A program made the translations under genes and the position numbers. Of a stretch of 64,000 nucleotides of DNA, positions 1 through 64,000 are shown piece after piece. The notes beneath the pieces were generated by a model. That model ran no database searches. It was not told the origin of the DNA and saw only the letters and a list, made by a program, of their open reading frames with translations. Every line of letters starts with the position of its first letter. Position 1 is the first letter of the stretch. The stretch is from Microvirga terricola (GTDB lineage Bacteria > Pseudomonadota > Alphaproteobacteria > Rhizobiales > Beijerinckiaceae), in NCBI RefSeq assembly GCF_011777495.1, contig NZ_JAATJS010000002.1:124001-188000 (forward strand), read 5' to 3'.

Positions 1-1
1 C

Positions 2-244
2 ACTTCAGTCGAGGTCTCGACGGACGAAGGCCAATCCTGGGCGCGGGCGACGCTCGGTCCGGATGTCGGCCGCTACTCGTTCCGGCCCTGGACGTTTCAG
101 GTGAGGGCGACTAGCAAAGGCCCCCTGACACTCATGGCGCGAGCCTCAAATGCGATCGGCCAAACCCAGACCTCGGCCTTGATCCAGAACCCTGCCGGAT
201 ATCATCACAATCTGATGCATCGCGTCAGCGTCACCGTTGCATGA
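2..244 (+). CDS. sorA: Sulfite dehydrogenase molybdopterin subunit, C-terminal end (partial)
   Basis: An open frame enters from the left edge and ends at the TGA at 242-244. Its last 80 residues read like the dimerisation domain of the sulfite oxidase family: an STDEGQSWARA strand, a WTFQVRA strand and an ending HNLMHRVSVTVA. This family oxidises sulfite to sulfate in the periplasm with a molybdenum cofactor and passes electrons to cytochrome c. The next gene is a small monohaem cytochrome whose ATG overlaps this stop (ATGA at 241-244), the usual SorA-SorB arrangement. The molybdenum-binding domain lies outside the window, so the call rests on the tail and the partner gene. Confidence 0.8.
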   Translation, partial: TSVEVSTDEGQSWARATLGPDVGRYSFRPWTFQVRATSKGPLTLMARASNAIGQTQTSALIQNPAGYHHNLMHRVSVTVA

Positions 245-546
245 GGTCCACCATGAGAAAACCGCTTCTGGCAGCACTCGCTCTCGCCGTGTCCACTGCG
301 GCCCACGCCGACGAGACGGTGATCACCCTCAAAAACGCTCCCGGCCGGGATGTGGTGATGAACAACTGCGCCGCCTGCCACAGCCTGGACTACATCCAGA
401 TGAACTCCCCCTTTCCCGACCAGAAGGTGTGGGAAGCCGAGGTGACCAAGATGATCAAGGCCTTCGGTGCGCCGATCGATGACGCCGATGCAAAGACGAT
501 CATCGACTATCTCAGCCGGAACTACGGGACCGGCGGTCCTACATAG
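241..546 (+). CDS. sorB: Sulfite dehydrogenase cytochrome c subunit (SorB-like)
   Basis: A 101-residue secreted cytochrome. Residues 1-23 form a Sec signal peptide (hydrophobic AALALAVSTAAHA), and a single CAACH haem-binding motif sits at 43-47. The size, one haem and position directly after the sulfite dehydrogenase tail fit SorB, which takes electrons from the molybdenum subunit in the periplasm. The start overlaps the upstream stop, suggesting translational coupling. A second in-frame ATG at 253 would give a shorter but still complete signal peptide. The distal Met ligand cannot be fixed by eye; Met54 is one candidate. Confidence 0.85.
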   Translation: MRSTMRKPLLAALALAVSTAAHADETVITLKNAPGRDVVMNNCAACHSLDYIQMNSPFPDQKVWEAEVTKMIKAFGAPIDDADAKTIIDYLSRNYGTGGPT

Positions 547-938
547 GCCATGTCGAGACCGGGCATCCCCTGATCTTCGAAACCAAGAGGCTATGACGGT
601 TCTGTCGCGAATTCTCGATAGGTATGAGGGCTATTCCCGCCAGTGGTCTCACGCAGCCAGAATGTTGAACTGTTCGGCGAGAGGCTGCCGCCGATTGCAG
701 GCATATTTCGCCTGCTGTTTGCGCATCGGACTGGAACATTGGGCGCGGGAGAGAATGGCGAAATTCGACCCATTTGCCAGCGCGTTGAGGTCTTTATTTC
801 GGGCTGCCAGAGAATGCGGGTTGCCGAAAAGCACCGACATTTCGGGCGCTTGCGGGTATGGCGTCCCTCAGCCGTAAGGACCTCGTGGAACGGGCGCTTG
901 CTCATGGCAACACCGCGCCCTCTACACACTGATCCGGT
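547..938. other. Intergenic region holding repeat copy 1
   Basis: No convincing gene lies between sorB and the sigma factor gene. Several short frames cross it, but none has a good ribosome site or a recognisable product. The only structure I see is the 121-bp repeat unit at 727-847, which recurs at 2643-2763. Confidence 0.6.
727..847. repeat. 121-bp direct repeat, copy 1
   Basis: This stretch aligns without gaps to 2643-2763, with about 13 mismatches in 121 positions by eye (close to 89 percent). The two copies are in the same orientation and bracket the sigma factor and monooxygenase genes. Read on the minus strand, both copies encode a similar peptide beginning MS(V/A)LFG(N/E)PHSLAA. Copy 1 is open there (frame 649-840), whereas copy 2 has a TGA after LAA. 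It may be a dispersed family of degenerate element ends; its nature is unknown. Confidence 0.75.
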
Positions 939-1796
939 TCAAGCTAGACGCACCCAATCGACGGCTTCAATCGCATAAGGAGCAAACAGGAAATCGCGGA
1001 TCGCGACAATCCGGTTATCCTGCCAGTCGAGCAGAACGAAATGCGCGGGCTTTTCCATTGGACCACCGCTGTCGAACACCAGCATCGCCAGGCGCCCTTC
1101 GACCGCTCCGAAGACGAAACGCCACTTCGTTTCCTCGGCATACCGGGTAAAGTAACGGCCGATGCTCTCACGGCCCTCGAGCTTGAGCCGGTTCACCAGA
1201 TCCAGCTTTACATCGTCCGCGAGCATGGCGCGGATTGCATCGAAATCCCCGTTCTGGAACAGGCGGACATAGGCGGCCATCTTCTGTCGGCTGGCATCCG
1301 ACGTCAGAGGCAGCCGCATATCGTCTGGCTGTTGAGCCAGCTGCCGCAGCGCCACCCGCCCGCGCTGGAGTGCCGATTTGGCCGCGGCCGGTGTGCAATC
1401 GGCGATGGCCGCGATCTCTTCGACCGAGTGGCCGAGAACGTCCTTGAGAATCACGGTGCAGCGCTGAAGTTCGGGCAGTTGCAGGAACGTTTGAAAACCG
1501 ACCACGACAATGTCTGCTTCGGGCATCGGCGCGTCTTCCAGATCTTCGGTGAGCGGAACGACGTTGTTGCGGGAGCGTTGGCGCAGAAAATCCAGGCTCG
1601 TATTATGGGCGATGCGGAGCAGCCAGGCTTCGAGATTTTCCGCTACCGTGCCTTCCGCCCGCGCGCGAAGGGCCTTGATCAACGTATCCTGTAGCACGTC
1701 CTCCCCATCCACGGCCGAACCGACCATGCGAGCGCAATAGCGGTGCAGCCGTGGCCTGAGCTCCCGCAGGAGCTTCTCGAAGTCATCCGCATTCAT
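939..1796 (-). CDS. ECF-type RNA polymerase sigma factor with SnoaL-like C-terminal domain
   Basis: This 285-residue protein has sigma region 2 at about 5-75 (RPRLHRYCARMVG, then EDVLQDTLIKALR) and region 4 at about 105-155 (LPELQRCTVILKDVLGHSVEEIAA, then AAAKSALQRGRVAL). The remaining 120 residues resemble a SnoaL/NTF2 fold (YVRLFQNGDFDAIRAMLADDV, then RYFTRYAEETKWRFVFG). ECF factors with such tails (ECF41/SigJ-like groups) control their activity through the tail rather than through an anti-sigma factor, and none is encoded nearby. The WLPEP and DGGGR signatures often quoted for ECF41 are not evident, so it may belong to a sister group. The likely partner gene is the upstream ABM monooxygenase on the same strand, 114 bp away. 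Confidence 0.85.
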   Translation of the reverse strand: MNADDFEKLLRELRPRLHRYCARMVGSAVDGEDVLQDTLIKALRARAEGTVAENLEAWLLRIAHNTSLDFLRQRSRNNVVPLTEDLEDAPMPEADIVVVGFQTFLQLPELQRCTVILKDVLGHSVEEIAAIADCTPAAAKSALQRGRVALRQLAQQPDDMRLPLTSDASRQKMAAYVRLFQNGDFDAIRAMLADDVKLDLVNRLKLEGRESIGRYFTRYAEETKWRFVFGAVEGRLAMLVFDSGGPMEKPAHFVLLDWQDNRIVAIRDFLFAPYAIEAVDWVRLA

Positions 1797-1910
1797 GTAT
1801 CGAGCCTCACCGGTTCTTCTCCCACCGTTAGCCCGTAGGCCATTGGAACGATAGCGCGGGGCGGAGAGAATGTCCGCGCCCGCAAATCCATTCCAGGCAT
1901 GGTTTGGCCC

Positions 1911-2219
1911 TCACCGATTGTTGCTGAGAACCGCTTCGCCCAGGATCGAGTCAAAGGTCGCCAGTTCGAGGAGTTGCGGGAAATAGGCCTTCATCCGCGG
2001 ATCGTTGCGCATGGCCTCGACAGCAGCGGGCGTCTCCCATTCGGAACAGATGACGACGCTGGCCCCGTCCTTCGCGGCGATCAGCCGGCTTGTTTTCCAG
2101 CCGCCGAGCGTGCTGACCACGGCTTCGATGTTCCGTTGAAGAAGGGCGATCAGCGCAGCCTGCCTGCCGGGTTCGACCTTCAGCAGATTGATCAGAATGA
2201 CGGGCTTAATGGTGGTCAT
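1911..2219 (-). CDS. ABM-family (antibiotic biosynthesis monooxygenase-like) protein
   Basis: A 102-residue single-domain protein of the dimeric alpha-beta barrel type: KPVILINLLKVEPGRQAALIALLQ, then GGWKTSRLIAAKDGASVVICSEWE, then MRNDPRMKAYFPQLLELATF. ABM domains oxidise small aromatics without a metal cofactor or bind haem, but many remain uncharacterised. GGAG lies 8 bases before the ATG on the minus strand. It precedes the ECF sigma gene on the same strand and may be its target or co-transcribed partner. The substrate cannot be inferred. Confidence 0.7.
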   Translation of the reverse strand: MTTIKPVILINLLKVEPGRQAALIALLQRNIEAVVSTLGGWKTSRLIAAKDGASVVICSEWETPAAVEAMRNDPRMKAYFPQLLELATFDSILGEAVLSNNR

Positions 2220-2818
2220 TGGAATGTCTCCGTTTCATATGGACACACCAAAGACGAAGCGGGTGGCGGAAACGGATCGCGAAGTGAGGAATTTTTTGAC
2301 CACGAGCTTTCCAAGGCGAATGCTCGAGGAACAGCAGAGTGTTGACGCTGTTAAGGTCGGGGGCACTCCCGATTGCTCCGTCGGACGGAAGACGCGGCAA
2401 CGCGGTTTCAAGGAGGGCTATAGCGGGAAAACGGCGGTCAATTGGTTCGCAAGAAGCGCCGAATTGCTAAGTGTGGCGGACCGCGCGAGATTCGAAACTT
2501 CGATATCGATACAGTTCAGCTGCCAACGACATCCGGTAATCCAGCCCCAAGAGAGAGCTACAAACGCCTCCAGTGGGTAGTTCATTGATTTTCGGATCGA
2601 CGCAATCCTCCGCTGAGCCTGCAGACCTTTCAATTTCACAACCGGACTGCAACATTTGGCGCGGGAGAGAAGGGCGAAATTCGACCCATTTGCTAGCGCG
2701 TTGAGGCCCTTATTTCAGGCCGCCAGAGAATGCGGTTCGCCGAAAAGCGCCGACATTTCGGCCACTTTCAGAACTAGTTCTAAATCTAAAAACTGAACAA
2801 TATCAAGAAGTTAGACGG
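2220..2818. other. Intergenic region between the ABM gene and tRNA-Ser, holding repeat copy 2
   Basis: No coding region is supported across these 599 bases. They contain the promoter side of the ABM gene near 2220-2270, repeat copy 2 at 2643-2763, and an AT-rich stretch (2764-2815) just beyond the 3' end of the tRNA. Base composition from about 2770 to 2812 is clearly lower in GC than the surroundings, which suggests inserted or decayed DNA. Confidence 0.55.
2643..2763. repeat. 121-bp direct repeat, copy 2
   Basis: Gapless match to 727-847, differing at about 13 scattered positions. The copies are 1.9 kb apart in direct orientation, with the sigma factor and ABM genes between them and tRNA-Ser 56 bp beyond. 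In the minus-strand frame a CGA codon of copy 1 is TGA here, so this copy is not translatable in that frame. Confidence 0.75.
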
Positions 2819-2908
2819 TGGCGGAGGGAGAGGGATTCGAACCCTCGATACGGTTTCCCGTATACACACTTTCCAGGCGTGCGCCTTCAACCACTCGGCC
2901 ACCCCTCC
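2819..2908 (-). tRNA. tRNA-Ser (anticodon GGA)
   Basis: On the minus strand the sequence starts GGAGGGGTGGCCGAGTGG. Its acceptor strand pairs with TCCCTCC, followed by discriminator G and an encoded CCA. The anticodon loop carries GGA, a long variable arm follows (typical of serine tRNAs), and the T arm contains GGTTCGAATCC. Total length is 90 nt with CCA. It reads UCC/UCU codons. Confidence 0.93.
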
Positions 2909-3119
2909 TGCACAGGCCCTTGGCGGGCCCTATAATCCTGTCTCGGTGGGAACGCCGACGCGGGACAGGCTTATCTCCGCCGGATCGTGCGGAGGCGGTT
3001 CGTGTATCGCTAAATGCGGGCACAAGGCAAGATCGAACTTGTGTGAAGTTGGTGGTTGCCGACTTTTCCCTCCGACCGAAACGAATTAGTGTCCCCTCTG
3101 TTCGGGGAGGTGTCCGATA

Positions 3120-3440
3120 TTGAAGTTTCTGGCGCGTAGTCTCGGCCTCCTGCTTGTCGCCGCCGGCTTTATCGGCCTGGTGATCGACGGAACGCGATCG
3201 ATCGTCAACGACGCTATATCGTTCAAAACCCTGAGCGAACTCGTCACGGCACTATTTCCGGGCGGCGTGCCGGGGCTGCGAGCCAGCATTGCTCACCCCG
3301 CGATTCCGTGGCTATGGGACCCAGTGATGGTCCACGTGCTTCAGTTCCCAGCCTCCTTGACGGCCTTCGTGCTGGGCGGCTCGTTGCTGTGGCTCGGCCA
3401 GAAGCCGCTCGAGCCCATCGGCTACCTCGCGGGACGCTGA
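3120..3440 (+). CDS. Small membrane protein of unknown function
   Basis: A 106-residue protein with an N-terminal hydrophobic helix (LGLLLVAAGFIGLVI, about 8-22) and a second near the C-terminus (FPASLTAFVLGGSLLWLG, about 76-93), joined by a mostly polar loop. I do not recognise a characterised family. The start codon is TTG, with GGGGAGG about 10 bases upstream and no ATG or GTG nearer. Two membrane spans with a central loop rich in Pro and Trp suggest an inner-membrane protein. It stands alone, 80 bp before msrA on the same strand. Confidence 0.65.
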   Translation: MKFLARSLGLLLVAAGFIGLVIDGTRSIVNDAISFKTLSELVTALFPGGVPGLRASIAHPAIPWLWDPVMVHVLQFPASLTAFVLGGSLLWLGQKPLEPIGYLAGR

Positions 3441-3520
3441 GCCCTCTCACGGGAAGGTAGCGCCCCTCCCGTCGCGCTCCTGAAGCACCTACATTGAGAG
3501 GGACCATTGAGGAGGTCCCC

Positions 3521-4180
3521 ATGTCGATCTTCAGAAAGCGCCTTGATCTCCCGACCGCAGGCGAGGCCCTGCCGGGCCGGGCGTCGCCGATCCCGACCGA
3601 GAGCCATCACTTCGTCAATGGACGCGCCCTCCAGTCGCCCTATCCGGACGGCATGGAGAAGGCGCTGTTCGGGCTCGGCTGCTTCTGGGGCGCGGAGCGT
3701 AAGTTCTGGCAATTGGGGGAGGGGGTCTGGATCACGGCGGTCGGCTACACGGCCGGCATCACGCCGAACCCCACTTACGATGAAGTGTGCTCCGGCCTCA
3801 CCGGGCACAACGAGGCGGTGCTCGTCGTGTTCGATCCCAAGCGCATCTCCTATGACATGCTGCTCAAGACATTTTGGGAGAGTCACGATCCGACGCAGGG
3901 CATGCGTCAGGGCAATGACACCGGCACGCAATATCGCTCCGGTATCTATGTCTTTAGCGATGACCAGAGAAAGGCCGCCGAGGCCTCCTGCGAGGCTTAT
4001 GCGCGCTCGCTCGAGGGGCGCGGCTACGGTCCCGTCACGACGGAAATTTTCGATGCAGGACCGTTCTATTTTGCCGAAGGCTACCACCAGCAATATCTCG
4101 CCAAGAACCCGAATGGCTATTGCGGGCTTGGCGGCACGGGCGTCTCGTGCCCCATCGGAGTGGGCGTCTCGGCCGGTTAA
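3521..4180 (+). CDS. msrA: Peptide-methionine (S)-S-oxide reductase
   Basis: MsrA reduces the S epimer of methionine sulfoxide in proteins, using thioredoxin. The 219-residue product has the catalytic GCFWGAER motif at 53-60 (nucleophile Cys54), the [15 protein letters not shown] segment, and resolving cysteines near the C-terminus ([12 protein letters not shown]). The chosen ATG at 3521 has GAGGAGG at a normal distance. A longer frame from 3494 lacks such a site. The N-terminal extension of about 50 residues before the catalytic motif matches longer proteobacterial MsrA proteins. Confidence 0.95.
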
Positions 4181-4234
4181 GATATTGCGCACGTTCCGCC
4201 ATCATGGCATCCCACCCCGATCACAAGGGAGAGC

Positions 4235-4762
4235 ATGATGATTGAACGGGTCCTGGAGCGTTTTCTGTTTGCGAGCCGCTGGCTCCTGGCGCCGTTTTAT
4301 GTGGGCCTTGTCTTCTCGCTGGCGCTCCTGCTGCTCAAGGCCATGCAGGAGCTTTTCCATTTCGTCACCCACGCGCTGCAGGCGACGGAATCGGATGTCA
4401 TCCTTGGGGTCCTGACGCTCATCGATCTCACGCTCACGGGCTCGCTCATCGTGATCGTGATCTTCTCCGGCTATGAGAACTTCGTGTCGAAGATCGATGC
4501 TGCGGACCACAAGGACTGGCCCGACTGGATGGGCAAGATCGACTTCACCGGCCTCAAGCTGAAGCTGCTTTCCTCCATCGTCGCGATCTCGGCGATCCAG
4601 GTGCTCAAGGCTTTCATGAACCTTGAGAACGTCTCGGACCGCAACCTCACCTGGCTCGTGGTGATCCACCTCGTCTTCGTCGGCTCCGGCGTCGTCCTGG
4701 CGCTCACCGACCGCATCGCGGAAGGTGGCTCCAACCACAAAGCAGCGAAGAACACCGCCTGA
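4235..4762 (+). CDS. YqhA/UPF0114 family membrane protein
   Basis: A 175-residue inner-membrane protein with four hydrophobic segments: FYVGLVFSLALLLLKAM, ILGVLTLIDLTLTGSLIVIVI, LLSSIVAISAIQVLKAFM, and TWLVVIHLVFVGSGVVLALTD. The FSGYENFVSKID segment between spans 2 and 3 is characteristic of this family (TIGR00645). Function is unknown. Two ATG codons (4235, 4238) follow an AGGGAG ribosome site. It lies 54 bp after msrA on the same strand and ends 6 bp before the convergent mepA stop. Confidence 0.88.
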   Translation: MMIERVLERFLFASRWLLAPFYVGLVFSLALLLLKAMQELFHFVTHALQATESDVILGVLTLIDLTLTGSLIVIVIFSGYENFVSKIDAADHKDWPDWMGKIDFTGLKLKLLSSIVAISAIQVLKAFMNLENVSDRNLTWLVVIHLVFVGSGVVLALTDRIAEGGSNHKAAKNTA

Positions 4763-4768
4763 AATTTT

Positions 4769-5677
4769 TTAGGGCGCGCTGAGCACGCCTCGGCATTCCG
4801 CAGGCAACTGCGCCATCGTCAGCGGCGGGCGCGGCTTGCCGGGCTTCGGGTGCAGCATGTCGGGCGTGAACCATTGCGCCAGCTCCGCGCCGCAGCCATC
4901 GCCCGCGGGTGGCGGATCCTGGTCCTCGCAGGCGTTGCCCTGCGGACAAGCGATGCGGATGTGGAAGTGATAATTGTGCCCCCACATCGGCCGCACCTTC
5001 GTCAGCCATGAGCGATCATTGCCAGCCTCGCGGCACAAAGCTTTCTTGATCGCCGGATTGACGAAGATCCGCGCCACCTCCGGCTCCTTCGCGGCAGCGC
5101 GGAGGAGGGCGGTGTGCTGCGGCGTCCAGGTCTGCGGATTGATGTCCAGCATGTCCTCGCGGACCACGTTGGTCGCCGGCAGCTCCTCACGCTCCTGACG
5201 GGTGAGACGGCGCGTGGGCATCGGCGTCAGCCAGACATCCGCATCGAGTCCGACCTGATGCGAGGCATGGCCGGTTATCATCGGGCCACCGCGCGGCTGC
5301 GAGACATCGCCAATCAGAAGGCCGGGCCAGCCGTTGATCTGTGGGGCTCGCGCGGACAGTTTTTTAAGCAGCGCGACCAGCTGTGGATGCCCCCAGTTGC
5401 GGTTGCGCGACAGGCGCATGACCTGCCACGTGTCGCCGTCGATGGGGATCGCGCTCGCGCCTGCGACGCAGCCCTTGGCGTAGCTGCCGATGGATTGTGA
5501 AGGCAATGCGGCGGGCTTGTCGCGGCGGCCGAATAGTTCCTTTGCCGCCGTCCCTGGTGCGTCGGGATTGGCGAGCGGCGGGAGTGGTTGGGGATTGAGC
5601 GTACCCTTGTCCTGGGCGGAAGCGGAGCCGCCGATGAGGAGGGCCGCGCACATGGCCAAGCATCGAATCTTACTCAT
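4769..5677 (-). CDS. mepA: Penicillin-insensitive murein endopeptidase
   Basis: MepA is a periplasmic zinc metallopeptidase that cuts the D-alanyl-meso-diaminopimelate cross-links of peptidoglycan. The 302-residue product has a signal peptide (CAALLIGGSASA, cleavage near 22). The metal motif HASHQVGLD supplies His137 and Asp145, and the later HNYHFHIRIACP supplies the remaining ligands. A GGSYAKGC-like segment (GSYAKGCVAGA) and paired cysteines agree with the family. A proline-rich linker (30-45) precedes the domain. The length is close to the usual 270-300 residues. Confidence 0.93.
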   Translation of the reverse strand: MSKIRCLAMCAALLIGGSASAQDKGTLNPQPLPPLANPDAPGTAAKELFGRRDKPAALPSQSIGSYAKGCVAGASAIPIDGDTWQVMRLSRNRNWGHPQLVALLKKLSARAPQINGWPGLLIGDVSQPRGGPMITGHASHQVGLDADVWLTPMPTRRLTRQEREELPATNVVREDMLDINPQTWTPQHTALLRAAAKEPEVARIFVNPAIKKALCREAGNDRSWLTKVRPMWGHNYHFHIRIACPQGNACEDQDPPPAGDGCGAELAQWFTPDMLHPKPGKPRPPLTMAQLPAECRGVLSAP

Positions 5678-5775
5678 GCTCTCAAGCTAGCCTGTGCTGC
5701 CAAGCAACGGAATGGCCGTCCGGTGGTGCATGTTGTCGCCGCGCTCGACAGGCCATGGCCGGGCTTCCCAGAGCC

Positions 5776-5801
5776 GGAACCGGCATTTCAGCCGGGGCGT
5801 T
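5776..5801 (+). promoter_or_regulatory. EcfG (general stress response) type promoter
   Basis: GGAAC at 5776-5780, a 17-base spacer and CGTT at 5798-5801 match the alphaproteobacterial EcfG/RpoE2 consensus exactly. The inferred start of transcription, near 5808, lies about 30 bases before the ATG of the PRC-barrel gene. It sits in the gap after the divergent mepA gene. This is motif-level evidence only. Confidence 0.7.
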
Positions 5802-5836
5802 TCCTTCGCAATCGACAAAAGACAGGGAGCGAGACG

Positions 5837-6247
5837 ATGCCGACGGTTGCGCAGGGTGGCGGCGCCAAAATTGCGCATGAGCTGATCGCCAGCGACAAGG
5901 TGGAAGGGACGCCGGTCCGTCGCATGGACGGGGAGAAGATCGGGACCATCGAGCGCGTGATGATCGATAAGAAATCCGGCAAGGTCGCCTATGCGGTCAT
6001 GAGCTTCGGCGGGTTCATGGGGTTAGGCGAGGAATACTACACGCTGCCCTGGGGAGTGCTGACCTACAATACCCGCCTGGATGCCTATGAGCTCAATCTC
6101 TCCGAGGAGCAGCTCCGCGGTGCGCCGCGCCGCAACGCCGAGGGACACGACCTTTCCTACGATCGCGAATGGGAGGAGCACGTCCATCGCTATTACAATG
6201 CGAGCCCCTATTGGGATGAGGACGATCCCATGAGCGTCGGCCGCTGA
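5837..6247 (+). CDS. PRC-barrel domain protein
   Basis: A 136-residue soluble protein whose residues 15-95 form a PRC barrel: VEGTPVRRMDGEKIGTIERV, then KSGKVAYAVMSFGGFMG, then YYTLPWGVLTY and LSEEQLRGAP. PRC-barrel proteins of this type are common in Hyphomicrobiales and often belong to the general stress regulon; their ligand is unknown. The acidic, tyrosine-rich tail (HRYYNASPYWDEDDP) is typical of the group. The ATG at 5837 has GGGAGCGAG upstream. An EcfG-type promoter precedes the gene and a strong terminator follows, so it is a single-gene unit. Confidence 0.88.
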   Translation: MPTVAQGGGAKIAHELIASDKVEGTPVRRMDGEKIGTIERVMIDKKSGKVAYAVMSFGGFMGLGEEYYTLPWGVLTYNTRLDAYELNLSEEQLRGAPRRNAEGHDLSYDREWEEHVHRYYNASPYWDEDDPMSVGR

Positions 6248-6271
6248 CGGGCGGTTGCCCTCCAAAAGAAA

Positions 6272-6300
6272 ATCGCCCGGCCGGAGCCGGGCGATTTTTT
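6272..6300 (+). terminator. Rho-independent terminator
   Basis: A perfect 10-bp stem (ATCGCCCGGC / GCCGGGCGAT) with loop CGGA and a T6 tract. It follows the PRC-barrel gene by 24 bases. The A-rich left flank lets it also work for the convergent histone-like gene. Confidence 0.9.
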
Positions 6301-6362
6301 ATGCCGATGCGCCGGCGAACGGGAGATGGACTCCCCTTCCGGCGCGGGCCGACATGGCGCGC

Positions 6363-7034
6363 TTAGCGCTTCTTCGCGCCCTTGCGGGGAGCCGAACGCT
6401 TGGCGACGGTCTTCGACTTCTTCGTCGCCGAGGTACGGCTCGTAGCGGCGGCAGCGCGCTTCGTGGCCTTCTTGGCGGCGCGGGGCTTCGAAGCCGTGCT
6501 CCTGGCCTTCACCGCGGTGCGGCTGGCCGAACGAGCGGAGGTCTTCTTCGCGGAACGCGCGACGGTCTTCTTCGCAGCGGTCTTGCGAGCCGTGGTCTTC
6601 TTCGCAGCCGTCTTCTTGGCAACGGTCTTGCGGGCCGAAGCCTTCACCGCCTTCTTAGCGGCGGGCTTCTTAGCGGCGGACTTCTTGGCCGCCGAACGTG
6701 CGGAGGTCTTCTTCGCAGCGGTCTTGCGGGCCGAGGCCTTCACGGCGCTCTTCTTCGCCGAAGCCTTCACCGCCTTCTTAGCGGCGGGCTTCTTGGCGGC
6801 GGGCTTCTTGGCCGCGCTCTTCTTCACAGCGCTCTTCTTCACAGCGCTCTTGGCGGCCGATTTCGCAGCTGCCTTCTTAGCGGCGGGCTTCTTCGCAGCA
6901 GCTTTCTTGGCGCCGGTCTTGGCCGCCTTCTTGCTGGTCGAGCGACGCGCGCTGGTCTTCTTCTTGGTGCGGGTCGCACCGGTATCACCCGTGAACAGCA
7001 TGGTCAGCGGGTTGGACTTATCATCTGTCGGCAT
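6363..7034 (-). CDS. Histone H1-like Lys/Ala-rich DNA-binding protein
   Basis: The 223-residue product is almost entirely Lys, Ala, Arg, Ser and Thr after a short ordinary start (MPTDDKSNPLTMLFTGD). From about residue 25 to the end it consists of tandem AAKKPAAKK, KKSAVKK and ARKTAAKKT-like repeats, resembling the C-terminal tail of eukaryotic H1 and bacterial Hc1/AlgP-type proteins. Such proteins bind and compact DNA nonspecifically. The start at 7034 is fixed by GGAGG six bases upstream; the frame extends further but without a site. A consensus EcfG promoter lies 50-74 bases upstream, so stress or stationary-phase induction is likely. Repeat number may vary between strains. Confidence 0.85.
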   Translation of the reverse strand: MPTDDKSNPLTMLFTGDTGATRTKKKTSARRSTSKKAAKTGAKKAAAKKPAAKKAAAKSAAKSAVKKSAVKKSAAKKPAAKKPAAKKAVKASAKKSAVKASARKTAAKKTSARSAAKKSAAKKPAAKKAVKASARKTVAKKTAAKKTTARKTAAKKTVARSAKKTSARSASRTAVKARSTASKPRAAKKATKRAAAATSRTSATKKSKTVAKRSAPRKGAKKR

Positions 7035-7083
7035 AGCCGCCTCCTTCAAGGGCCTTCGCGTGCAACCGTCACGCTTGCAAGGC

Positions 7084-7108
7084 AACGTCGTTATACCAAG
7101 CGGGTTCC
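7084..7108 (-). promoter_or_regulatory. EcfG (general stress response) type promoter
   Basis: On the minus strand GGAAC (7108-7104), a 16-base spacer and CGTT (7087-7084) match the EcfG/RpoE2 consensus perfectly. Predicted transcription would begin near 7076, about 40 bases before the ATG of the histone-like gene. Confidence 0.75.
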
Positions 7109-7592
7109 GATTAACGGAAAGTGTAGAAAGTAGAACGATCACATTTTCTGTGGATACTTTGACCCGTTGGTAGGTCTGAACTTGCGCTCCGAGAGCGCCC
7201 TCGCGAGCGGCGAATGCGAGTCGCAAATGCGTTGCTTGGGCGACTCTTGGATCATCTGAAACGCGATAGAAGAGGCGAATTGTGATTCAAAAAATCCTTT
7301 CTAAAACAATGCGTTACAGGAATTGAAAAACGCCGTAGCGCTTCGTCAGCATGCGCGCGGCGCGCTTTCAGACACATCGTCGACGGAGTTGCGCGGCACG
7401 CGTTTGAAGACTCCGAAATCGGCTCTTCAGAGGCTCGAAAAAAAAGTTGTGATGCGCGTCGAAAAAACGCGGTTTGGAGTCGCCGAGGGGCGTCTGCCCT
7501 GCGCAGCGAGTCAAGAATCACCTGCGCCGATACGTGACGTAGCGGCAGAATTTGTCCTCGCGATACGCCTGTCGAGGCGCATATGAGGTGGC
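7109..7592. other. Non-coding stretch between histone-like gene and DMT exporter
   Basis: No gene is supported in these 484 bases. Short frames on both strands lack ribosome sites and recognisable products. Composition is less GC-rich near 7110-7150 and 7260-7340. I see no strong hairpin. It separates two divergent genes and probably holds both promoters. Confidence 0.5.
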
Positions 7593-8546
7593 ATGCGTCG
7601 CCCCGATCATCTCATCGAGTCTTCACGCGACGGGCGCGGCGGGTTATCGGTGTGGCCCCGCCACGATCCTCGATCCACCGTGCCTCATCGCAACATTTTC
7701 GCCGTCGTCTTTTGGATGAGCGGCGCGCTCCTCTCCTTCTCCGCAGCGGCGGTCGCCATCCGTGAGCTGTCGTCGACCTTCTCGGTGTTCGAGATCATGT
7801 CGATGCGCAACGTATCCGGCCTCGCGATCCTCCTTGGCTCCGCCTTCGTGATGCCGGAGTTGCGGCCCGGGTTGAAGCCGCGCCGCTTCACGCTCCATCT
7901 CGTCCGCAACGTCCTGCATTTCGTGAGCACCGATATGTGGGCCTACAGCCTCACGCTTCTGCCGCTCGCGACCGTCTTCGCGCTCGAGTTCACCTCGCCC
8001 GCCTGGGTGGCGCTGCTGGCGATCCCGCTGTTGAAGGAGCGAATGAATCGCGGGCGTTTCGTTGCCATCGTGCTCGGCTTTGCGGGGGTGCTCGTCATTC
8101 AGCGGCCGGGCATCGGCACGCTGCAGCCGGCAAGCTTCATCGTGCTTGCGGTGGCCTTCATGTTTGCCCTCGTCGCCATCCTCACCAAGCGGCTCACGCG
8201 GACCGTGAGCACCTTCTCGATCATCTTCTTCATGAACCTGATCCAGCTGCCTCTGAACCTCGCCGGGGTCGGTGGTGCGTTCTGGCACAGGATCGAGCTG
8301 GCCCACACTCTGCCCCTGATGGGCATCTGCCTCGGCGGGCTCCTATCCCATTACTGCCTCACCAACGCCTACCGCCATGGCGATGCGAGTATGGTGGTGC
8401 CGCTCGACTTCCTGCGTATTCCGCTCATCGCATTCGCCGGCTGGCAGCTTTATCAGGAGCAGCTCGATCCCTATGTGTTTGCGGGGAGCGCCTGCATCGT
8501 CGTAGGCCTCGTCTATAGTCTGCGTCGCGAGGCAAGATCGGAATGA
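7593..8546 (+). CDS. EamA/DMT-family transporter
   Basis: A 317-residue polytopic protein with about ten hydrophobic helices in two EamA halves (about 35-165 and 175-310). Typical segments are SFSAAAVAIRELS, FALEFTSPAWVALLAIPLLKERM and the repeat-half motif VVPLDFLRIPLIAFAGWQLYQEQ. The family exports or exchanges metabolites; the substrate is unknown. The ATG at 7593 has GAGG close upstream. A GTG at 7680 would remove a non-conserved lead of 29 residues and is a reasonable alternative. Its stop overlaps the next ATG (ATGA at 8543-8546), so it is translationally coupled to a helicase gene. Confidence 0.87.
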   Translation: MRRPDHLIESSRDGRGGLSVWPRHDPRSTVPHRNIFAVVFWMSGALLSFSAAAVAIRELSSTFSVFEIMSMRNVSGLAILLGSAFVMPELRPGLKPRRFTLHLVRNVLHFVSTDMWAYSLTLLPLATVFALEFTSPAWVALLAIPLLKERMNRGRFVAIVLGFAGVLVIQRPGIGTLQPASFIVLAVAFMFALVAILTKRLTRTVSTFSIIFFMNLIQLPLNLAGVGGAFWHRIELAHTLPLMGICLGGLLSHYCLTNAYRHGDASMVVPLDFLRIPLIAFAGWQLYQEQLDPYVFAGSACIVVGLVYSLRREARSE

Positions 8547-9634
8547 GTTGGTCGCCACAACAGGATGCTGCGCTTAAAGCGGTCGCCGATTGGCTGCGCC
8601 GTGGCGACCGGCAGACCTTCCGCCTGTTCGGCTATGCGGGCACGGGCAAGACGACGCTCGCACGGCATATTGCCGAAGGGGTGGAGGGAGAAGTCGCGTT
8701 CGGCGCCTTCACCGGCAAGGCGGCCTCGGTTCTGCGCGCCAAAGGCTGCGCGGATGCCTCCACCATTCACTCCATGATCTACCGTTCGCGGGAGTCCGAT
8801 GAGGGCGGCCCGCAATTCGTGCTCAACCGCCAGAGCCCGGCCTCCAAGGCCTCGCTCATCATTATCGACGAGTGCTCGATGGTCGATGAGGAGCTCGGGC
8901 GTGATCTCTTGTCCTTTGGCCAACCCGTCCTCGTGTTAGGCGATCCGGCGCAGCTTCCCCCGGTGAAGGGCGGTGGCTTCTTCACCGAAGCGGAACCCGA
9001 CATGATGCTCACCGAGGTGCATCGCCAGGCGCGCGACAATCCGATCATTCATATGTCGATGCAGGTGCGCGAGGGCGGAAGGCTGGAGCCGGGGTCTTAT
9101 GGTGAGAGCCGCGTCATCCGCCGCCGCGAGATCGACGCTGCGGCGGTGATGGCTGCCGATCAGGTTCTTGTCGGCCTCAACAAGACGCGTCGGCTCTACA
9201 ACACGCGCCTGCGCGAACTCAACGGTTATCGCGATCCGATGCCGGCAGCGGGCGAGAAGCTCGTCTGCCTGCGCAATGACAAGACCAAGGGGCTGCTCAA
9301 CGGCGGCATCTGGACCATTCTTGCGCTACGCGGCATCCGCAACGATTTCGTCCGCATGGACGTGGCGGCGGAGGACGATCCGCGCCGCCGCGCGGTGGAG
9401 GTTGCGGTTCACAAGACCTTCTTTGAGGGAGCGGAAGAGGGTATCCCCTTCGTATTGCGCCGCGAGTCCGATGAATTCACCTATGGCTATGCGCTGACCG
9501 TTCACAAGGCGCAGGGTTCGCAATGGGACGATCTCGTGCTTTTCGATGAATCCTACGCATTTCGAGAGCATCGCAGCCGCTGGCTCTACACCGGCCTGAC
9601 GCGTGCCGCCGACAAGGTGACGGTGGTCGCCTAG
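8543..9634 (+). CDS. RecD-like superfamily 1 ATP-dependent DNA helicase
   Basis: A 363-residue ATPase with Walker A GYAGTGKTT (30-38), GKAASVLR motif Ia, Walker B LIIIDECSMVD, motif III LVLGDPAQLPPV, and the UvrD_C_2-type ending YALTVHKAQGSQWDD with YTGLTRAADKV. It corresponds to the short RecD2/AAA_30 class, far smaller than RecD of RecBCD, and lacks the N-terminal helix-hairpin-helix region of RecD2. It probably unwinds or remodels DNA. The start overlaps the DMT exporter stop. In Hyphomicrobiales such helicases occur singly, and the pairing with a transporter is likely expression coupling only. Confidence 0.85.
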   Translation: MSWSPQQDAALKAVADWLRRGDRQTFRLFGYAGTGKTTLARHIAEGVEGEVAFGAFTGKAASVLRAKGCADASTIHSMIYRSRESDEGGPQFVLNRQSPASKASLIIIDECSMVDEELGRDLLSFGQPVLVLGDPAQLPPVKGGGFFTEAEPDMMLTEVHRQARDNPIIHMSMQVREGGRLEPGSYGESRVIRRREIDAAAVMAADQVLVGLNKTRRLYNTRLRELNGYRDPMPAAGEKLVCLRNDKTKGLLNGGIWTILALRGIRNDFVRMDVAAEDDPRRRAVEVAVHKTFFEGAEEGIPFVLRRESDEFTYGYALTVHKAQGSQWDDLVLFDESYAFREHRSRWLYTGLTRAADKVTVVA

Positions 9635-9685
9635 CGGCATTCCGCCCCGCAATTCCGACATCCTTCCGCTCAATTTTGCAGCAAC

Positions 9686-9704
9686 TCATGCACTGAGTGC
9701 ATGA
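9686..9704. promoter_or_regulatory. Perfect 9-bp inverted repeat upstream of dctP
   Basis: TCATGCACT-G-AGTGCATGA is a perfect palindrome with one central base, 140 bp before the TRAP binding-protein gene and 52 bp after the helicase stop. Its size and symmetry suit a dimeric regulator operator. No T tract follows, so it is not a terminator. Confidence 0.5.
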
Positions 9705-9843
9705 ACCCCCTGCTGCCTTGAGTCTGTTACATCCTGTCCAGGCCGCTATGAGGGGCGCACCAAGTTGTGCGTTTCACGGCCCTAGCGCGAAACATTCTGT
9801 CCGCGGGGTCGTGAGAGCGTGAAAACGCGAAAGGATTGTTTTG

Positions 9844-10932
9844 ATGAAGCGCCGCGCTTTTCTGCAAACCGCCACCGCCGGAGTGGCGGCGGGAGCGATT
9901 GCCAAACCTGCCATTGCCCAGTCGATGCCGGAGATCCGCTGGCGTCTCAGCTCCGGCTTCCCGAAGTCGCTCGACACCCTCTTCGGGGGCGGTGAGCTTT
10001 TGGCGAAATACGTGGCGGAGGCGACGGACGGCAAGTTCATCATCCAGCCCTTCGCGGCCGGTGAGATCGTCGGCACGCCGCAGGCGGCCGATGCGGTCGG
10101 CAACGGCACCATCGAGATGGCGCATACCTGCTCCTATTACTACATCGGCAAGGACCCAACTTTCGCCATTGGCACGAACCTGCCGTTCGGCATGAACTCG
10201 CGCCAGACCAATGCCTGGCTCTATCACGGCAACGGCAACGAACTGCTCAATGAGTTCTATGCCAAGTACAACCTCTTCGCGCTGCCTGCGGGCAATACGG
10301 GCGCGCAGATGGGTGGTTGGTTCCGCAAAGAGATCAAGACGGTGCAGGATCTCTCCGGCTTGAAGATGCGCATCGCGGGGCTCGCGGGCCAGATCATGGG
10401 GAAACTCGGCGTCGTGCCGCAGCAGATCGCGGGCGGCGACCTCTACCCTTCGCTCGAGCGCGGCACCATCGACGCCGCCGAGTGGGTCGCGCCGTACGAC
10501 GATGAGAAGCTCGGTCTCAACAAAGTCGCTCCCTATTACTACTACCCCGGCTTCTGGGAGGGCGGCCCCGCCATTCACTTCTTCATCAATCTGCAGAAGT
10601 GGAACGAGTTGCCGAAATCCTATCAGGCGGCGGTGATAGCGGCAGCCGGCTACGCCAATGTCGACACGCAGGCGAAGTACGATGCGCGCAATCCGGCGGC
10701 CCTGCGTCGCCTGATCGGGGCCGGCGCGCAGCTGCGCCCGTTCTCGCAGGAGATCATGGATGCGGCCTATAAGGCGGCGAACGAGATCTATGACGAACTG
10801 TCCGCTTCGAACCCCAACTTCAAGAAGCTGTACGACAGCTACAAGGCGTTCCGCGGCGAGGAATATCTCTGGTTCCAGGTCGCCGAATACGCCTACGACA
10901 GCTTCATGATCCGCGCCCGCGCGCGTGGCTGA
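9844..10932 (+). CDS. TRAP transporter periplasmic substrate-binding protein (DctP family)
   Basis: DctP proteins capture organic acids in the periplasm for a DctQM permease. The 362-residue product begins with a twin-arginine signal (KRRAFLQTATAGVAAGAIA), cleaved near residue 26. The mature part shows family hallmarks such as GELLAKYVAEATDGKF, QAADAVGNGTIEMAHT, and a central GWFRKEIKTVQDLSGLKMRI with the substrate arginine. The segment ERGTIDAAEWVAPYDD suggests the 2-oxo acid or lactate subclass. No permease gene is adjacent, so it either works with a remote DctQM or has another role. The TTG three bases upstream is a less likely start. Confidence 0.88.
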   Translation: MKRRAFLQTATAGVAAGAIAKPAIAQSMPEIRWRLSSGFPKSLDTLFGGGELLAKYVAEATDGKFIIQPFAAGEIVGTPQAADAVGNGTIEMAHTCSYYYIGKDPTFAIGTNLPFGMNSRQTNAWLYHGNGNELLNEFYAKYNLFALPAGNTGAQMGGWFRKEIKTVQDLSGLKMRIAGLAGQIMGKLGVVPQQIAGGDLYPSLERGTIDAAEWVAPYDDEKLGLNKVAPYYYYPGFWEGGPAIHFFINLQKWNELPKSYQAAVIAAAGYANVDTQAKYDARNPAALRRLIGAGAQLRPFSQEIMDAAYKAANEIYDELSASNPNFKKLYDSYKAFRGEEYLWFQVAEYAYDSFMIRARARG

Positions 10933-10970
10933 TCACGTGAGCCGGGCGAGCGGATTGCGCTTGCCTGGCT

Positions 10971-11801
10971 CTAATTGCTGATGTCGGAGGTATCACCGCC
11001 GGCGAGCTTCTTGGCGAAATAGGCGACGGTGCGCGAATAGACTTGCGACTTGTTCCATTCGCGCAGCACCTCGAAATTCGGTGCGCCGGGCGACCAATCG
11101 GCGCCGCGGACCCAGCCATGGCCGACGAGGAAATTGGCCGTGGACGCGAGCGCGTCGGCCGCGCTGTGCAACAGGTCGGCCCTGCCGTCGCCATCGAAAT
11201 CGACCGCGTACTTAAAGTAGGCGGACGGCATGAACTGGGTCTGGCCGAGTTCGCCCGCCCAAGCGCCGCGCATCTCGGCTGGCGTCAGATCGCCGCGCTC
11301 GACGATGCGGATGGCGTCCAGAAGATGCCGTTCAAACATCTCCGACCGCCTGCAATCATAAGCGAGCGTCGCGACCGAGCGGATCGTCGCCATGTTCCCT
11401 TTCACCGCACCGAAATCGCTTTCTAGCCCCCATATCGCCACCAGCACGGGGCCCGGAACGCCGAAGCGCTGCTGAATCCGCGCGAGAGTCGCGGCGTGCT
11501 TTTTCAGAAGCGTCGCTCCCATCCTGAGCCGATAGGGCGACACCATGCGGCCCGCGAACTGCTCGAAGCTCTGCTTGAACACGCCCTGGCCGCGATCCTT
11601 GCCGATGACGCTCGGATCGAACGTCACGCCGCTCAGAGCGGTGCGGATTGCATTGGCGGAAATGCCTTCGGCCACGGCTTCCTGGCGGATGTCACCGAGC
11701 CATTTCTCAAAACCCGCGGGGTCGCGGCAAGTCGCCGCCGAGGCCTGGCCCGCAAGACACACGAGGGCCGCGGTCAACGAGATGCACAAGGCTTTCCGCA
11801 T
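10971..11801 (-). CDS. Lytic murein transglycosylase (MltB/SLT_2 family)
   Basis: This enzyme cleaves the glycan strand of peptidoglycan in the periplasm and forms 1,6-anhydro-muramic acid. The 276-residue product has a signal peptide (CISLTAALVCLAGQASA) and the catalytic GLESDFGAVKGN motif with the active Glu. It also has the family segments FERHLLDAIRIVERGDLTPAEMRG, GELGQTQFMPS and YAVDFDGDGRADLLHS. It lacks the C-terminal peptidoglycan-binding domain found in longer paralogues. It stands as a single gene convergent with dctP. Confidence 0.93.
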   Translation of the reverse strand: MRKALCISLTAALVCLAGQASAATCRDPAGFEKWLGDIRQEAVAEGISANAIRTALSGVTFDPSVIGKDRGQGVFKQSFEQFAGRMVSPYRLRMGATLLKKHAATLARIQQRFGVPGPVLVAIWGLESDFGAVKGNMATIRSVATLAYDCRRSEMFERHLLDAIRIVERGDLTPAEMRGAWAGELGQTQFMPSAYFKYAVDFDGDGRADLLHSAADALASTANFLVGHGWVRGADWSPGAPNFEVLREWNKSQVYSRTVAYFAKKLAGGDTSDISN

Positions 11802-11960
11802 TGTTTTTCTCCTCTCACCGTCGCGCTTCGCGCTGTTTGCGAGGTAGGGCTGTGACGCTGCAACTCAAGGCCGGCAGGCCGCAGGGAGGCAACCAGATGG
11901 CCTCAAAAGCGTTGCTTTTGCCGTGGAGCTTGCGCCGCGAAATATTGAGGAGAATCAGTC

Positions 11961-12572
11961 ATGTTGACTGCGAAGCGCTGTGTCGTCGCGCTCGCCGCCT
12001 GCTTCGTGGCGCCTTCCGTCGGGGCTTCTGCCGCGCCGTCAGCGTTCGTTGCCGCGCCTGAAACCGTCAGGGCTCAGTTCGATCCTGCTTCGCAGGAAAC
12101 ACGCGTCGCAAGCCGTGTAACGCCCGACCTTTGTTTCTCGCTGGCGCTGCCGCAGGAATGGCGGGTGGATACCGGCGATCTCAAGACGAGCTTGAGCGCT
12201 ACTTCGTCGGACGCGGAACTCGGCCTGAACCTGCGATCTGCGCGGGAGCTGTGGAATCTGCCGCAAACCGATCTCGCACGCCGCGATGCGGCCTTGCTTC
12301 AGCGGGACTATGAGGGTCTTTTCGGCCGTCCCGCGCAAGCCGTTTCGCTCGTCTCGCCCGTGGCCGGAGCCGTGCGCTGGAGCGCGACCTGGATCGACGC
12401 GAACTTACCGGGCTTATCGCATGCTTTGACGGTCGAGACCGTCATCGTGCCATTGTCTCGTGATTGGGTTCTCGAACTCTCGTTGAGCAATGTCGAGGCT
12501 CGCGAAACCTATAATGCGCTCGTGTGGCAGGTGCTGTCCGGTTTGCGCGTACAGGATGGCGCTGGGTGCTGA
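11961..12572 (+). CDS. Secreted protein of unknown function
   Basis: A 203-residue protein with a clear signal peptide (VVALAACFVAPSVGASA, cleavage near 25). The mature part has no membrane span. It contains alternating beta-like segments (LCFSLALPQEWRVDTG, ARELWNLPQTDLARRDAALL, GAVRWSATWIDANLPG, DWVLELSLSN) and one C-terminal Cys. I do not recognise a family. GAGGAGA precedes the ATG at a normal distance. The next gene is an HWE kinase on the same strand, 185 bp away. The layout resembles a periplasmic sensor placed before a kinase, but this is only positional. Confidence 0.7.
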   Translation: MLTAKRCVVALAACFVAPSVGASAAPSAFVAAPETVRAQFDPASQETRVASRVTPDLCFSLALPQEWRVDTGDLKTSLSATSSDAELGLNLRSARELWNLPQTDLARRDAALLQRDYEGLFGRPAQAVSLVSPVAGAVRWSATWIDANLPGLSHALTVETVIVPLSRDWVLELSLSNVEARETYNALVWQVLSGLRVQDGAGC

Positions 12573-12757
12573 AGGCTGGATACCGTAATCGTCCGCGCTG
12601 GTGGCAGCGTTTCAGTGCAGCGCGGATAGCCTCGATGCGGGCGGGGGAGGGCGCAAAGAGCGCTGGGAGGCCAACGAGCCCCCATTGCCATGGCAGCGCC
12701 TCTGCCGTTACGGTAGCTGAAGAACGCTCCCAACCCGTTTTCGACAGGGCTGGCTCC

Positions 12758-14092
12758 ATGTTGACGCGTCTCACGAAGCTTGTCCCGGCCAATTCGCCGA
12801 TCGCCATCGTGATCGCGCTCCTGTGCGTGGCTCTCGCGACCTTGGCCCGCATGTCGCTCACGCCGCTGCTCGGTGCGACCTCTCCCTTTCTCACTATCTT
12901 TCCGGCGGCGCTGGTCGCAGCATTGATTGGTGGGGTCATTCCCGGTCTTGTAGCCATTGTCGCAGCGGTCCTGTCCGTCTGGTACTTCTTCATTCCTCCA
13001 GCCTTCGCCTTCGGGGCCGTGTCGTTTGAGGTCGGCGCGGCCGCCGTGTTTTATGTCGGTGTCGCGCTGCTCATCGTGCTCGCCGTCGGCGCGATGCGAG
13101 GAGCCTTGGCGCGCGTCGAGGCCGTGCAGGAAAAGCTTTATGCGGCGCTGGCGACCTCAAAGACCGGAACCTGGCGTTGGGATATGCGGAGCGATGTGGT
13201 CGAATGGGACCCGGCGACGGGAGATCTGTTCGAGCGCGACTATCGGCATGGACCGAAAACGCTGGAAGAGTTCCTTGCGATCGTTCACCCGGACGACAGG
13301 GAGCTGATGCTCAATGTGGTCAGTGAAGCCGTGCGCACGCGAGAGGTAGCGTCTTATGAGTTTCGCGCGGTGCTTCCCGATGGATCGGTCAAGTGGATGT
13401 TCGAACGCAGCCGCGCGGTCTGCGATGCGGATGGTCGCCCGCTTTATATGATCGGTGCTTCTGTCGATATCACCGACCGTAAGCGTGCCGAGGAGCGCCA
13501 GGTCTTGCTGCTGCATGAGCTGAACCACCGCGTCAAGAATACCCTGACCACCGTTCAGTCTCTCGCCAGCCAGACGCTCCGTAGCAGCCACTCGCCGGAG
13601 GAGTTTCAAACCGCTTTTCTGGCGCGGCTCATGGCTCTTTCGGCAACGCACGACATCCTCACCCGCACCCTGTGGGAAGGTGCTCCCTTAAGCGATGTGA
13701 TCGCGGCGGAGTTCAAGCCCCATGGCGGCATCGACGGGCAGCGGATCAGCGCCCTCGGCGAGTCGGTGGAACTTAAGCCCCAGCAGGCGCTGAGCCTCGG
13801 CATGGCTTTTCACGAACTGGCGACGAACTCGGCCAAATACGGCGCATTGTCGACGCCGCAGGGCAGCATCACGGTGTCCTGGATCGTGAAGGCGAACGGG
13901 AGCGTGGACCGACAGCTCTCGATCCTCTGGCATGAGTTCGGCGGTCCGGACGTGTATCAGCCCACGCACGAGGGTTTCGGCACGCGGCTTATCCAGCGCA
14001 GCATCACCCACGAACTTGGAGGTGAGGTTGAGATCAGCTACCACCGCAGGGGCATCGAATGCACGATGCAGTTTCCCTTAAGCACCGCGTGA
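12758..14092 (+). CDS. HWE-family sensor histidine kinase with DUF4118 and PAS domains
   Basis: The 444-residue protein starts with four hydrophobic helices (about 14-112; DUF4118/KdpD-like, including TIFPAALVAALIGGVIPGL and VWYFFIPPAFAF), continues with a PAS/PAC fold (130-243; TWRWDMRSDVVEWDPATGDL, IVHPDDRELM) and ends in an HWE kinase domain. The phospho-acceptor region is HELNHRVKN (253-261, likely His257). The catalytic part holds FHELATNSAKYGAL and the diagnostic ILWHEFGGP. HWE kinases are typical of Hyphomicrobiales and can feed the PhyR-EcfG stress pathway. No response regulator is adjacent, so it is an orphan kinase. The ATG at 12758 gives the full first membrane helix; the frame is open further upstream without a better site. 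Confidence 0.9.
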   Translation: MLTRLTKLVPANSPIAIVIALLCVALATLARMSLTPLLGATSPFLTIFPAALVAALIGGVIPGLVAIVAAVLSVWYFFIPPAFAFGAVSFEVGAAAVFYVGVALLIVLAVGAMRGALARVEAVQEKLYAALATSKTGTWRWDMRSDVVEWDPATGDLFERDYRHGPKTLEEFLAIVHPDDRELMLNVVSEAVRTREVASYEFRAVLPDGSVKWMFERSRAVCDADGRPLYMIGASVDITDRKRAEERQVLLLHELNHRVKNTLTTVQSLASQTLRSSHSPEEFQTAFLARLMALSATHDILTRTLWEGAPLSDVIAAEFKPHGGIDGQRISALGESVELKPQQALSLGMAFHELATNSAKYGALSTPQGSITVSWIVKANGSVDRQLSILWHEFGGPDVYQPTHEGFGTRLIQRSITHELGGEVEISYHRRGIECTMQFPLSTA

Positions 14093-14102
14093 GGAGATTT
14101 TT

Positions 14103-14531
14103 ATGGACGTGATCGTTTATCACAACCCGCAATGCGGGACCTCGCGCAATGTGCTCGGCCTGATCCGCAATGCGGGCATCGAGCCGCATGTCATCGAGTA
14201 TCTCAAGACGCCGCCGACGCGCCTGCTCCTGCGCCAGCTCATAAAACGCATGGGGATCGGTGTGCGTGATGTGGTGCGCCGGAAGGGCACGCCCTTCGAT
14301 GAGCTTGGGCTCGGCGATCCCTCTGTCACGGACGATCAGCTCCTCGATGCCATGATGGAGCGCCCGGTCCTGATTGAGCGCCCCATCGTGGTGACGCCTT
14401 ACGGCGTCAAGCTCTGTCGCCCGTCTGAAGCCGTGCTCGACATTCTGCCCGTGCCGCAACTCGGCGAGTTCAGGAAAGAGGACGGCGAGCTTGTCATCGA
14501 CGCCGCCGGGCGTCGCGCCGCGATAGCTTAA
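14103..14531 (+). CDS. arsC: Glutaredoxin-dependent arsenate reductase
   Basis: ArsC reduces arsenate to arsenite with glutathione and glutaredoxin. The 142-residue product has the nucleophile in HNPQCGTSRN (Cys11), the LLLRQLIKRMGIG helix and the substrate loop RPVLIERPIVVTPYGVKLCRPSE with its conserved arginines. It lies 10 bp after the HWE kinase gene, so the two are probably co-transcribed. It ends with a 4-base overlap of the convergent TSUP exporter stop. No arsB or acr3 gene is near; the flanking ArsR-family gene belongs to the BigR type instead. Confidence 0.93.
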   Translation: MDVIVYHNPQCGTSRNVLGLIRNAGIEPHVIEYLKTPPTRLLLRQLIKRMGIGVRDVVRRKGTPFDELGLGDPSVTDDQLLDAMMERPVLIERPIVVTPYGVKLCRPSEAVLDILPVPQLGEFRKEDGELVIDAAGRRAAIA

Positions 14532-15322
14532 AAGAGCGCGCTCGCGCCGCGGATAACCACGTAGATCCCGACCGTGATGACGAGCCCCGCGAAGATCATC
14601 GCGAGAGCTTGCTTGCGTCCGGCGAGGCGCTTGCCGAGCGACACGCCGCCAAGGCCGCCGATCAATCCGCCACCGATGAACAGGGCAGCGATCCCCCAAT
14701 CGACGAGGCCGGAGAAGGCGTAACTGAAAGCGGTCGCCGCGCCGAAGGCCGTCACGGCGATCAACGAGCTGCCGATGGCGAGCGGCAGCGTCATGCCGGT
14801 GGCGAGCATCAGGCCCGGTACCACGAGAAACCCGCCGCCGATGCCGAAAAATCCGGAGAGGAGACCTACGCCGAAGCCGGTGCCGAGCAGGGCGGGCAGA
14901 ATCCTGCGCGCGTTGTCCCGCGTCAGGAGCACATTGGCATCGCCTCCCGCTTTCTTCCGCCGCAGCATCATCAGGCCGACGACGATCATCAGAAGACCGA
15001 AGAGCGCCAGCAATCGCTGCCCATCAACCGACTTCGCAAGGCTCGCTCCAACGAGCGCGCCAAGAACGCCCGCGCTCGCGAAGACGAGGCCGCAGCGCCA
15101 CTTCACGTTTCCCGCGCGCCAATGCGCCATGAGATTGCCGAAAGCGCTGGCAGACACGGCGAGCGCGCTCGTACCAATGGCGACATGCGGTGATGCGATG
15201 CCGACCGCATAAACGAGAAGCGGAACGGCGAGGATCGAGCCTCCGCCACCCACGAGTCCCAGGATCAGCCCAACGAGAGCGCCGGACCCCATCGCAATTC
15301 CATTGGCAATAAGCAGCGACAT
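14528..15322 (-). CDS. TSUP-family (TauE/SafE) membrane exporter, probable sulfite/sulfur anion export
   Basis: A 264-residue protein with about eight membrane helices arranged as two similar halves. Each begins with a glycine-rich signature: LVGLILGLVGGGGSILAVPLL and VGLLSGFFGIGGGFLVVPGLM. TSUP proteins move sulfite, sulfoacetate or thiosulfate. Position as the third gene after a BigR-type repressor and a rhodanese suggests a role in exporting products of sulfane-sulfur oxidation. The ATG at 15322 is 5 bp after the rhodanese stop. Confidence 0.88.
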   Translation of the reverse strand: MSLLIANGIAMGSGALVGLILGLVGGGGSILAVPLLVYAVGIASPHVAIGTSALAVSASAFGNLMAHWRAGNVKWRCGLVFASAGVLGALVGASLAKSVDGQRLLALFGLLMIVVGLMMLRRKKAGGDANVLLTRDNARRILPALLGTGFGVGLLSGFFGIGGGFLVVPGLMLATGMTLPLAIGSSLIAVTAFGAATAFSYAFSGLVDWGIAALFIGGGLIGGLGGVSLGKRLAGRKQALAMIFAGLVITVGIYVVIRGASALF

Positions 15323-15327
15323 GTCGG

Positions 15328-15858
15328 TCAGGCCTTCGCTGGAGCGGCAGGCTTCCGGTTCCAAGGCGCAAGCGCTAGAAGCCGCGCCATGCCGCAGAAC
15401 CCCGTAGCGCCGGCAAAGATCAGGCCCGCGCCGACGAAGGCGGAAAGGGCATAGAACCAGGGATTCACGAACGTGCCGAGAAGCGCGCCGAGGACCACGA
15501 GCGAGCCTGCCGCAATCTGTACCTGACGCATCATTTCGAGCGGTTGGCTCTTGTCCTGCGCAACCGGCAGCCCAGCTTTCTTCCAGGCGTCGATGCCGCC
15601 TTCGAGAATATAGGCGTCGCAGGCCACAGCCGACGCGAGGCGTTGCGCGTTGCCGGCAGTACGCTGGCCCGACCGGCAATGGAAGATCACGGCGTTGCCA
15701 CTGGTGCCGACGGAGCCGTTGAGCCGGGATAAGGCATGATGATGGGCGCCGGGAATGCGCTCACGCGCATGTTCGTCCGCCTCGCGGATGTCGACGAGCA
15801 CGGCACCCTTCGCGATCAGGTCCTTGGCCTTCTGGGGCGAGATGGTTGCAAGAGACAC
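15328..15858 (-). CDS. Rhodanese-like protein with C-terminal DUF2892 membrane domain
   Basis: The 176-residue product has a single rhodanese domain (about 5-105; KGAVLVDIREADEHARERIPGA, active loop HCRSGQRT with Cys61, ILEGGIDAWKKAGLPV). Two membrane helices of DUF2892 type follow (QIAAGSLVVLGALLGTFV and FYALSAFVGAGLIFAGATG). Rhodaneses move sulfane sulfur between thiol acceptors. The start is GTG at 15858 with GGAG 9 bases upstream; no ATG is suitable. It is the middle gene of the repressor-rhodanese-TSUP operon. Confidence 0.9.
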   Translation of the reverse strand: MSLATISPQKAKDLIAKGAVLVDIREADEHARERIPGAHHHALSRLNGSVGTSGNAVIFHCRSGQRTAGNAQRLASAVACDAYILEGGIDAWKKAGLPVAQDKSQPLEMMRQVQIAAGSLVVLGALLGTFVNPWFYALSAFVGAGLIFAGATGFCGMARLLALAPWNRKPAAPAKA

Positions 15859-15887
15859 TTTGGGAAACTCCGTGTGAGACGCCGCCG

Positions 15888-16202
15888 TTAACGGCGGCAA
15901 TAGAGGCGATGAAGCTCGGCCATGAGGCTTTCGATGCGCGGGTCGGCGATACGGTACCAGAGCGTCTGGCTCTCCCGCCGGAAGGCGAGAATGCCTTCGT
16001 CGCGCATCTTGGCGAGGTGCTGCGACAGGGCCGACTGGCTGAGGCCCGAGGCCTCCACCAACGTGCCCGCCGTCGCCTCGCCGCACTCCGCCAGCTTGCA
16101 CAGCATCATCAGCCGCCGCTCGTTGCCGAGCGCGCGCAGGATGTTCGCAACCTCGAGGGCGTTGGCCTCGAAATCCGCAAGGTCCGGCGGGGGAAGGGTC
16201 AT
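15888..16202 (-). CDS. bigR: ArsR-family repressor of BigR/SqrR type
   Basis: A 104-residue winged-helix regulator: NALEVANILRALGNERRLMML leads into the recognition helix SGLSQSALSQHLAKMRDEGIL and the wing RRESQTLWYRI. Cys40 (KLAECGE) and Cys102 (LYCRR) match the pair that forms a tetrasulfide link in the persulfide sensors BigR and SqrR; a third Cys is at 35. In that family, sulfane sulfur releases the repressor from DNA. It is transcribed away from the persulfide dioxygenase gene. Two inverted repeats in the shared gap are the likely operators. Confidence 0.87.
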   Translation of the reverse strand: MTLPPPDLADFEANALEVANILRALGNERRLMMLCKLAECGEATAGTLVEASGLSQSALSQHLAKMRDEGILAFRRESQTLWYRIADPRIESLMAELHRLYCRR

Positions 16203-16218
16203 GACGTCGTCCTATTAA

Positions 16219-16249
16219 ATTAGATATTGCTAAATTAGCTATCACTAAT
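16219..16249. promoter_or_regulatory. Double operator for the BigR-type repressor
   Basis: Two adjacent inverted repeats of the form ATTAG-N6-CTAA(A/T) occur at 16219-16234 and 16234-16249, with centres 15 bases apart. They lie in an AT-rich gap between the divergent repressor (start 16202) and dioxygenase (start 16285). Known BigR sites are AT-rich palindromes between the same two genes, which supports shared control of both directions. Confidence 0.7.
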
Positions 16250-16284
16250 ATATATGTCAAGCACGATCTCAAAAGGAGCTGTCC

Positions 16285-17160
16285 ATGACCTCTCAGGCGA
16301 AGCCCGTCATCCGCGCCTTCTTCGACGAACCTACCAACACGGTCAGCTATCTCGTCGCCGATCCGGCGACCAAGAAGGCCGCCATCGTCGATCCGGTGCT
16401 CGACTACGATCATCGCTCTGGCAAAGCTTCCATGAAGTCGGCGCAGGGGCTTTTGGCGGCAGCGCAGGAGGCGGGCTACACCATTGAATGGGTGCTGGAA
16501 ACGCACGCCCATGCGGATCACCTGTCCGCCGCGCCCTACGTCAAGCTGAAGACCGGCGCGAAGGTCGGCATCGGCGAGCATATCCGCGAGGTGCAAAAAA
16601 TCTTCCGGCCCATCTTCGATGCCGCCGACGTATCCGGCGACGGCACTGAGTTCGACCATCTCTTCAGGGATGGCGAGCGCTTCCGCATCGGCGAGCTGGA
16701 AGTGGAGGTGATGCACGTCCCCGGCCATACACCCGCCGACATCGCCTACAAGATCGCGGATGCTGTCTTCGTCGGCGACACCATGTTCATGCCTGATTAC
16801 GGCACCGCCCGCGCTGACTTTCCCGGCGGCAGCGCACAGAGCCTCTACCGCTCAATCAAGAAGATCCTCGGCCTTCCGCCGGAGACGCGCCTGTTCATGT
16901 GCCACGACTACAAAGCGCCGGGCCGCAGCGACTACGCCTGGGAGGCCACGGTCGGTGAGCAGGTCGCGAACAACGTGCACCTCAAGGACGGCGTGACGGA
17001 AGAGCAGTTCGTCGCCATGCGCGAGGCGCGAGATGCGACGCTGGCTGCACCGACGCTTCTTCTCCCCTCCATCCAGGTCAACATCCGCGCCGGCAATTTG
17101 CCGCCGCCGGATGCGAACGGCGTGCGCTATCTGAAAGTGCCGGTGAAGATCGCGGCGTAA
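16285..17160 (+). CDS. blh: Metallo-beta-lactamase fold persulfide dioxygenase-like protein (Blh/ETHE1 type)
   Basis: The 291-residue protein carries the metal motif ETHAHADH (72-79), the later MHVPGHTPADIAY and the CHDY segment of the ETHE1/Blh group. Members oxidise glutathione persulfide to sulfite with iron and oxygen. The C-terminal part (LPSIQVNIRAGNLPPP) is the Blh-type signature. AAAGGAG sits 8 bases before the ATG. Sulfite made here could be exported by the divergent TSUP protein or oxidised by SorAB. A perfect terminator follows. The name blh is used by analogy with the BigR operons of Agrobacterium and Xylella. Confidence 0.9.
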   Translation: MTSQAKPVIRAFFDEPTNTVSYLVADPATKKAAIVDPVLDYDHRSGKASMKSAQGLLAAAQEAGYTIEWVLETHAHADHLSAAPYVKLKTGAKVGIGEHIREVQKIFRPIFDAADVSGDGTEFDHLFRDGERFRIGELEVEVMHVPGHTPADIAYKIADAVFVGDTMFMPDYGTARADFPGGSAQSLYRSIKKILGLPPETRLFMCHDYKAPGRSDYAWEATVGEQVANNVHLKDGVTEEQFVAMREARDATLAAPTLLLPSIQVNIRAGNLPPPDANGVRYLKVPVKIAA

Positions 17161-17161
17161 C

Positions 17162-17192
17162 AAAAAGGGCGCGCTTGCAGCGCGCCCTTTTT
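17162..17192. terminator. Bidirectional Rho-independent terminator
   Basis: A perfect 13-bp stem (AAAAAGGGCGCGC / GCGCGCCCTTTTT) with loop TTGCA lies between the convergent blh and lepA genes. The A and T runs on both sides let it stop transcription from either direction. Confidence 0.93.
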
Positions 17193-17213
17193 GTTTGTGA
17201 GTGAAGTGAAACC

Positions 17214-19019
17214 TCAGCTATCCATCTTAAGGGCTGCGATGAACGCTTCTTGCGGGATGTCGACCTTGCCGAACTGGCGCATCCGCTTCTTGCCTTCCTT
17301 CTGCTTGTCGAGCAGCTTGCGCTTGCGGCTGGCGTCACCGCCGTAGCACTTGGCGGTCACGTCCTTGCGCAGCGCGCGGATGGTTTCGCGGGCAATGATC
17401 TTGCCGCCGATCGCGGCCTGCACCGGGATCTGGAACATGTGCGGCGGGATCAGCTCTTTGAGCTTTTCGCACATGGCGCGGCCGCGGCTTTCGGCGCGGG
17501 TGCGGTGCACCAGCATGGACAGCGCATCGACGGGCTCGGCATTCACCAGCACCGACATCTTCACGAGATCGCCTTCGCGATAGTCGGAGATGTGGTAGTC
17601 GAACGAAGCGTAACCCTTCGAGATCGACTTCAGGCGGTCGTAGAAATCGAACACCACTTCGTTGAGCGGCAGGTCATAGACGACCATGGCGCGCTTGCCG
17701 ACATAGTTGAGGTCGATCTGGTTGCCGCGCCGGTCCTGGCAGAGCTTGAGCACCGAGCCGAGATATTCGTCGGGCGTCAGGATCGTGGCGCGGATCCACG
17801 GTTCCTCGATGGCTTCGATCTTCATCACGTCCGGCATGTCGGCTGGGTTGTGAAGCTCCTTCACCGTGCCGTCGGTCATCTTAAGGTGATAGACCACGCT
17901 CGGTGCGGTGGAGATGAGGTCGAGGTTGAACTCGCGCTCCAGGCGCTCCTGAATGATTTCGAGGTGCAGCAGCCCCAGGAAGCCGCAGCGGAAGCCGAAG
18001 CCGAGCGCGGCGGAGGTCTCCATCTCGAAGGAGAAGCTGGCGTCGTTCAGGCGAAGTTTGCCCATGGCGGCGCGAAGGTTCTCGAACTCGGCGGCGTCGA
18101 CGGGGAAGAGACCGCAGAACACCACCGGCTGCACGGGCTTGAAGCCCGGAAGCGCCTGGGCGGTGGGCTTGCGGTCGTCGGTGATGGTGTCGCCGACGCG
18201 CGTATCGGACACTTCCTTGATCGAGGCGGTAAGGAAGCCGACCTCGCCCGGCCCGAGTTGAGCCATGTCCTGCATCTTCGGGCGGAAAACGCCGATCTTG
18301 TCGACGCCATAGGTGGCGTTGGTGCCCATCATCTTGATGGTCATGCCCTTTTTCAGCACGCCGTCGATGATGCGCACGAGCACGACCACGCCGAGATAGG
18401 CGTCGTACCAGGAATCGACGAGCATCGCCTTCAGCGGCGCGTTCTCATCGCCCTTCGGCGGAGGCAACTTCTTGACGATGGCTTCCAGCACGCCCTCGAT
18501 GTTGAGGCCTGTCTTGGCGGAAATCGGCACGGCATCCGAAGCGTCGATGCCGATCACCTCCTCGATCTGCTCCTTGATCCGGTCCGGATCGGCGGCGGGC
18601 AAGTCGATCTTGTTGAGGACGGGCACGATCTCATGGTTGGCGTCGATAGCCTGATAGACGTTGGCGAGCGTCTGCGCCTCCACCCCTTGCGAGGCGTCCA
18701 CGACCAGGAGCGAACCTTCGCAGGCTGCCAGCGAGCGTGAGACCTCATAGGCGAAGTCCACGTGGCCGGGGGTGTCCATGAGGTTCAGGATGTAGGTCTT
18801 ACCGTCTTCAGCCTTGTATTCCAGGCGCACGGTCTGGGCCTTGATGGTGATGCCCCGTTCCCGCTCGATATCCATGTTGTCGAGCACCTGCTCCGTCATC
18901 TCGCGGGCGGTGAGCGCCCCCGTGGTCTGGATCAGGCGGTCGGCAAGGGTCGACTTCCCGTGGTCGATATGGGCCACGATGGAAAAGTTGCGGATCAGGT
19001 CGAAAGTATGTGCGCTCAT
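17214..19019 (-). CDS. lepA: Elongation factor 4 (back-translocating GTPase)
   Basis: LepA is a ribosome-associated GTPase that rescues stalled or mistranslocated ribosomes. The 601-residue product has all G motifs: G1 [10 protein letters not shown]2 RGITI, G3 DTPGHVDF, G4 NKIDLP. It also has the EF4-specific C-terminal part ([40 protein letters not shown]). The length equals the family norm when started at the ATG at 19019 ([14 protein letters not shown]). The frame stays open upstream but has no family similarity. Confidence 0.97.
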
Positions 19020-19223
19020 GCCGGGCACATAGCAGCGCGGGCACAGGAAGCCAAGCGAAGGCGTTGTCGCGAAGGGGAAAATCGGCGGGAAAGCCTCGGC
19101 TTGGGGCCAGGGTGGGCAACGCTTTGGGGCCTTGGGGCGTTGACGAGGCGCTTCCCCTTCCGGGGCAGTTCGCGCCGGGCGGCTCACGGCCCGGCCCGTC
19201 CAACCAACAAAAGGACCCGGACG

Positions 19224-19760
19224 ATGACGAAAGTACGCATGCTCCGGCCGCAGCGGAAGGCGGCCGCTCTCGATACCCCGACCGACCTCGCGCCTGATGC
19301 CGTGGTCGAGATTTCCAGAGCTCTCAATACGCTCCTTGCCGATACGTTTGCTCTTTACCTAAAGACCAAGAATTTTCACTGGCATATGAGCGGGCCGCAT
19401 TTTCGCGACTACCACCTGCTCCTCGACAAGCATTCCGAGCAGATTTTTGCCATGACCGACGACATGGCGGAGCGCGTCCGCAAGATTGGCGGCATGACCA
19501 TCCGCTCCATCGGCCACATCGCGAAACTGCAGCGGGTCGACGACAACGATGCCGAATTCGTGCCGCCGCTCGATATGCTGCGAGAGCTTCTGGCCGACAA
19601 CAAAGCCTTCACTGCCAACATGCGCGCGGCCCATAAGATCTGCGACGACAACGGCGACGTCGCAACCGTCAGCATGATCGAGGTCTGGATCGACGAAACC
19701 GAACGCCGGACGTGGTTCCTCTTCGAGGCCAGCCGGGGCGCGGACCGCACCGGGCACTAG
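19224..19760 (+). CDS. dps: Dps-family DNA-binding ferritin-like protein
   Basis: Dps forms a 12-mer shell that stores iron and protects DNA from peroxide. The 178-residue product has the ferroxidase segment [29 protein letters not shown] and a four-helix layout. Its N-terminal tail ([14 protein letters not shown]) is rich in Lys and Arg and could bind DNA. AAAGGA precedes the ATG. It is divergent from lepA and its stop is 9 bp from the convergent hrcA stop. I found no perfect EcfG promoter before it. Confidence 0.93.
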
Positions 19761-19769
19761 GACGGCGGG

Positions 19770-20861
19770 TTAGCGTCCGCGCTCGAGAATGCGTGAGACC
19801 ACCTTCGCGGTGTAATCGACCATCGGCACGATGCGGGCATAGTTCAGCCGCGTCGGGCCGATGACGCCGACGACGCCGACGATCTTCTGGTTCCCGTCCC
19901 GGAAAGGCGCGGCGATCATCGACGAGCCGGAGAGCGAGAAAAGCTTGTTCTCCGAGCCGATGAAGATGCGCACCCCTTCGCCGCCTTCGGCGCGGCTCAG
20001 CAGGTCAATCACGTCCGTCTGGGTTTCGAGGTCGGCGAAGAGCAGGCGGATGCGCTCAAGGTCCTCCGTGGCCTTCAGGTCATCGAGCAGGTTCGCCTGG
20101 CCGCGCACGATGAGCTGACGCGATTCCACCGGCCCCACCGTGGTCGCGAGGCCTGCCTCGACGAGCTTGGCGGTGAGGCCGTCGAGTTCCTTCTCCATCT
20201 CGGCACGCCGGCGCTGGATGTCCTGCCGGAGATCGCCGAGAGTGCGGCCCTGAATGCGCGCGTTGAGAAAGTTTCCCGCCTCCACCAGCGCACCGGCGGG
20301 CAGGCCGACGGGTAAGTCGAGCAGGCGATTTTCCACCGATCCGTCCTCGGACACCAGCACCACGAGGGCCCGGGCGGGGTCGAGGCGCACGAACTCGATG
20401 TGTTTGAGCGCCGCATTGGATTTCGAGGTCACCACCACGCCTGCGCCCCGCGACACGCCGGACAGCAGCGTCGAGGCCTCCGCCAGCGCGGTCTCCAGGG
20501 TGTGGCCGGAAGCGGCGGCCCTCATCTGCGCTTCGATATGGGCCCGCTCCTCCGTCGTCACGTCGCCGATTTCCATCATGGCATCGACGAAGAAGCGCAG
20601 GCCCGTCTCCGTCGGCAGGCGTCCAGCGCTGGTATGGGGCGCGAAGACCAGCCCCGCCGCCTCCAGATCCGCCATCACGTTGCGTATCGAGGCCGGGGAG
20701 AGCGGATGGGTCAGAACGCGCGCAAGATTGCGCGATCCGACCGGCTCACCAGTGACGAGATAGGTCTCGACGATCTGGCGAAAAATCTCGCGCGAGCGCT
20801 CGTTCAGGTCCGCAGCGAGGCGGGCTTCTAGTGAGGAGGGCGAAGAACTCGAAATAGGCAT
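19770..20861 (-). CDS. hrcA: Heat-inducible transcription repressor
   Basis: HrcA represses groESL-type operons by binding CIRCE elements. The 363-residue product has the N-terminal winged helix ([42 protein letters not shown]) and the signature [19 protein letters not shown]. It also has the GAF-like region ending in [24 protein letters not shown]. The start is uncertain: ATG at 20861 and ATG at 20888 are both plausible and neither has a clear ribosome site. The hrcA-rph-rdgB neighbourhood is conserved in the order. No CIRCE element was seen in the window. Confidence 0.94.
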
Positions 20862-21093
20862 CACAATCGAAAGTCTGGACAAGCTCATCCGGTGAGGGAC
20901 AGGGCGGCGATAGGAATATGGGAGCTTCGCGTCCCGAACGCCAGCGCTAAACACGGTCTATGCCGTGGCCGAATCCCGGCGATCACCGCCATAACAGGGA
21001 TGTGTGTTCCCCCACATTTCTACGCGCCTGAGGTTGCCAAGGTCCGAGCGCGGGGAGGAAATTCACCCCTCCGCATTGGAGAAAGGCCCTCTG

Positions 21094-21612
21094 ATGACAC
21101 GAAGTGTGAAGTGGATCTTGCTCGCGGTAACGCTTGCCGCGGCAACGCCGTCTTCCGGGCAGGCGCGGAAACTGGATGCCTTTCTCGGGGAGTTCCAGGG
21201 CGGCTGTACTGGATCGGACGAATACGGGGCATTCGTTGCCTCATTGGGTGAGTGGTATACGTCCTCAGGCTCGCTGCAAAATCCCATCGTCGCACCGGAG
21301 GAGATCAAGAAGGCCATGGGCCCCCTGCGGGCGGTCGATCGTGGCGAGTACGTCTCAATAAGCGTGCCTTTGGCCGGCACGTTTAAGGGGCTTCCGGTCT
21401 CAGGGCTCGAATTCGAGCTTGGGAACGAAAACGGCATTCATACGGAGGCAATCCTCTTTGCCTCCAAGCTGAGCGAGGTTCGACGGCTCCTGGGTCGGAG
21501 CGTCGTCGCGAGCCGCAAAACCTTGGCGAAGAAGTTCCCGAACAGCGTCCCCTCCATCGACATCGTTCAGGAGAAAGGCCAGGTCAAAATCCTCTGCATC
21601 CTCTCGGATTGA
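21094..21612 (+). CDS. Secreted protein of unknown function
   Basis: A 172-residue protein with an N-terminal signal peptide (WILLAVTLAAATPSSGQA, cleavage near 24). The mature part contains Cys in GGCTGSDEYGAF and near the end in KILCILSD, possibly a disulfide. Segments such as EEIKKAMGPLRAVDRGEYV and SKLSEVRRLLG suggest a mixed alpha-beta fold. No family is recognised. GGAGAAAGG precedes the ATG. It interrupts the usual hrcA-rph adjacency and may be a lineage-specific insertion. Confidence 0.68.
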   Translation: MTRSVKWILLAVTLAAATPSSGQARKLDAFLGEFQGGCTGSDEYGAFVASLGEWYTSSGSLQNPIVAPEEIKKAMGPLRAVDRGEYVSISVPLAGTFKGLPVSGLEFELGNENGIHTEAILFASKLSEVRRLLGRSVVASRKTLAKKFPNSVPSIDIVQEKGQVKILCILSD

Positions 21613-21677
21613 GGCTTTGGAGGTTGCCCCTCCAGGCTCCGAGGCTTAAGGAGAGCGTCCATTTTCTGGGAGAATAG

Positions 21678-22394
21678 ATGATGCGTCCCTCCAACCGCGC
21701 CCCCGACCAACTGCGCCCTGTCACCCTGGAGCGTGGCGTCGCGCGTTACGCGGAGGGCTCGTGCCTCGTGACCTTCGGCAATACCAAGGTGATCTGCACC
21801 GCCTCGCTCGAGGAAAAGGGGCCGCCGTGGCTGCGCGGCACCGGCAAGGGCTGGGTGACGGCGGAATATTCCATGCTGCCCCGCGCCACCCATGAACGCA
21901 CCCGCCGCGAGGTGACCGCCGGCAAGCCTTCCGGCCGCACCCAGGAGATTCAGCGCCTGATCGGCCGTTCGCTTCGCGCCGTGGTTAACCTGCCCGCCGT
22001 CGGCGAGCGGCAGATCGTGGTCGATTGCGATGTCATCCAGGCGGATGGTGGCACCCGCACGGCGTCCATCACCGGTGCCTGGGTGGCCCTGCACGAATGC
22101 TTCAGCTGGATGCAGAGCCGCTCGATCATTTCGCTGAACCCGCTGCGCGAGCCGGTGGCAGCGGTGTCCTGCGGCATCTATCAGGGAACCCCGGTGCTGG
22201 ACCTCGACTATGCCGAGGATTCCGCGGCCGAGACGGATTCCAACTTCGTCATCACCGGCTCCGGCGGCATCGTCGAGGTGCAGGGCACGGCGGAGGGCAA
22301 GCCCTTCTCCGAGGACGAGTTCTTGACCCTTCTACGTCTCGCCAAGGCGGGTGTCTCGCAGCTCGTGGATTTGCAGAAGAAGGCGGTGGCGTAA
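21678..22394 (+). CDS. rph: Ribonuclease PH
   Basis: RNase PH trims the 3' ends of tRNA precursors phosphorolytically. The 238-residue product has family hallmarks [72 protein letters not shown] and the terminal [16 protein letters not shown]. The start is either of two adjacent ATG codons (21678, 21681) after GGGAGAA. rdgB follows 32 bp downstream, a common pairing in the order. Confidence 0.97.
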
Positions 22395-22426
22395 ACCGCC
22401 TACCGCCCATGACCGTGGAGGCATCC

Positions 22427-23077
22427 ATGCACCGCCCCCTGACCGGCAAGGTCGTCATCGCCACCCACAATTCCGGCAAGCTGCGCGAGATGAAAGAACT
22501 TCTCGCGCCGTTCGGGATCGAGGCCGTGTCGGCGGCCGAGCTTGGCCTGCCCGAACCGGACGAGACCGGGTTCATGTTCTCTGAGAACGCGGCCATCAAG
22601 GCGCATGCAGCGGCAAAGGCTACGGGCCTGCCCGCGCTCTCCGACGATTCGGGGCTTTGCGTCGATGCGCTCGATGGCGCGCCGGGGCTTTTCACCGCCA
22701 ACTGGGCGGGGCCAAGCAAGGATTTTTCGGCGGCGATGGCGCGGGTCGAACGCGAATTGCAGAAGCGCGGTGTGGACGCGGACGGCAATCGCAAAGCCCA
22801 TTTCACCTCGGCGCTGGTTCTCGCGTGGCCGGATGGGCACGAGGAGCTGTTCGAGGGCCGCGTCTTCGGCCACGTCGTATGGCCGCCCCGTGGCAATCAG
22901 GGCTTCGGCTACGATCCCCTGTTCCAGCCGGACGGCTTCACCAAGACGTTTGGCGAGATCTCATCGGAAGAAAAGCACGGCATCGATTGGACGAAGCCAA
23001 AGCCGGAAGCCCTGTCGCACCGGGCGCGCGCCTTCCTGAACCTCGCCGCCGGCTGCCTGCCGAAGCGCGCTGTGTGA
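22427..23077 (+). CDS. rdgB: RdgB/HAM1 family non-canonical purine NTP pyrophosphatase
   Basis: This enzyme removes ITP, dITP and XTP so that deaminated purines are not incorporated. The 216-residue product has the substrate motif [11 protein letters not shown], the metal/active site segment [17 protein letters not shown], and the late [12 protein letters not shown] and [21 protein letters not shown] motifs. GTGGAG supports ATG 22427; ATG 22409 is in frame but has no better site. It follows rph in the same transcription unit. Confidence 0.96.
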
Positions 23078-23084
23078 AACGAGA

Positions 23085-23108
23085 CGGAGCGCCTGACGAG
23101 GCGCTCCG
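23085..23108. terminator. Hairpin between convergent rdgB and DUF2852 genes
   Basis: A perfect 10-bp stem CGGAGCGCCT / AGGCGCTCCG with loop GACG starts 8 bases after the rdgB stop. No T tract follows on either strand, so it may stabilise 3' ends or act with Rho rather than alone. Confidence 0.6.
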
Positions 23109-23121
23109 CTGAATGCTTGGC

Positions 23122-23643
23122 TTAGATATCGACCGGGCCGTTCTTCTCAGTGCGGCGCTTGGCCATGAAGGCGTCGAATTCCTCGCGGTCCTTCGCGCGC
23201 TTCAATTCCTCGACGAATTCGGTGAAGGCGCGGGCCTCCTCGTCGAGACGGCGGCGCTCCTCTTCGAGGCGCTGCAATTCCTTGCGGCGGTATTCCTCGA
23301 AAGCAGCGTTGCCGGTGCCCGTTCCAAAGCCTCCGTTGCTAAAACCGCCGGCCGGACGGCGATACGCGAACAGATCGTCCATCGGGCGGCCGAAGTTCTC
23401 GCGAAGGAAAGCCTTCGCCTCGTCGAATTTGGGATATCCCATGAGCTTCCACACCAGATAGGCCAACGCGAGCGGCCAGAACCAGACGAACGCGACAATG
23501 ATGCCGATGATTTCCAACGCGCGGCGGGGTGGACGCCCGCCGCATCGGTGATGAGCGCTGGCTCCCCACGGACCCCCGTGAGGGCCGGATTGAGGACCCG
23601 AATAAGGCCCCGAATTCCAGGCAGACGAAGCAGAGTCAGACAT
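23122..23643 (-). CDS. DUF2852 membrane-anchored protein
   Basis: The 173-residue product has a Gly/Pro/Ser-rich head, one membrane helix (IIGIIVAFVWFWPLALAYLVW, about 45-65) and the DUF2852 segment MGYPKFDEAKAFLRENFG. The C-terminal half is a charged coiled coil (EEYRRKELQRLEEERRRLDEE and on to KRAKDREEFDAFMAKRR). The family is confined to Alphaproteobacteria and has no known function. The layout suggests a cytoplasmic coiled coil tethered to the inner membrane. Confidence 0.87.
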   Translation of the reverse strand: MSDSASSAWNSGPYSGPQSGPHGGPWGASAHHRCGGRPPRRALEIIGIIVAFVWFWPLALAYLVWKLMGYPKFDEAKAFLRENFGRPMDDLFAYRRPAGGFSNGGFGTGTGNAAFEEYRRKELQRLEEERRRLDEEARAFTEFVEELKRAKDREEFDAFMAKRRTEKNGPVDI

Positions 23644-23725
23644 CGCAGCTCCCGCATGTTAATGCTAACAACATTTACATGCGGTTCGATTTTGGCGCTT
23701 TCAAGGGCAGGCCCGGCCTCAATTT

Positions 23726-24352
23726 TTAAGGATCCTTGCGGCCGCCCTGGAGCGCTCCGTGGACGAGGGCGAGCACGCCTGCGCGCAGCAGTTCGTACTT
23801 GCTCGGCAGGCCGGGGCCTTTCGGCAGCTGGCCGGCCGCATCAAGCATCGCGATGCCGTGGGAGAGCGCCCAGACCTCGATGGCAATGAAGCGCACATCG
23901 ACATCCTTGAAGCCGTCCGGAAAGGTTTCCGAGAGGGCATGGACGAGAAAGTCGAAAGCGTGCCCGCCCGGCTTGTCCTTGGCATCCGCTTCGGGCTGTG
24001 CGGAGAACATGGCGGCGTAAAAGCCCGGCTCCTGCTCCGCGAAGGCGAGATAGGCCTCTCCCATGCGCGTGAAGCGCTCGAGCGGCGTGCCCTGGCTTGT
24101 CAGGGCATGGCCGAGCCGTTCGGTGAGCTGGCTGAAGCCGCGAAAGGCCACCTCGGCCACTAGGTCCTCGCGACCCCTGAAGTGGCGATAGAGCGCAGCG
24201 GGCGTCACGCCCACGAGCTTTGCCGCATCGGCCAGCGTGAACCCGCCTAGGCCTCGCTCGGCAATGAAGCGCTGCGCCGCCTCGATCAGCGCCTCCTTCA
24301 GATTGCCGTGGTGATAGCCCTGCCTGTCGAACGGGCCGCGCCAATGCCGCAT
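23726..24352 (-). CDS. TetR/AcrR-family transcriptional regulator
   Basis: A 208-residue regulator. The N-terminal helix-turn-helix is clear (LKEALIEAAQRFIAERGLGGFTLADAAKLVGVTPAALYRHFRGREDLVAE), and the ligand domain contains GEAYLAFAEQEPGFYAAMFS, the pattern of the WHG/TetR_C_33 subgroup. The ligand is unknown. It is divergent from hemW with a 137-bp gap; no clear operator palindrome was seen there. No efflux pump is adjacent. Confidence 0.9.
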   Translation of the reverse strand: MRHWRGPFDRQGYHHGNLKEALIEAAQRFIAERGLGGFTLADAAKLVGVTPAALYRHFRGREDLVAEVAFRGFSQLTERLGHALTSQGTPLERFTRMGEAYLAFAEQEPGFYAAMFSAQPEADAKDKPGGHAFDFLVHALSETFPDGFKDVDVRFIAIEVWALSHGIAMLDAAGQLPKGPGLPSKYELLRAGVLALVHGALQGGRKDP

Positions 24353-24489
24353 GGTGGTTCCTTAGTTCACTCTTTTAAGATTAGGCCCTTGAGCGCGGGG
24401 AAGCCAGCGCAAGTCTCCTCACAAGATGGACACCGATGCGGCAAGGCAGGAGCGTGACGCCGAACGTGCAACCTGCCATAAGCGGGCGC

Positions 24490-25650
24490 ATGATCGATCA
24501 TCCCACGCGCGATGCGGGTTTCGGTGTTTATGTGCACTGGCCGTTTTGCGCCTCGAAGTGCCCCTATTGCGACTTCAACAGCCATGTCCGCCATCAGCCG
24601 GTGGACCAGGAGCGCTTTCTCGCGGCCTTTAGCCAAGAGATCGCACACACCGCGGCGCGCATTCCGGGGCGCACGGTCACCAGCATCTTTTTCGGCGGCG
24701 GTACGCCCTCGCTCATGAAGCCGGACACGGTTGGCGCGATCCTCGACGCCATCGGCGGCGCGTGGAGCATCGATCCCAATGCGGAGGTGACGCTGGAAGC
24801 AAACCCCACCAGCGTCGAAGCGGAGCGGTTTCGCGGTTATCGTCATGCTGGCGTGAACCGCGTTTCGCTGGGCGTGCAGGCGCTGAACGACCCGGATCTA
24901 CGCCGTCTCGGACGCATGCACTCCGTCGATGAGGCGCTGGCCGCCGTGAAGGTCGCTGCCTCGATCTTCGAGCGCTATTCCTTCGACCTGATCTATGCGA
25001 GGCCCGACCAGACACCGCAGGCGTGGGGAGAAGAGTTGGAGCGGGCGATCAGCCATGCGGTTGAGCATCTCTCACTCTACCAGCTCACCATCGAGCCGGG
25101 CACATGGTTCGAACGGCTCTATCAGGCGGGCAAGCTCACCGTGCCGGATGAGGAGACAGGCCGCGCGCTCTATGACGTGACTCAGGAGGTCTGCGAGCGG
25201 CGCGGCTTGCCGGCTTATGAGATCTCCAACCACGCCCGGCCTGGCGCGGAATCGCGGCACAATCTCGTCTATTGGCGCTACGGCGAATATGCGGGCATCG
25301 GCCCCGGCGCCCATGGCCGCCTTGTCACCGGCAATGCGCGGCTTGCGACCGCCACCGAAAAACATCCCGAAACATGGCTCGAGCGCGTCGAGCGTGAAGG
25401 CCACGGCGTAATCGAAGAGGAGGTTTTGACCTCCGAGGCCGAGGGCGACGAGTTTCTGCTCATGGGCCTTCGCTTGAAGGAAGGCGTCGATCCGCGCCGC
25501 TATGAAGCGTTCACCGGAAAGCCGCTCAATGAACGCGGCTTGCGCATACTGCGGGAGGAAGGCCTCATCCGCATAGACGGCACGCGCCTGAGCGTGACGG
25601 AGAAGGGCTTTCCGGTGTTGAATGCGGTAATCGCGGAGCTGGCGGCTTAA
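24490..25650 (+). CDS. hemW: HemW-like radical SAM protein (haem chaperone)
   Basis: HemW is a radical SAM protein related to coproporphyrinogen dehydrogenase that binds haem and is thought to insert it into respiratory enzymes. The 386-residue product has the iron-sulfur motif FCASKCPYC close to its start, FFGGGTPSLM, EANPTS and GVNRVSLGVQALND in the SAM core, and the HemW tail EGDEFLLMGLRLKEGVD. The ATG at 24490 places the conserved GVYVHWPF segment 10 residues in. ATG 24436 is an alternative. In many relatives hemW directly follows rdgB; here two minus-strand genes intervene. Confidence 0.93.
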   Translation: MIDHPTRDAGFGVYVHWPFCASKCPYCDFNSHVRHQPVDQERFLAAFSQEIAHTAARIPGRTVTSIFFGGGTPSLMKPDTVGAILDAIGGAWSIDPNAEVTLEANPTSVEAERFRGYRHAGVNRVSLGVQALNDPDLRRLGRMHSVDEALAAVKVAASIFERYSFDLIYARPDQTPQAWGEELERAISHAVEHLSLYQLTIEPGTWFERLYQAGKLTVPDEETGRALYDVTQEVCERRGLPAYEISNHARPGAESRHNLVYWRYGEYAGIGPGAHGRLVTGNARLATATEKHPETWLERVEREGHGVIEEEVLTSEAEGDEFLLMGLRLKEGVDPRRYEAFTGKPLNERGLRILREEGLIRIDGTRLSVTEKGFPVLNAVIAELAA

Positions 25651-25666
25651 GCGTTGGGTTGGGTCA

Positions 25667-25768
25667 CCTCATCCGGAGGAGCCGCGAACGCGGCGTCTCG
25701 AGGATGATCCAGTGTGCACTGGAGGCGCCTCGTCCTTCGAGACGGCCTGCGGCCTCCTCAGGATGAGG
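25667..25768. repeat. Long imperfect palindromic intergenic repeat
   Basis: The left half (from CCTCATCCGGAGGAGCC) is matched by the reverse complement of the right half (ending CTCCTCAGGATGAGG). The centre is itself a perfect palindrome, TCCAGTG-TG-CACTGGA (25708-25723). The wording CCTCATCCTGAGGAGGCC...GTCTCGAAGGA is that of a dispersed repeat seen often in Hyphomicrobiales genomes. It lies between the convergent hemW and gshB genes. Confidence 0.8.
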
Positions 25769-25786
25769 CCGCATTTCGAGAGGCAT

Positions 25787-26731
25787 CTATCGCTTCACCT
25801 TGCTCTCAATCACATCCCACACCGTCACCGCGAGATCCGGTCCGCCGAGGCGCTTGATCGCGCGGATGCCGGTGGGGGCGGTCACGTTGATCTCGGTGAG
25901 GTGGCCGTCGATCACGTCGATGCCAACGAGAATGAGGCCCATGCGCTTCAGATCAGGGCCGATGGTCTCGCAGATCTCACGCTCGCGAGGGGAGAGATCG
26001 GTGGGCTTGGCCGCGCCGCCGCGCACCATGTTGGAGCGGATATCGTTGGCCGCCGGAACGCGATTGATCGCGCCTGCCGCCTCGCCGTCGATGAGGATGA
26101 TGCGCTTGTCGCCTTCCGTGATCTTCGGCAGGAAGCGCTGGATCACCCAGGGCTCGCGAAACAGGTTGGAGAAGAGATCGTAGAGCGAGCCGAAATTCGG
26201 ATCTTCGCGACTGACCTTGAACACGCTCGCGCCGCCGTGTCCGTAGAGCGGCTTCATCACCACATCGCCATGCTCGCGGCGAAACTCTTCGATTTCCGCC
26301 TTGTCGCGCGAAATCAGCGTTGGCGGCATGAGATGCGGGAAATGCGTGACGAAAATTTTTTCCGGCGCATTGCGCACGTGCTCGGGATCGTTCACCACTA
26401 GGGTTTTGGGGTGAATGCGCTCCAAAAAATGGGTGGCGGTGATGTAGGCGAGATCGAAGGGCGGGTCCTGGCGCATGAGCACGGCGTCGACCGTGGACAG
26501 GTCCACACGCTCTTGCGATCCGAGGGTGTAATGATTGCCCACCTCGTCGCGCACCTCGATGGGGTCCACCATCGCGAACACCTTGCCGTCGCGCAGAGAC
26601 AGACGGTCGGGCGTGTAGTGCAGGATGTTGTGCCCCCGCCGTTGCGCTTCGAGCAGTAGCGCAAAGCCGGTATCGCCGGCGATCTTGATGCTGTTGATGT
26701 GATCCATCTGGATCGCAACAGTGAGGGTCAT
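25787..26731 (-). CDS. gshB: Glutathione synthetase
   Basis: GshB ligates glycine to gamma-glutamylcysteine with ATP. The 314-residue product has the family features [57 protein letters not shown], the ATP-grasp stretch [17 protein letters not shown] and the late [19 protein letters not shown]. The length is normal. Glutathione supports the arsC, GST and persulfide steps elsewhere in this window. The gene ends beside the palindromic repeat. Confidence 0.97.
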
Positions 26732-26872
26732 AGGTCAGCCTCCTCGGGAAGCAGGTTTATTGGACTGTTTCTCGCGGAAGGCAACAGCAAAGCCAAGTCC
26801 GAGTAAACGAAAAGATGGGCATCGCGCGCGGGACGAGGTTGCGCGCCATACCGTGTTTGCACCGGTGGGTCT

Positions 26873-27178
26873 TTAACGCCATTCGGTCAGATTAAGCGGT
26901 GTGATCGTCGCCGTCGCGTCCGGCAACGGCTGATCGAAGGTCATCGGTCCCTTTGTGTAGGCGCGACCGTGACGAACGACGTCCTCCACCCCGCTGCGCA
27001 CAAGACCCAAATCGTGCAGCGCGGCGTCATCGAGCGAACCGAGAAGCCGCATGTCGCGGCGGAGGCGGATTTCACGCGCGATCGCGGAAACGATACGGCT
27101 CAGGAGCGAAGGGCGTGTGACGGCCGGAAGCCCGGCCGAAAGGCTTGCGGCGGCATTGCGGGTCATCGGCATCGACAT
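26873..27178 (-). CDS. DUF1127 domain protein
   Basis: A 101-residue protein. Its middle (about 28-70) holds the DUF1127 pattern: LSRIVSAIAREIRLRRDMRL, LGSLDDAALHDLGLVRS, GVEDVVRHGR. Small DUF1127 proteins in related bacteria affect phosphate, carbon or RNA metabolism, but this longer form with a TITPLNLTEWR tail is unstudied as far as I know. It is divergent from a LysR regulator, a common pairing suggesting control by that regulator. Confidence 0.82.
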   Translation of the reverse strand: MSMPMTRNAAASLSAGLPAVTRPSLLSRIVSAIAREIRLRRDMRLLGSLDDAALHDLGLVRSGVEDVVRHGRAYTKGPMTFDQPLPDATATITPLNLTEWR

Positions 27179-27378
27179 GGCTCACTCCTTCTCCAAACGG
27201 TGGGGCCGCCTCGCTTTCGGCCAAACGCCACCGTCCGGCGGACAGGCATCCGACGCCGTCAGGCACGCTCGACAATTCCAGCGAACAACCCCAGTTCAAC
27301 AGGCCGCTCCGGCACCCTCGGGAGAGGCCTTTTGCAGGAGCGACAAAGGAACCATACGCCTTACTCTTGCATAAAGAA

Positions 27379-27413
27379 AACGAATGTTCATTATATTTGA
27401 AATAACGAATGTT
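27379..27413. promoter_or_regulatory. Direct repeats AACGAATGTT in the LysR/DUF1127 gap
   Basis: AACGAATGTT occurs at 27379-27388 and again at 27404-27413, 25 bases apart, in an AT-rich patch just before the LysR start. This suits autoregulation by the LysR protein. Symmetry within each half is weak. Confidence 0.45.
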
Positions 27414-27427
27414 TATGGAGACGGGAG

Positions 27428-28300
27428 ATGCCCCACAATCTGGATATCGGTCTCCTGCGGGCTTTCGTGGCGGTAGTGGATGCGGGCGGCATGACCGCGG
27501 CCACCCGGACCCTCAATCTGACCCAGGCCGCCGTGAGCCAGCAGATCAAGCGGCTGGAGGACACGTTCGGCGAGGAACTGATCAGCCGCGAGCGGCGCAA
27601 CGTGCGGCTCACCAATGCGGGCGAGCGGCTTTTCGGGCGCGCCAAGCGGCTTCTGGCGCTCAATGATGAGATCTGGTCCGACATGACCACGCCCGTTTAC
27701 GAGGGCGAGGTGATCCTCGGCATTCCGAGCGATATCGTGACGACCTATCTGCCGACCTTCTTGAAGGGCTTCAAGCAGGCTTATCCGAAGGTGCAGATCA
27801 CGATCAAATGCACGTCGAGCGTCAACCTTCTCGATCAGCTCAACGCGGGCAAGCTCGATCTCACGCTCACCACGGAAATGGAGTGCGGGCCGACGGGTGA
27901 AAATCTCGTGCGCGATCGCCTCGTCTGGGTCGGCGCGCGCGGTGGTGAGGCCCACCGGCAAAGGCCGCTGCCGGTGTCCATCGGCTGCGCGGATTGCGCA
28001 TTCCGCGCGCCCATCCGCGAAGTGCTGCACAAGGCCGGCATCGAGTGGCATTCGGCCTCCGAGGTCACGAATACCTCGGCGCAGGTCGCCACTGCTGTCG
28101 CCGACACCGCAGTGATGGCGGTGATGGCATCGAGCGTGCCGAATGGGTTGGAAGTGCTTGGCAAGGAATCCGGCCTGCCGTCGCTGCCGCCCTTTGCGGT
28201 CAACCTCTACCTGCCGAAGAATGGCGGCACGCAGATCGCGCAGGAAATGGCTCGCCACATCCGCCAGGCGGTCGCGGAGCAGCGGCGTCTGGCGGCGTGA
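27428..28300 (+). CDS. LysR-family transcriptional regulator
   Basis: The 290-residue protein has the LysR helix-turn-helix at 5-65 (LLRAFVAVVDAGGMTAATRTLNLTQAAVSQQIKRLE, then LTNAGERLF) and a periplasmic-binding-like effector domain (EVILGIPSDIVTTYLPTFLKGF, LDQLNAGKLDLTLTTE, VNTSAQVATAVADTA-like NTSAQVATAVAD). The effector is unknown. GGGAG precedes the ATG. It is divergent from the DUF1127 gene with a 249-bp gap. Confidence 0.92.
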   Translation: MPHNLDIGLLRAFVAVVDAGGMTAATRTLNLTQAAVSQQIKRLEDTFGEELISRERRNVRLTNAGERLFGRAKRLLALNDEIWSDMTTPVYEGEVILGIPSDIVTTYLPTFLKGFKQAYPKVQITIKCTSSVNLLDQLNAGKLDLTLTTEMECGPTGENLVRDRLVWVGARGGEAHRQRPLPVSIGCADCAFRAPIREVLHKAGIEWHSASEVTNTSAQVATAVADTAVMAVMASSVPNGLEVLGKESGLPSLPPFAVNLYLPKNGGTQIAQEMARHIRQAVAEQRRLAA

Positions 28301-28309
28301 GGTACAGCC

Positions 28310-28687
28310 TTAAGCGATCTCCAGCTCGAATGCCGATATAATGTGCTGCGGCCACCGTCTCGGCGCGATGAACAGAGCATCGGCGCGCCATGTCTTACCC
28401 TCAGCCCATTGATTGCGTGAAAGCCAGCTGCGCACGGCACGTGAAAAGCGCTGGCGCTTGGTAGCGGTGATCGCGGAGAGCGCATCATCCATCGCGCGTC
28501 GCGCCTTCACTTCGACGAAGGCGATGGTGTCGCCCCGCATCACAATGAGATCGATCTCGCCGCCCGCCGCCGCATACCGGCGGGCGAGGGGGCGATAGCC
28601 TTTGAGCAGCAGAAACAGCAGCGCAAGCGTCTCAGCGCGGTGTCCGCGCAGAAAGGTCGCGCGGCGACGCTCGAGGGCGCGGGTCAT
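28310..28687 (-). CDS. yraN: YraN family (UPF0102) endonuclease-like protein
   Basis: A 125-residue protein with the Holliday-junction-resolvase-like core: [18 protein letters not shown], then [22 protein letters not shown] carrying the E-D-ExK nuclease residues. The biochemical role is unclear. It overlaps the rsmI stop by 4 bases (ATGA at 28684-28687), so the two genes are coupled. In many proteobacteria yraN lies between rsmI and lpoA (yraM), as it does here in spirit. Confidence 0.92.
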
Positions 28688-29622
28688 GTGTCCTTTTTCG
28701 CCAGCGTGAGCGCGCGGGCATAAACCTCGCGCTTTGGCAGATCGAGTTCCGCCGCCACGAGGGCTGCCGCGTCCTTGATCGAATGGCTCTTCAATGCGGC
28801 CTCGAGTTTTCCATCGAGCGCGGCATCGGCTTCCGCCGCATGCATCTCCTTCGTCGCTTCGCCTATCAGCACCACGATCTCGCCCTTCGGCGGGCCTTCT
28901 TCCGCGAACTGGGCTGCGAGTTCCGGCAGCGTGCCGCGCCGGATGGTTTCGAACATCTTGGTGAGTTCGCGCGCCACCACGGCTTGCCGTTCGCCCAACA
29001 CTGCAGCGGCGTCGGCGAGCATTTCCGGCAGGCGGTGAGGGCCCTCGAAAAGCATCAGCGTGCCGGGGATCGAGGCGATCTCCGCCAATCGCGCCCGGCG
29101 CGCGCCGCTTTTGGCCGGCAGGAAGCCTTCAAAGAAGAAGCGATCCGTAGGCAGGCCAGAGACCACCAGCGCGGTCAGCACTGCCGAGGGGCCTGGGATC
29201 GGCGTGACCGGCAGCCCTTCCTCAATCGCCGCCTGCACCAGCTTGTAGCCGGGATCGGAGACGAGCGGCGTGCCGGCATCTGACACCAGCGCCAAAGCCT
29301 GTCCTTCGCGGACGCGGTGGATCATGCGCTCGCGCACAGCTTCGTTGGAGTGCTCATGATAGGCCACGAGCGGCGTGGTGATGCCGTAATGGGCGAGCAG
29401 TGTTTTCGTAACCCGCGTATCCTCCGCCAGAACCGCGTCCGCCGCCGCCAGCACGCTGAGCGCGCGGAAGGACACGTCGCGCAGGTTGCCGATGGGGGTC
29501 GCGACCACATAGAGGCCGGGCGAGAGCGGTTCAGCCTCGGCGGCGAGGCCGAAGGCGGTGAAAGTCGAGGCCTGGGCGCCGGGTTCGCGCCGCCTGGTCC
29601 GGTTGTCGATTCTGTGCGTCAT
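28684..29622 (-). CDS. rsmI: 16S rRNA C1402 2'-O-ribose methyltransferase
   Basis: RsmI methylates the ribose of C1402 in the ribosomal P site. The 312-residue product has the SAM-binding [49 protein letters not shown], the [26 protein letters not shown] segment and the [11 protein letters not shown] motif. An N-terminal extension of about 35 residues precedes the domain. It is divergent from the LpoA-like lipoprotein gene. Confidence 0.96.
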
Positions 29623-29745
29623 CGTCGTTCAGTGTCGCATAAAGCCCCGGTCCGGAGGAAGCCTGAGGGCTTGGAAACAATGTTTACCTTTCCGTGCCAC
29701 CATCGGGCCAATTTGTCGAAATCCGCTTCGATGGGGAGGCCGGAA

Positions 29746-31062
29746 ATGGCGCGCATTCCTCTCGTTTCTACCCGAGAGACAAGGTCCCTGGGGCTGAAAG
29801 TCTGGGTCGCCGTGCTGGCAGGTTCGCTGGTGCTGTCGGGTTGCGTCGGTTCCGGCAGCATGCGGCCCCCTCGCCGCGTGGCTCAGGCTCCCGCCGCCCC
29901 GCCGCAATACGAGGCCGATCTTCCGCCGGAGGGCGTGCCGCAGAGCCAGCCGCAGGCTTACGCCTCCGCGCCCTCCAACGCGCCCATGCCGGGGCCGGTG
30001 GGCACCGGCACGACCATCGGCAACGGCCCCGTGCGCGTCGCGCTGATCCTGCCGCTCTCCGGTCAAGGGCAAAGCGCCGTCGCCGCCCAGAGCTTGCAGA
30101 ACGCGGCCGATCTGGCGCTCAGCGAAACGCCCGGCGCCGAGCTGACCATTCTGGTGAAGGATGATCGCGGCACGCCCGAAGGCGCGCGCGAGGCTGCGAG
30201 CCAGGCCCTCGCCGAGGGCGCGGAACTCATCCTCGGCCCGCTCTTCGCCCCCTCCGTCCAGGCGGCAGGGCAGGTGGCGCGCCAATCCGGCCGACCGGTC
30301 ATCGCCTTTTCCACCGACGCCACGGTTGCCACGCGCGGCATCTATCTTTTGAGCTTTCTCGTGCAGGCGGAGGTCGACCGCATCGTCTCCTTCGCCGCTT
30401 CGCAGGGGCGCCGCTCGGTGGCGGCCCTCGTGCCCGAGACCACCTATGGCCACGTGGCGGAAGCGCAGTTCCAGGAAGCGGCGGCGCGGCAGGGTCTGCG
30501 CGTCGTTGCCGTCGAGCGCTATCCGGCAGGCCAGCCGCAAGCGGCCGTGCAGCGTCTTGCTCGCGTCATCGGCGGTCCTTCGGCGCAAGCCGATGCGCTG
30601 TTCCTGCCCGAAAACGGCGACGGGTTGCCCGCCGTCGCGGCGGCCTTGCAGAGCGTCGGCTTCAATCCGCAACAGGTCAAGCCGCTCGGCACCGGCGTGT
30701 GGAACGAGGCGCGCGTGTTCGCGCTGCCTGCCTTGCAGGGCAGCTGGTTCGCAGCGCCGGATAATCGCGGCTTTGCCGCCTTCGCCGCGCGCTATCGCGC
30801 CCGCTACAACACCGATCCGATCCGTCTTGCCACCCTGTCCTACGATGCGGTGACGCTCGCCGCCGCGTTGACGCGCGTGCAGGGTTCGCAGCGCTTTGCG
30901 GAAAACGTGCTCACTAACCCAGCCGGGTTCGCGGGCGCGGATGGCGTGTTTCGCTTCAAGGGCGACGGAACCAACGACCGCGCGCTCGCTGTGCAGGAAA
31001 TCCGCAACGGCGCGGCGGTGATGGTCAGCGGCGCGCCGCGAACGCTCATGGCGGGCAACTGA
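29746..31062 (+). CDS. Penicillin-binding protein activator, LpoA-like lipoprotein
   Basis: The 438-residue product is a lipoprotein: a signal peptide ends in LVLSGC (Cys33), followed by a Pro/Gln/Ala-rich linker to about residue 85. The rest is a type 1 periplasmic-binding fold (VRVALILPLSGQGQSAVAAQSLQNAADLAL, ILVKDDRGTPEGAREAASQAL, AFSTDATVATRGIYLLSF). LpoA-type proteins activate class A penicillin-binding proteins from the outer membrane in gammaproteobacteria; in this order the function is inferred. The start at 29746 has GGGGAGG upstream; the frame is open much further 5' but opposite rsmI. Location beside rsmI and yraN matches lpoA. Confidence 0.88.
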   Translation: MARIPLVSTRETRSLGLKVWVAVLAGSLVLSGCVGSGSMRPPRRVAQAPAAPPQYEADLPPEGVPQSQPQAYASAPSNAPMPGPVGTGTTIGNGPVRVALILPLSGQGQSAVAAQSLQNAADLALSETPGAELTILVKDDRGTPEGAREAASQALAEGAELILGPLFAPSVQAAGQVARQSGRPVIAFSTDATVATRGIYLLSFLVQAEVDRIVSFAASQGRRSVAALVPETTYGHVAEAQFQEAAARQGLRVVAVERYPAGQPQAAVQRLARVIGGPSAQADALFLPENGDGLPAVAAALQSVGFNPQQVKPLGTGVWNEARVFALPALQGSWFAAPDNRGFAAFAARYRARYNTDPIRLATLSYDAVTLAAALTRVQGSQRFAENVLTNPAGFAGADGVFRFKGDGTNDRALAVQEIRNGAAVMVSGAPRTLMAGN

Positions 31063-31072
31063 TCGCAACAGG

Positions 31073-31582
31073 CTACCGCTTTGTGATCGTCGCACTCAGT
31101 GCCGGCTTGTTGTTGAGCGTCTGAAACACCACGCAATAGCGCTCGGTCAGCTTGAGCAGCTGGTCGATCTTCTCCTGCGACGCGTCGGTGTCGATCTCGA
31201 ACGACAGGCGGATGTCCTTGAAGCCGACGGGCGCGGTCTTGTCGACGCCGAGCGTGCCGCGAAAATCGAGATCGCCTTCAGCCTTTACCGCGCCGTGACG
31301 CAGCTCGATTTCGAGTGCGGTCGCGACCGCTTTCAGTGTCACGCCCGCGCAGGCGACGAGCGCCTCGAGCAGCATGTCGCCGGAGCAGAGTTCCGCGCCT
31401 GAGCCCCCGGTCGCCGGGTGCAATCCCGCCACCGCCAGAGCGCGGCCGGTTTCGACCTTGCAGGCGATGTGCTGGTCATCGAGCCTACCTTGCGCCTTGA
31501 GCGTAATGACGGCGGAATCCGGGTCGTTGCGGTATTGGTCCTTCAGCGACGCTTGCAACGTGCGCAAGGTTGTCGAGTCCAT
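31073..31582 (-). CDS. OsmC-family protein
   Basis: The 169-residue product has an OsmC fold with the cysteine pair at 66 and 78 (GAELCSGDMLLEALVACAGVTLKA), the arrangement used by OsmC/Ohr peroxidases. The C-terminal part (RLSFEIDTDASQEKIDQLLKLTERYCVVFQTL) has the third typical Cys. It may reduce organic peroxides with lipoyl or thiol donors, or be one of the broader redox-acting OsmC proteins. It is transcribed alone and convergent with the LpoA-like gene. Confidence 0.88.
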   Translation of the reverse strand: MDSTTLRTLQASLKDQYRNDPDSAVITLKAQGRLDDQHIACKVETGRALAVAGLHPATGGSGAELCSGDMLLEALVACAGVTLKAVATALEIELRHGAVKAEGDLDFRGTLGVDKTAPVGFKDIRLSFEIDTDASQEKIDQLLKLTERYCVVFQTLNNKPALSATITKR

Positions 31583-31609
31583 GGGCGATCCTCCGTTGTC
31601 GTTCTACCA

Positions 31610-31936
31610 CTACAACGCGGCGGCCTGCCGGTCGCGTACGCGGGGCGGTTCCTGCGGGGTGTTGAGCGAATGATCGAGGGCCGTCAAGACGCGCCGCACC
31701 GCCGCCTCGAAGGGGGCAAGCGTCGTGATAATGCGGCTCGGCGGCGGAACGAGGCGGCCTTGCGGGAAGCCGAAACGCACCGCCGCTTCCCAGGCGAGTG
31801 CGATGGTGACAGGTAAGAAAGAGCCGAGAAGAACACGCGCATCGAAGGCGCGGCGCTTCTCGGCAAGGCGAGGGGCCGCGAGAGCGGCAGACCCCTTAAG
31901 GGAGGACCAGGCGTTGCTTGTGGCTTGGCCTGTCAC
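31610..31936 (-). pseudogene. ABC transporter permease fragment (sulfonate/nitrate type), truncated
   Basis: The first 70 residues (LLGSFLPVTIALAWEAAVRFG, FPQGRLVPPPSRIITTLAPFE) match the start of SsuC/TauC-type permeases. Those proteins are about 260 residues long, but here the frame ends after 108 residues with an unrelated tail. None of the later membrane helices or the EAA loop is present. It follows a similarly broken binding-protein gene, so both are remains of one operon. Confidence 0.75.
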
Positions 31937-31960
31937 GGCGCTCTCCCGTGATGAAACGTA

Positions 31961-32087
31961 TCAGCGCGACGCGGTGGCGAGGCTGCGGTCGATCAAGGCA
32001 TCGACAGCGGCCTTCACCTTCGTGTCGGGGGTAATCACGCCCGCCTGCTGCAAAGCGAGGCTCATGTTTTGAAGTCCCATGTTGGCG
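31961..32087 (-). pseudogene. ABC transporter substrate-binding protein, C-terminal fragment
   Basis: About 40 C-terminal residues remain (NMGLQNMSLALQQAGVITPDTKVKAAVDALIDRSL), typical of the end of NMT1/SsuA-like binding proteins. Upstream residues in the frame have no such similarity. The fragment stops 24 bp before the permease fragment, matching normal operon order. The apparent break coincides with the hairpin at 32071-32098. Confidence 0.65.
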
Positions 32088-32098
32088 CATGGGACTTC
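32071..32098. repeat. Perfect 11-bp inverted repeat at the pseudogene break
   Basis: GAAGTCCCATG-TTGGCG-CATGGGACTTC, with 11 matching pairs and a 6-base loop. It lies where similarity to the binding protein stops, so it may be a deletion junction or a fold-back duplication. No T tract follows. Confidence 0.7.
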
Positions 32099-32188
32099 GA
32101 CCGTTGAGGCTGAAGACGCCCGGCGCTTTAGCTGCACATGTTTCGCGCCCGCAAACTGCATGCTCAAATCGGCGCGTGTCCGTTTTAT

Positions 32189-32242
32189 AGAACTACATGT
32201 TCTTAATGTCAAACACGAATTTTATACAGAACGAATCTGTAT
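32189..32242. promoter_or_regulatory. Two inverted repeats in the AT-rich leader before glnD
   Basis: AGAAC-TACAT-GTTCT (32189-32203) and ATACAGA-ACGAA-TCTGTAT (32224-32242) lie 75-128 bases before the glnD ATG in a patch of low GC. Either could be an operator for glnD or a relic of the lost transporter's control region. Confidence 0.4.
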
Positions 32243-32316
32243 TTTGCCGGGACGCGACGGTGGGCGAAAATCTCCGGGGGTGGTAAAGCCCTCTTATCCT
32301 TTGAGCCGGGTTCTCC

Positions 32317-35067
32317 ATGCCGCGTCATAGCCTTGAGACCATTCTGAAAAACCTTGGTGACGAGCCTTTGCGCGAGGCGGCGCTTCTTCGCGCCAAGCTG
32401 GTTCCAGAACTGAAGCTCTATCTCGACGAAGGACGGGCGGAAGCCGAGAAGGTTCTGTTGGAAAAACAGAACGGCCTCGCCTGCGCGCGGATGCTCTCCG
32501 CGCAGATGGATCAGGTGGTGAGGGCGGTGCACGATGCGGTGGTCCGCCATCTCTATCCGGCGGACAATCCATCCATGGGCGAGCGTCTCGCCGTCGTCGC
32601 AACCGGCGGCTATGGGCGCGGCACGCTGGCGCCGGGCTCGGATGTCGATCTCCTGTTTCTGCTGCCCTACAAGAAGACCGCGTGGAGCGAGAGCGTCGTC
32701 GAAGCGATGCTCTATGTGCTGTGGGATCTGAAGCTGAAGGTCGGCCACGCCACCCGTTCGGTGGAGGATTGCATCCGCGAAGGCCTGGCGGACATGACGA
32801 TCCGCACCTCGCTTCTCGAAGCGCGTTTCCTCTTCGGCGACCGCGAGCTTTACGACGAACTCGTCACGCGCTTCGACCGGGAGGTCGTCGCCACCTCTGC
32901 CGCCGATTTCGCCGATGCGAAATTGAAGGAGCGCGATGCGCGCGTGGCGAAGGCGGGCGCCTCGCGCTATCTCGTCGAGCCGAATGTGAAAGACGGCAAG
33001 GGCGGCTTACGCGATCTCAATACGCTGTTCTGGATCGCGAAATATGTCTACCGCGTGCGCGAGCCCGAAGAGCTGGTGAAAGCGGGTCTGTTCACGCCGG
33101 AGGAGTTCCGACTCTTCGCGCGCTGCGAGGAGTTTTTGTGGCGCGTTCGGTGCCACATGCATTTTGTCACGGGCCGCGCGGAAGAGCGCCTGACCTTCGA
33201 TCTGCAGCGCGTTCTGGCCGAACGCATCGGCTTTGCCCGCCGCGGTGGCTTGTCGGCGGTCGAGCGCTTCATGAAGACCTACTTCCGCATCGCGAAGGAT
33301 GTGGGCGATCTCACCGCCATCGTCTGTGCCGAGCTGGAAGCCCGTCAGGCCAAGCGCCGCCCCGTGCTCGACCGTATGCTCGGCCGCCTTCGCCGTCGGC
33401 GTGGTGGGGCGCTCGTTGGTGCCGACTTCTTCATCGACAATAACCGCATCAATGTGCGCGCGGAAAATGCGTTCGAGCGCGATCCCGTCAACCTGATCCG
33501 CCTGTTCTGGCTCGCCGACCGGCACAACCTGCCGGTCCATCCCGATGCGAAGCGGCTGGCCACCCGCTCGTTGTCGCTCGTCGGCCCGCAACTGCGCAAC
33601 GACCCGGAGGCCAACAAGCTTTTCCTCGACATTCTCACGTCTAAGAACGCGCCGGAAGTGGTGCTGCGCCTTATGAACGAAGCGGGCATTTTGGGACGCT
33701 TCATTCCCGATTTCGGCCGCATCGTCTCGATGATGCAATTCAACATGTATCATCACTATACGGTTGACGAGCATCTCATCCGCTCCATCGGCGTGTTGAC
33801 GGAGATAGAAGGCGGCCAGCTCGAAAGCGATCACCCGCTTGCCAACCAGATCTTCTCGTCGATCGGTAATCGCCGCGCGCTCTATGTAGCGGTCTTCCTG
33901 CACGATATCGCGAAGGGCCGCCCGCAGGATCACTCGACGGCGGGCGCCGTCATTGCACGCAAACTCGGCCCACGCTTCGGGTTGACGGCTGCCGAGACCG
34001 ACACGGTGGCGTGGCTCATCGAGCATCATCTTCTGATGTCGAACACCGCGCAGAGCCGCGACTTGTCGGACCCCGCCACCATCAAGAATTTCGCCGACGT
34101 GGTGCAGACCATGGAGCGGCTGAAGCTTCTGCTCGTGCTGACGATTGCCGATATCCGCGCCGTCGGGCCCGGCGTGTGGACCGGGTGGAAGGGGCAACTC
34201 CTACGCAACCTCTATCATGAGACGGAGGTCATGCTCGGCGGCGGCACGGCGGACCTTGCGCGCTCCGAGCGTGTGCGCCTCGCGCAGGAGAAGTTGCGTG
34301 CGGAATTGGCGGATTGGCCGCATGAGATGTTCGAGGCATACGCCGCGCGTCATTCGCCTGCCTATTGGCTCAAGACCGATGAGGAGCGTCGCGCCAAGCA
34401 GGCGCGTTTCGTGAGGGAGGCCGACAAGGCCGGCCGCACCGTCACCACTGCTTACGAGACCGACCGTTTTCGCGGCGTGACCGAATTGACCGTTCTCTCG
34501 CCCGATCATCCGCGCCTTCTTGCCATCGTCACCGGCGCGTGTGCGGCGGCGGGCGGCAACATCGTCGATGCGCAAATCTTCACCACCACGGACGGCATGG
34601 CGCTCGACACCATCGTCCTGTCGCGCGCCTTCGACCGGGATGAGGACGAACTGCGCCGGGCTGCGCGTGTCGCGAAGGCCATCGAGCGGGCGCTCAAGGG
34701 CGAGGTGAAGATCGCCGATCTCGTCGCTGGTAAGCGCCCGGCAAAGGAGCGCGCCAAGGCCTTTCATGTTCCGCCCGAGGTCGTCATCGACAACTCCCTG
34801 TCGAACCGCCAGACTGTCATCGAGGTCTCGGGGCTCGACCGGCCGGGCCTGCTTTACGATCTCACGACGGCGCTCGGCAAACTCAACCTCAACATCGCCT
34901 CGGCCCATATCGTGACGTTCGGCGAAAAGGCCGTGGACGTATTTTACGTCACGGACCTGACCGGCACCAAAGTCACCCATTCGGGCCGCCAGACCACCAT
35001 CCGCCGCACGCTGCTCGAGGTGTTCCAAGGGGAGGAAAGGGAACCCCCTCCGCGCCGGAGCGCTTGA
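32317..35067 (+). CDS. glnD: Bifunctional PII uridylyltransferase / uridylyl-removing enzyme
   Basis: GlnD senses glutamine and adds or removes UMP on PII proteins to control nitrogen metabolism. The 916-residue product has the nucleotidyltransferase motif GGYGRGTLAPGSDVD (97-111, metal Asp109 and Asp111), the GlnD-UR linker (KDGKGGLRDLNTLFW), an HD domain (FLHDIAKGRPQDHS) and two C-terminal ACT domains (from TELTVLSPDHPRLLAIVTG and VIEVSGLDRPGLLYDLTTAL). All catalytic residues are present. grpE follows in the same direction with its own heat-shock promoter. Confidence 0.97.
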   Translation: MPRHSLETILKNLGDEPLREAALLRAKLVPELKLYLDEGRAEAEKVLLEKQNGLACARMLSAQMDQVVRAVHDAVVRHLYPADNPSMGERLAVVATGGYGRGTLAPGSDVDLLFLLPYKKTAWSESVVEAMLYVLWDLKLKVGHATRSVEDCIREGLADMTIRTSLLEARFLFGDRELYDELVTRFDREVVATSAADFADAKLKERDARVAKAGASRYLVEPNVKDGKGGLRDLNTLFWIAKYVYRVREPEELVKAGLFTPEEFRLFARCEEFLWRVRCHMHFVTGRAEERLTFDLQRVLAERIGFARRGGLSAVERFMKTYFRIAKDVGDLTAIVCAELEARQAKRRPVLDRMLGRLRRRRGGALVGADFFIDNNRINVRAENAFERDPVNLIRLFWLADRHNLPVHPDAKRLATRSLSLVGPQLRNDPEANKLFLDILTSKNAPEVVLRLMNEAGILGRFIPDFGRIVSMMQFNMYHHYTVDEHLIRSIGVLTEIEGGQLESDHPLANQIFSSIGNRRALYVAVFLHDIAKGRPQDHSTAGAVIARKLGPRFGLTAAETDTVAWLIEHHLLMSNTAQSRDLSDPATIKNFADVVQTMERLKLLLVLTIADIRAVGPGVWTGWKGQLLRNLYHETEVMLGGGTADLARSERVRLAQEKLRAELADWPHEMFEAYAARHSPAYWLKTDEERRAKQARFVREADKAGRTVTTAYETDRFRGVTELTVLSPDHPRLLAIVTGACAAAGGNIVDAQIFTTTDGMALDTIVLSRAFDRDEDELRRAARVAKAIERALKGEVKIADLVAGKRPAKERAKAFHVPPEVVIDNSLSNRQTVIEVSGLDRPGLLYDLTTALGKLNLNIASAHIVTFGEKAVDVFYVTDLTGTKVTHSGRQTTIRRTLLEVFQGEEREPPPRRSA

Positions 35068-35094
35068 TTTGTGACGCCAGGGACCTGATATGTG
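35063..35094 (+). promoter_or_regulatory. RpoH (sigma-32) type promoter for grpE
   Basis: CTTG (35063-35066), an 18-base spacer and CTGATATGTG (35085-35094) match the alphaproteobacterial heat-shock pattern CTTG-N17/18-CYTATNTNNG with one mismatch. The -35 overlaps the last glnD codon. Start of transcription would be about 25 bases before the grpE ATG. Confidence 0.65.
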
Positions 35095-35125
35095 GCCCGA
35101 ACCTTTTTCCCATCTCTGTTGAGCG

Positions 35126-35737
35126 ATGATGAAGCCGAACGATACCCAAGACCCGAATGCGACCCCGCAGACCGAGACCGCTCAGGAGCCCGCCGCCGAG
35201 GCCGCCGCTCCCGATCCCATCGCCACGCTCGAGGCCGAGAAGGCGGATCTTAAGGACAAGATTCTTCGCGTCATGGCGGAAATGGAGAATCTCCGCCGCC
35301 GTTCCGAGCGCGAGACGGCGGATGCCCGCACCTACGGCGTCGCCAATTTCGCCCGCGACATGCTGAACGTGGCCGACAACATCCGCCGCGCGCTTGAGAG
35401 CATCCCGGCGGAAGCCTTCAGCGGCGCCGAGGGCGCTTTCAAGGGCCTGATCGAAGGCATCGAGCTGACCGAGCGGGACTTTTTGAAGACCATGGAACGC
35501 CACGGCGTGAAGAAGCTCGACCCGCAGGGCCAAAAGTTCGATCCTCACCTGCATCAGGCCATGTTCGAGGTTCCGAATCCGGAGGTGCCGAACGGCACCG
35601 TCGTCCAGGTAGTCCAGTCGGGCTACGTCATCGGCGACCGGGTGCTGCGCCCGGCTCTCGTTGGCGTCGCTAAGGGCGGCCCGAAGGCCAATGGCGGCGA
35701 ATCGCAGGCCGCCGACAATTCCTCAGCTGCCTCGTAA
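35126..35737 (+). CDS. grpE: Nucleotide exchange factor GrpE
   Basis: GrpE releases ADP from DnaK. The 203-residue product has a disordered Thr/Ala/Glu-rich head (1-45), a long dimerising helix ([24 protein letters not shown]) and the beta-wing domain with [39 protein letters not shown] and the terminal [19 protein letters not shown]. Two adjacent ATG codons compete for the start. It lies 58 bp after glnD rather than next to hrcA. Confidence 0.97.
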
Positions 35738-35808
35738 GGCTTTGCCGCGGTTGACTTCCCGGGCATGATCCTGTCGGAAGGGGTTCTCCCTTCCCGGATC
35801 ATGCCCTC

Positions 35809-36444
35809 GTGACCTTTCTCGATAATCTTCCCTTCGAATCCATTGGCGTTGCCGTTTTCGCGCTGTCCGGTGCGCTCATGGCGGCCCGCAAGGGCATGGA
35901 CCCCTTCGGCTTCGCCCTGCTTGCCACCCTCACCGGGGTCGGCGGCGGCACGGTGCGCGACGTGCTCATTGGTATCAAGCCGGTCTTTTGGGTGGGTGAT
36001 CCGACCGATGTGCTCGTCTGCCTACTCGTGGCCGAACTGGTCTTTGCACTCGGCCCTGAGCGGGTGGCTCGCATCGAAGGCGGGCGGCGAGGGCGGGTGC
36101 TGTTGTGGGCGGACGCTGTGGGCCTTGCCCTCTTCGCCGTCATGGGAACCGGCAAGGCGTTGACGGCGGGCGTGCCGGCCCTGTCCGCGATTGCACTCGG
36201 CACCGTCACGGCGACCTTCGGCGGCATCATCCGCGATATCTTTGCCGGAACGACGCCACTCGTGCTGCGGCAGGAGATCTACGTCACGGCAGCGGCGCTG
36301 GGCGCTGCGGTCATGGTTGCGCTCGGCAGCCTTGGCCTCGATCCCTTCCTGAGTGCGGGATGCGGCTTCGCGGCAGGTTTCACCTTGCGCGCGCTCGCGC
36401 TCCTGCGCGGCTGGTCCCTTCCGGCGTTTCCCCGGCGGGACTAA
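35809..36444 (+). CDS. TRIC/UPF0126 family cation channel-like membrane protein
   Basis: A 211-residue protein with about seven membrane helices in two homologous halves. Each half carries a glycine-rich motif: LTGVGGGTVRDVLIG and TATFGGIIRDIFAG. Bacterial members are trimeric intracellular-cation-type channels permeable to potassium. The start is GTG at 35809, with GGTTCTCC-like sequence and no clear ribosome site. Its stop overlaps the convergent mepB stop by 4 bases. Confidence 0.87.
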   Translation: MTFLDNLPFESIGVAVFALSGALMAARKGMDPFGFALLATLTGVGGGTVRDVLIGIKPVFWVGDPTDVLVCLLVAELVFALGPERVARIEGGRRGRVLLWADAVGLALFAVMGTGKALTAGVPALSAIALGTVTATFGGIIRDIFAGTTPLVLRQEIYVTAAALGAAVMVALGSLGLDPFLSAGCGFAAGFTLRALALLRGWSLPAFPRRD

Positions 36445-36956
36445 GTCGCCAGGCCATAGAGCGTCCGGGCTCGAGCGTGGTCCAAAGGCCGGTCGCCCGC
36501 AATGTGCAAGAAATAGTCGAGTTGCCAGTGCTGCGTTTTCAGGGCCTGCCGGTTCGTCGGCCTGTCCCAGGGCGGATAGACGCGCATTCCACGTTTGCCG
36601 CCCTTGCCGTCGCGGGAAACGATGTCCCGCTCGCATAAGACAGATTTGGGAAAGACAAACTGGCCCAGGCGCTGATCCTGACGACAACTGATGACGAAAA
36701 GATCGATCGGGTCTGAGGTGTCGAAGGGTTGGATCGGGCCTTGGCCGCTCCGCTTCCACAAGGTCACGAACTGCCCGATTTTTGTGGGCGTGATCTTCGA
36801 CACCCTAAACCACAAGGCCCGGCCGCTCAGCTCAATCGCGCAGGCGCCATAGTCCAGACTTTCCGGCTCCGCTCGCGGCGGTGAACACGAGAATCCATTC
36901 GGCTCGTAGACAAGCGCGATGGCGGCCAGCAAATCCTGCGGGAGCGTGTCTTTCAT
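36441..36956 (-). CDS. MepB family protein
   Basis: The 171-residue product matches the MepB family through YGACAIELSGRALWFRVSKITPTKIGQFVTLW, the FDTSDPIDLFVISC segment, FVFPKSVLCERDIVS and GMRVYPPWDRP near the C-terminus. MepB was named from a staphylococcal multidrug-efflux operon but has no proven function; the fold is small alpha-beta. It lies 13 bp after the preceding secreted protein on the same strand. Confidence 0.85.
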   Translation of the reverse strand: MKDTLPQDLLAAIALVYEPNGFSCSPPRAEPESLDYGACAIELSGRALWFRVSKITPTKIGQFVTLWKRSGQGPIQPFDTSDPIDLFVISCRQDQRLGQFVFPKSVLCERDIVSRDGKGGKRGMRVYPPWDRPTNRQALKTQHWQLDYFLHIAGDRPLDHARARTLYGLAT

Positions 36957-36969
36957 GCGGCCGAACGCT

Positions 36970-37908
36970 CTAGCGCTTCATATCCACGCTATCGATCACA
37001 TTGCGGAAGCGGGGCATGAGTTGCTCGCGCTGGTCGATCTTCGCCATCCCAACCATGCGCACATAGCGGTCCGAATCGAAGCGGATCGTCTGCAACACGA
37101 TGACCGGTTGGTTGGACGCTGCATCCGTCGCCTTGGCGACGATCTCGTGCCATTCTTGCCCCTTGAAGCGGAAGGATTCCGAGCGCTCGTAAGCGACGTC
37201 CTTCAGAATTTTGTTCGAGGTCAGCGCCGCCTGCGCAAACTGGTCGCGCCGCTCGCCAGGCGGCGGCGGGGGCGTCAACGACGCGGCCAGGATCACGACA
37301 GGCTGCTCCATGGCCTTGAAGGTGTCTAGCGGCCCCTCCGTGTACAGCACGGACGAGCCGGACAGCACCTTCACCGGGCGGAACCCGGCGGCGTCGGTCA
37401 CCCGAAAGGGCAGGGCGGAAACCTGCTCGTCCAATGATACGGGGCCACGCAGGGCAACGCTTTTGAGCGCGCTGCGCATCTGCGCCTCGCTATAGCCGTC
37501 GGAGCCGCCCTGGACCTGCGCGACGAGAAGCGCGGTCAGATCGCCGCCTTTCACCGCCAGCACCCATTTGCGGCCCGCGTCCGGCCCCGAGACGGTACCT
37601 CCGATCAGCACGCCGGTCCTGGAACCGACCTTGAAATTCTCGCGGAAGGTGACGCTCATGCCCTGGCGCTTCAACGCCTCCTTGGTCAGGCCGGAGACGA
37701 GCTGGCTATAAGCCTCGGGGGGCATCTCGACGAAGGTGATGGCGGCGGCCTTCTCCTCGTTCTCGAAACCGGCGAAGCGCTTCGAGGGCACCATATCCTC
37801 CGGCGGCACGATGCCGATCCGCGAGGCGGGCGGAAACACCGGCTCGGCCGCAAAGGCGGCGGAAAAAGACAGGGTGAGGCCTAACGCTGCGGCAACGAAA
37901 CCCTTCAT
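36970..37908 (-). CDS. Exported protein of unknown function
   Basis: The 312-residue product has a signal peptide (FVAAALGLTLSFSAAFA) and no other membrane span. Features include PPASRIGIVPPEDMVPSKRF, a serine/glycine-rich middle and the late YVRMVGMAKIDQREQLMPRF. It resembles conserved secreted proteins of Hyphomicrobiales with no assigned domain. GGAGGG precedes the ATG at 37908; an earlier ATG at 37923 lacks such a site. It probably shares a transcript with mepB and the upstream alkB. Confidence 0.75.
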   Translation of the reverse strand: MKGFVAAALGLTLSFSAAFAAEPVFPPASRIGIVPPEDMVPSKRFAGFENEEKAAAITFVEMPPEAYSQLVSGLTKEALKRQGMSVTFRENFKVGSRTGVLIGGTVSGPDAGRKWVLAVKGGDLTALLVAQVQGGSDGYSEAQMRSALKSVALRGPVSLDEQVSALPFRVTDAAGFRPVKVLSGSSVLYTEGPLDTFKAMEQPVVILAASLTPPPPPGERRDQFAQAALTSNKILKDVAYERSESFRFKGQEWHEIVAKATDAASNQPVIVLQTIRFDSDRYVRMVGMAKIDQREQLMPRFRNVIDSVDMKR

Positions 37909-37940
37909 AAGGTCGCCCTCCAAATGCTTCTCTTTAAGGC

Positions 37941-38561
37941 TTAAAGCGGCTTCTCCACCTTGCGCAAGGTGAGATTCAGTCGTCCCCCTTGTGGCAACAG
38001 GTCCGACGTGCCTGCGATCAGCCGGTCGACGCCGTGAAAGATCAGCCGCGCCGGGCCTCCGAACACAATGGCATCGCCCGATTTCAGTTTGATCGAGCGT
38101 GTCGGATCGTTGCGCTTCAGCCCGCCATAGCGAAACAGCGCCGTGTCGCCGAGCGAGAGGGAGACGACGGGCGCATCGAATTCCTGCTCGTCCCTGTCCT
38201 GATGCAGCCCCATCCGCGCGCTAGGCTCGTAGAAATTGACGAGGCAGGCATCGGGCGGATGCGGATAGCCGGAGAGTTCCGCCCAGGCTTCCAGCACCCG
38301 CTGCGGCATGGGGGGCCAGGGCTTGCCGGTTTCGGGATGGGTCGGCTGGTAGCGGTAGCTGTCGATATCCGACACCCAGCCCAGCCGTCCGCAATTGGTC
38401 GTGCGCACAGAAAACGGCTTGCCCGTGCGCGGCATCCGCGGCGTGAAAAGCGGCGCCTGCCGCGTGATGTCGCGCAGTTCCAGAAGCAGGGCTTCCTGAG
38501 CGGAGCGGTCGAGATAGTCGGGGTAGTAGATGAGGCCCGGGGCGAGCGTGACGCTGGTCAT
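37941..38561 (-). CDS. alkB: AlkB-like DNA oxidative demethylase
   Basis: AlkB removes N1-methyladenine and N3-methylcytosine lesions with iron and 2-oxoglutarate. The 206-residue product has the nucleotide-lid segment SVRTTNCGRLGWVSD, the iron motif MGLHQDRDE (His and Asp), GDTALFRYGG, SGDAIVFGGPARLIFHGV with the second His, and the 2-oxoglutarate arginines in GRLNLTLRKV. The length is normal. Its start is a good ATG on the minus strand. Confidence 0.95.
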   Translation of the reverse strand: MTSVTLAPGLIYYPDYLDRSAQEALLLELRDITRQAPLFTPRMPRTGKPFSVRTTNCGRLGWVSDIDSYRYQPTHPETGKPWPPMPQRVLEAWAELSGYPHPPDACLVNFYEPSARMGLHQDRDEQEFDAPVVSLSLGDTALFRYGGLKRNDPTRSIKLKSGDAIVFGGPARLIFHGVDRLIAGTSDLLPQGGRLNLTLRKVEKPL

Positions 38562-38606
38562 GGCAGTATTTTAGCGGGCGGGGCGCTCGATCAGAAGCAG
38601 GTCCGA

Positions 38607-39125
38607 TTATCCCAGCTTCTTCCAGAAAACCGTGGTGTCACAGAGCCGCCCGTCCGGCCAGAGTGCGTAATCAGGGATGATGCCGGATTTCGTCCAGCCG
38701 AGCCGTGTGTACAGCCGCTCGGCGGGGGAGCCGGTGACGGTGTCGAGGGTCAAAAGGTGTAGGCCACGGCGGCGGGCTTCGTTTTCCAGCGTCGTCATCA
38801 AGGCGCCCGCCAAGCCCTTTTCACGCGCACGACGGTGGACGAGAAGCTTTTTCACGTCGGCGCGGTGGGGCTGGTTCGGGGGCGTGTCGAGGCCGAGCTG
38901 CACGGTGCCGGACAAGACCCCGTCGGCGTAGCCGCCGAACAGGATCGTCCGGCCCGCCGCGACGCTTTCGATCACGCCGCCCCACCAGGCATAGGCCTCC
39001 TCGACGGGGAACGGCCACATGAAGCTCACCGAGGCTCCGCCCGCCACGCAATCGGCGAGCGTTTCGGCAAGGCTCATGCGCTCACGCTCGGCCTGTTCCG
39101 CATCGAGAAGGCGAATGTCGGTCAC
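38607..39125 (-). CDS. GNAT family N-acetyltransferase
   Basis: The 172-residue product has a GNAT fold with acetyl-CoA binding segment [31 protein letters not shown] followed by [25 protein letters not shown]. The start is GTG overlapping the gpmA stop (GTGA at 39122-39125), so it is translationally coupled. The acetyl acceptor is unknown. It is the last gene of the dapB-gpmA run. Confidence 0.87.
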
Positions 39126-39742
39126 GCTTCGAGCACCTTCTTGGTGGCGACGGTGGTATCGTCCTTGAGTTCGTAAACCAGCGGCACGCCGGTCGCGAGT
39201 TCCATGGAGGGGATGGTGTCGGCGTTGAGCCGGTCGAGTACCATCACGAGCGCACGCAAGGAATTGCCGTGCGCGGCCACCAGCACCCGGTCGCCGCGCA
39301 TCACGCGGGGCAGGATCTCGCTGACATAGTAGGGCATCACGCGGGCGACCGTGTCCTTCAGGCTCTCGCCGCCAGGCGGAGGCACGTCGTAGGAGCGGCG
39401 CCACACATGCACCTGCTCCTCGCCCCACTTGGCGCGGGCGTCGTCCTTGTTGAGGCCGGACAGATCGCCGTAATCGCGCTCGTTCAGCGCCTGATCCTTG
39501 ATCGTGGTGAGGTTCGGCTGGCCGATCTCGTCCAAAATCAGCTGGCAGGTGCGCTGGGCGCGTGACAGGTCGGAGGTGTAGGCCACGTCGAACTGGATGC
39601 CGAGCGCCTTCAGGCGGCGACCCGCGGCGCGCGCTTCTTCGACGCCAAGATCGGTCAGGCCCGGGTCCTTCCAGCCGGTGAACAGGTTCTTGAGATTCCA
39701 GTCGCTCTGGCCATGGCGGGCGAGGACGAGAAGGCGCTTCAT
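39122..39742 (-). CDS. gpmA: 2,3-bisphosphoglycerate-dependent phosphoglycerate mutase
   Basis: GpmA interconverts 3- and 2-phosphoglycerate. The 206-residue product has the phosphohistidine motif [12 protein letters not shown], the [15 protein letters not shown] segment, [18 protein letters not shown] and the second histidine in [15 protein letters not shown]. It is the short form common in Hyphomicrobiales. It lies 40 bp after dapB on the same strand, a conserved pair. Confidence 0.96.
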
Positions 39743-39782
39743 ATCGTAGGGTCTCCAGTTGATGTCGTGATGCGTTGGCCGG

Positions 39783-40598
39783 TCACAGGCTGTCGAGGCC
39801 GAGCACGTCGTTCATGCCGTAATAGCCGGGTTTCTTGTCGAAGGCCCAGAGGGCGGCTTTCACAGCGCCGTGGGCGAAAATGCTGCGGTCTTCCGCGCGG
39901 TGCGAGAGCTCCAGACGCTCGCCGAGGCCGGCGAAGATGACCGTGTGATCGCCAACGACCGAGCCGCCGCGAAGGCTGGCAAAACCGATATCGCCGGCCT
40001 TGCGCACGCCGGTATGCCCGTCGCGAACGCGCACCGAATGATCTTTTAGCGCGATCTGCCGCCCCTTCGCCGCCGCCTCGCCGAGAAGGAGCGCGGTGCC
40101 GGAGGGCGCATCCACCTTCATGCGGTGATGCATTTCCAGAATTTCGATGTCGAACTCGTTATCGAGAGTCGCGGCCACCTTGCGCACGAGTCCCGCCAGC
40201 AAATTCACGCCGAGCGACATGTTGCCGGACTGCACGATGCGCGCATGGCGCGCCGCCGCTTCGAGCTTGGTGTAGTCCTGATCCTGCAGGCCCGTTGTGC
40301 CGATCACATGCACGATGCGGGCCTGGGCGGCCAGCGCGGCGAAAGCGGTGGTGGCGGCGGGCGAGGTAAAATCGAGCACGCCATCGGCCTGCGCGAAGAC
40401 GGGGAGGGGATCGTCGGTGACTTTGACGTCGAGGAGGCCAAGTCCCGCAAGCTGCCCGGCATCCTGCCCGAGCGCGCTGGAGCCCTTTTTGGCGATGGCC
40501 CCGACGAGGCGGCAGCCTTCGGCTTCGGCGACCGCTTTGATGAGCATGCGTCCCATCCGTCCGGCCGCGCCCACCACGACGAGTCGCATCTCGCTCAT
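39783..40598 (-). CDS. dapB: 4-hydroxy-tetrahydrodipicolinate reductase
   Basis: DapB carries out the NAD(P)H reduction step of lysine and diaminopimelate synthesis. The 271-residue product has the Rossmann motif [12 protein letters not shown], the family signature [19 protein letters not shown] and the active-site region [26 protein letters not shown] sits 8 bases before the ATG at 40598. The frame extends upstream without similarity. gpmA and a GNAT gene follow. Confidence 0.97.
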
Positions 40599-40707
40599 GC
40601 CCGCTCTCCTTTGTCGGCAGCCGGTATAGCCGCTGGAAGAGGGCCTGAGAAGCCGACGGCGGCGTGGAACTGCCAGGCGCATTTCACCCCGGCACATTTT
40701 CCGGCAA

Positions 40708-41013
40708 CTACCCCGGCTGCGGCCCGTCATACCCTTCGATGACGATGATATCCGCTACCGCGTGGCCGTCGCGCTCGGCTTTTGCGGCCTTGTATTCGGG
40801 CGAATCCCAGCAAGCCAGCGCCGCCTCGTAGGATGGGAATTCGATCACCACGTTGCGGGCGCGGGCCTCGCCTTCCACCGTCTTGAACGCGCCGCCGCGC
40901 ACCAGAAAGCGCGCGCCGAACTTGGCGAAGGGGACGGCATTGGCCTTGACGTAGTTCTGGTACGCGTCGGGGTTGGAGACGTCGACGCGGCCGATCCAAT
41001 AGCCCTTGGCCAT
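40708..41013 (-). CDS. DUF1330 family protein, copy B
   Basis: A 101-residue ferredoxin-like fold protein: [71 protein letters not shown]1330 proteins are dimeric alpha-beta barrels related to ABM monooxygenases; their substrates are unknown. The ATG overlaps the stop of copy A by one base (TAATG at 41011-41015). Its sequence is clearly a paralogue of copy A. Confidence 0.85.
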
Positions 41014-41303
41014 TACGCGGCCCCCTCGACGAGCACGAATTCGGCAATGCACGCCCCGTCGCGCTTGGCCTTGGCGGCCTGATACTCGGGCGAGTGGTAA
41101 TAGGTCTTCGCGGCCTCCATCGAGTCGAACTCGATCACCACATTGCGGGCGCGGGCCTCGCCCTCCAGAGCCTCATAAGCGCCGCCGCGCACCAGCGGCC
41201 GGCCGTTGTACTGACGGATTGCCTCCGTCGCGCCCTTGGCGTACTCGGCGTAGGCCTCCGGATTGGTCACGGTAACGCGGGCGATGATGTAGGCTTTAGG
41301 CAT
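41013..41303 (-). CDS. DUF1330 family protein, copy A
   Basis: A 96-residue protein parallel to copy [67 protein letters not shown]. Both copies share [19 protein letters not shown] and SPEY(K/Q)AAKA, which indicates tandem duplication followed by divergence. The pair probably forms a two-gene operon and perhaps a heterodimer. Confidence 0.85.
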   Translation of the reverse strand: MPKAYIIARVTVTNPEAYAEYAKGATEAIRQYNGRPLVRGGAYEALEGEARARNVVIEFDSMEAAKTYYHSPEYQAAKAKRDGACIAEFVLVEGAA

Positions 41304-41471
41304 GGCGACAGCTCCAATCGTGATGCTGCACCGAACGCCAAGCTGAGGAACCCGTCAAGACGGGATCTTGCGTCAATCGCGGAAGAGCGCCCTTCATCCG
41401 ATCTCCGCCGCTGTCACGCCGCTGTGATGGTCGCGACGTATCGAAGGCCCCGTCCAACCAAGGGGTTTTCC

Positions 41472-42443
41472 ATGATCAGGACTTTCACAGCGGCCTGCCT
41501 CGGCCTTCTCGCGCTCACCTCCCCAAGCCTCGCGACGGGGCCGAATGCCTTCGAGTTCGTGGCGCTCGGCGACATGCCGTACAACATTCCGAAAGACTAC
41601 GAGAAGTTCGACCGCCTGATCGCGACGATCAACAAGAACGGCCCGGCCTTCTCGATTCACATCGGCGACATCAAGTCCGGCTCGTCGCTCTGCACGAACG
41701 AGAATTTCCAGAAGGTGTTCGAGCAGTTCGCGACCTTCGAGGTCCCTCTCGTCTACACGCCCGGCGACAATGAGTGGACCGACTGCCACCGCGAGGCCGC
41801 CGGCAAGTTCGATCCGTTGGAGCGCCTGTCGGTCATCCGCTCGATGTTCTTTTCCAAGCCCGACATGTCACTAGGCCGCAAGCCGATGCCGGTCGAGAGC
41901 CAGGCCCTCGTGATGCCGGAATACAAGACCTTCGTGGAGAACGCGCGTTTCGAGAAGAACGGCGTCATGTTCGTCACGCTTCACGTCGTGGGGTCGAACA
42001 ACGACTTCGAGCCTGTGAACCCTAAGACGGCGATGGAATATTTCGAGCGTGACAAAGCCAACATCGCCTGGCTCGACGACAGCGTGAAGCGTGCGGCCGA
42101 GCGCGGCGCGAAAGCCATGGTCATCGCTTTCCAGGCGAACCCTTATGACATCCGCCAGAAGACGGGCGGCCTGCCCGTCGCGTCGGCCTTCGTCAACACG
42201 GTGAAGGGACTTGAGCGCGCCGCGAAGACTCTCAATCGCCCGATCCTGGTGATCGAGGGTGACGAACACACCTTCGAATATGTTCCGCTGCTCAACACCG
42301 AGTTCAAGCCGATCCCGAATGCCATGCGCCTTCAGGTGATGGGCGCGGATCAGGTGCAGGCGGTGCGTGTCACCGTCGATCCGGACGATCCGGCGGTGTT
42401 CGGCGTGAAGCCGCTCATCGTGCGCGAGAACATCGGCAACTGA
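41472..42443 (+). CDS. Exported metallophosphoesterase-like protein
   Basis: The 323-residue product has a signal peptide (AACLGLLALTSPSLATG) and a calcineurin-like core: FVALGDMPYNIPKDYEKFDRL, FSIHIGDIKSGSSLC, YTPGDNEWTDCHR, FVTLHVVGSNND, and the late VIEGDEHTFEYVP in place of the usual GHxH. It probably acts in the periplasm on an unknown phosphoester. The frame is open well upstream, but the ATG at 41472 begins the signal peptide. Confidence 0.85.
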   Translation: MIRTFTAACLGLLALTSPSLATGPNAFEFVALGDMPYNIPKDYEKFDRLIATINKNGPAFSIHIGDIKSGSSLCTNENFQKVFEQFATFEVPLVYTPGDNEWTDCHREAAGKFDPLERLSVIRSMFFSKPDMSLGRKPMPVESQALVMPEYKTFVENARFEKNGVMFVTLHVVGSNNDFEPVNPKTAMEYFERDKANIAWLDDSVKRAAERGAKAMVIAFQANPYDIRQKTGGLPVASAFVNTVKGLERAAKTLNRPILVIEGDEHTFEYVPLLNTEFKPIPNAMRLQVMGADQVQAVRVTVDPDDPAVFGVKPLIVRENIGN

Positions 42444-42451
42444 GTCTGGAT

Positions 42452-43192
42452 TTAAGATTGGACCGAGGCGATTTCGTTCACGATCGCCTCGGCCGCCGCG
42501 CGCGGATCGGCCGCCTTCACGATGGGACGCGCCACGACGAGATGTGTGGCGCCGTTGCGGATGGCGTCACCGGGCGTCACGACGCGCTTCTGATCTCCGG
42601 CTTCCGAACCCGCAGGCCGGATGCCGGGCGTGACGATGAAGCGCTCGGGCCCAACGATGGCGCGCACGCTCGCCGCTTCTGTCGCGGCGCAGACGATGCC
42701 GTCGATGCCGATGTCACGCGCCTGGGCGGCGCGCTTGGCAACCAGCTCCGCCGCCGGCACGGGGGCGTAGCCCGCCTCGACAAGATCCTTGTCGTCGTAG
42801 GAGGTCAGCACCGTCACCGCCAAAATCTTCAGCTTAGAACCAGCCTTGCCGGCCACTGCCGCACGCATGGTCTGCGGATAGGCGTGGACGGTCAAAAACG
42901 TCGCGCCGAGCCGGGCGACGGAGCGCACGCCTTCTTCCACCGTGTTGCCGATGTCGTGGAGTTTGAGATCGAGAAAGATCTTCTTGCCTTCAGCGATCAG
43001 CTCCTCGGCGAAGGAGAGGCCGCCCGCGTAGCCGAGTTGATAACCGATCTTGTAGAAAGTCCCCGCATCCCCAATGCGTTTGACGACCGCGCGCGCCTCC
43101 TCCACGGAGGGAAGATCGAGCCCGATGATGAGTCTGTCGCGAATGTCCCTTGCCGGAATGGACTCCGAGGAAAGGGGCATCGCTGGGCTCAT
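42452..43192 (-). CDS. pyrF: Orotidine 5'-phosphate decarboxylase
   Basis: PyrF makes UMP from OMP. The 246-residue product has [21 protein letters not shown], the catalytic [16 protein letters not shown] with its Asp-Lys pair, and the phosphate site TPGIRP and [12 protein letters not shown]. The ATG at 43192 overlaps the pmtA stop by 4 bases. A second ATG at 43180 is possible. Confidence 0.96.
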
Positions 43193-43812
43193 GGTGTCGT
43201 CGCCTTATTGTAGACCCAGACTCGGGCCGGGGGGAGGTTGCGCCAGATACGGTTCGAAGCGCGGGTTTTATACGCCTGCGAGCGCGCTGGAATGGGCGGC
43301 ACGACCGCGTAGGTGAACTGAATGAAGGGAGCCTCGGGGTGCATCATGGCTTGCGCCGCTTCGAGCAGGTCGAGGCGCTGGTCCATCGGCTTGGTGAAGA
43401 GCGGCAGGCTGGAGACGGTCGCGGCTGCGGGTTCCTTCAGCAGATCGCCCAAGGTCTCCTGCAGGTCGTAGGCATCGCCCTGAACGATGGTCGCCTTCGG
43501 GAAACGCCGCTTCAAAAGCTGGCAGAAGTCATGGCTGTATTCGACCAGGATCAGTCGTTCCTGTTCCACGCCACGCCGGATCAGGGCGTCGGTGACGGGG
43601 CCGGTGCCGGGGCCGAGTTCGATGATGGGGCCGGGAATGCGCGGGTCCACATAGGACGCCATGGTGCGGGCTAGAGCCTTACCGGAGGGGGTTACCGCCC
43701 CAACAATGAGCGGGCGTTCGAGCCAGGAGCGCAGAAAACGGGCTTCATCCTCGAATCGGTCCTTGCGGAGGGGCAATTTCCGGGGCGTAGGCCGTTGAAA
43801 CGACTGAAGCAC
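43189..43812 (-). CDS. pmtA: SAM-dependent methyltransferase, phospholipid N-methyltransferase (PmtA) type
   Basis: The 207-residue product has the PmtA-like lead [33 protein letters not shown] and the SAM motif [16 protein letters not shown] (63-78), followed by [19 protein letters not shown]. Pmt enzymes convert phosphatidylethanolamine to phosphatidylcholine. A place beside dnaJ and pyrF agrees with rhizobial pmtA. It overlaps pyrF by 4 bases. A general small-molecule methyltransferase cannot be excluded. Confidence 0.82.
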
Positions 43813-43888
43813 TGAGAAGACCCCTCGCTCGGGCGGATCACGTTGGTTGTTTAGAACTCTCGGAAAACGACCGTCAAGCTCGCGTATT

Positions 43889-43974
43889 TTTCACGAAGTC
43901 TGGTTCATGAAAATGCTCCGAGGACCGGAAAGGATGCATTTCTTTTCTCACGGCCAGACTTCACTTTCGTGAAA
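43889..43974. repeat. Bipartite inverted repeat after dnaJ
   Basis: TTTCACGAAGTCTGG at 43889-43903 pairs with CCAGACTT...TTCGTGAAA at 43954-43974, apart from a 6-base bulge in the right arm, around a 50-base loop. It starts 7 bases past the dnaJ stop and ends before pmtA. It may stabilise or end the dnaKJ transcript. Confidence 0.6.
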
Positions 43975-43980
43975 CACGCT

Positions 43981-45126
43981 CTAGGCGGTGCCGCCGAAGC
44001 CGTCCAGAAATTCCCGGAAACGCGAGAAAAAGCCCGAGCTTTCCGGGTGATTCTCCTTCGAGCATTCCTGGTCGAACTCCATCAGAAGCTCGCGCTGGCG
44101 CTTGGAGAGCTTCTGCGGGGTTTCCACAACAACCTGAATGTAGAGGTCGCCCACGTCCCGCGAGCGCAGCACCGGCATGCCCTTGCCCTTAAGGCGGAAC
44201 TGCTTGCCGGATTGGGTGCCCTCAGGAACCTTCACCTGGGCTTCCGTGCCATCCAAGGTCGGCACATTGAGTTCGCCGCCGAGCGCTGCCGTCACCATGG
44301 AGATCGGCACGCGGCAGAAAAGATCTGCCCCGTCGCGCTGATAGAACGGGTGGGCCCTGAGCGACAGGAAGATATAGAGATCGCCCGGCGGCCCGCCACG
44401 CAGGCCAGCCTCGCCCTCGCCCGCGAGGCGGATGCGGGTGCCGTCCTCGACGCCAGCCGGAATGTTGACCGAGAGCGTGCGCTCACGCGTGACGCGACCA
44501 GCGCCGCCGCACTCGGCGCACGGATCGTCGATGATGTCGCCGCGCCCGTGGCAGTTGGGGCAGGTGCGCTCGATGGAGAAGAAGCCTTGCGTCGCGCGCA
44601 CCCGGCCCGCGCCACCGCAGGTCGGGCAGGTCTTGGGCTTGGAACCCGGCTTCGCGCCGCTGCCCGAGCAGGATTCGCAGGTGATTGCGGTTGGAATCTT
44701 GAGCTCGGCAGTCTTGCCGCGAAAGGCTTCGTCGAGAGTGATTTCGAGGTTGTAGCGCATGTCCGCGCCACGCTCGCGCCCGCCCGCGCCACGGCCGCCA
44801 CCGCGCCCGCGTCCCTCACCGAAAAAGTTGTCGAAAATGTCCGACATGAAGTCAGAAAAGTCGTTGCCAAAGCCCGGCCCGCCCGCGCCTGCGCCGCCAT
44901 TGGCGAAAGCGGCGTGACCATAGCGGTCATAGGCCGCGCGTTTCTGGCCGTCCGAGAGCGTTTGATACGCCTCGTTGATTTCCTTGAACTTGACCTCGGC
45001 CTCGTGATTTCCCGGGTTCTTGTCCGGGTGAAATTGCATCGCGAGCTTCCGGAAGGCGGATTTCAGCTCCACCTCGGTCACAGTCTTCGAAACGCCGAGA
45101 ACCTCGTAGTAGTCGCGCTTGGACAT
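43981..45126 (-). CDS. dnaJ: Molecular chaperone DnaJ
   Basis: The 381-residue product has the J domain with HPD ([10 protein letters not shown]), a Gly-rich stretch (about 75-120), four zinc motifs ([32 protein letters not shown]) and the C-terminal substrate domain ([22 protein letters not shown]). It stimulates DnaK ATPase. It lies 114 bp after dnaK on the same strand. Confidence 0.98.
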
Positions 45127-45148
45127 CAGCGGGTTAGCCCCTCGATAG

Positions 45149-45222
45149 GGCGAATGGCGAGTGGCGCGTGACGAACGGGGAACAAAGCTTCAGCGCCGTG
45201 TTCCTGCCATTCGCCATTCGCC
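45149..45222. repeat. 18-bp inverted repeat in the dnaK-dnaJ gap
   Basis: GGCGAATGGCGAGTGGCG (45149-45166) is matched by the reverse complement of 45205-45222 at 16 of 18 positions, with a 38-base loop. The arms carry internal GGCGA(A/G)TGGC tandem units. It occupies most of the 114-bp gap and could form a hairpin that lowers dnaJ relative to dnaK. Confidence 0.65.
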
Positions 45223-45240
45223 ACCCCCACTCGCTTATTT

Positions 45241-47154
<1,914 letters not shown>

Positions 47155-47268
47155 GGCGGGATCCCTCACTTTCAAGCAGACCGCCGCACCCCGAAGCGGT
47201 GCGGCCCATGGCTTCAAGTTGACGATATGGCCGGGCCCCGCCCCTAAAAGGCGTTCCCGGCTCTGGCG

Positions 47269-47300
47269 GTGATATAAGAAGGGGCGCGAAACGCCGCAAG
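47269..47300 (-). promoter_or_regulatory. RpoH (sigma-32) type promoter for dnaK
   Basis: On the minus strand CTTG (47300-47297), an 18-base spacer and CTTATATCAC (47278-47269) match the alphaproteobacterial RpoH consensus at all core positions of CTTG and CYTATNT. The spacer equals that of the grpE promoter. The dnaK leader would be about 110 bases long. Confidence 0.78.
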
Positions 47301-47415
47301 TCGAACGTGAGACCTCGTTGGCCTCAATCGCGCGGCTTTAGCCCCAAGCGGGCCTCTCTGCCATAGGGCGGCGCGGCTGAAAAGGGGGCTTCCGGCCCAT
47401 CGGATTTGCAGGGTG

Positions 47416-47820
47416 TCAGGGCCGACCATCCGTGAACTGCACGAGGTCCCACAAATTGCCGTACAGATCCTCGAACACGGCGACGGTGCCGTAGGGGGCC
47501 TGCTTCGGCTCACGAACAAAGGTGATGCCGGCCTCAATCATTGCCGCGTAGTCCCGGTGGAAATCGTCGGTGCGCAGGAACAGGAAGACCCGTCCGCCCG
47601 CCTGGTTGCCGACGAACGTCTCCTGGTGGGGCGAGGACGCGCGTGCCAGAAGGAGCGATGTCGTCCCATCGCCCGGCGGGCGAACGATAACCCAGCGCTT
47701 GTCTTGCTCCGGCTGATACGTGTCCTCGACCAGATCGAACCGAAGTTTGTTGGTGTAAAAGTCTATGGCCTCGTCGTAGTCGCGAACAACAAGAGCGATA
47801 TGTGCAAGACTCTGGTTCAA
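47416..47820 (-). CDS. VOC-family (glyoxalase-like) protein
   Basis: The 134-residue product has two beta-alpha-beta-beta-beta modules: LAHIALVVRDYDEAIDFYTNKLRFDLVED and GRVFLFLRTDDFHRDYAAMIEAGITF. It ends in the metal-side motif AVFEDLYGNLWDLVQF. Candidate metal ligands are His and Glu in IALVV and YGNLWDL neighbourhoods. The substrate is unknown. It lies upstream of dnaK on the same strand but ends before the heat-shock promoter. Confidence 0.88.
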   Translation of the reverse strand: MNQSLAHIALVVRDYDEAIDFYTNKLRFDLVEDTYQPEQDKRWVIVRPPGDGTTSLLLARASSPHQETFVGNQAGGRVFLFLRTDDFHRDYAAMIEAGITFVREPKQAPYGTVAVFEDLYGNLWDLVQFTDGRP

Positions 47821-47903
47821 CTGATTCTCCTCTTAACGGGCGATCCACCATGTTAAATGGCCCGGCCCGTTTAGAAAGAGCCCGTTCTTAAGCTGGGATT
47901 ATT

Positions 47904-48329
47904 ATGTCAAAGCCTGAAATCGTGGTGACAAACATTATCGATCAAGAGATCGAAAAGCTCATCGGCGGTGGGTTGAATGCCTTCAATGACGAAGTCACTG
48001 GATATGCGGACAGGCAGGCGCTTGCCGTTTTGGTGAGGGACCCGGTCACCGGCCATGTTCTCGGTGGCGCAACGGGGCGTTCGTCCTTAGGCCTGCTGTT
48101 CCTGGATTTATTTTATCTGCCGAAGGACTTGCGCGGCGCGGGGCTCGGCACGGCCATCCTTAGAGCTTTCGAGGAAGAAGGCCGGCGCCGAGGTTGCGTG
48201 GCGGGTGTTCTCTACACGATCAGCTTCCAGGCACCTGAATTCTACGAGCGCCATGGCTGGCGACGGTTTGGCGAGATCGCATGCGAGCCGCCGGGAACCA
48301 GTCGGATTTTCCTAACCAAACAGCTTTAG
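47904..48329 (+). CDS. GNAT family N-acetyltransferase
   Basis: The 141-residue protein has the GNAT core LFLDLFYLPKDLRGAGLGTAILRAFEEEGRRRGC with the acetyl-CoA loop RGAGLG, followed by FQAPEFYERHGWRRFGEI. Proteins of this kind often act on small molecules; the acceptor is unknown. It is divergent from the VOC gene with an 83-bp gap and ends at a strong terminator. Confidence 0.88.
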   Translation: MSKPEIVVTNIIDQEIEKLIGGGLNAFNDEVTGYADRQALAVLVRDPVTGHVLGGATGRSSLGLLFLDLFYLPKDLRGAGLGTAILRAFEEEGRRRGCVAGVLYTISFQAPEFYERHGWRRFGEIACEPPGTSRIFLTKQL

Positions 48330-48334
48330 CCGAT

Positions 48335-48371
48335 CTTGGGCGCCCTGGAGAGCGCCCAAGCAGTTGTTTTT
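48335..48371 (+). terminator. Rho-independent terminator
   Basis: The 9-bp perfect stem CTTGGGCGC / GCGCCCAAG has an 8-base loop and is followed after six bases by five T. It ends the GNAT gene and lies 22 bp before the convergent membrane-protein stop. Confidence 0.8.
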
Positions 48372-48392
48372 ATTATCCCAAGATTCGGCTGG

Positions 48393-48824
48393 TTAATCCT
48401 CCAGCTGGCGCACCACCGGTCGCGACCCTGATCCCTGTGTGAATTCTCGGAAGGCAGCTCGCCTGTGCGCTCTCTTGGATAAAAAATATCCGACGATGGC
48501 GAGAGCTGCGATTATGAGCGGCAAGCTGTCAACTACAGCCCATGTCACAAAAGAAATTGGATCGTCTGCGTAAGAAATCCACCCAGCCTTGCCGCCGCGA
48601 GGCATGGCGAAGATGAGCCAGGAGCCGGCGAAACTATAGAGATTATAGAGGGCGAAAACGATCAGGCCCGCACAGATGCTTGCAGCCACAAGCTTTCCGA
48701 GAACTTCCTTGATGGCCCTAGGTATCAGACGCTCAAAGAGGGCTTCGATCAGATGTTCGATTAGGTTTATCAAGAACGTTCTCTGATTACACCATATCAA
48801 GTGATAAAGTATCAGGTCGTTCAA
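48393..48824 (-). CDS. Small membrane protein of unknown function
   Basis: The 143-residue product has two hydrophobic helices (LVAASICAGLIVFALYNLY and FVTWAVVDSLPLIIAALAIVGYFL) with a basic C-terminal tail (KRAHRRAAFREF). No family is recognised. There is no ATG or GTG near the expected start. TTG at 48824 has GGAG five bases upstream and gives the leucine- and isoleucine-rich head NDLILYHLIWCNQRTFLINLI without its first base-pair ambiguity, so it is the best start. GC content is lower than in neighbours, which hints at recent acquisition. It starts 3 bp after the upstream Ada-like stop. Confidence 0.6.
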   Translation of the reverse strand: MNDLILYHLIWCNQRTFLINLIEHLIEALFERLIPRAIKEVLGKLVAASICAGLIVFALYNLYSFAGSWLIFAMPRGGKAGWISYADDPISFVTWAVVDSLPLIIAALAIVGYFLSKRAHRRAAFREFTQGSGSRPVVRQLED

Positions 48825-48826
48825 GC

Positions 48827-49729
48827 TTACTCCAGAGCCGAACTCCGTCCCGCTTCCCACCCCAAAATCGCTTGTTTTCGGGTGAGCCCCCAATGATAGC
48901 CGGTGAGCGCGCCGGAGCGGCCGAGGACCCGGTGGCAGGGGACGACGAAGGAGATCGGGTTCTTCCCCACGGCCGCGCCGACCGCCCGCGCCGCGGCGGG
49001 CTTGCCGATGTGGCGGGCGATGTCGGAGTAGGACGTCGCCTTGTCGCGCGGGATGCGCAAAAGCGTCTCCCAGACCCGGACCACGAAATCGGTGCCGATC
49101 AGGACGACCCGCAGTGGCTGCTCCTCCTGCCATCTGGCGGGATCGAAGATCCGCTTTGCCAGAGGGGCGATGGCTTTCGGGTCCTCCACATACGCTGCCT
49201 TTGGCCAGCGGCGCGTCATGTCAGCCAGCGCCGCCGCGCGGTCGCCGTCATCGACGAAGCCGAGGCCGGCGAGACCCCGGTCGGTGGCGATCAGCAACGC
49301 TTCTCCGAAGGGGGAGGGGTGGAAGCCGTAGCGCATGGTGAGTCCCGCGCCGCCGGTGCGGTAATCGCCGGGCGTCATGGCTTCATGGGTCACGAACAGG
49401 TCGTGCAGCCGCGCCGGGCCGGACAGGCCGACCTCGTAGGTCGCATCCAGCACGCTGGCTGAATCGGCCAGCAGTGTCTTGGCATTGTCGAGCGTGATCG
49501 CCTGCAAGAAGGCCTTGGGGCTCAGGCCCGACCAGCGCCGGAAGAGATGGTGCACATGGGTCGTCGAGAGGCCCACCTGCTCCGCGATGTCCTCCAGCGA
49601 AGGCTGGTCGCGCCAGTGCTCGGAGATATAGGCGATGATCCGGCGCACGCGCTCGTAATCCGCGCAAGGCCCTTCGGCCAGGGCCGGCGCTTCCGATTCG
49701 GTTGTGATGTCGTGCAACATGTCGAGCAT
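48827..49729 (-). CDS. Ada-like protein: AraC-type HTH fused to methylated-DNA-protein-cysteine methyltransferase
   Basis: The 300-residue product has an AraC-type DNA-binding domain (about 30-125; ERVRRIIAYISEHWRDQPSLEDIAEQVGLS, GLSPKAFLQAITLDNAK). An Ogt-type methyltransferase domain follows, with the alkyl acceptor in FVVPCHRVLGRSG. The zinc-binding Ada N-domain that senses methylphosphotriesters is absent, so induction cannot work as in E. coli Ada. It repairs O6-methylguanine. AAAGGAG supports ATG 49729. Confidence 0.93.
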   Translation of the reverse strand: MLDMLHDITTESEAPALAEGPCADYERVRRIIAYISEHWRDQPSLEDIAEQVGLSTTHVHHLFRRWSGLSPKAFLQAITLDNAKTLLADSASVLDATYEVGLSGPARLHDLFVTHEAMTPGDYRTGGAGLTMRYGFHPSPFGEALLIATDRGLAGLGFVDDGDRAAALADMTRRWPKAAYVEDPKAIAPLAKRIFDPARWQEEQPLRVVLIGTDFVVRVWETLLRIPRDKATSYSDIARHIGKPAAARAVGAAVGKNPISFVVPCHRVLGRSGALTGYHWGLTRKQAILGWEAGRSSALE

Positions 49730-49814
49730 GGGTGTGCTCCTTTTGCCGGCGATTTTAGCCTTGACGCGGGGAGACGACACCCGTTTCCTGTGATGGCCGC
49801 GAAATGCGCTGGCC

Positions 49815-50324
49815 TTAGTATCCACGCTTCACGTCCGAAAGCGCACGCCCGAAGGCGTCGGCGAAGCTTTCGCGCTCCGGCGGGGACAGGTCGTGGGCGA
49901 TCACCACGTGCTCGCCGCGGGAATTGAGGGTCAGTTCCTGCACGCCGAACTCGTCGTCGACCTCGCGATCGAGGCGGGTCCAGAGTGGGTTGAAGCGCCA
50001 TTCGCGCACCTCGCCCCGATGGCTGATCTTGCGGAGAAGCAGGCGCACCGGGCTCAATTCCAGAAGCTCGAAGGACTCGCCCTGCCGATAGTTGATGCGA
50101 AACGCGATATAGAGCCCCAGAAAATCGAGGCCGAAGAAACCGACGATGGGCCAGAAGCCAAGAATGACGAAGGGCAGGCTCGCGACGATGGAGGTGAGAC
50201 ACAACAGGATCATCATGATCCTGAAACCTTTGGGTCCAAGCGAGCGGTGAGGCCGGATCACCGCCGAGAAGACCGGCCGGTCGAACCTCTCCACATCCTC
50301 GAATGTCGCTTTGCCGCTGACCAT
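49815..50324 (-). CDS. DUF2244 membrane protein
   Basis: The 169-residue product has two close hydrophobic helices (IMMILLCLTSIVASLPFVILG and FWPIVGFFGLDFLGLYIAFRI), then the DUF2244 body (GESFELLELSPVRLLLRKISHRG, WRFNPLWTRLDRE, RGEHVVIAHDLSPPERESFADAFGRAL). Family members are restricted largely to Alphaproteobacteria and lack known function. The start MVSGKATFEDV at 50324 is divergent from nth with 20 bp between the starts. Confidence 0.88.
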   Translation of the reverse strand: MVSGKATFEDVERFDRPVFSAVIRPHRSLGPKGFRIMMILLCLTSIVASLPFVILGFWPIVGFFGLDFLGLYIAFRINYRQGESFELLELSPVRLLLRKISHRGEVREWRFNPLWTRLDREVDDEFGVQELTLNSRGEHVVIAHDLSPPERESFADAFGRALSDVKRGY

Positions 50325-50344
50325 GCCTGAATTATAACGCAACC

Positions 50345-51064
50345 ATGTCCGATCTGAAGCCGCCACCGCGCCGCAAGGCAACGTCAAAACCCTCGGTATC
50401 CGCTGCGAAGCCCGGGCGCCGGCCGAAGCCTGTCGACAAGGCGACGGTCATCGAAATCTTTCGTCGGTTCGAGGCCGCCAATCCGCATCCCGAAGGCGAG
50501 CTGGAATACGTCAATCCCTACACGCTTCTGGTCGCGGTGTTGCTCTCCGCGCAAGCGACGGATGTCGGCGTGAACAAGGCGACGCGGCTTCTCTTTCCCC
50601 TCGCCGACACGCCCCAAAGGATGCTGGAGCTCGGCGAGGAGGGAGTGCGTGAGAAAATCAAGACGCTGAACTATTTCAATACCAAGGCGAAGAACGTCAT
50701 CGCGATGTCGAAGCGTCTGGTGGAAGAGTTCGGCGGCGCGGTGCCGCGCACCATGGAAGAGCTGACCTCGCTACCCGGCGTCGGTCAGAAGACCGCGAGC
50801 GTGGTGATGAACATTGCGTTCCACATTCCGCATATCGCAGTCGACACGCATATTTTCCGCGTCGCGAACCGCATTCCGTTCGTCCACACCAAGACGCCGC
50901 TGGAGACGCAGGCGCCGCTGGAAAAGCTGGTACCGGATGAGTTCAAGCTGCACGCCCATCACTGGCTGATCCTGCACGGGCGCTATGTGTGCAAGGCGCG
51001 CACGCCGGAATGCCCGCGCTGCCCGATCAACGATCTCTGCCGCTATCCGGCAAAGACTCTCTGA
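50345..51064 (+). CDS. nth: Endonuclease III
   Basis: Nth is a DNA glycosylase and AP lyase for oxidised pyrimidines. The 239-residue product has the helix-hairpin-helix LPGVGQKTASVVMN with the catalytic Lys, the Asp in AVDTHIFRVANR and the iron-sulfur cluster cysteines in CKARTPECPRCPINDLC. A basic N-terminal extension (about 35 residues) precedes the domain, as in other members of the order. Confidence 0.96.
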   Translation: MSDLKPPPRRKATSKPSVSAAKPGRRPKPVDKATVIEIFRRFEAANPHPEGELEYVNPYTLLVAVLLSAQATDVGVNKATRLLFPLADTPQRMLELGEEGVREKIKTLNYFNTKAKNVIAMSKRLVEEFGGAVPRTMEELTSLPGVGQKTASVVMNIAFHIPHIAVDTHIFRVANRIPFVHTKTPLETQAPLEKLVPDEFKLHAHHWLILHGRYVCKARTPECPRCPINDLCRYPAKTL

Positions 51065-51069
51065 ACCGC

Positions 51070-51867
51070 TCAGCCGAAGACGATCAGTCCCGCAAGGCCG
51101 GCTGCGCCGACGATAATCCGCCACCAGGCGAAGAGAGCGAAGCCGTGGCGGGAGATATAGTCGAGGAACGTCTTCACCACGACGAGCGCCGACACGAAGG
51201 CCGCCGCGAAGCCGATGACGATGAGCAGGCCGTCGTTGGCGGAGAGGTTTTTGTAGTTCTTCAACAGATCGTAGGCGAATGCGCCCGCCATGGTCGGCAT
51301 GGCGAGGAAGAACGAGAACTCCGCTGCCGCCCGCTTGTCAGCACCCAGCAGCATCGCGCCGACGATGGTCGCGCCCGAGCGCGAGACGCCGGGCACCATG
51401 GCGAGACACTGAAGGAAGCCGATCTTCACATACATCGTCAGCGGGAAACGCGTCGCGTCGTGCTGCTTTGGCTGGAGCGGGATGCTGTCCACCAACAGCA
51501 GCACGAAGCCGCCGGCGATCAGCGTCATGCAGACGATCCACGGGTTGAAGAGGATATCCTTGATGAAGCCGTGCAGCGCCGCACCGATGAGGGCGGCGGG
51601 GAGAAAAGCGAGAAAGACGCCGGTGACGAAACGGCGCGCCGCCGGGTCGGTCGGCAGGGCTTTCGCGATGGACAGAAGCTTGCCGAAATAGACCGCCAGG
51701 ATCGCCAGGATCGCGCCGAGCTGGACCAGCACCTCAAAGGTCTTGCCCGTCGATTCGAAGCCCAGGAAGTGGCCCACGAGGAGCAGGTGACCCGTCGAGG
51801 AGACCGGCAGAAACTCGGTCAGGCCTTCGATCAGGCCGAGAAAAAGCGCCTCAAGGATTTGAGTCAT
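51070..51867 (-). CDS. uppP: Undecaprenyl-diphosphatase
   Basis: UppP recycles the lipid carrier for peptidoglycan synthesis. The 265-residue product has about eight membrane helices and the signature motifs [20 protein letters not shown] and [15 protein letters not shown], which carry the catalytic Glu, Ser and Arg. The ATG at 51867 starts [11 protein letters not shown]; a longer frame has no similarity. It is convergent with nth (5 bp apart). Confidence 0.96.
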
Positions 51868-52043
51868 GGGAAGATCCTGGGAAAAGTCCCAGCCAGATGG
51901 CGGGTGTTGGCTCAAGCTGTCAAGGCAACTTGCGGGGTAGTGAAACTGTTCGCATAGGCCTTGTCAGATTCACCAAAAATCCTTACCGGGTCTTAACGAA
52001 ACGTGGCCTTATTCTCGCCGCCTGTTTCGCGTCTGACACGCCA

Positions 52044-52736
52044 ATGGCCATCCTTCATTCCTATCCCTTTTGTCCGCATTCGCGGTTCGCGCGCTTGGTT
52101 TTGGCCGAATTGGGCCTCGAGCCGGACCTTGTCGAGGAAAAACCCTGGGAGCGGCGCGTTCCCGTTCTCGAACTCAATCCGGCCGGAAACCTGCCTCTTT
52201 TCATCGACGATGAGGGGCTGGCAGTGCCGGGCGCGCGGATTTTGGCGGAGTTTCTCGACGAAACGTGGGACGAGAGCGCCGGCGACCGCCGCTTTATGCC
52301 GCAGAACGCGGCGCAGCGCGTTGAGGTGCGCCGCCTGATGGACTGGTTCCTCGTGAAATTCCACGAGGAGGTGACGGATTATCTGGCGACGGAAAAGATC
52401 TACAAGCGTTTCATGCCCGCCGAGCTTGGCGGCGGACCGCCGGATATGAGCGCGATTCGCGCAGCCCGCACCAATGTGCGATACCACCTGAAATATATCG
52501 GCTTCCTCACCGCGAAGCGGAATTGGCTGGCGGGCGACCAGATGACCTATGCGGATCTGGCGGCGGCGGCTCATCTCTCGGTGGTGGATTATCTCGGCGA
52601 CGTGCCATGGGACGAGGACGAAACAGCCAAGCATTGGTACGCCAAGGTGAAATCCCGGCCGTCCTTCCGCACGCTTCTGGCGGACCGGGTGGCGGGCATG
52701 GCCCCGGCGGATCACTACGACAATCTGGATTTCTAG
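52044..52736 (+). CDS. Glutathione S-transferase family protein, possible FzlA-type
   Basis: The 230-residue product has a thioredoxin-like N-domain ([43 protein letters not shown]) and an all-helical C-domain ending in [47 protein letters not shown]-type sequence. The catalytic position has Ser or Cys in the YPFCPHSR loop. In Alphaproteobacteria a GST of this length is the FtsZ-binding division factor FzlA. The neighbours uppP (wall synthesis) and queG suggest it, but I cannot confirm orthology from sequence alone. Confidence 0.75.
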
Positions 52737-52747
52737 AAGCCCGCGCG

Positions 52748-53860
52748 CTGAAAGAGGCGTTCATCGCCCGCGCCAGGGCGCTCGGCTTCGATATCGTCCG
52801 CGTCGCAAGGCCGGATGCGATCCCGCTTGCGCCGGAGCGGCTGCAAAGCTGGCTCGCCCAAGGCCACCAGGGTTCCATGGAGTGGATGGCGGAAACGGCT
52901 GAGCGCCGCGCCGATCCGCGCGTGCTCTGGCCGGACGTGAAAAGCGTCCTGCTGCTCGGCCTCAATTACGGCCCGAGCGGCGATCCGCTCGCCGCCCTTC
53001 AGCTCAAGGACCGCGCCTCGATTGCCGTCTATGCCCGCAATCGCGACTATCACGACGTCATCAAGGGCAAGCTGAAGGAGGCTGCCGGCTTCCTCGCCGC
53101 CAAGGGTGGATCGGATGTGAAGGTCTTCGTCGACACCGCGCCGGTCATGGAAAAGACGCTGGCAGAAGCGGCGGGCCTCGGCTGGCAGGGCAAGCACACG
53201 GTTCTGGTCTCACGCGAATTCGGCAACTGGCTCTTTCTCGGTGCGATCTTCACGACGGCGGAGCTTCCCGCCGATGCGTCGGAAAAAGATCATTGCGGCT
53301 CCTGCCGCCGCTGCCTCGACATCTGCCCGACGAAGGCCTTTCCGGCGCCCTATCAGCTCGATGCGCGCCGCTGCATTTCCTACCTCACCATCGAGCATAA
53401 GGGGCATATTCCGCCGGACCTTCGCGAAGGCATCGGCAATCGCATCTTCGGTTGCGATGATTGCTTGGCCGTGTGCCCGTGGAATAAGTTCGCGCAAGTT
53501 GGGCGCGAGGTGAGATTGCAGCAGCGGGAAGATTTGGCCGCTTTGCCGCTGGCCGATTTGGCGCGGCTCGATGATGCGGCGTTCCGCGCGTTCTTTGCGG
53601 GCACGCCGATCAAGCGCACCGGGCGTGATCGGTTCGTGCGCAACGTCCTCATCGCCATCGGCAATTCAGGCGATGAGCGCCTCGCCGTCGAGGCTGAGCG
53701 TCTGCTCGACGACGCATCGCCGCTGGTGCGCGCCATGGCCGTGTGGGCGCTGGCGCATCTCACGTCGCCGCAAGTGTTGGCCGCTCATGCAAAGGGGCGA
53801 TCGGAGAATGAAACCGATCCGCAAGTCCGCGCGGAATGGGAAGCTGCTTACGCCGCCTGA
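52748..53860 (+). CDS. queG: Epoxyqueuosine reductase
   Basis: QueG reduces epoxyqueuosine to queuosine in tRNA with B12 and two iron-sulfur clusters. The frame gives 370 residues from 52748 and has the family features [47 protein letters not shown], the 4Fe-4S motifs [16 protein letters not shown] and [13 protein letters not shown] and the late HEAT-like [24 protein letters not shown]. No ATG, GTG or TTG lies near the expected start; CTG at 52748, 12 bases past the GST stop, is the best choice. Alternatively the start lies inside the GST gene, such as ATG 52607. The C-terminus overlaps the convergent gene by 13 bases. Confidence 0.85.
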
Positions 53861-54882
53861 CGGTTTGCCGCCGCGCTGAAATGGCCGACATAGCGCGGGC
53901 TGATGGCCGTGACCGGCAGGATGACCAGCACGTCGGTGGTGCCGAACTGATGGTCGATCACCGCGCCGCGACCGAAGCTGGCGCCGAGGCGGAGATAACC
54001 TTTGATCAGCGGCGGCAGTGCGTGCAGCGCCGCCTTCGGATCGACCTCCTCCTTCGGCAAAATGTCCATCGCCGTGAATCGCTCGGGGAGTGCGGCGGCG
54101 TGCCATCCGGTCGGCGGGGCGGCATAATGGTGCAGGAAGCTCAGGGGCAGGGCGAGTTCCTTAGGGTCCGTGCCTTCAAGGCTCGCGCAGCCGATCATCA
54201 CGTCGATGCGGTGGTGCTGCACATAATTCCAGATGCCCTGCCACAGCAGTTCAACGGTGCGCTTGTTGCGATAGGCCTTGAGCACACAGGAGCGGCCAAG
54301 TTCGAGAAAACGTAAGGAAGGATGCGCCTTGATCAGCGGCGCGATGTCGTATTCGCCCGCGGTGTAGAAGCCGGAATGGCTGTCTGCCACTTCCTGGCGC
54401 AGCAGGCGGTAGGTGCCGACGACCTTCGGCTTCTGCTTGCCGAAACGCTTCTTGGCATCGTGGTCGAGAACGAGCAGGTGGTCGCACAGCGCGTCGTATT
54501 CGTCGACGTCGCGGCGGGAAATGAGCGATGCGCCGTTCGGAGCTGCCGACATCTCCTTGAAGAAGACCTTGAAGCGCAGCTTCTGCGCCTTGCGGATTTC
54601 CTTGGTGGTCGTCGCCAGGCGCACCTCCAGAGAGCCGAGGCGGCCAAGTACGGGGTCGAGCGAGCCGTGATGTCGGACGATCTTGGACAGGCCAGGAATG
54701 AACTTCGTCATGCCCTTGGGCGAGACGAGCGTGTTGATCACAGGCGCCAGGGCGGGTCGCTGCATGGTTGCCGCGTTTGTCGACGGAGAGGGAATCATCG
54801 AAGCCTCGTGGGGACGCGTTCCGGTTCTTCGTTCTGGGCTGGATTCGGGGCCAGCCGCCTTGCGTCGTGACATAAAGCTCAT
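53848..54882 (-). CDS. OlsB-like N-acyltransferase (COG3176/GNAT)
   Basis: The 344-residue product has the COG3176 core: [85 protein letters not shown]. OlsB members transfer a 3-hydroxyacyl group from ACP to ornithine, the first step to ornithine lipids; some relatives act otherwise. No olsA acyltransferase is adjacent. The start is uncertain: ATG codons at 54882, 54873 and 54798 are possible, and 54798 has an AGG site. Confidence 0.78.
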
Positions 54883-54958
54883 TTCGAACGGTTTTGTGAC
54901 AACAGATATCGAGGTGAAAAGCCGGCTTAGCAAGATTTTTCGTGATTTAGGTCTGCTT

Positions 54959-56497
54959 TCATGCCGCAGCCGGGCGCCGATCACTATGGGCGCGATAGGA
55001 CAAAGCTTCGGCTAAGTGGATGCGCTGCACCCGTTCTTCGCCATCGAGGTCCGCCAAGGTGCGGGCAACTTTGAGAACCCGGTGGAAACCGCGTGCGGAG
55101 AGCCGCATGGCGTTCGCCGCGTCCCGAATCAGGGTCAGGCCACCCGAATCAGGTTGCGCCACCTCCTCCAGCAGCGGGGCGGGGCAGGCCGCGTTGGTGG
55201 CGATGCCGTCGAGGTTGAGCGCGGCATAGCGCTTCGCCTGCACCTCCCGCGCCCGGGCGACCCGGGCCGCAACTTCCGCCGATCCCTCGACGGGCGCCGG
55301 CAGGATCAGATCCGCCGCCGTCACCGCCGGAACCTCGATGACGAGGTCGATACGGTCGAGCAGCGGGCCGGAGAGCCGGGCCTGATATTGCGCGATGCAG
55401 CGTTCGTTGGGTTGCCGGCGGCAGACATAGCCCGGCTCCGTCGCCTGCCCGCAGCGGCAGGGGTTCATGGCGGCAACGAGCTGGAAGCGGGCAGGGTAGG
55501 TGACGCGATGGTTCGCGCGGGCGATCAGGATCTCGCCTGCCTCCAAAGGCTGCCGCAAGGAATCGAGCACCTGCGGCTGGAATTCCGGCAACTCGTCGAG
55601 GAAGAGAACGCCGTGATGGGCGAGCGAGGCCTCGCCGGGCCGAGCGTTCAGGCCCCCGCCCACTAACGCCGCCATGGAGGCCGAATGATGCGGTGCGCGG
55701 AACGGACGGCGGTCGGACAACGCGCCGTTTTCCAGCAAACCCGCAACGGACTGGATCATCGACACTTCCAGCAACTCGCGCGGGGAGAGCGGCGGCAGGA
55801 TCGAGGGAAGACGCTGCGCCAGCATGGATTTGCCTGCGCCCGGAGGGCCGCTCATTAGGAGGTTATGAGAGCCTGCCGCTGCGATTTCGAGCGTGCGCTT
55901 GGCGCTCTCTTGCCCCTTGATGTCGCGCAGGTCGGGCAGGGCGTTTGAGAGCCGCATGATCGCCGGTTCGGGCCGCGCCAGCACCTGCGTGCCCTTGAAG
56001 TGGTTGGCGAGTTGTACGAGCGACCGAGGCGCCAGAATCTCGATCTCGCTCGAGGCCCAGGCGGCTTCCGCGCCGCAGGCCTCGGGACAGATCAGCCCGT
56101 GCTGGCGGTCGAAGGCTGCCATGGCGGCGGGCAGAACACCCGTCACCGGGGTGATCGACCCGTCGAGCGCCAGTTCGCCCAAAACGGTAAAGCCGTTCAG
56201 CGCATCGCCGGGAATGGCCCCAATGGCGGCCATGACGCCAAGCGCGATGGGCAGGTCGTAATGGCTGCCTTCCTTCGGCAGATCGGCGGGCGCGAGATTG
56301 ACGGTGATGCGCTTGGCGGGCAGGGCGAGGCCGGAGGCGATGAGCGCCGAGCGCACCCGCTCGCGTGATTCCGCCACTGCCTTATCCGGCAGGCCGACGA
56401 TCATGAAGGCGACCGTGCCGGACGAAATCTGGACTTGCACATCGACCGCCCGCGCTTCGATACCCTCGAAGGCGACCGTTGAAACGCGCATGACCAT
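54959..56497 (-). CDS. YifB/ComM-type Mg-chelatase-like AAA ATPase
   Basis: The 512-residue product has an N-terminal ChlI domain (VAFMIVGLPDKAVAESRERVRSAL, ITVNLAPADLPKEGSHYDLPIALGV) with GDAL and LGELALDG. A central AAA domain follows (Walker A GPPGAGKSM, Walker B GVLFLDELPEF), then the C-terminal PNPCRCG-like MNPCRCGQ and lid. ComM homologues promote branch migration during natural transformation. It overlaps neither neighbour and is transcribed with the OlsB-like gene after it. Confidence 0.93.
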   Translation of the reverse strand: MVMRVSTVAFEGIEARAVDVQVQISSGTVAFMIVGLPDKAVAESRERVRSALIASGLALPAKRITVNLAPADLPKEGSHYDLPIALGVMAAIGAIPGDALNGFTVLGELALDGSITPVTGVLPAAMAAFDRQHGLICPEACGAEAAWASSEIEILAPRSLVQLANHFKGTQVLARPEPAIMRLSNALPDLRDIKGQESAKRTLEIAAAGSHNLLMSGPPGAGKSMLAQRLPSILPPLSPRELLEVSMIQSVAGLLENGALSDRRPFRAPHHSASMAALVGGGLNARPGEASLAHHGVLFLDELPEFQPQVLDSLRQPLEAGEILIARANHRVTYPARFQLVAAMNPCRCGQATEPGYVCRRQPNERCIAQYQARLSGPLLDRIDLVIEVPAVTAADLILPAPVEGSAEVAARVARAREVQAKRYAALNLDGIATNAACPAPLLEEVAQPDSGGLTLIRDAANAMRLSARGFHRVLKVARTLADLDGEERVQRIHLAEALSYRAHSDRRPAAA

Positions 56498-56709
56498 CAG
56501 GCTGAACCCTCCCCGGCAATGGCCGAGTTTTAGCGCGACTGGGTGCGGCGCGATAGTGTTTCATTTTGATCCGTTAAGGCCGGCCGGACCCTGATGAATC
56601 TTTGGCCGGCGAGGGGACACCGGGCGAGCGATGAGGTATGATCCGCCCCTCGCAACAAAGACCAAGACACTTGCCGTGAGCCCCGGGGGCGACAAGGGAG
56701 AGTGTCGTC

Positions 56710-58101
56710 ATGCGTTGGCAGCCAGATCCGAGTTTCTATCCATCCCCCCGCATGGCGGAAAAGGCTCCGCCCGAGACGCTGGCCTATGTGGCCATGGTCG
56801 ACCCGGACCAGCAGCAGCCCGATGGCATCGCAGTGGTCGATCTTGATCCGAAATCCTCGTCCTATTCCCAGATCGTGGGAACCGTCGCCATGCCGCATGT
56901 GGGCGATGAGCTACACCATTTCGGGTGGAACGCGTGCTCCTCGTGCCTTTGCCCGAACATGCCCCACCCACATGTGGAGCGGCGCTATCTCGTGGTGCCG
57001 GGCCTGCGCTCCTCGCGCATCCATATCCTCGACACCAAGCCCGACCCGCGCCATCCAAAAATCGTCAAGGTGATCGAGCCGGAAGAGATCGCGGACCGGA
57101 CGGGCTACACGAGGCCCCATACGGTTCATTGCGGGCCCGAAGGCATCTATGTGACTGCCCTCGGCAATGCGGAGGGCAAGGCGCCCGGTGGCATGTTCGT
57201 CATGGACCACGAAACCTTCGAGCCGCTGGGGCAGTGGGAGGTCGACAGAGGCTCGCAGCGCCTCGCCTATGACGCCTGGTGGCATCTCGGCTACGACACG
57301 CTGGTAACGAGCGAGTGGGGAACGCCCGACACGTTTGAGAAAGGGCTCGATCCGGAGGTGCTTCTCGGCTCGCGCTACGGCCGGCGCATCCATTTCTGGG
57401 ATCTTTTGAAGCGCAAGCATGTGCAGGAGATCGACTTCGGGGAGGAGTACCAGCTTATCTTTGAGCTGCGTCCCGCGCACGATCCGACCAAGGCCTACGG
57501 CTTCGTCAATTGCGTCATCAGCCTCAAGGATCTCTCGTCCTCGATCTGGACCTGGTACCGCGATGGCGACCGGTGGGCCGTCAGGAAGGTCATCACCATC
57601 CCGGCCGAGCCCGCGAATCCGGACGATCTGCCGCCGATCCTCAAAGGGTTTTCGGCGGTTCCGCCCTTCGTCACCGACATCGACCTGTCAATGGACGACC
57701 GCTTTCTCTACGTGGCCTGCTGGGGCACGGGCGATCTCCAGCAATATGACGTGTCCGACCCCTTCAATCCGAAGCTCACTGGCAAGGTGCGACTCGGCGG
57801 GGTCGTCTCCCGCGCAACCCATCCCAAGGCGGGCAACGGCCATCTCACGGGCGCGCCGCAGATGGTCGAGATCAGCCGGGATGGTCGGCGGGTCTATTTC
57901 ACTAACTCGCTCTACGGCGTGATTGATGGGCAGCTTTATGACCGCGGCTTCGATGGCTGGATGGCAAAGGTGAATGTGGAGCCGGGAGGCGGCATGTCGC
58001 TCGACGAGGACTTTTTTATCGAATGGCCCAAGGGACACCGGCCGCATCAGGTGAGGCTCGAAGGCGGCGATTGCTCGTCGGATTCCTATTGCTATCCGTG
58101 A
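56710..58101 (+). CDS. Selenium-binding protein 56 family, probable methanethiol oxidase
   Basis: The 463-residue protein has the SBP56 beta-propeller: YVAMVDPDQQQPDGIAVVDLD, HHFGWNACSSCLCPNM (Cys76, Cys79, Cys81), YTRPHTVHCGPEGIYVTALG, SEWGTPDTFEKGL, HGYGFVNCVISL-type and WPKGHRPHQVRLEGGDCSSDSYCYP at the end. SBP56 enzymes of this group (MtoX) oxidise methanethiol to formaldehyde, sulfide and hydrogen peroxide. No signal peptide is seen; characterised MtoX is periplasmic, so localisation is open. A membrane protein gene follows 4 bp later. Confidence 0.87.
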   Translation: MRWQPDPSFYPSPRMAEKAPPETLAYVAMVDPDQQQPDGIAVVDLDPKSSSYSQIVGTVAMPHVGDELHHFGWNACSSCLCPNMPHPHVERRYLVVPGLRSSRIHILDTKPDPRHPKIVKVIEPEEIADRTGYTRPHTVHCGPEGIYVTALGNAEGKAPGGMFVMDHETFEPLGQWEVDRGSQRLAYDAWWHLGYDTLVTSEWGTPDTFEKGLDPEVLLGSRYGRRIHFWDLLKRKHVQEIDFGEEYQLIFELRPAHDPTKAYGFVNCVISLKDLSSSIWTWYRDGDRWAVRKVITIPAEPANPDDLPPILKGFSAVPPFVTDIDLSMDDRFLYVACWGTGDLQQYDVSDPFNPKLTGKVRLGGVVSRATHPKAGNGHLTGAPQMVEISRDGRRVYFTNSLYGVIDGQLYDRGFDGWMAKVNVEPGGGMSLDEDFFIEWPKGHRPHQVRLEGGDCSSDSYCYP

Positions 58102-58105
58102 CGCG

Positions 58106-58744
58106 ATGAGCGCGATGTCGTCCACCCTCTGGCCTTGGCTGACCCTTGCGGGGCTCGGCGCCTTTCATGGGCTGAACCCCGCGATGGGATGGCTTTTTGC
58201 TGTCGCGCTCGGCCTTCACCGGCAGAGCCGGGGCGTTGTGTTTCTCGCGCTTGCCCCCATCGCCCTCGGCCACGCGGCGGCGGTGGCCGTCGTGCTCATG
58301 GCCGTGGTGGTATTCGGGGCCGTTCTCGACATGACGCTTCTGGCCCGCGCTTCCGGCATCGTCCTCGTGATCTGGGCCTTGGCGCATGCGCTCTTTGGCC
58401 ATCGCGGACGTGTGCGCGTCGGCATGCAGGCGGGCCTCGTCGGCCTCGCCCTATGGTCGTTCATGATGGCGGGCGCGCATGGGGCGGGGCTCATGCTCGT
58501 GCCGCCGCTTCTCACCCTCTGCGCCTCGTCAGGCCCGGCGGCGGAAGTCGGGGCGAACACCTCGCTCCCGATTGCGCTTGCGGCGCTCGGAGTCCACACC
58601 GCCGCGATGCTGGCGACCATTGGGGTGGTTAGCCTGATCGTCTACGACCGAGGGCTCGCCTTCCTGCGTAGAAGCTGGATCAACCTCGACGCGCTCTGGA
58701 GCGGCGCGCTGGCCGCAGGCGGCCTTGTGCTTCTCGCGCAGTGA
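58106..58744 (+). CDS. Polytopic membrane protein linked to SBP56
   Basis: The 212-residue product has six or seven hydrophobic helices (LTLAGLGAFHGLNPAMGWLFAVALGL, VFLALAPIALGHAAAVAVVLMAVVVFG, GIVLVIWALAHALFGH, LVGLALWSFMMAGAHGAGLMLVPPLL, IALAALGVHTAAMLATIGVVSLI, SGALAAGGLVLLAQ). The motif GAFHGLNPAMG and the repeated AxxHxxG (His-Gly) elements recall metal- or sulfur-transport families such as NicO/RcnA, but I cannot place it in one. It is 4 bp after the SBP56 stop and surely co-transcribed, so it may supply a metal or export a product. Confidence 0.68.
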   Translation: MSAMSSTLWPWLTLAGLGAFHGLNPAMGWLFAVALGLHRQSRGVVFLALAPIALGHAAAVAVVLMAVVVFGAVLDMTLLARASGIVLVIWALAHALFGHRGRVRVGMQAGLVGLALWSFMMAGAHGAGLMLVPPLLTLCASSGPAAEVGANTSLPIALAALGVHTAAMLATIGVVSLIVYDRGLAFLRRSWINLDALWSGALAAGGLVLLAQ

Positions 58745-58747
58745 CCC

Positions 58748-61468
58748 TCAGCCCTGCGCCTTCAGGCGATAGAGCGCGTCCAGCGCCTCGCGTGGGGTCA
58801 TCTGGTCCGGATCGATGGCGGCGAGAGCCTCGCGCAGCAGGTCGAGCTTCGCCTGTTGGACAACCGGCTCCTGGCGGACGGGCATGGCGAACAGCGGCAG
58901 ATCATCGACCAACGCCCGCTTCGGCTTCTCCCGGTCCGACTTTTCAAGCTCGCTCAAAATGGTTTTCGCGCGCTCGACCACTGCATGCGGCAGGCCCGCG
59001 AGCCTCGCCACCTGCAGGCCATAGGAGCGGTCGGCAGCACCCGGCACGACCTCGTGCAGGAACACCACCTCGTTATTCCATTCTGTGACCTTCAGCGTCG
59101 CGTTGGCGATGCGCGGCAGGCGGTCGGCGAGCGCGGTCAGCTCGTGGAAATGGGTAGCGAAGAGCGCGCGACAGCAGTTGGCTTCATGCAGATGCTCGAT
59201 GGCGGCCCAAGCGATGGAGAGGCCATCGAAGGTCGCCGTGCCGCGTCCGATCTCATCGAGGATCACAAGGGAGTGCGAGGTCGCCTGGTTCAGAATGGCG
59301 GCGGTTTCCACCATCTCGACCATGAAGGTCGAGCGCCCGCGCGCGAGATCGTCCGCCGCGCCGACGCGGGAGAACAGGCGGTCGACGACGCCGACATGCG
59401 CTTCCTTCGCAGGCACGAAGGAGCCCATTTGCGCCAGCACCACAATCAGTGCGTTCTGGCGCAGATAGGTCGACTTACCGCCCATGTTCGGGCCGGTGAT
59501 GAGCAGGATGTGCCCGGCGTCCTTACCTGACAGATCGGAATCGTTGGCGATGAAGGCCGTGCCCTCGCGCTTGAGCGCCGCCTCGACCACCGGATGCCGC
59601 CCGCCCTTGATGGTGAAGGCGAGGCCGTTGTCGGTGGTAGGACGTCGCCAATCGAGCCGCACGGCAAGGTCCGCGAGGGCCGCGGTGACATCGACCACCG
59701 CGATGGCCTCGGCTGCTGCCGCCACATCGCCCGACAGGTCGAGCAGTTCTTGCGCCATCGTATCGAACAATCCGAGTTCGATCTTCAGCGCCCGGTCGGC
59801 GGCGGAGGCGATTTTGGATTCCAGTTCGCCCAGTTCCATAGTGGAAAAGCGCATCGCGCCCGCCATCGTCTGACGGTGGACGAAGGTGTCCTTCCACGGC
59901 TCCTTCAACAGATCCTCGCCCACATTCTGCGGCACTTCCACGAAGTAGCCGATCATGTGGTTATGCTTTACGCGGAGCGTCCGGCAGCCGGTGTCGTTGG
60001 CGTAGCGCGCCTGAAGGGCGGCGATGAAGCGGCGGGAATCCTGCTGCAACTCGCGCAGCTCATCGAGGTCGCTCAAAAAGCCCTGACGGATGAAGCCGCC
60101 GTCGCGCTTCAGCAGCGGCAGCTCTTCGGCAAGGGCTGCGGCGAGCTTGTCGGCAACGTCCGTGCGCAGCGATTTCAGCCGCTCGGCGGCGGCGGACAAT
60201 TCGCGCGGCAGGTCGGGCGTCTTCGCCAGCTCAAGCCCGAGATCGCGTGCCGCAAACAAACCGTCGCGGACGCAAGCGAGATCGCGCGGGCCGCCGCGCC
60301 CCAGGCCGAGGCGTGAGAGGGCGCGGGCGAGGTCCGGCGAGCGTTTCAGGATGCGTCGCACCCGCTCGCGCAGGTCGCCATTCTCGACGAGCGCCCCAAC
60401 CGCATCCTGCCGGTCGTGAATCATACGGACATCGGTGAGGGGACCTGCCAGCCGCTCGGCGAGACACCGCGCGCCGCCGGGCGTCACCGTGGCGTCGATG
60501 GTCGCCAGCAGACTGCCCGCCCGCTCACCGGCGAGCGTGCGTGTGAGTTCAAGGTTGGCGCGGGTGGCGGCATCGATGGCGAGTGCCGCGCCTGCGTTCT
60601 CCCGGCTCGGCGGGTTGAGGACCGGGCGGCTGCCGATCTGGGTCTTCTCGATATAGAACAGCGCGCTGCCCGCCGCCGTGATCTCCGCCCGGCTGAACGA
60701 GCCGAAGGCGTCGAGCGTCGCAACGCCGAAATAATCTTTCAGCCGCCGCTCGGCGGAAGCCGGGTCGAGGCCCTCGCGAGAGAGCGGTGTGATGGCGGTC
60801 CGCGTCTCGCGCCAGAAGGCGGCAAGCTCGGGGTCGTCATGGATCACATCGGGGATGAGGATTTCGCGTGGCTCGAAACGGGCGATCTCCGCCGCAAGCC
60901 CGGTGCCGTCCGTCTCGCTTAGAACGAAATGTCCGGTCGAGATATCGACGGCGGCGAGCCCATAAGCCCATTGCGTGTCGGAGGCGCGGCGACGTGCGAT
61001 GGCGAGGAAATAGTTTGCCCGGCCGGGATCGAGCAGGCGGTCTTCCGTGATCGTGCCGGGGGTGACGAGGCGCACCACGTCGCGGCGCACCACCGATTTC
61101 GCCCCCCGCTTCTTCGCCTCCGCCGGGTCCTCGGTCTGCTCACAGACGGCGACCCGGTGGCCGAGGCCGATCAGGCGCTGGAGGTAGTCGTCCGCCCGGT
61201 CCACCGGCACGCCGCACATGGGGATGTCTTCCCCCTGGTGCTTGCCGCGCTTGGTCAGAACGATACCGAGGGCCTGGCTCGCGATCTCCGCGTCGTTGAA
61301 GAACAGCTCGTAAAAGTCCCCCATCCGGTAGAACAGGAGGCTGTCCGGGTTCGCAGCTTTGATCTCGACGTACTGCGCCATCATGGGCGTGACGCGGGCC
61401 TCCGGCGCGGGTTTCACTGCGGGCGGCTCGGTCGGTTCGGGGGATTCGGAGAGGGCCTGGGACGACAT
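58748..61468 (-). CDS. mutS: DNA mismatch repair protein MutS
   Basis: The 906-residue product has the mismatch-contact motif [16 protein letters not shown], the connector, lever and clamp domains, and a C-terminal ATPase with Walker [31 protein letters not shown] and the helix-turn-helix region. An extended N-terminus rich in Pro and Glu (1-25) is variable in the order. It is convergent with the membrane gene and divergent from the malic enzyme gene. Confidence 0.98.
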
Positions 61469-61614
61469 CCTGCCTGTCTAGCAAAGCCGGCCCCGGCTTT
61501 CACCCGCCTCATGGCTTTCAAGGAAAGGGTGTGGACAAGTCTTGAGGGAGGCCGCCACCTTGTCTTAAAGTCGCAGCCCCTTTGGAAACGCCCAGACAAC
61601 GCCAGACCTGTTCC

Positions 61615-63899
<2,285 letters not shown>

Positions 63900-63903
<4 letters not shown>

Positions 63904-64000
63904 CGCGAACCCTGCGCGATCAGCACGACGCCGCCGCAGATGATGGCGGCGTCAAGAATGGCGTTGTGGATGTGAATCGGCAGCGCCTGTGTCAGCCGCT
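63900..64000 (-). CDS. C-terminal end of an unidentified gene entering from the right edge
   Basis: On the minus strand an open frame runs from the right edge to the TAA at 63902-63900, ending QALPIHIHNAILDAAIICGG VVLIAQGSR with a hydrophobic tract (AAIICGGVVLIA). It overlaps the maeB stop by 4 bases in convergent orientation. Only 33 codons are inside the window, so the product and the reality of the gene are uncertain. Confidence 0.4.

Follow-up and report, generated by a model that had tools for sequence, protein, structure and literature searches.

The regulatory system closest to the locus described here is the general stress regulon of Alphaproteobacteria controlled by EcfG/RpoE2/SigT. 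The two have in common the consensus GGAAC-N16,17-CGTT, the PhyR-NepR-EcfG core and a PRC-barrel target of the type listed for that regulon, while an H1-like target was not found in the accessible portions of the literature searched and a nearly invariant spacer and leader are peculiar to the H1-like promoter. The parts of the published accounts available to us give a consensus GAAC-N16,17-C/GGTT for M. extorquens (PMC4814048), in agreement with the motif found here, and name PRC-barrel genes as targets of EcfG or RpoE2 elsewhere (PMC6599016, PMC6180224). A literature search, outside of which lay subscription papers and supplementary tables, found no description of a link from EcfG to an H1-like protein. 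On the side of the protein, the Chlamydia protein HC2/HctB (PF07382) and the NCBIfam H1-like models share with the Microvirga protein the character of a Lys/Ala-rich low-complexity polycation with a variable repeat length; the Microvirga protein differs from HC2/HctB in its score below the cut-off, in its N-terminus and in its control. Dps is a stress-linked nucleoid protein with a folded ferritin-like shell; if our reading is right, the Microvirga protein would be a stress-linked nucleoid protein as well, but a low-complexity polycation, and no relation between the two is suggested. Finally, as far as the accessible part of the source goes, Pseudomonas AlgP and PhaF resemble it in their basic H1-like tail, for which DNA binding is expected, and differ in a separate N-terminal domain (124 aa in AlgP), which the Microvirga protein does not have (PMC9239181).

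The window, i.e. the whole stretch of DNA analysed, consists of 64,000 nt of Microvirga terricola. The features of the locus are the following (start and stop in window positions).

5776-5801, plus strand: EcfG-type promoter of the PRC-barrel gene, an exact GGAAC-N17-CGTT match
5837-6247, plus strand: PRC-barrel gene (PF05239), convergent neighbour, ATG at 5837 read from the sequence
6261-6300, no strand: long inverted repeat flanked by runs of A and T, lying between the two convergent genes, seen directly in the sequence
6363-7034, minus strand: gene of the H1-like Lys/Ala-rich protein, ATG at 7034, 223 aa, net charge +75, orthologues aligned
7035-7076, minus strand: predicted 5' leader of 41-42 nt (start inferred), with 39 of 42 positions invariant in the 45 ungapped copies
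7040-7046, minus strand: Shine-Dalgarno AAGGAGG in the leader
7084-7087, minus strand: -10 box CGTT of the EcfG-type promoter, invariant in 47/47 distinct copies
7090-7098, minus strand: extended -10-like TGGTATAAC (TGNTATAAC), overlapping the EcfG spacer, invariant in 47/47 copies save the N of TGN (A in one)
7104-7108, minus strand: -35 box GGAAC of the EcfG-type promoter, invariant in 47/47 distinct copies
7115-7134, minus strand: conserved upstream box TCTACTTTCTACACTTTCCG, a candidate protein site
7148-7156, minus strand: conserved upstream box TATCCACAG, invariant in 47/47 copies, at which genus-wide conservation starts

Our main reading, to which we assign a probability of roughly 0.6, is that the H1-like gene is a genus-wide general-stress gene encoding an EcfG-driven polycation that coats nucleic acid, and that its promoter boxes lie within a larger frozen cis-block. 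In this scheme stress would lead PhyR to free EcfG, and the EcfG-RNA polymerase would initiate at about 7075-7076; the short invariant leader and the strong Shine-Dalgarno would then let the cell make large amounts of a small low-complexity polycation, which would coat nucleic acid, most likely the chromosome, when cells are stressed or non-growing.

The predicted protein contains 27% Lys, 29% Ala and 3 acidic residues, and the net charge of its orthologues ranges from +57 to +85 (n = 31). It scored 37.2 bits against Pfam HC2 (PF07382; cut-off 40), 22.7 against NF038052 (cut-off 135) and 23 against NF038053 (cut-off 80), the last two being the NCBIfam H1-like models; "H1-like" is therefore used as a compositional description, since all these family scores fall under the curated cut-offs. 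Matches to solved structures were weak (E about 0.002) and fell on actinobacterial sigma factors. The charge points to DNA coating as the likeliest activity, and the likeliest role of the protein is to coat nucleic acid, above all chromosomal DNA, in cells that are stressed or not growing, in the manner of histone-H1-like proteins. The compaction of chromatin that the first-pass annotation had predicted is plausible on composition, charge and the sub-cut-off matches to H1-like families.

The conservation of the N-terminus has to be weighed against another reading of the same protein. Most positions of the first 23 residues (MPTD.K.NPLTMLFTGDTGATST) are kept in at least 10 of 11 aligned rows, as might be expected if the protein, still under EcfG control, were a tether whose Lys/Ala tail links polyphosphate or PHA granules to the nucleoid and whose N-terminal peptide forms the granule end; AlgP and PhaF, with Lys/Ala/Pro-rich H1-like tails, act on granule spacing, according to the part of the source available (PMC9239181). 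Yet the basic repeats start at about residue 24, with no separate N-terminal domain before them, against the 124-aa domain reported for AlgP in that same part (PMC9239181), and the N-terminal conservation lies partly at silent sites, i.e. in the nucleotides. Moreover, the peptide after residue 7 is swapped for an acidic stretch in one locus (L168, genome G007) and the N-terminal peptide is altered in another (L042, genome G002), although the promoter is retained in both, as is most of the leader. We consider the tether, the main rival, rather unlikely and retain nucleic-acid coating as the most likely role of the protein.

To compare the promoter among copies, 74 Microvirga loci were entered, 27 were removed as identical over 330 bases and 47 distinct copies were kept. 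The 141-base block of promoter and leader is present in 47 of the 48 Microvirga genomes, the one without it (G434) being an assembly of about 780 contigs. In the window the GGAAC-to-CGTT spacer is 16 nt and the promoter ends 49 nt ahead of the ATG of the H1-like gene. The first-pass annotation had placed the Lys/Ala protein behind a correctly oriented GGAAC-N16-CGTT at the right distance, and this was confirmed: the match is exact, and the motif stands at -74 from the ATG in 45 copies and at -76 in two, hence in 47/47. Since it recurs at a fixed place in all the distinct copies, we considered it to be above chance.

In two mapped S. meliloti promoters, described in the accessible part of the source, transcription starts 9 nt after CGTT (PMC6180224). 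By analogy, the transcript of the H1-like gene would start at 7075-7076 (exactly 9 nt gives 7075; the first-pass annotation had 7076). The variable bases -44 and -43 directly precede this predicted start, and the invariant leader opens at it; such a pattern of variation at the leader edge fits the predicted start and does not prove it.

The promoter-leader block is nearly frozen well beyond the two boxes, over some 200 bp that span the start codon. Precisely, 94 of the 125 positions from -125 to -1 do not vary among the 45 insertion-free copies, and neither do 20 of the 21 positions of TTGNTATAACGACGTTGCCTT. Among the Microvirga copies compared, no genus-wide conservation was found upstream of TATCCACAG, which resembles a DnaA box; both it and TCTACTKTCTACACTTTYCG are candidates for sites of protein binding. 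The promoters of the neighbouring genes offer a comparison at the same loci (29 for the H1-like gene, 28 for the PRC-barrel gene and 25 for a short-chain dehydrogenase, SDR): they differ among loci in spacer and leader, whereas the H1-like promoter hardly does. Mean pairwise identity for H1-like, PRC and SDR promoters, respectively, was.93,.72 and.64 in the spacer,.80,.31 and.42 in the 60 bp upstream, and.93,.48 and.46 in the 49 bp downstream. At fourfold silent sites the identity is.89 in the N-terminal codons of the H1-like gene (46 copies, L168 being unalignable there),.484 in its C-terminal motif (47 copies;.34 for random pairs) and, over 29 loci,.58 for the PRC gene. Wherever codon 3 encodes Thr (44 copies) it is the rare ACA, and the other three copies have ATA. 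As the block, the leader and the N-terminal silent sites exceed the neighbours and the C-terminus, we conclude that between about -125 and about +70 selection acts at the nucleotide level.

The extended -10-like element within the block may be an overlapping housekeeping promoter, with a start near 7083, and this leads to the possibility that the gene is mainly a housekeeping one, steadily expressed from TGNTATAAC, to which the EcfG boxes contribute little. The invariance of TGNTATAAC does equal that of the EcfG boxes, its sole variable base being the N (1/47). A consensus scan, however, found no sigma-70-type two-hexamer site and no -35 partner for it, the EcfG boxes and their exact spacing are kept in 47/47 copies, and both adjacent genes have stress-type promoters; we therefore regard mainly housekeeping expression as quite improbable, and EcfG-driven expression as the better reading.

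The invariance of the nine box positions, taken by itself, would arise by chance with a probability of about 0.08 by our own arithmetic, and it is weak evidence because about three quarters of the region from -125 to -1 is invariant. The case for EcfG rests instead on the exact consensus and spacing, combined with the neighbouring genes and with a nepR control. In the window the exact N16 motif occurs 3 times against 0.42 expected (0/100 shuffles reach 3), and the exact N17 motif once against 0.48 expected (39/100 shuffles reach 1). These four exact motifs comprise the H1-like and PRC-barrel promoters and two sites (1555 and 63712) within long coding frames. The frame around 1555 (939-1796, minus strand) presumably encodes an ECF-sigma-like protein with additional sequence at its C-terminus, and the GGAAC/CGTT match within it is taken as chance. 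Genome-wide, the bare GGAAC-N16,17-CGTT pattern is not enriched (58 exact sites versus 80 for the reversed control pattern), so that a single motif match proves little.

The 29 Microvirga loci reached through the conserved N-terminus (234,763 bases) contain 83 exact motifs, and all 83 precede three genes: the H1-like gene (29), the PRC-barrel gene (29) and the short-chain dehydrogenase gene (25). In L064, for instance, the PRC protein lies 27 bases behind its motif. As a positive control we considered nepR, with one locus each from 30 of the 48 Microvirga genomes, chosen as the best of a longer set of matches; the motif was present in 30/30, each time about 200 bases ahead of the NepR match. 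The NepR family is matched in 48/48 Microvirga genomes, and the genes of PhyR, NepR and an ECF sigma factor stand side by side in the genome of the window. Matches to the NepR family number from 2 to 17 per Microvirga genome, with larger genomes tending toward more. That the block is conserved for other causes and GGAAC/CGTT is an accidental match, as the exact motifs inside coding frames and the unenriched genome count could suggest, is very hard to reconcile with the 83/83 motifs preceding three adjacent genes and with the 30/30 of nepR, and we set it aside. The EcfG-driven stress control claimed by the first-pass annotation thus gained support on the side of comparison (47/47 copies, neighbour promoters, nepR 30/30 and NepR-ECF-PhyR in the genome), and in our judgement the H1-like gene is very likely under EcfG general-stress control.

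The inverted repeat at 6261-6300, which a consensus scan did not list, is a probable two-way terminator for the H1-like and PRC-barrel genes.

The leader was also considered as coding sequence and as structured RNA. The frame ahead of the ATG at 7034 is open in the genomes compared for it; an in-frame N-terminal extension was rejected on the 2-nt leader insertion in L064 and L168 and on variable positions that lie off third codon positions. We also rejected recent horizontal spread as the origin of the frozen block, because the C-terminal silent sites are near random (0.484 vs 0.34) and the place beside the PRC-barrel gene recurs in 29 loci. Covariation in the leader region was found in 0 of 32 pairs (31 sequences) and so lends a conserved RNA structure no support, and an Rfam search gave no match. 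Folding z-scores under dinucleotide shuffles were weak (0.11 for the window's own leader; 12 sequences ranged from -2.55 to +0.16). A z of about -4 came from column shuffles, which are a less stringent control than dinucleotide shuffles. A helix between leader and coding sequence appears in several folds and is unfavoured in the divergent copies, where shuffles were at least as good in a fraction of 0.57 (L042) and 0.98 (L168). As for other copies of the leader and spacer in the genome, GCGTGACGGTTGCACGCG has one match with 2 mismatches, in a coding frame read as AroQ-like, and 14 with three mismatches, and TGNTATAACGNCGTT has one match with 1 mismatch and further ones at 2 mismatches.

Further control very probably resides in the frozen cis-block: another promoter that overlaps the first, protein sites upstream (one or two), regulation through the mRNA leader, or several of these together. 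A more specific proposal, which we put forward tentatively and which may well prove wrong, is that of a genus-specific composite element of about 200 bp (upstream protein sites, EcfG promoter and an extended -10 promoter overlapping it, leader and first ~25 codons), kept near base for base while the repeats diverge freely, through which growth and general stress would jointly set the dose of a chromatin polycation, both at transcription and at translation. The near-unchanged promoter and mRNA start across the genus suggest a tightly metered output of a DNA-coating protein under stress.

Among the genomes searched, the block, which is conserved well past both boxes, was found only in Microvirga: in 396 other genomes of the order there was no convincing match, and a 24-nt match in one of them (G199; E 7e-4 for one genome, with 397 searched) lies ahead of another gene and was taken as chance. 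The protein profile matched in 21 of 149 genomes of the family (6 Microvirga and 15 others) and in 25 of 385 of the class (the window's own and 24 others), the matched loci beyond Microvirga being composition-like. No exact motif was found in the 16 loci of the 15 non-Microvirga genomes of the family, from 600 bases ahead of the open frame onward, a set that includes three long unrelated frames (L192, L198 and L201). Likewise, none was found within 350 bases ahead of the first Met in the 27 loci of the 24 other genomes of the class, a set with several unrelated proteins with Lys/Ala tails, with starts set mechanically and with two loci having less than 350 bases upstream. In these samples from outside Microvirga the link between H1-like gene and promoter was not seen, a rough negative judged on non-orthologous proteins.

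The PRC-barrel gene behaves differently: outside Microvirga the motif stands shortly ahead of it, on the same strand, in 22 of the best 24 loci among the matches listed (L144-L167), and none of these 22 has a Lys-rich frame beside it. The exceptions are L164, without the motif, and L165, which starts at a contig edge; some flanks are short. Read most simply, this distribution means that the Microvirga lineage added the H1-like gene to an older stress locus.

If our main reading is true, a low-complexity H1-like protein would extend the alphaproteobacterial general stress response to the packaging of the chromosome, in at least one genus of bacteria from soil and root nodules. The frozen block offers a ready experimental handle: the coding repeats are less conserved than the non-coding region ahead of them, and the cause of this difference would reveal how cells control the amount of a DNA-coating protein that could be toxic.

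A further observation concerns the short-chain dehydrogenase gene, which in 25 of the 29 loci (L045-L073) is divergent from the PRC-barrel gene and has its own EcfG-type promoter. It lies about 1.2-1.6 kb beyond the H1-like start codon in these loci, and the dehydrogenase of L061 belongs to PF00106. A motif-bearing dehydrogenase is absent at that place in the species of the window, where a murein endopeptidase gene (4769-5677, PF03411) takes its position.
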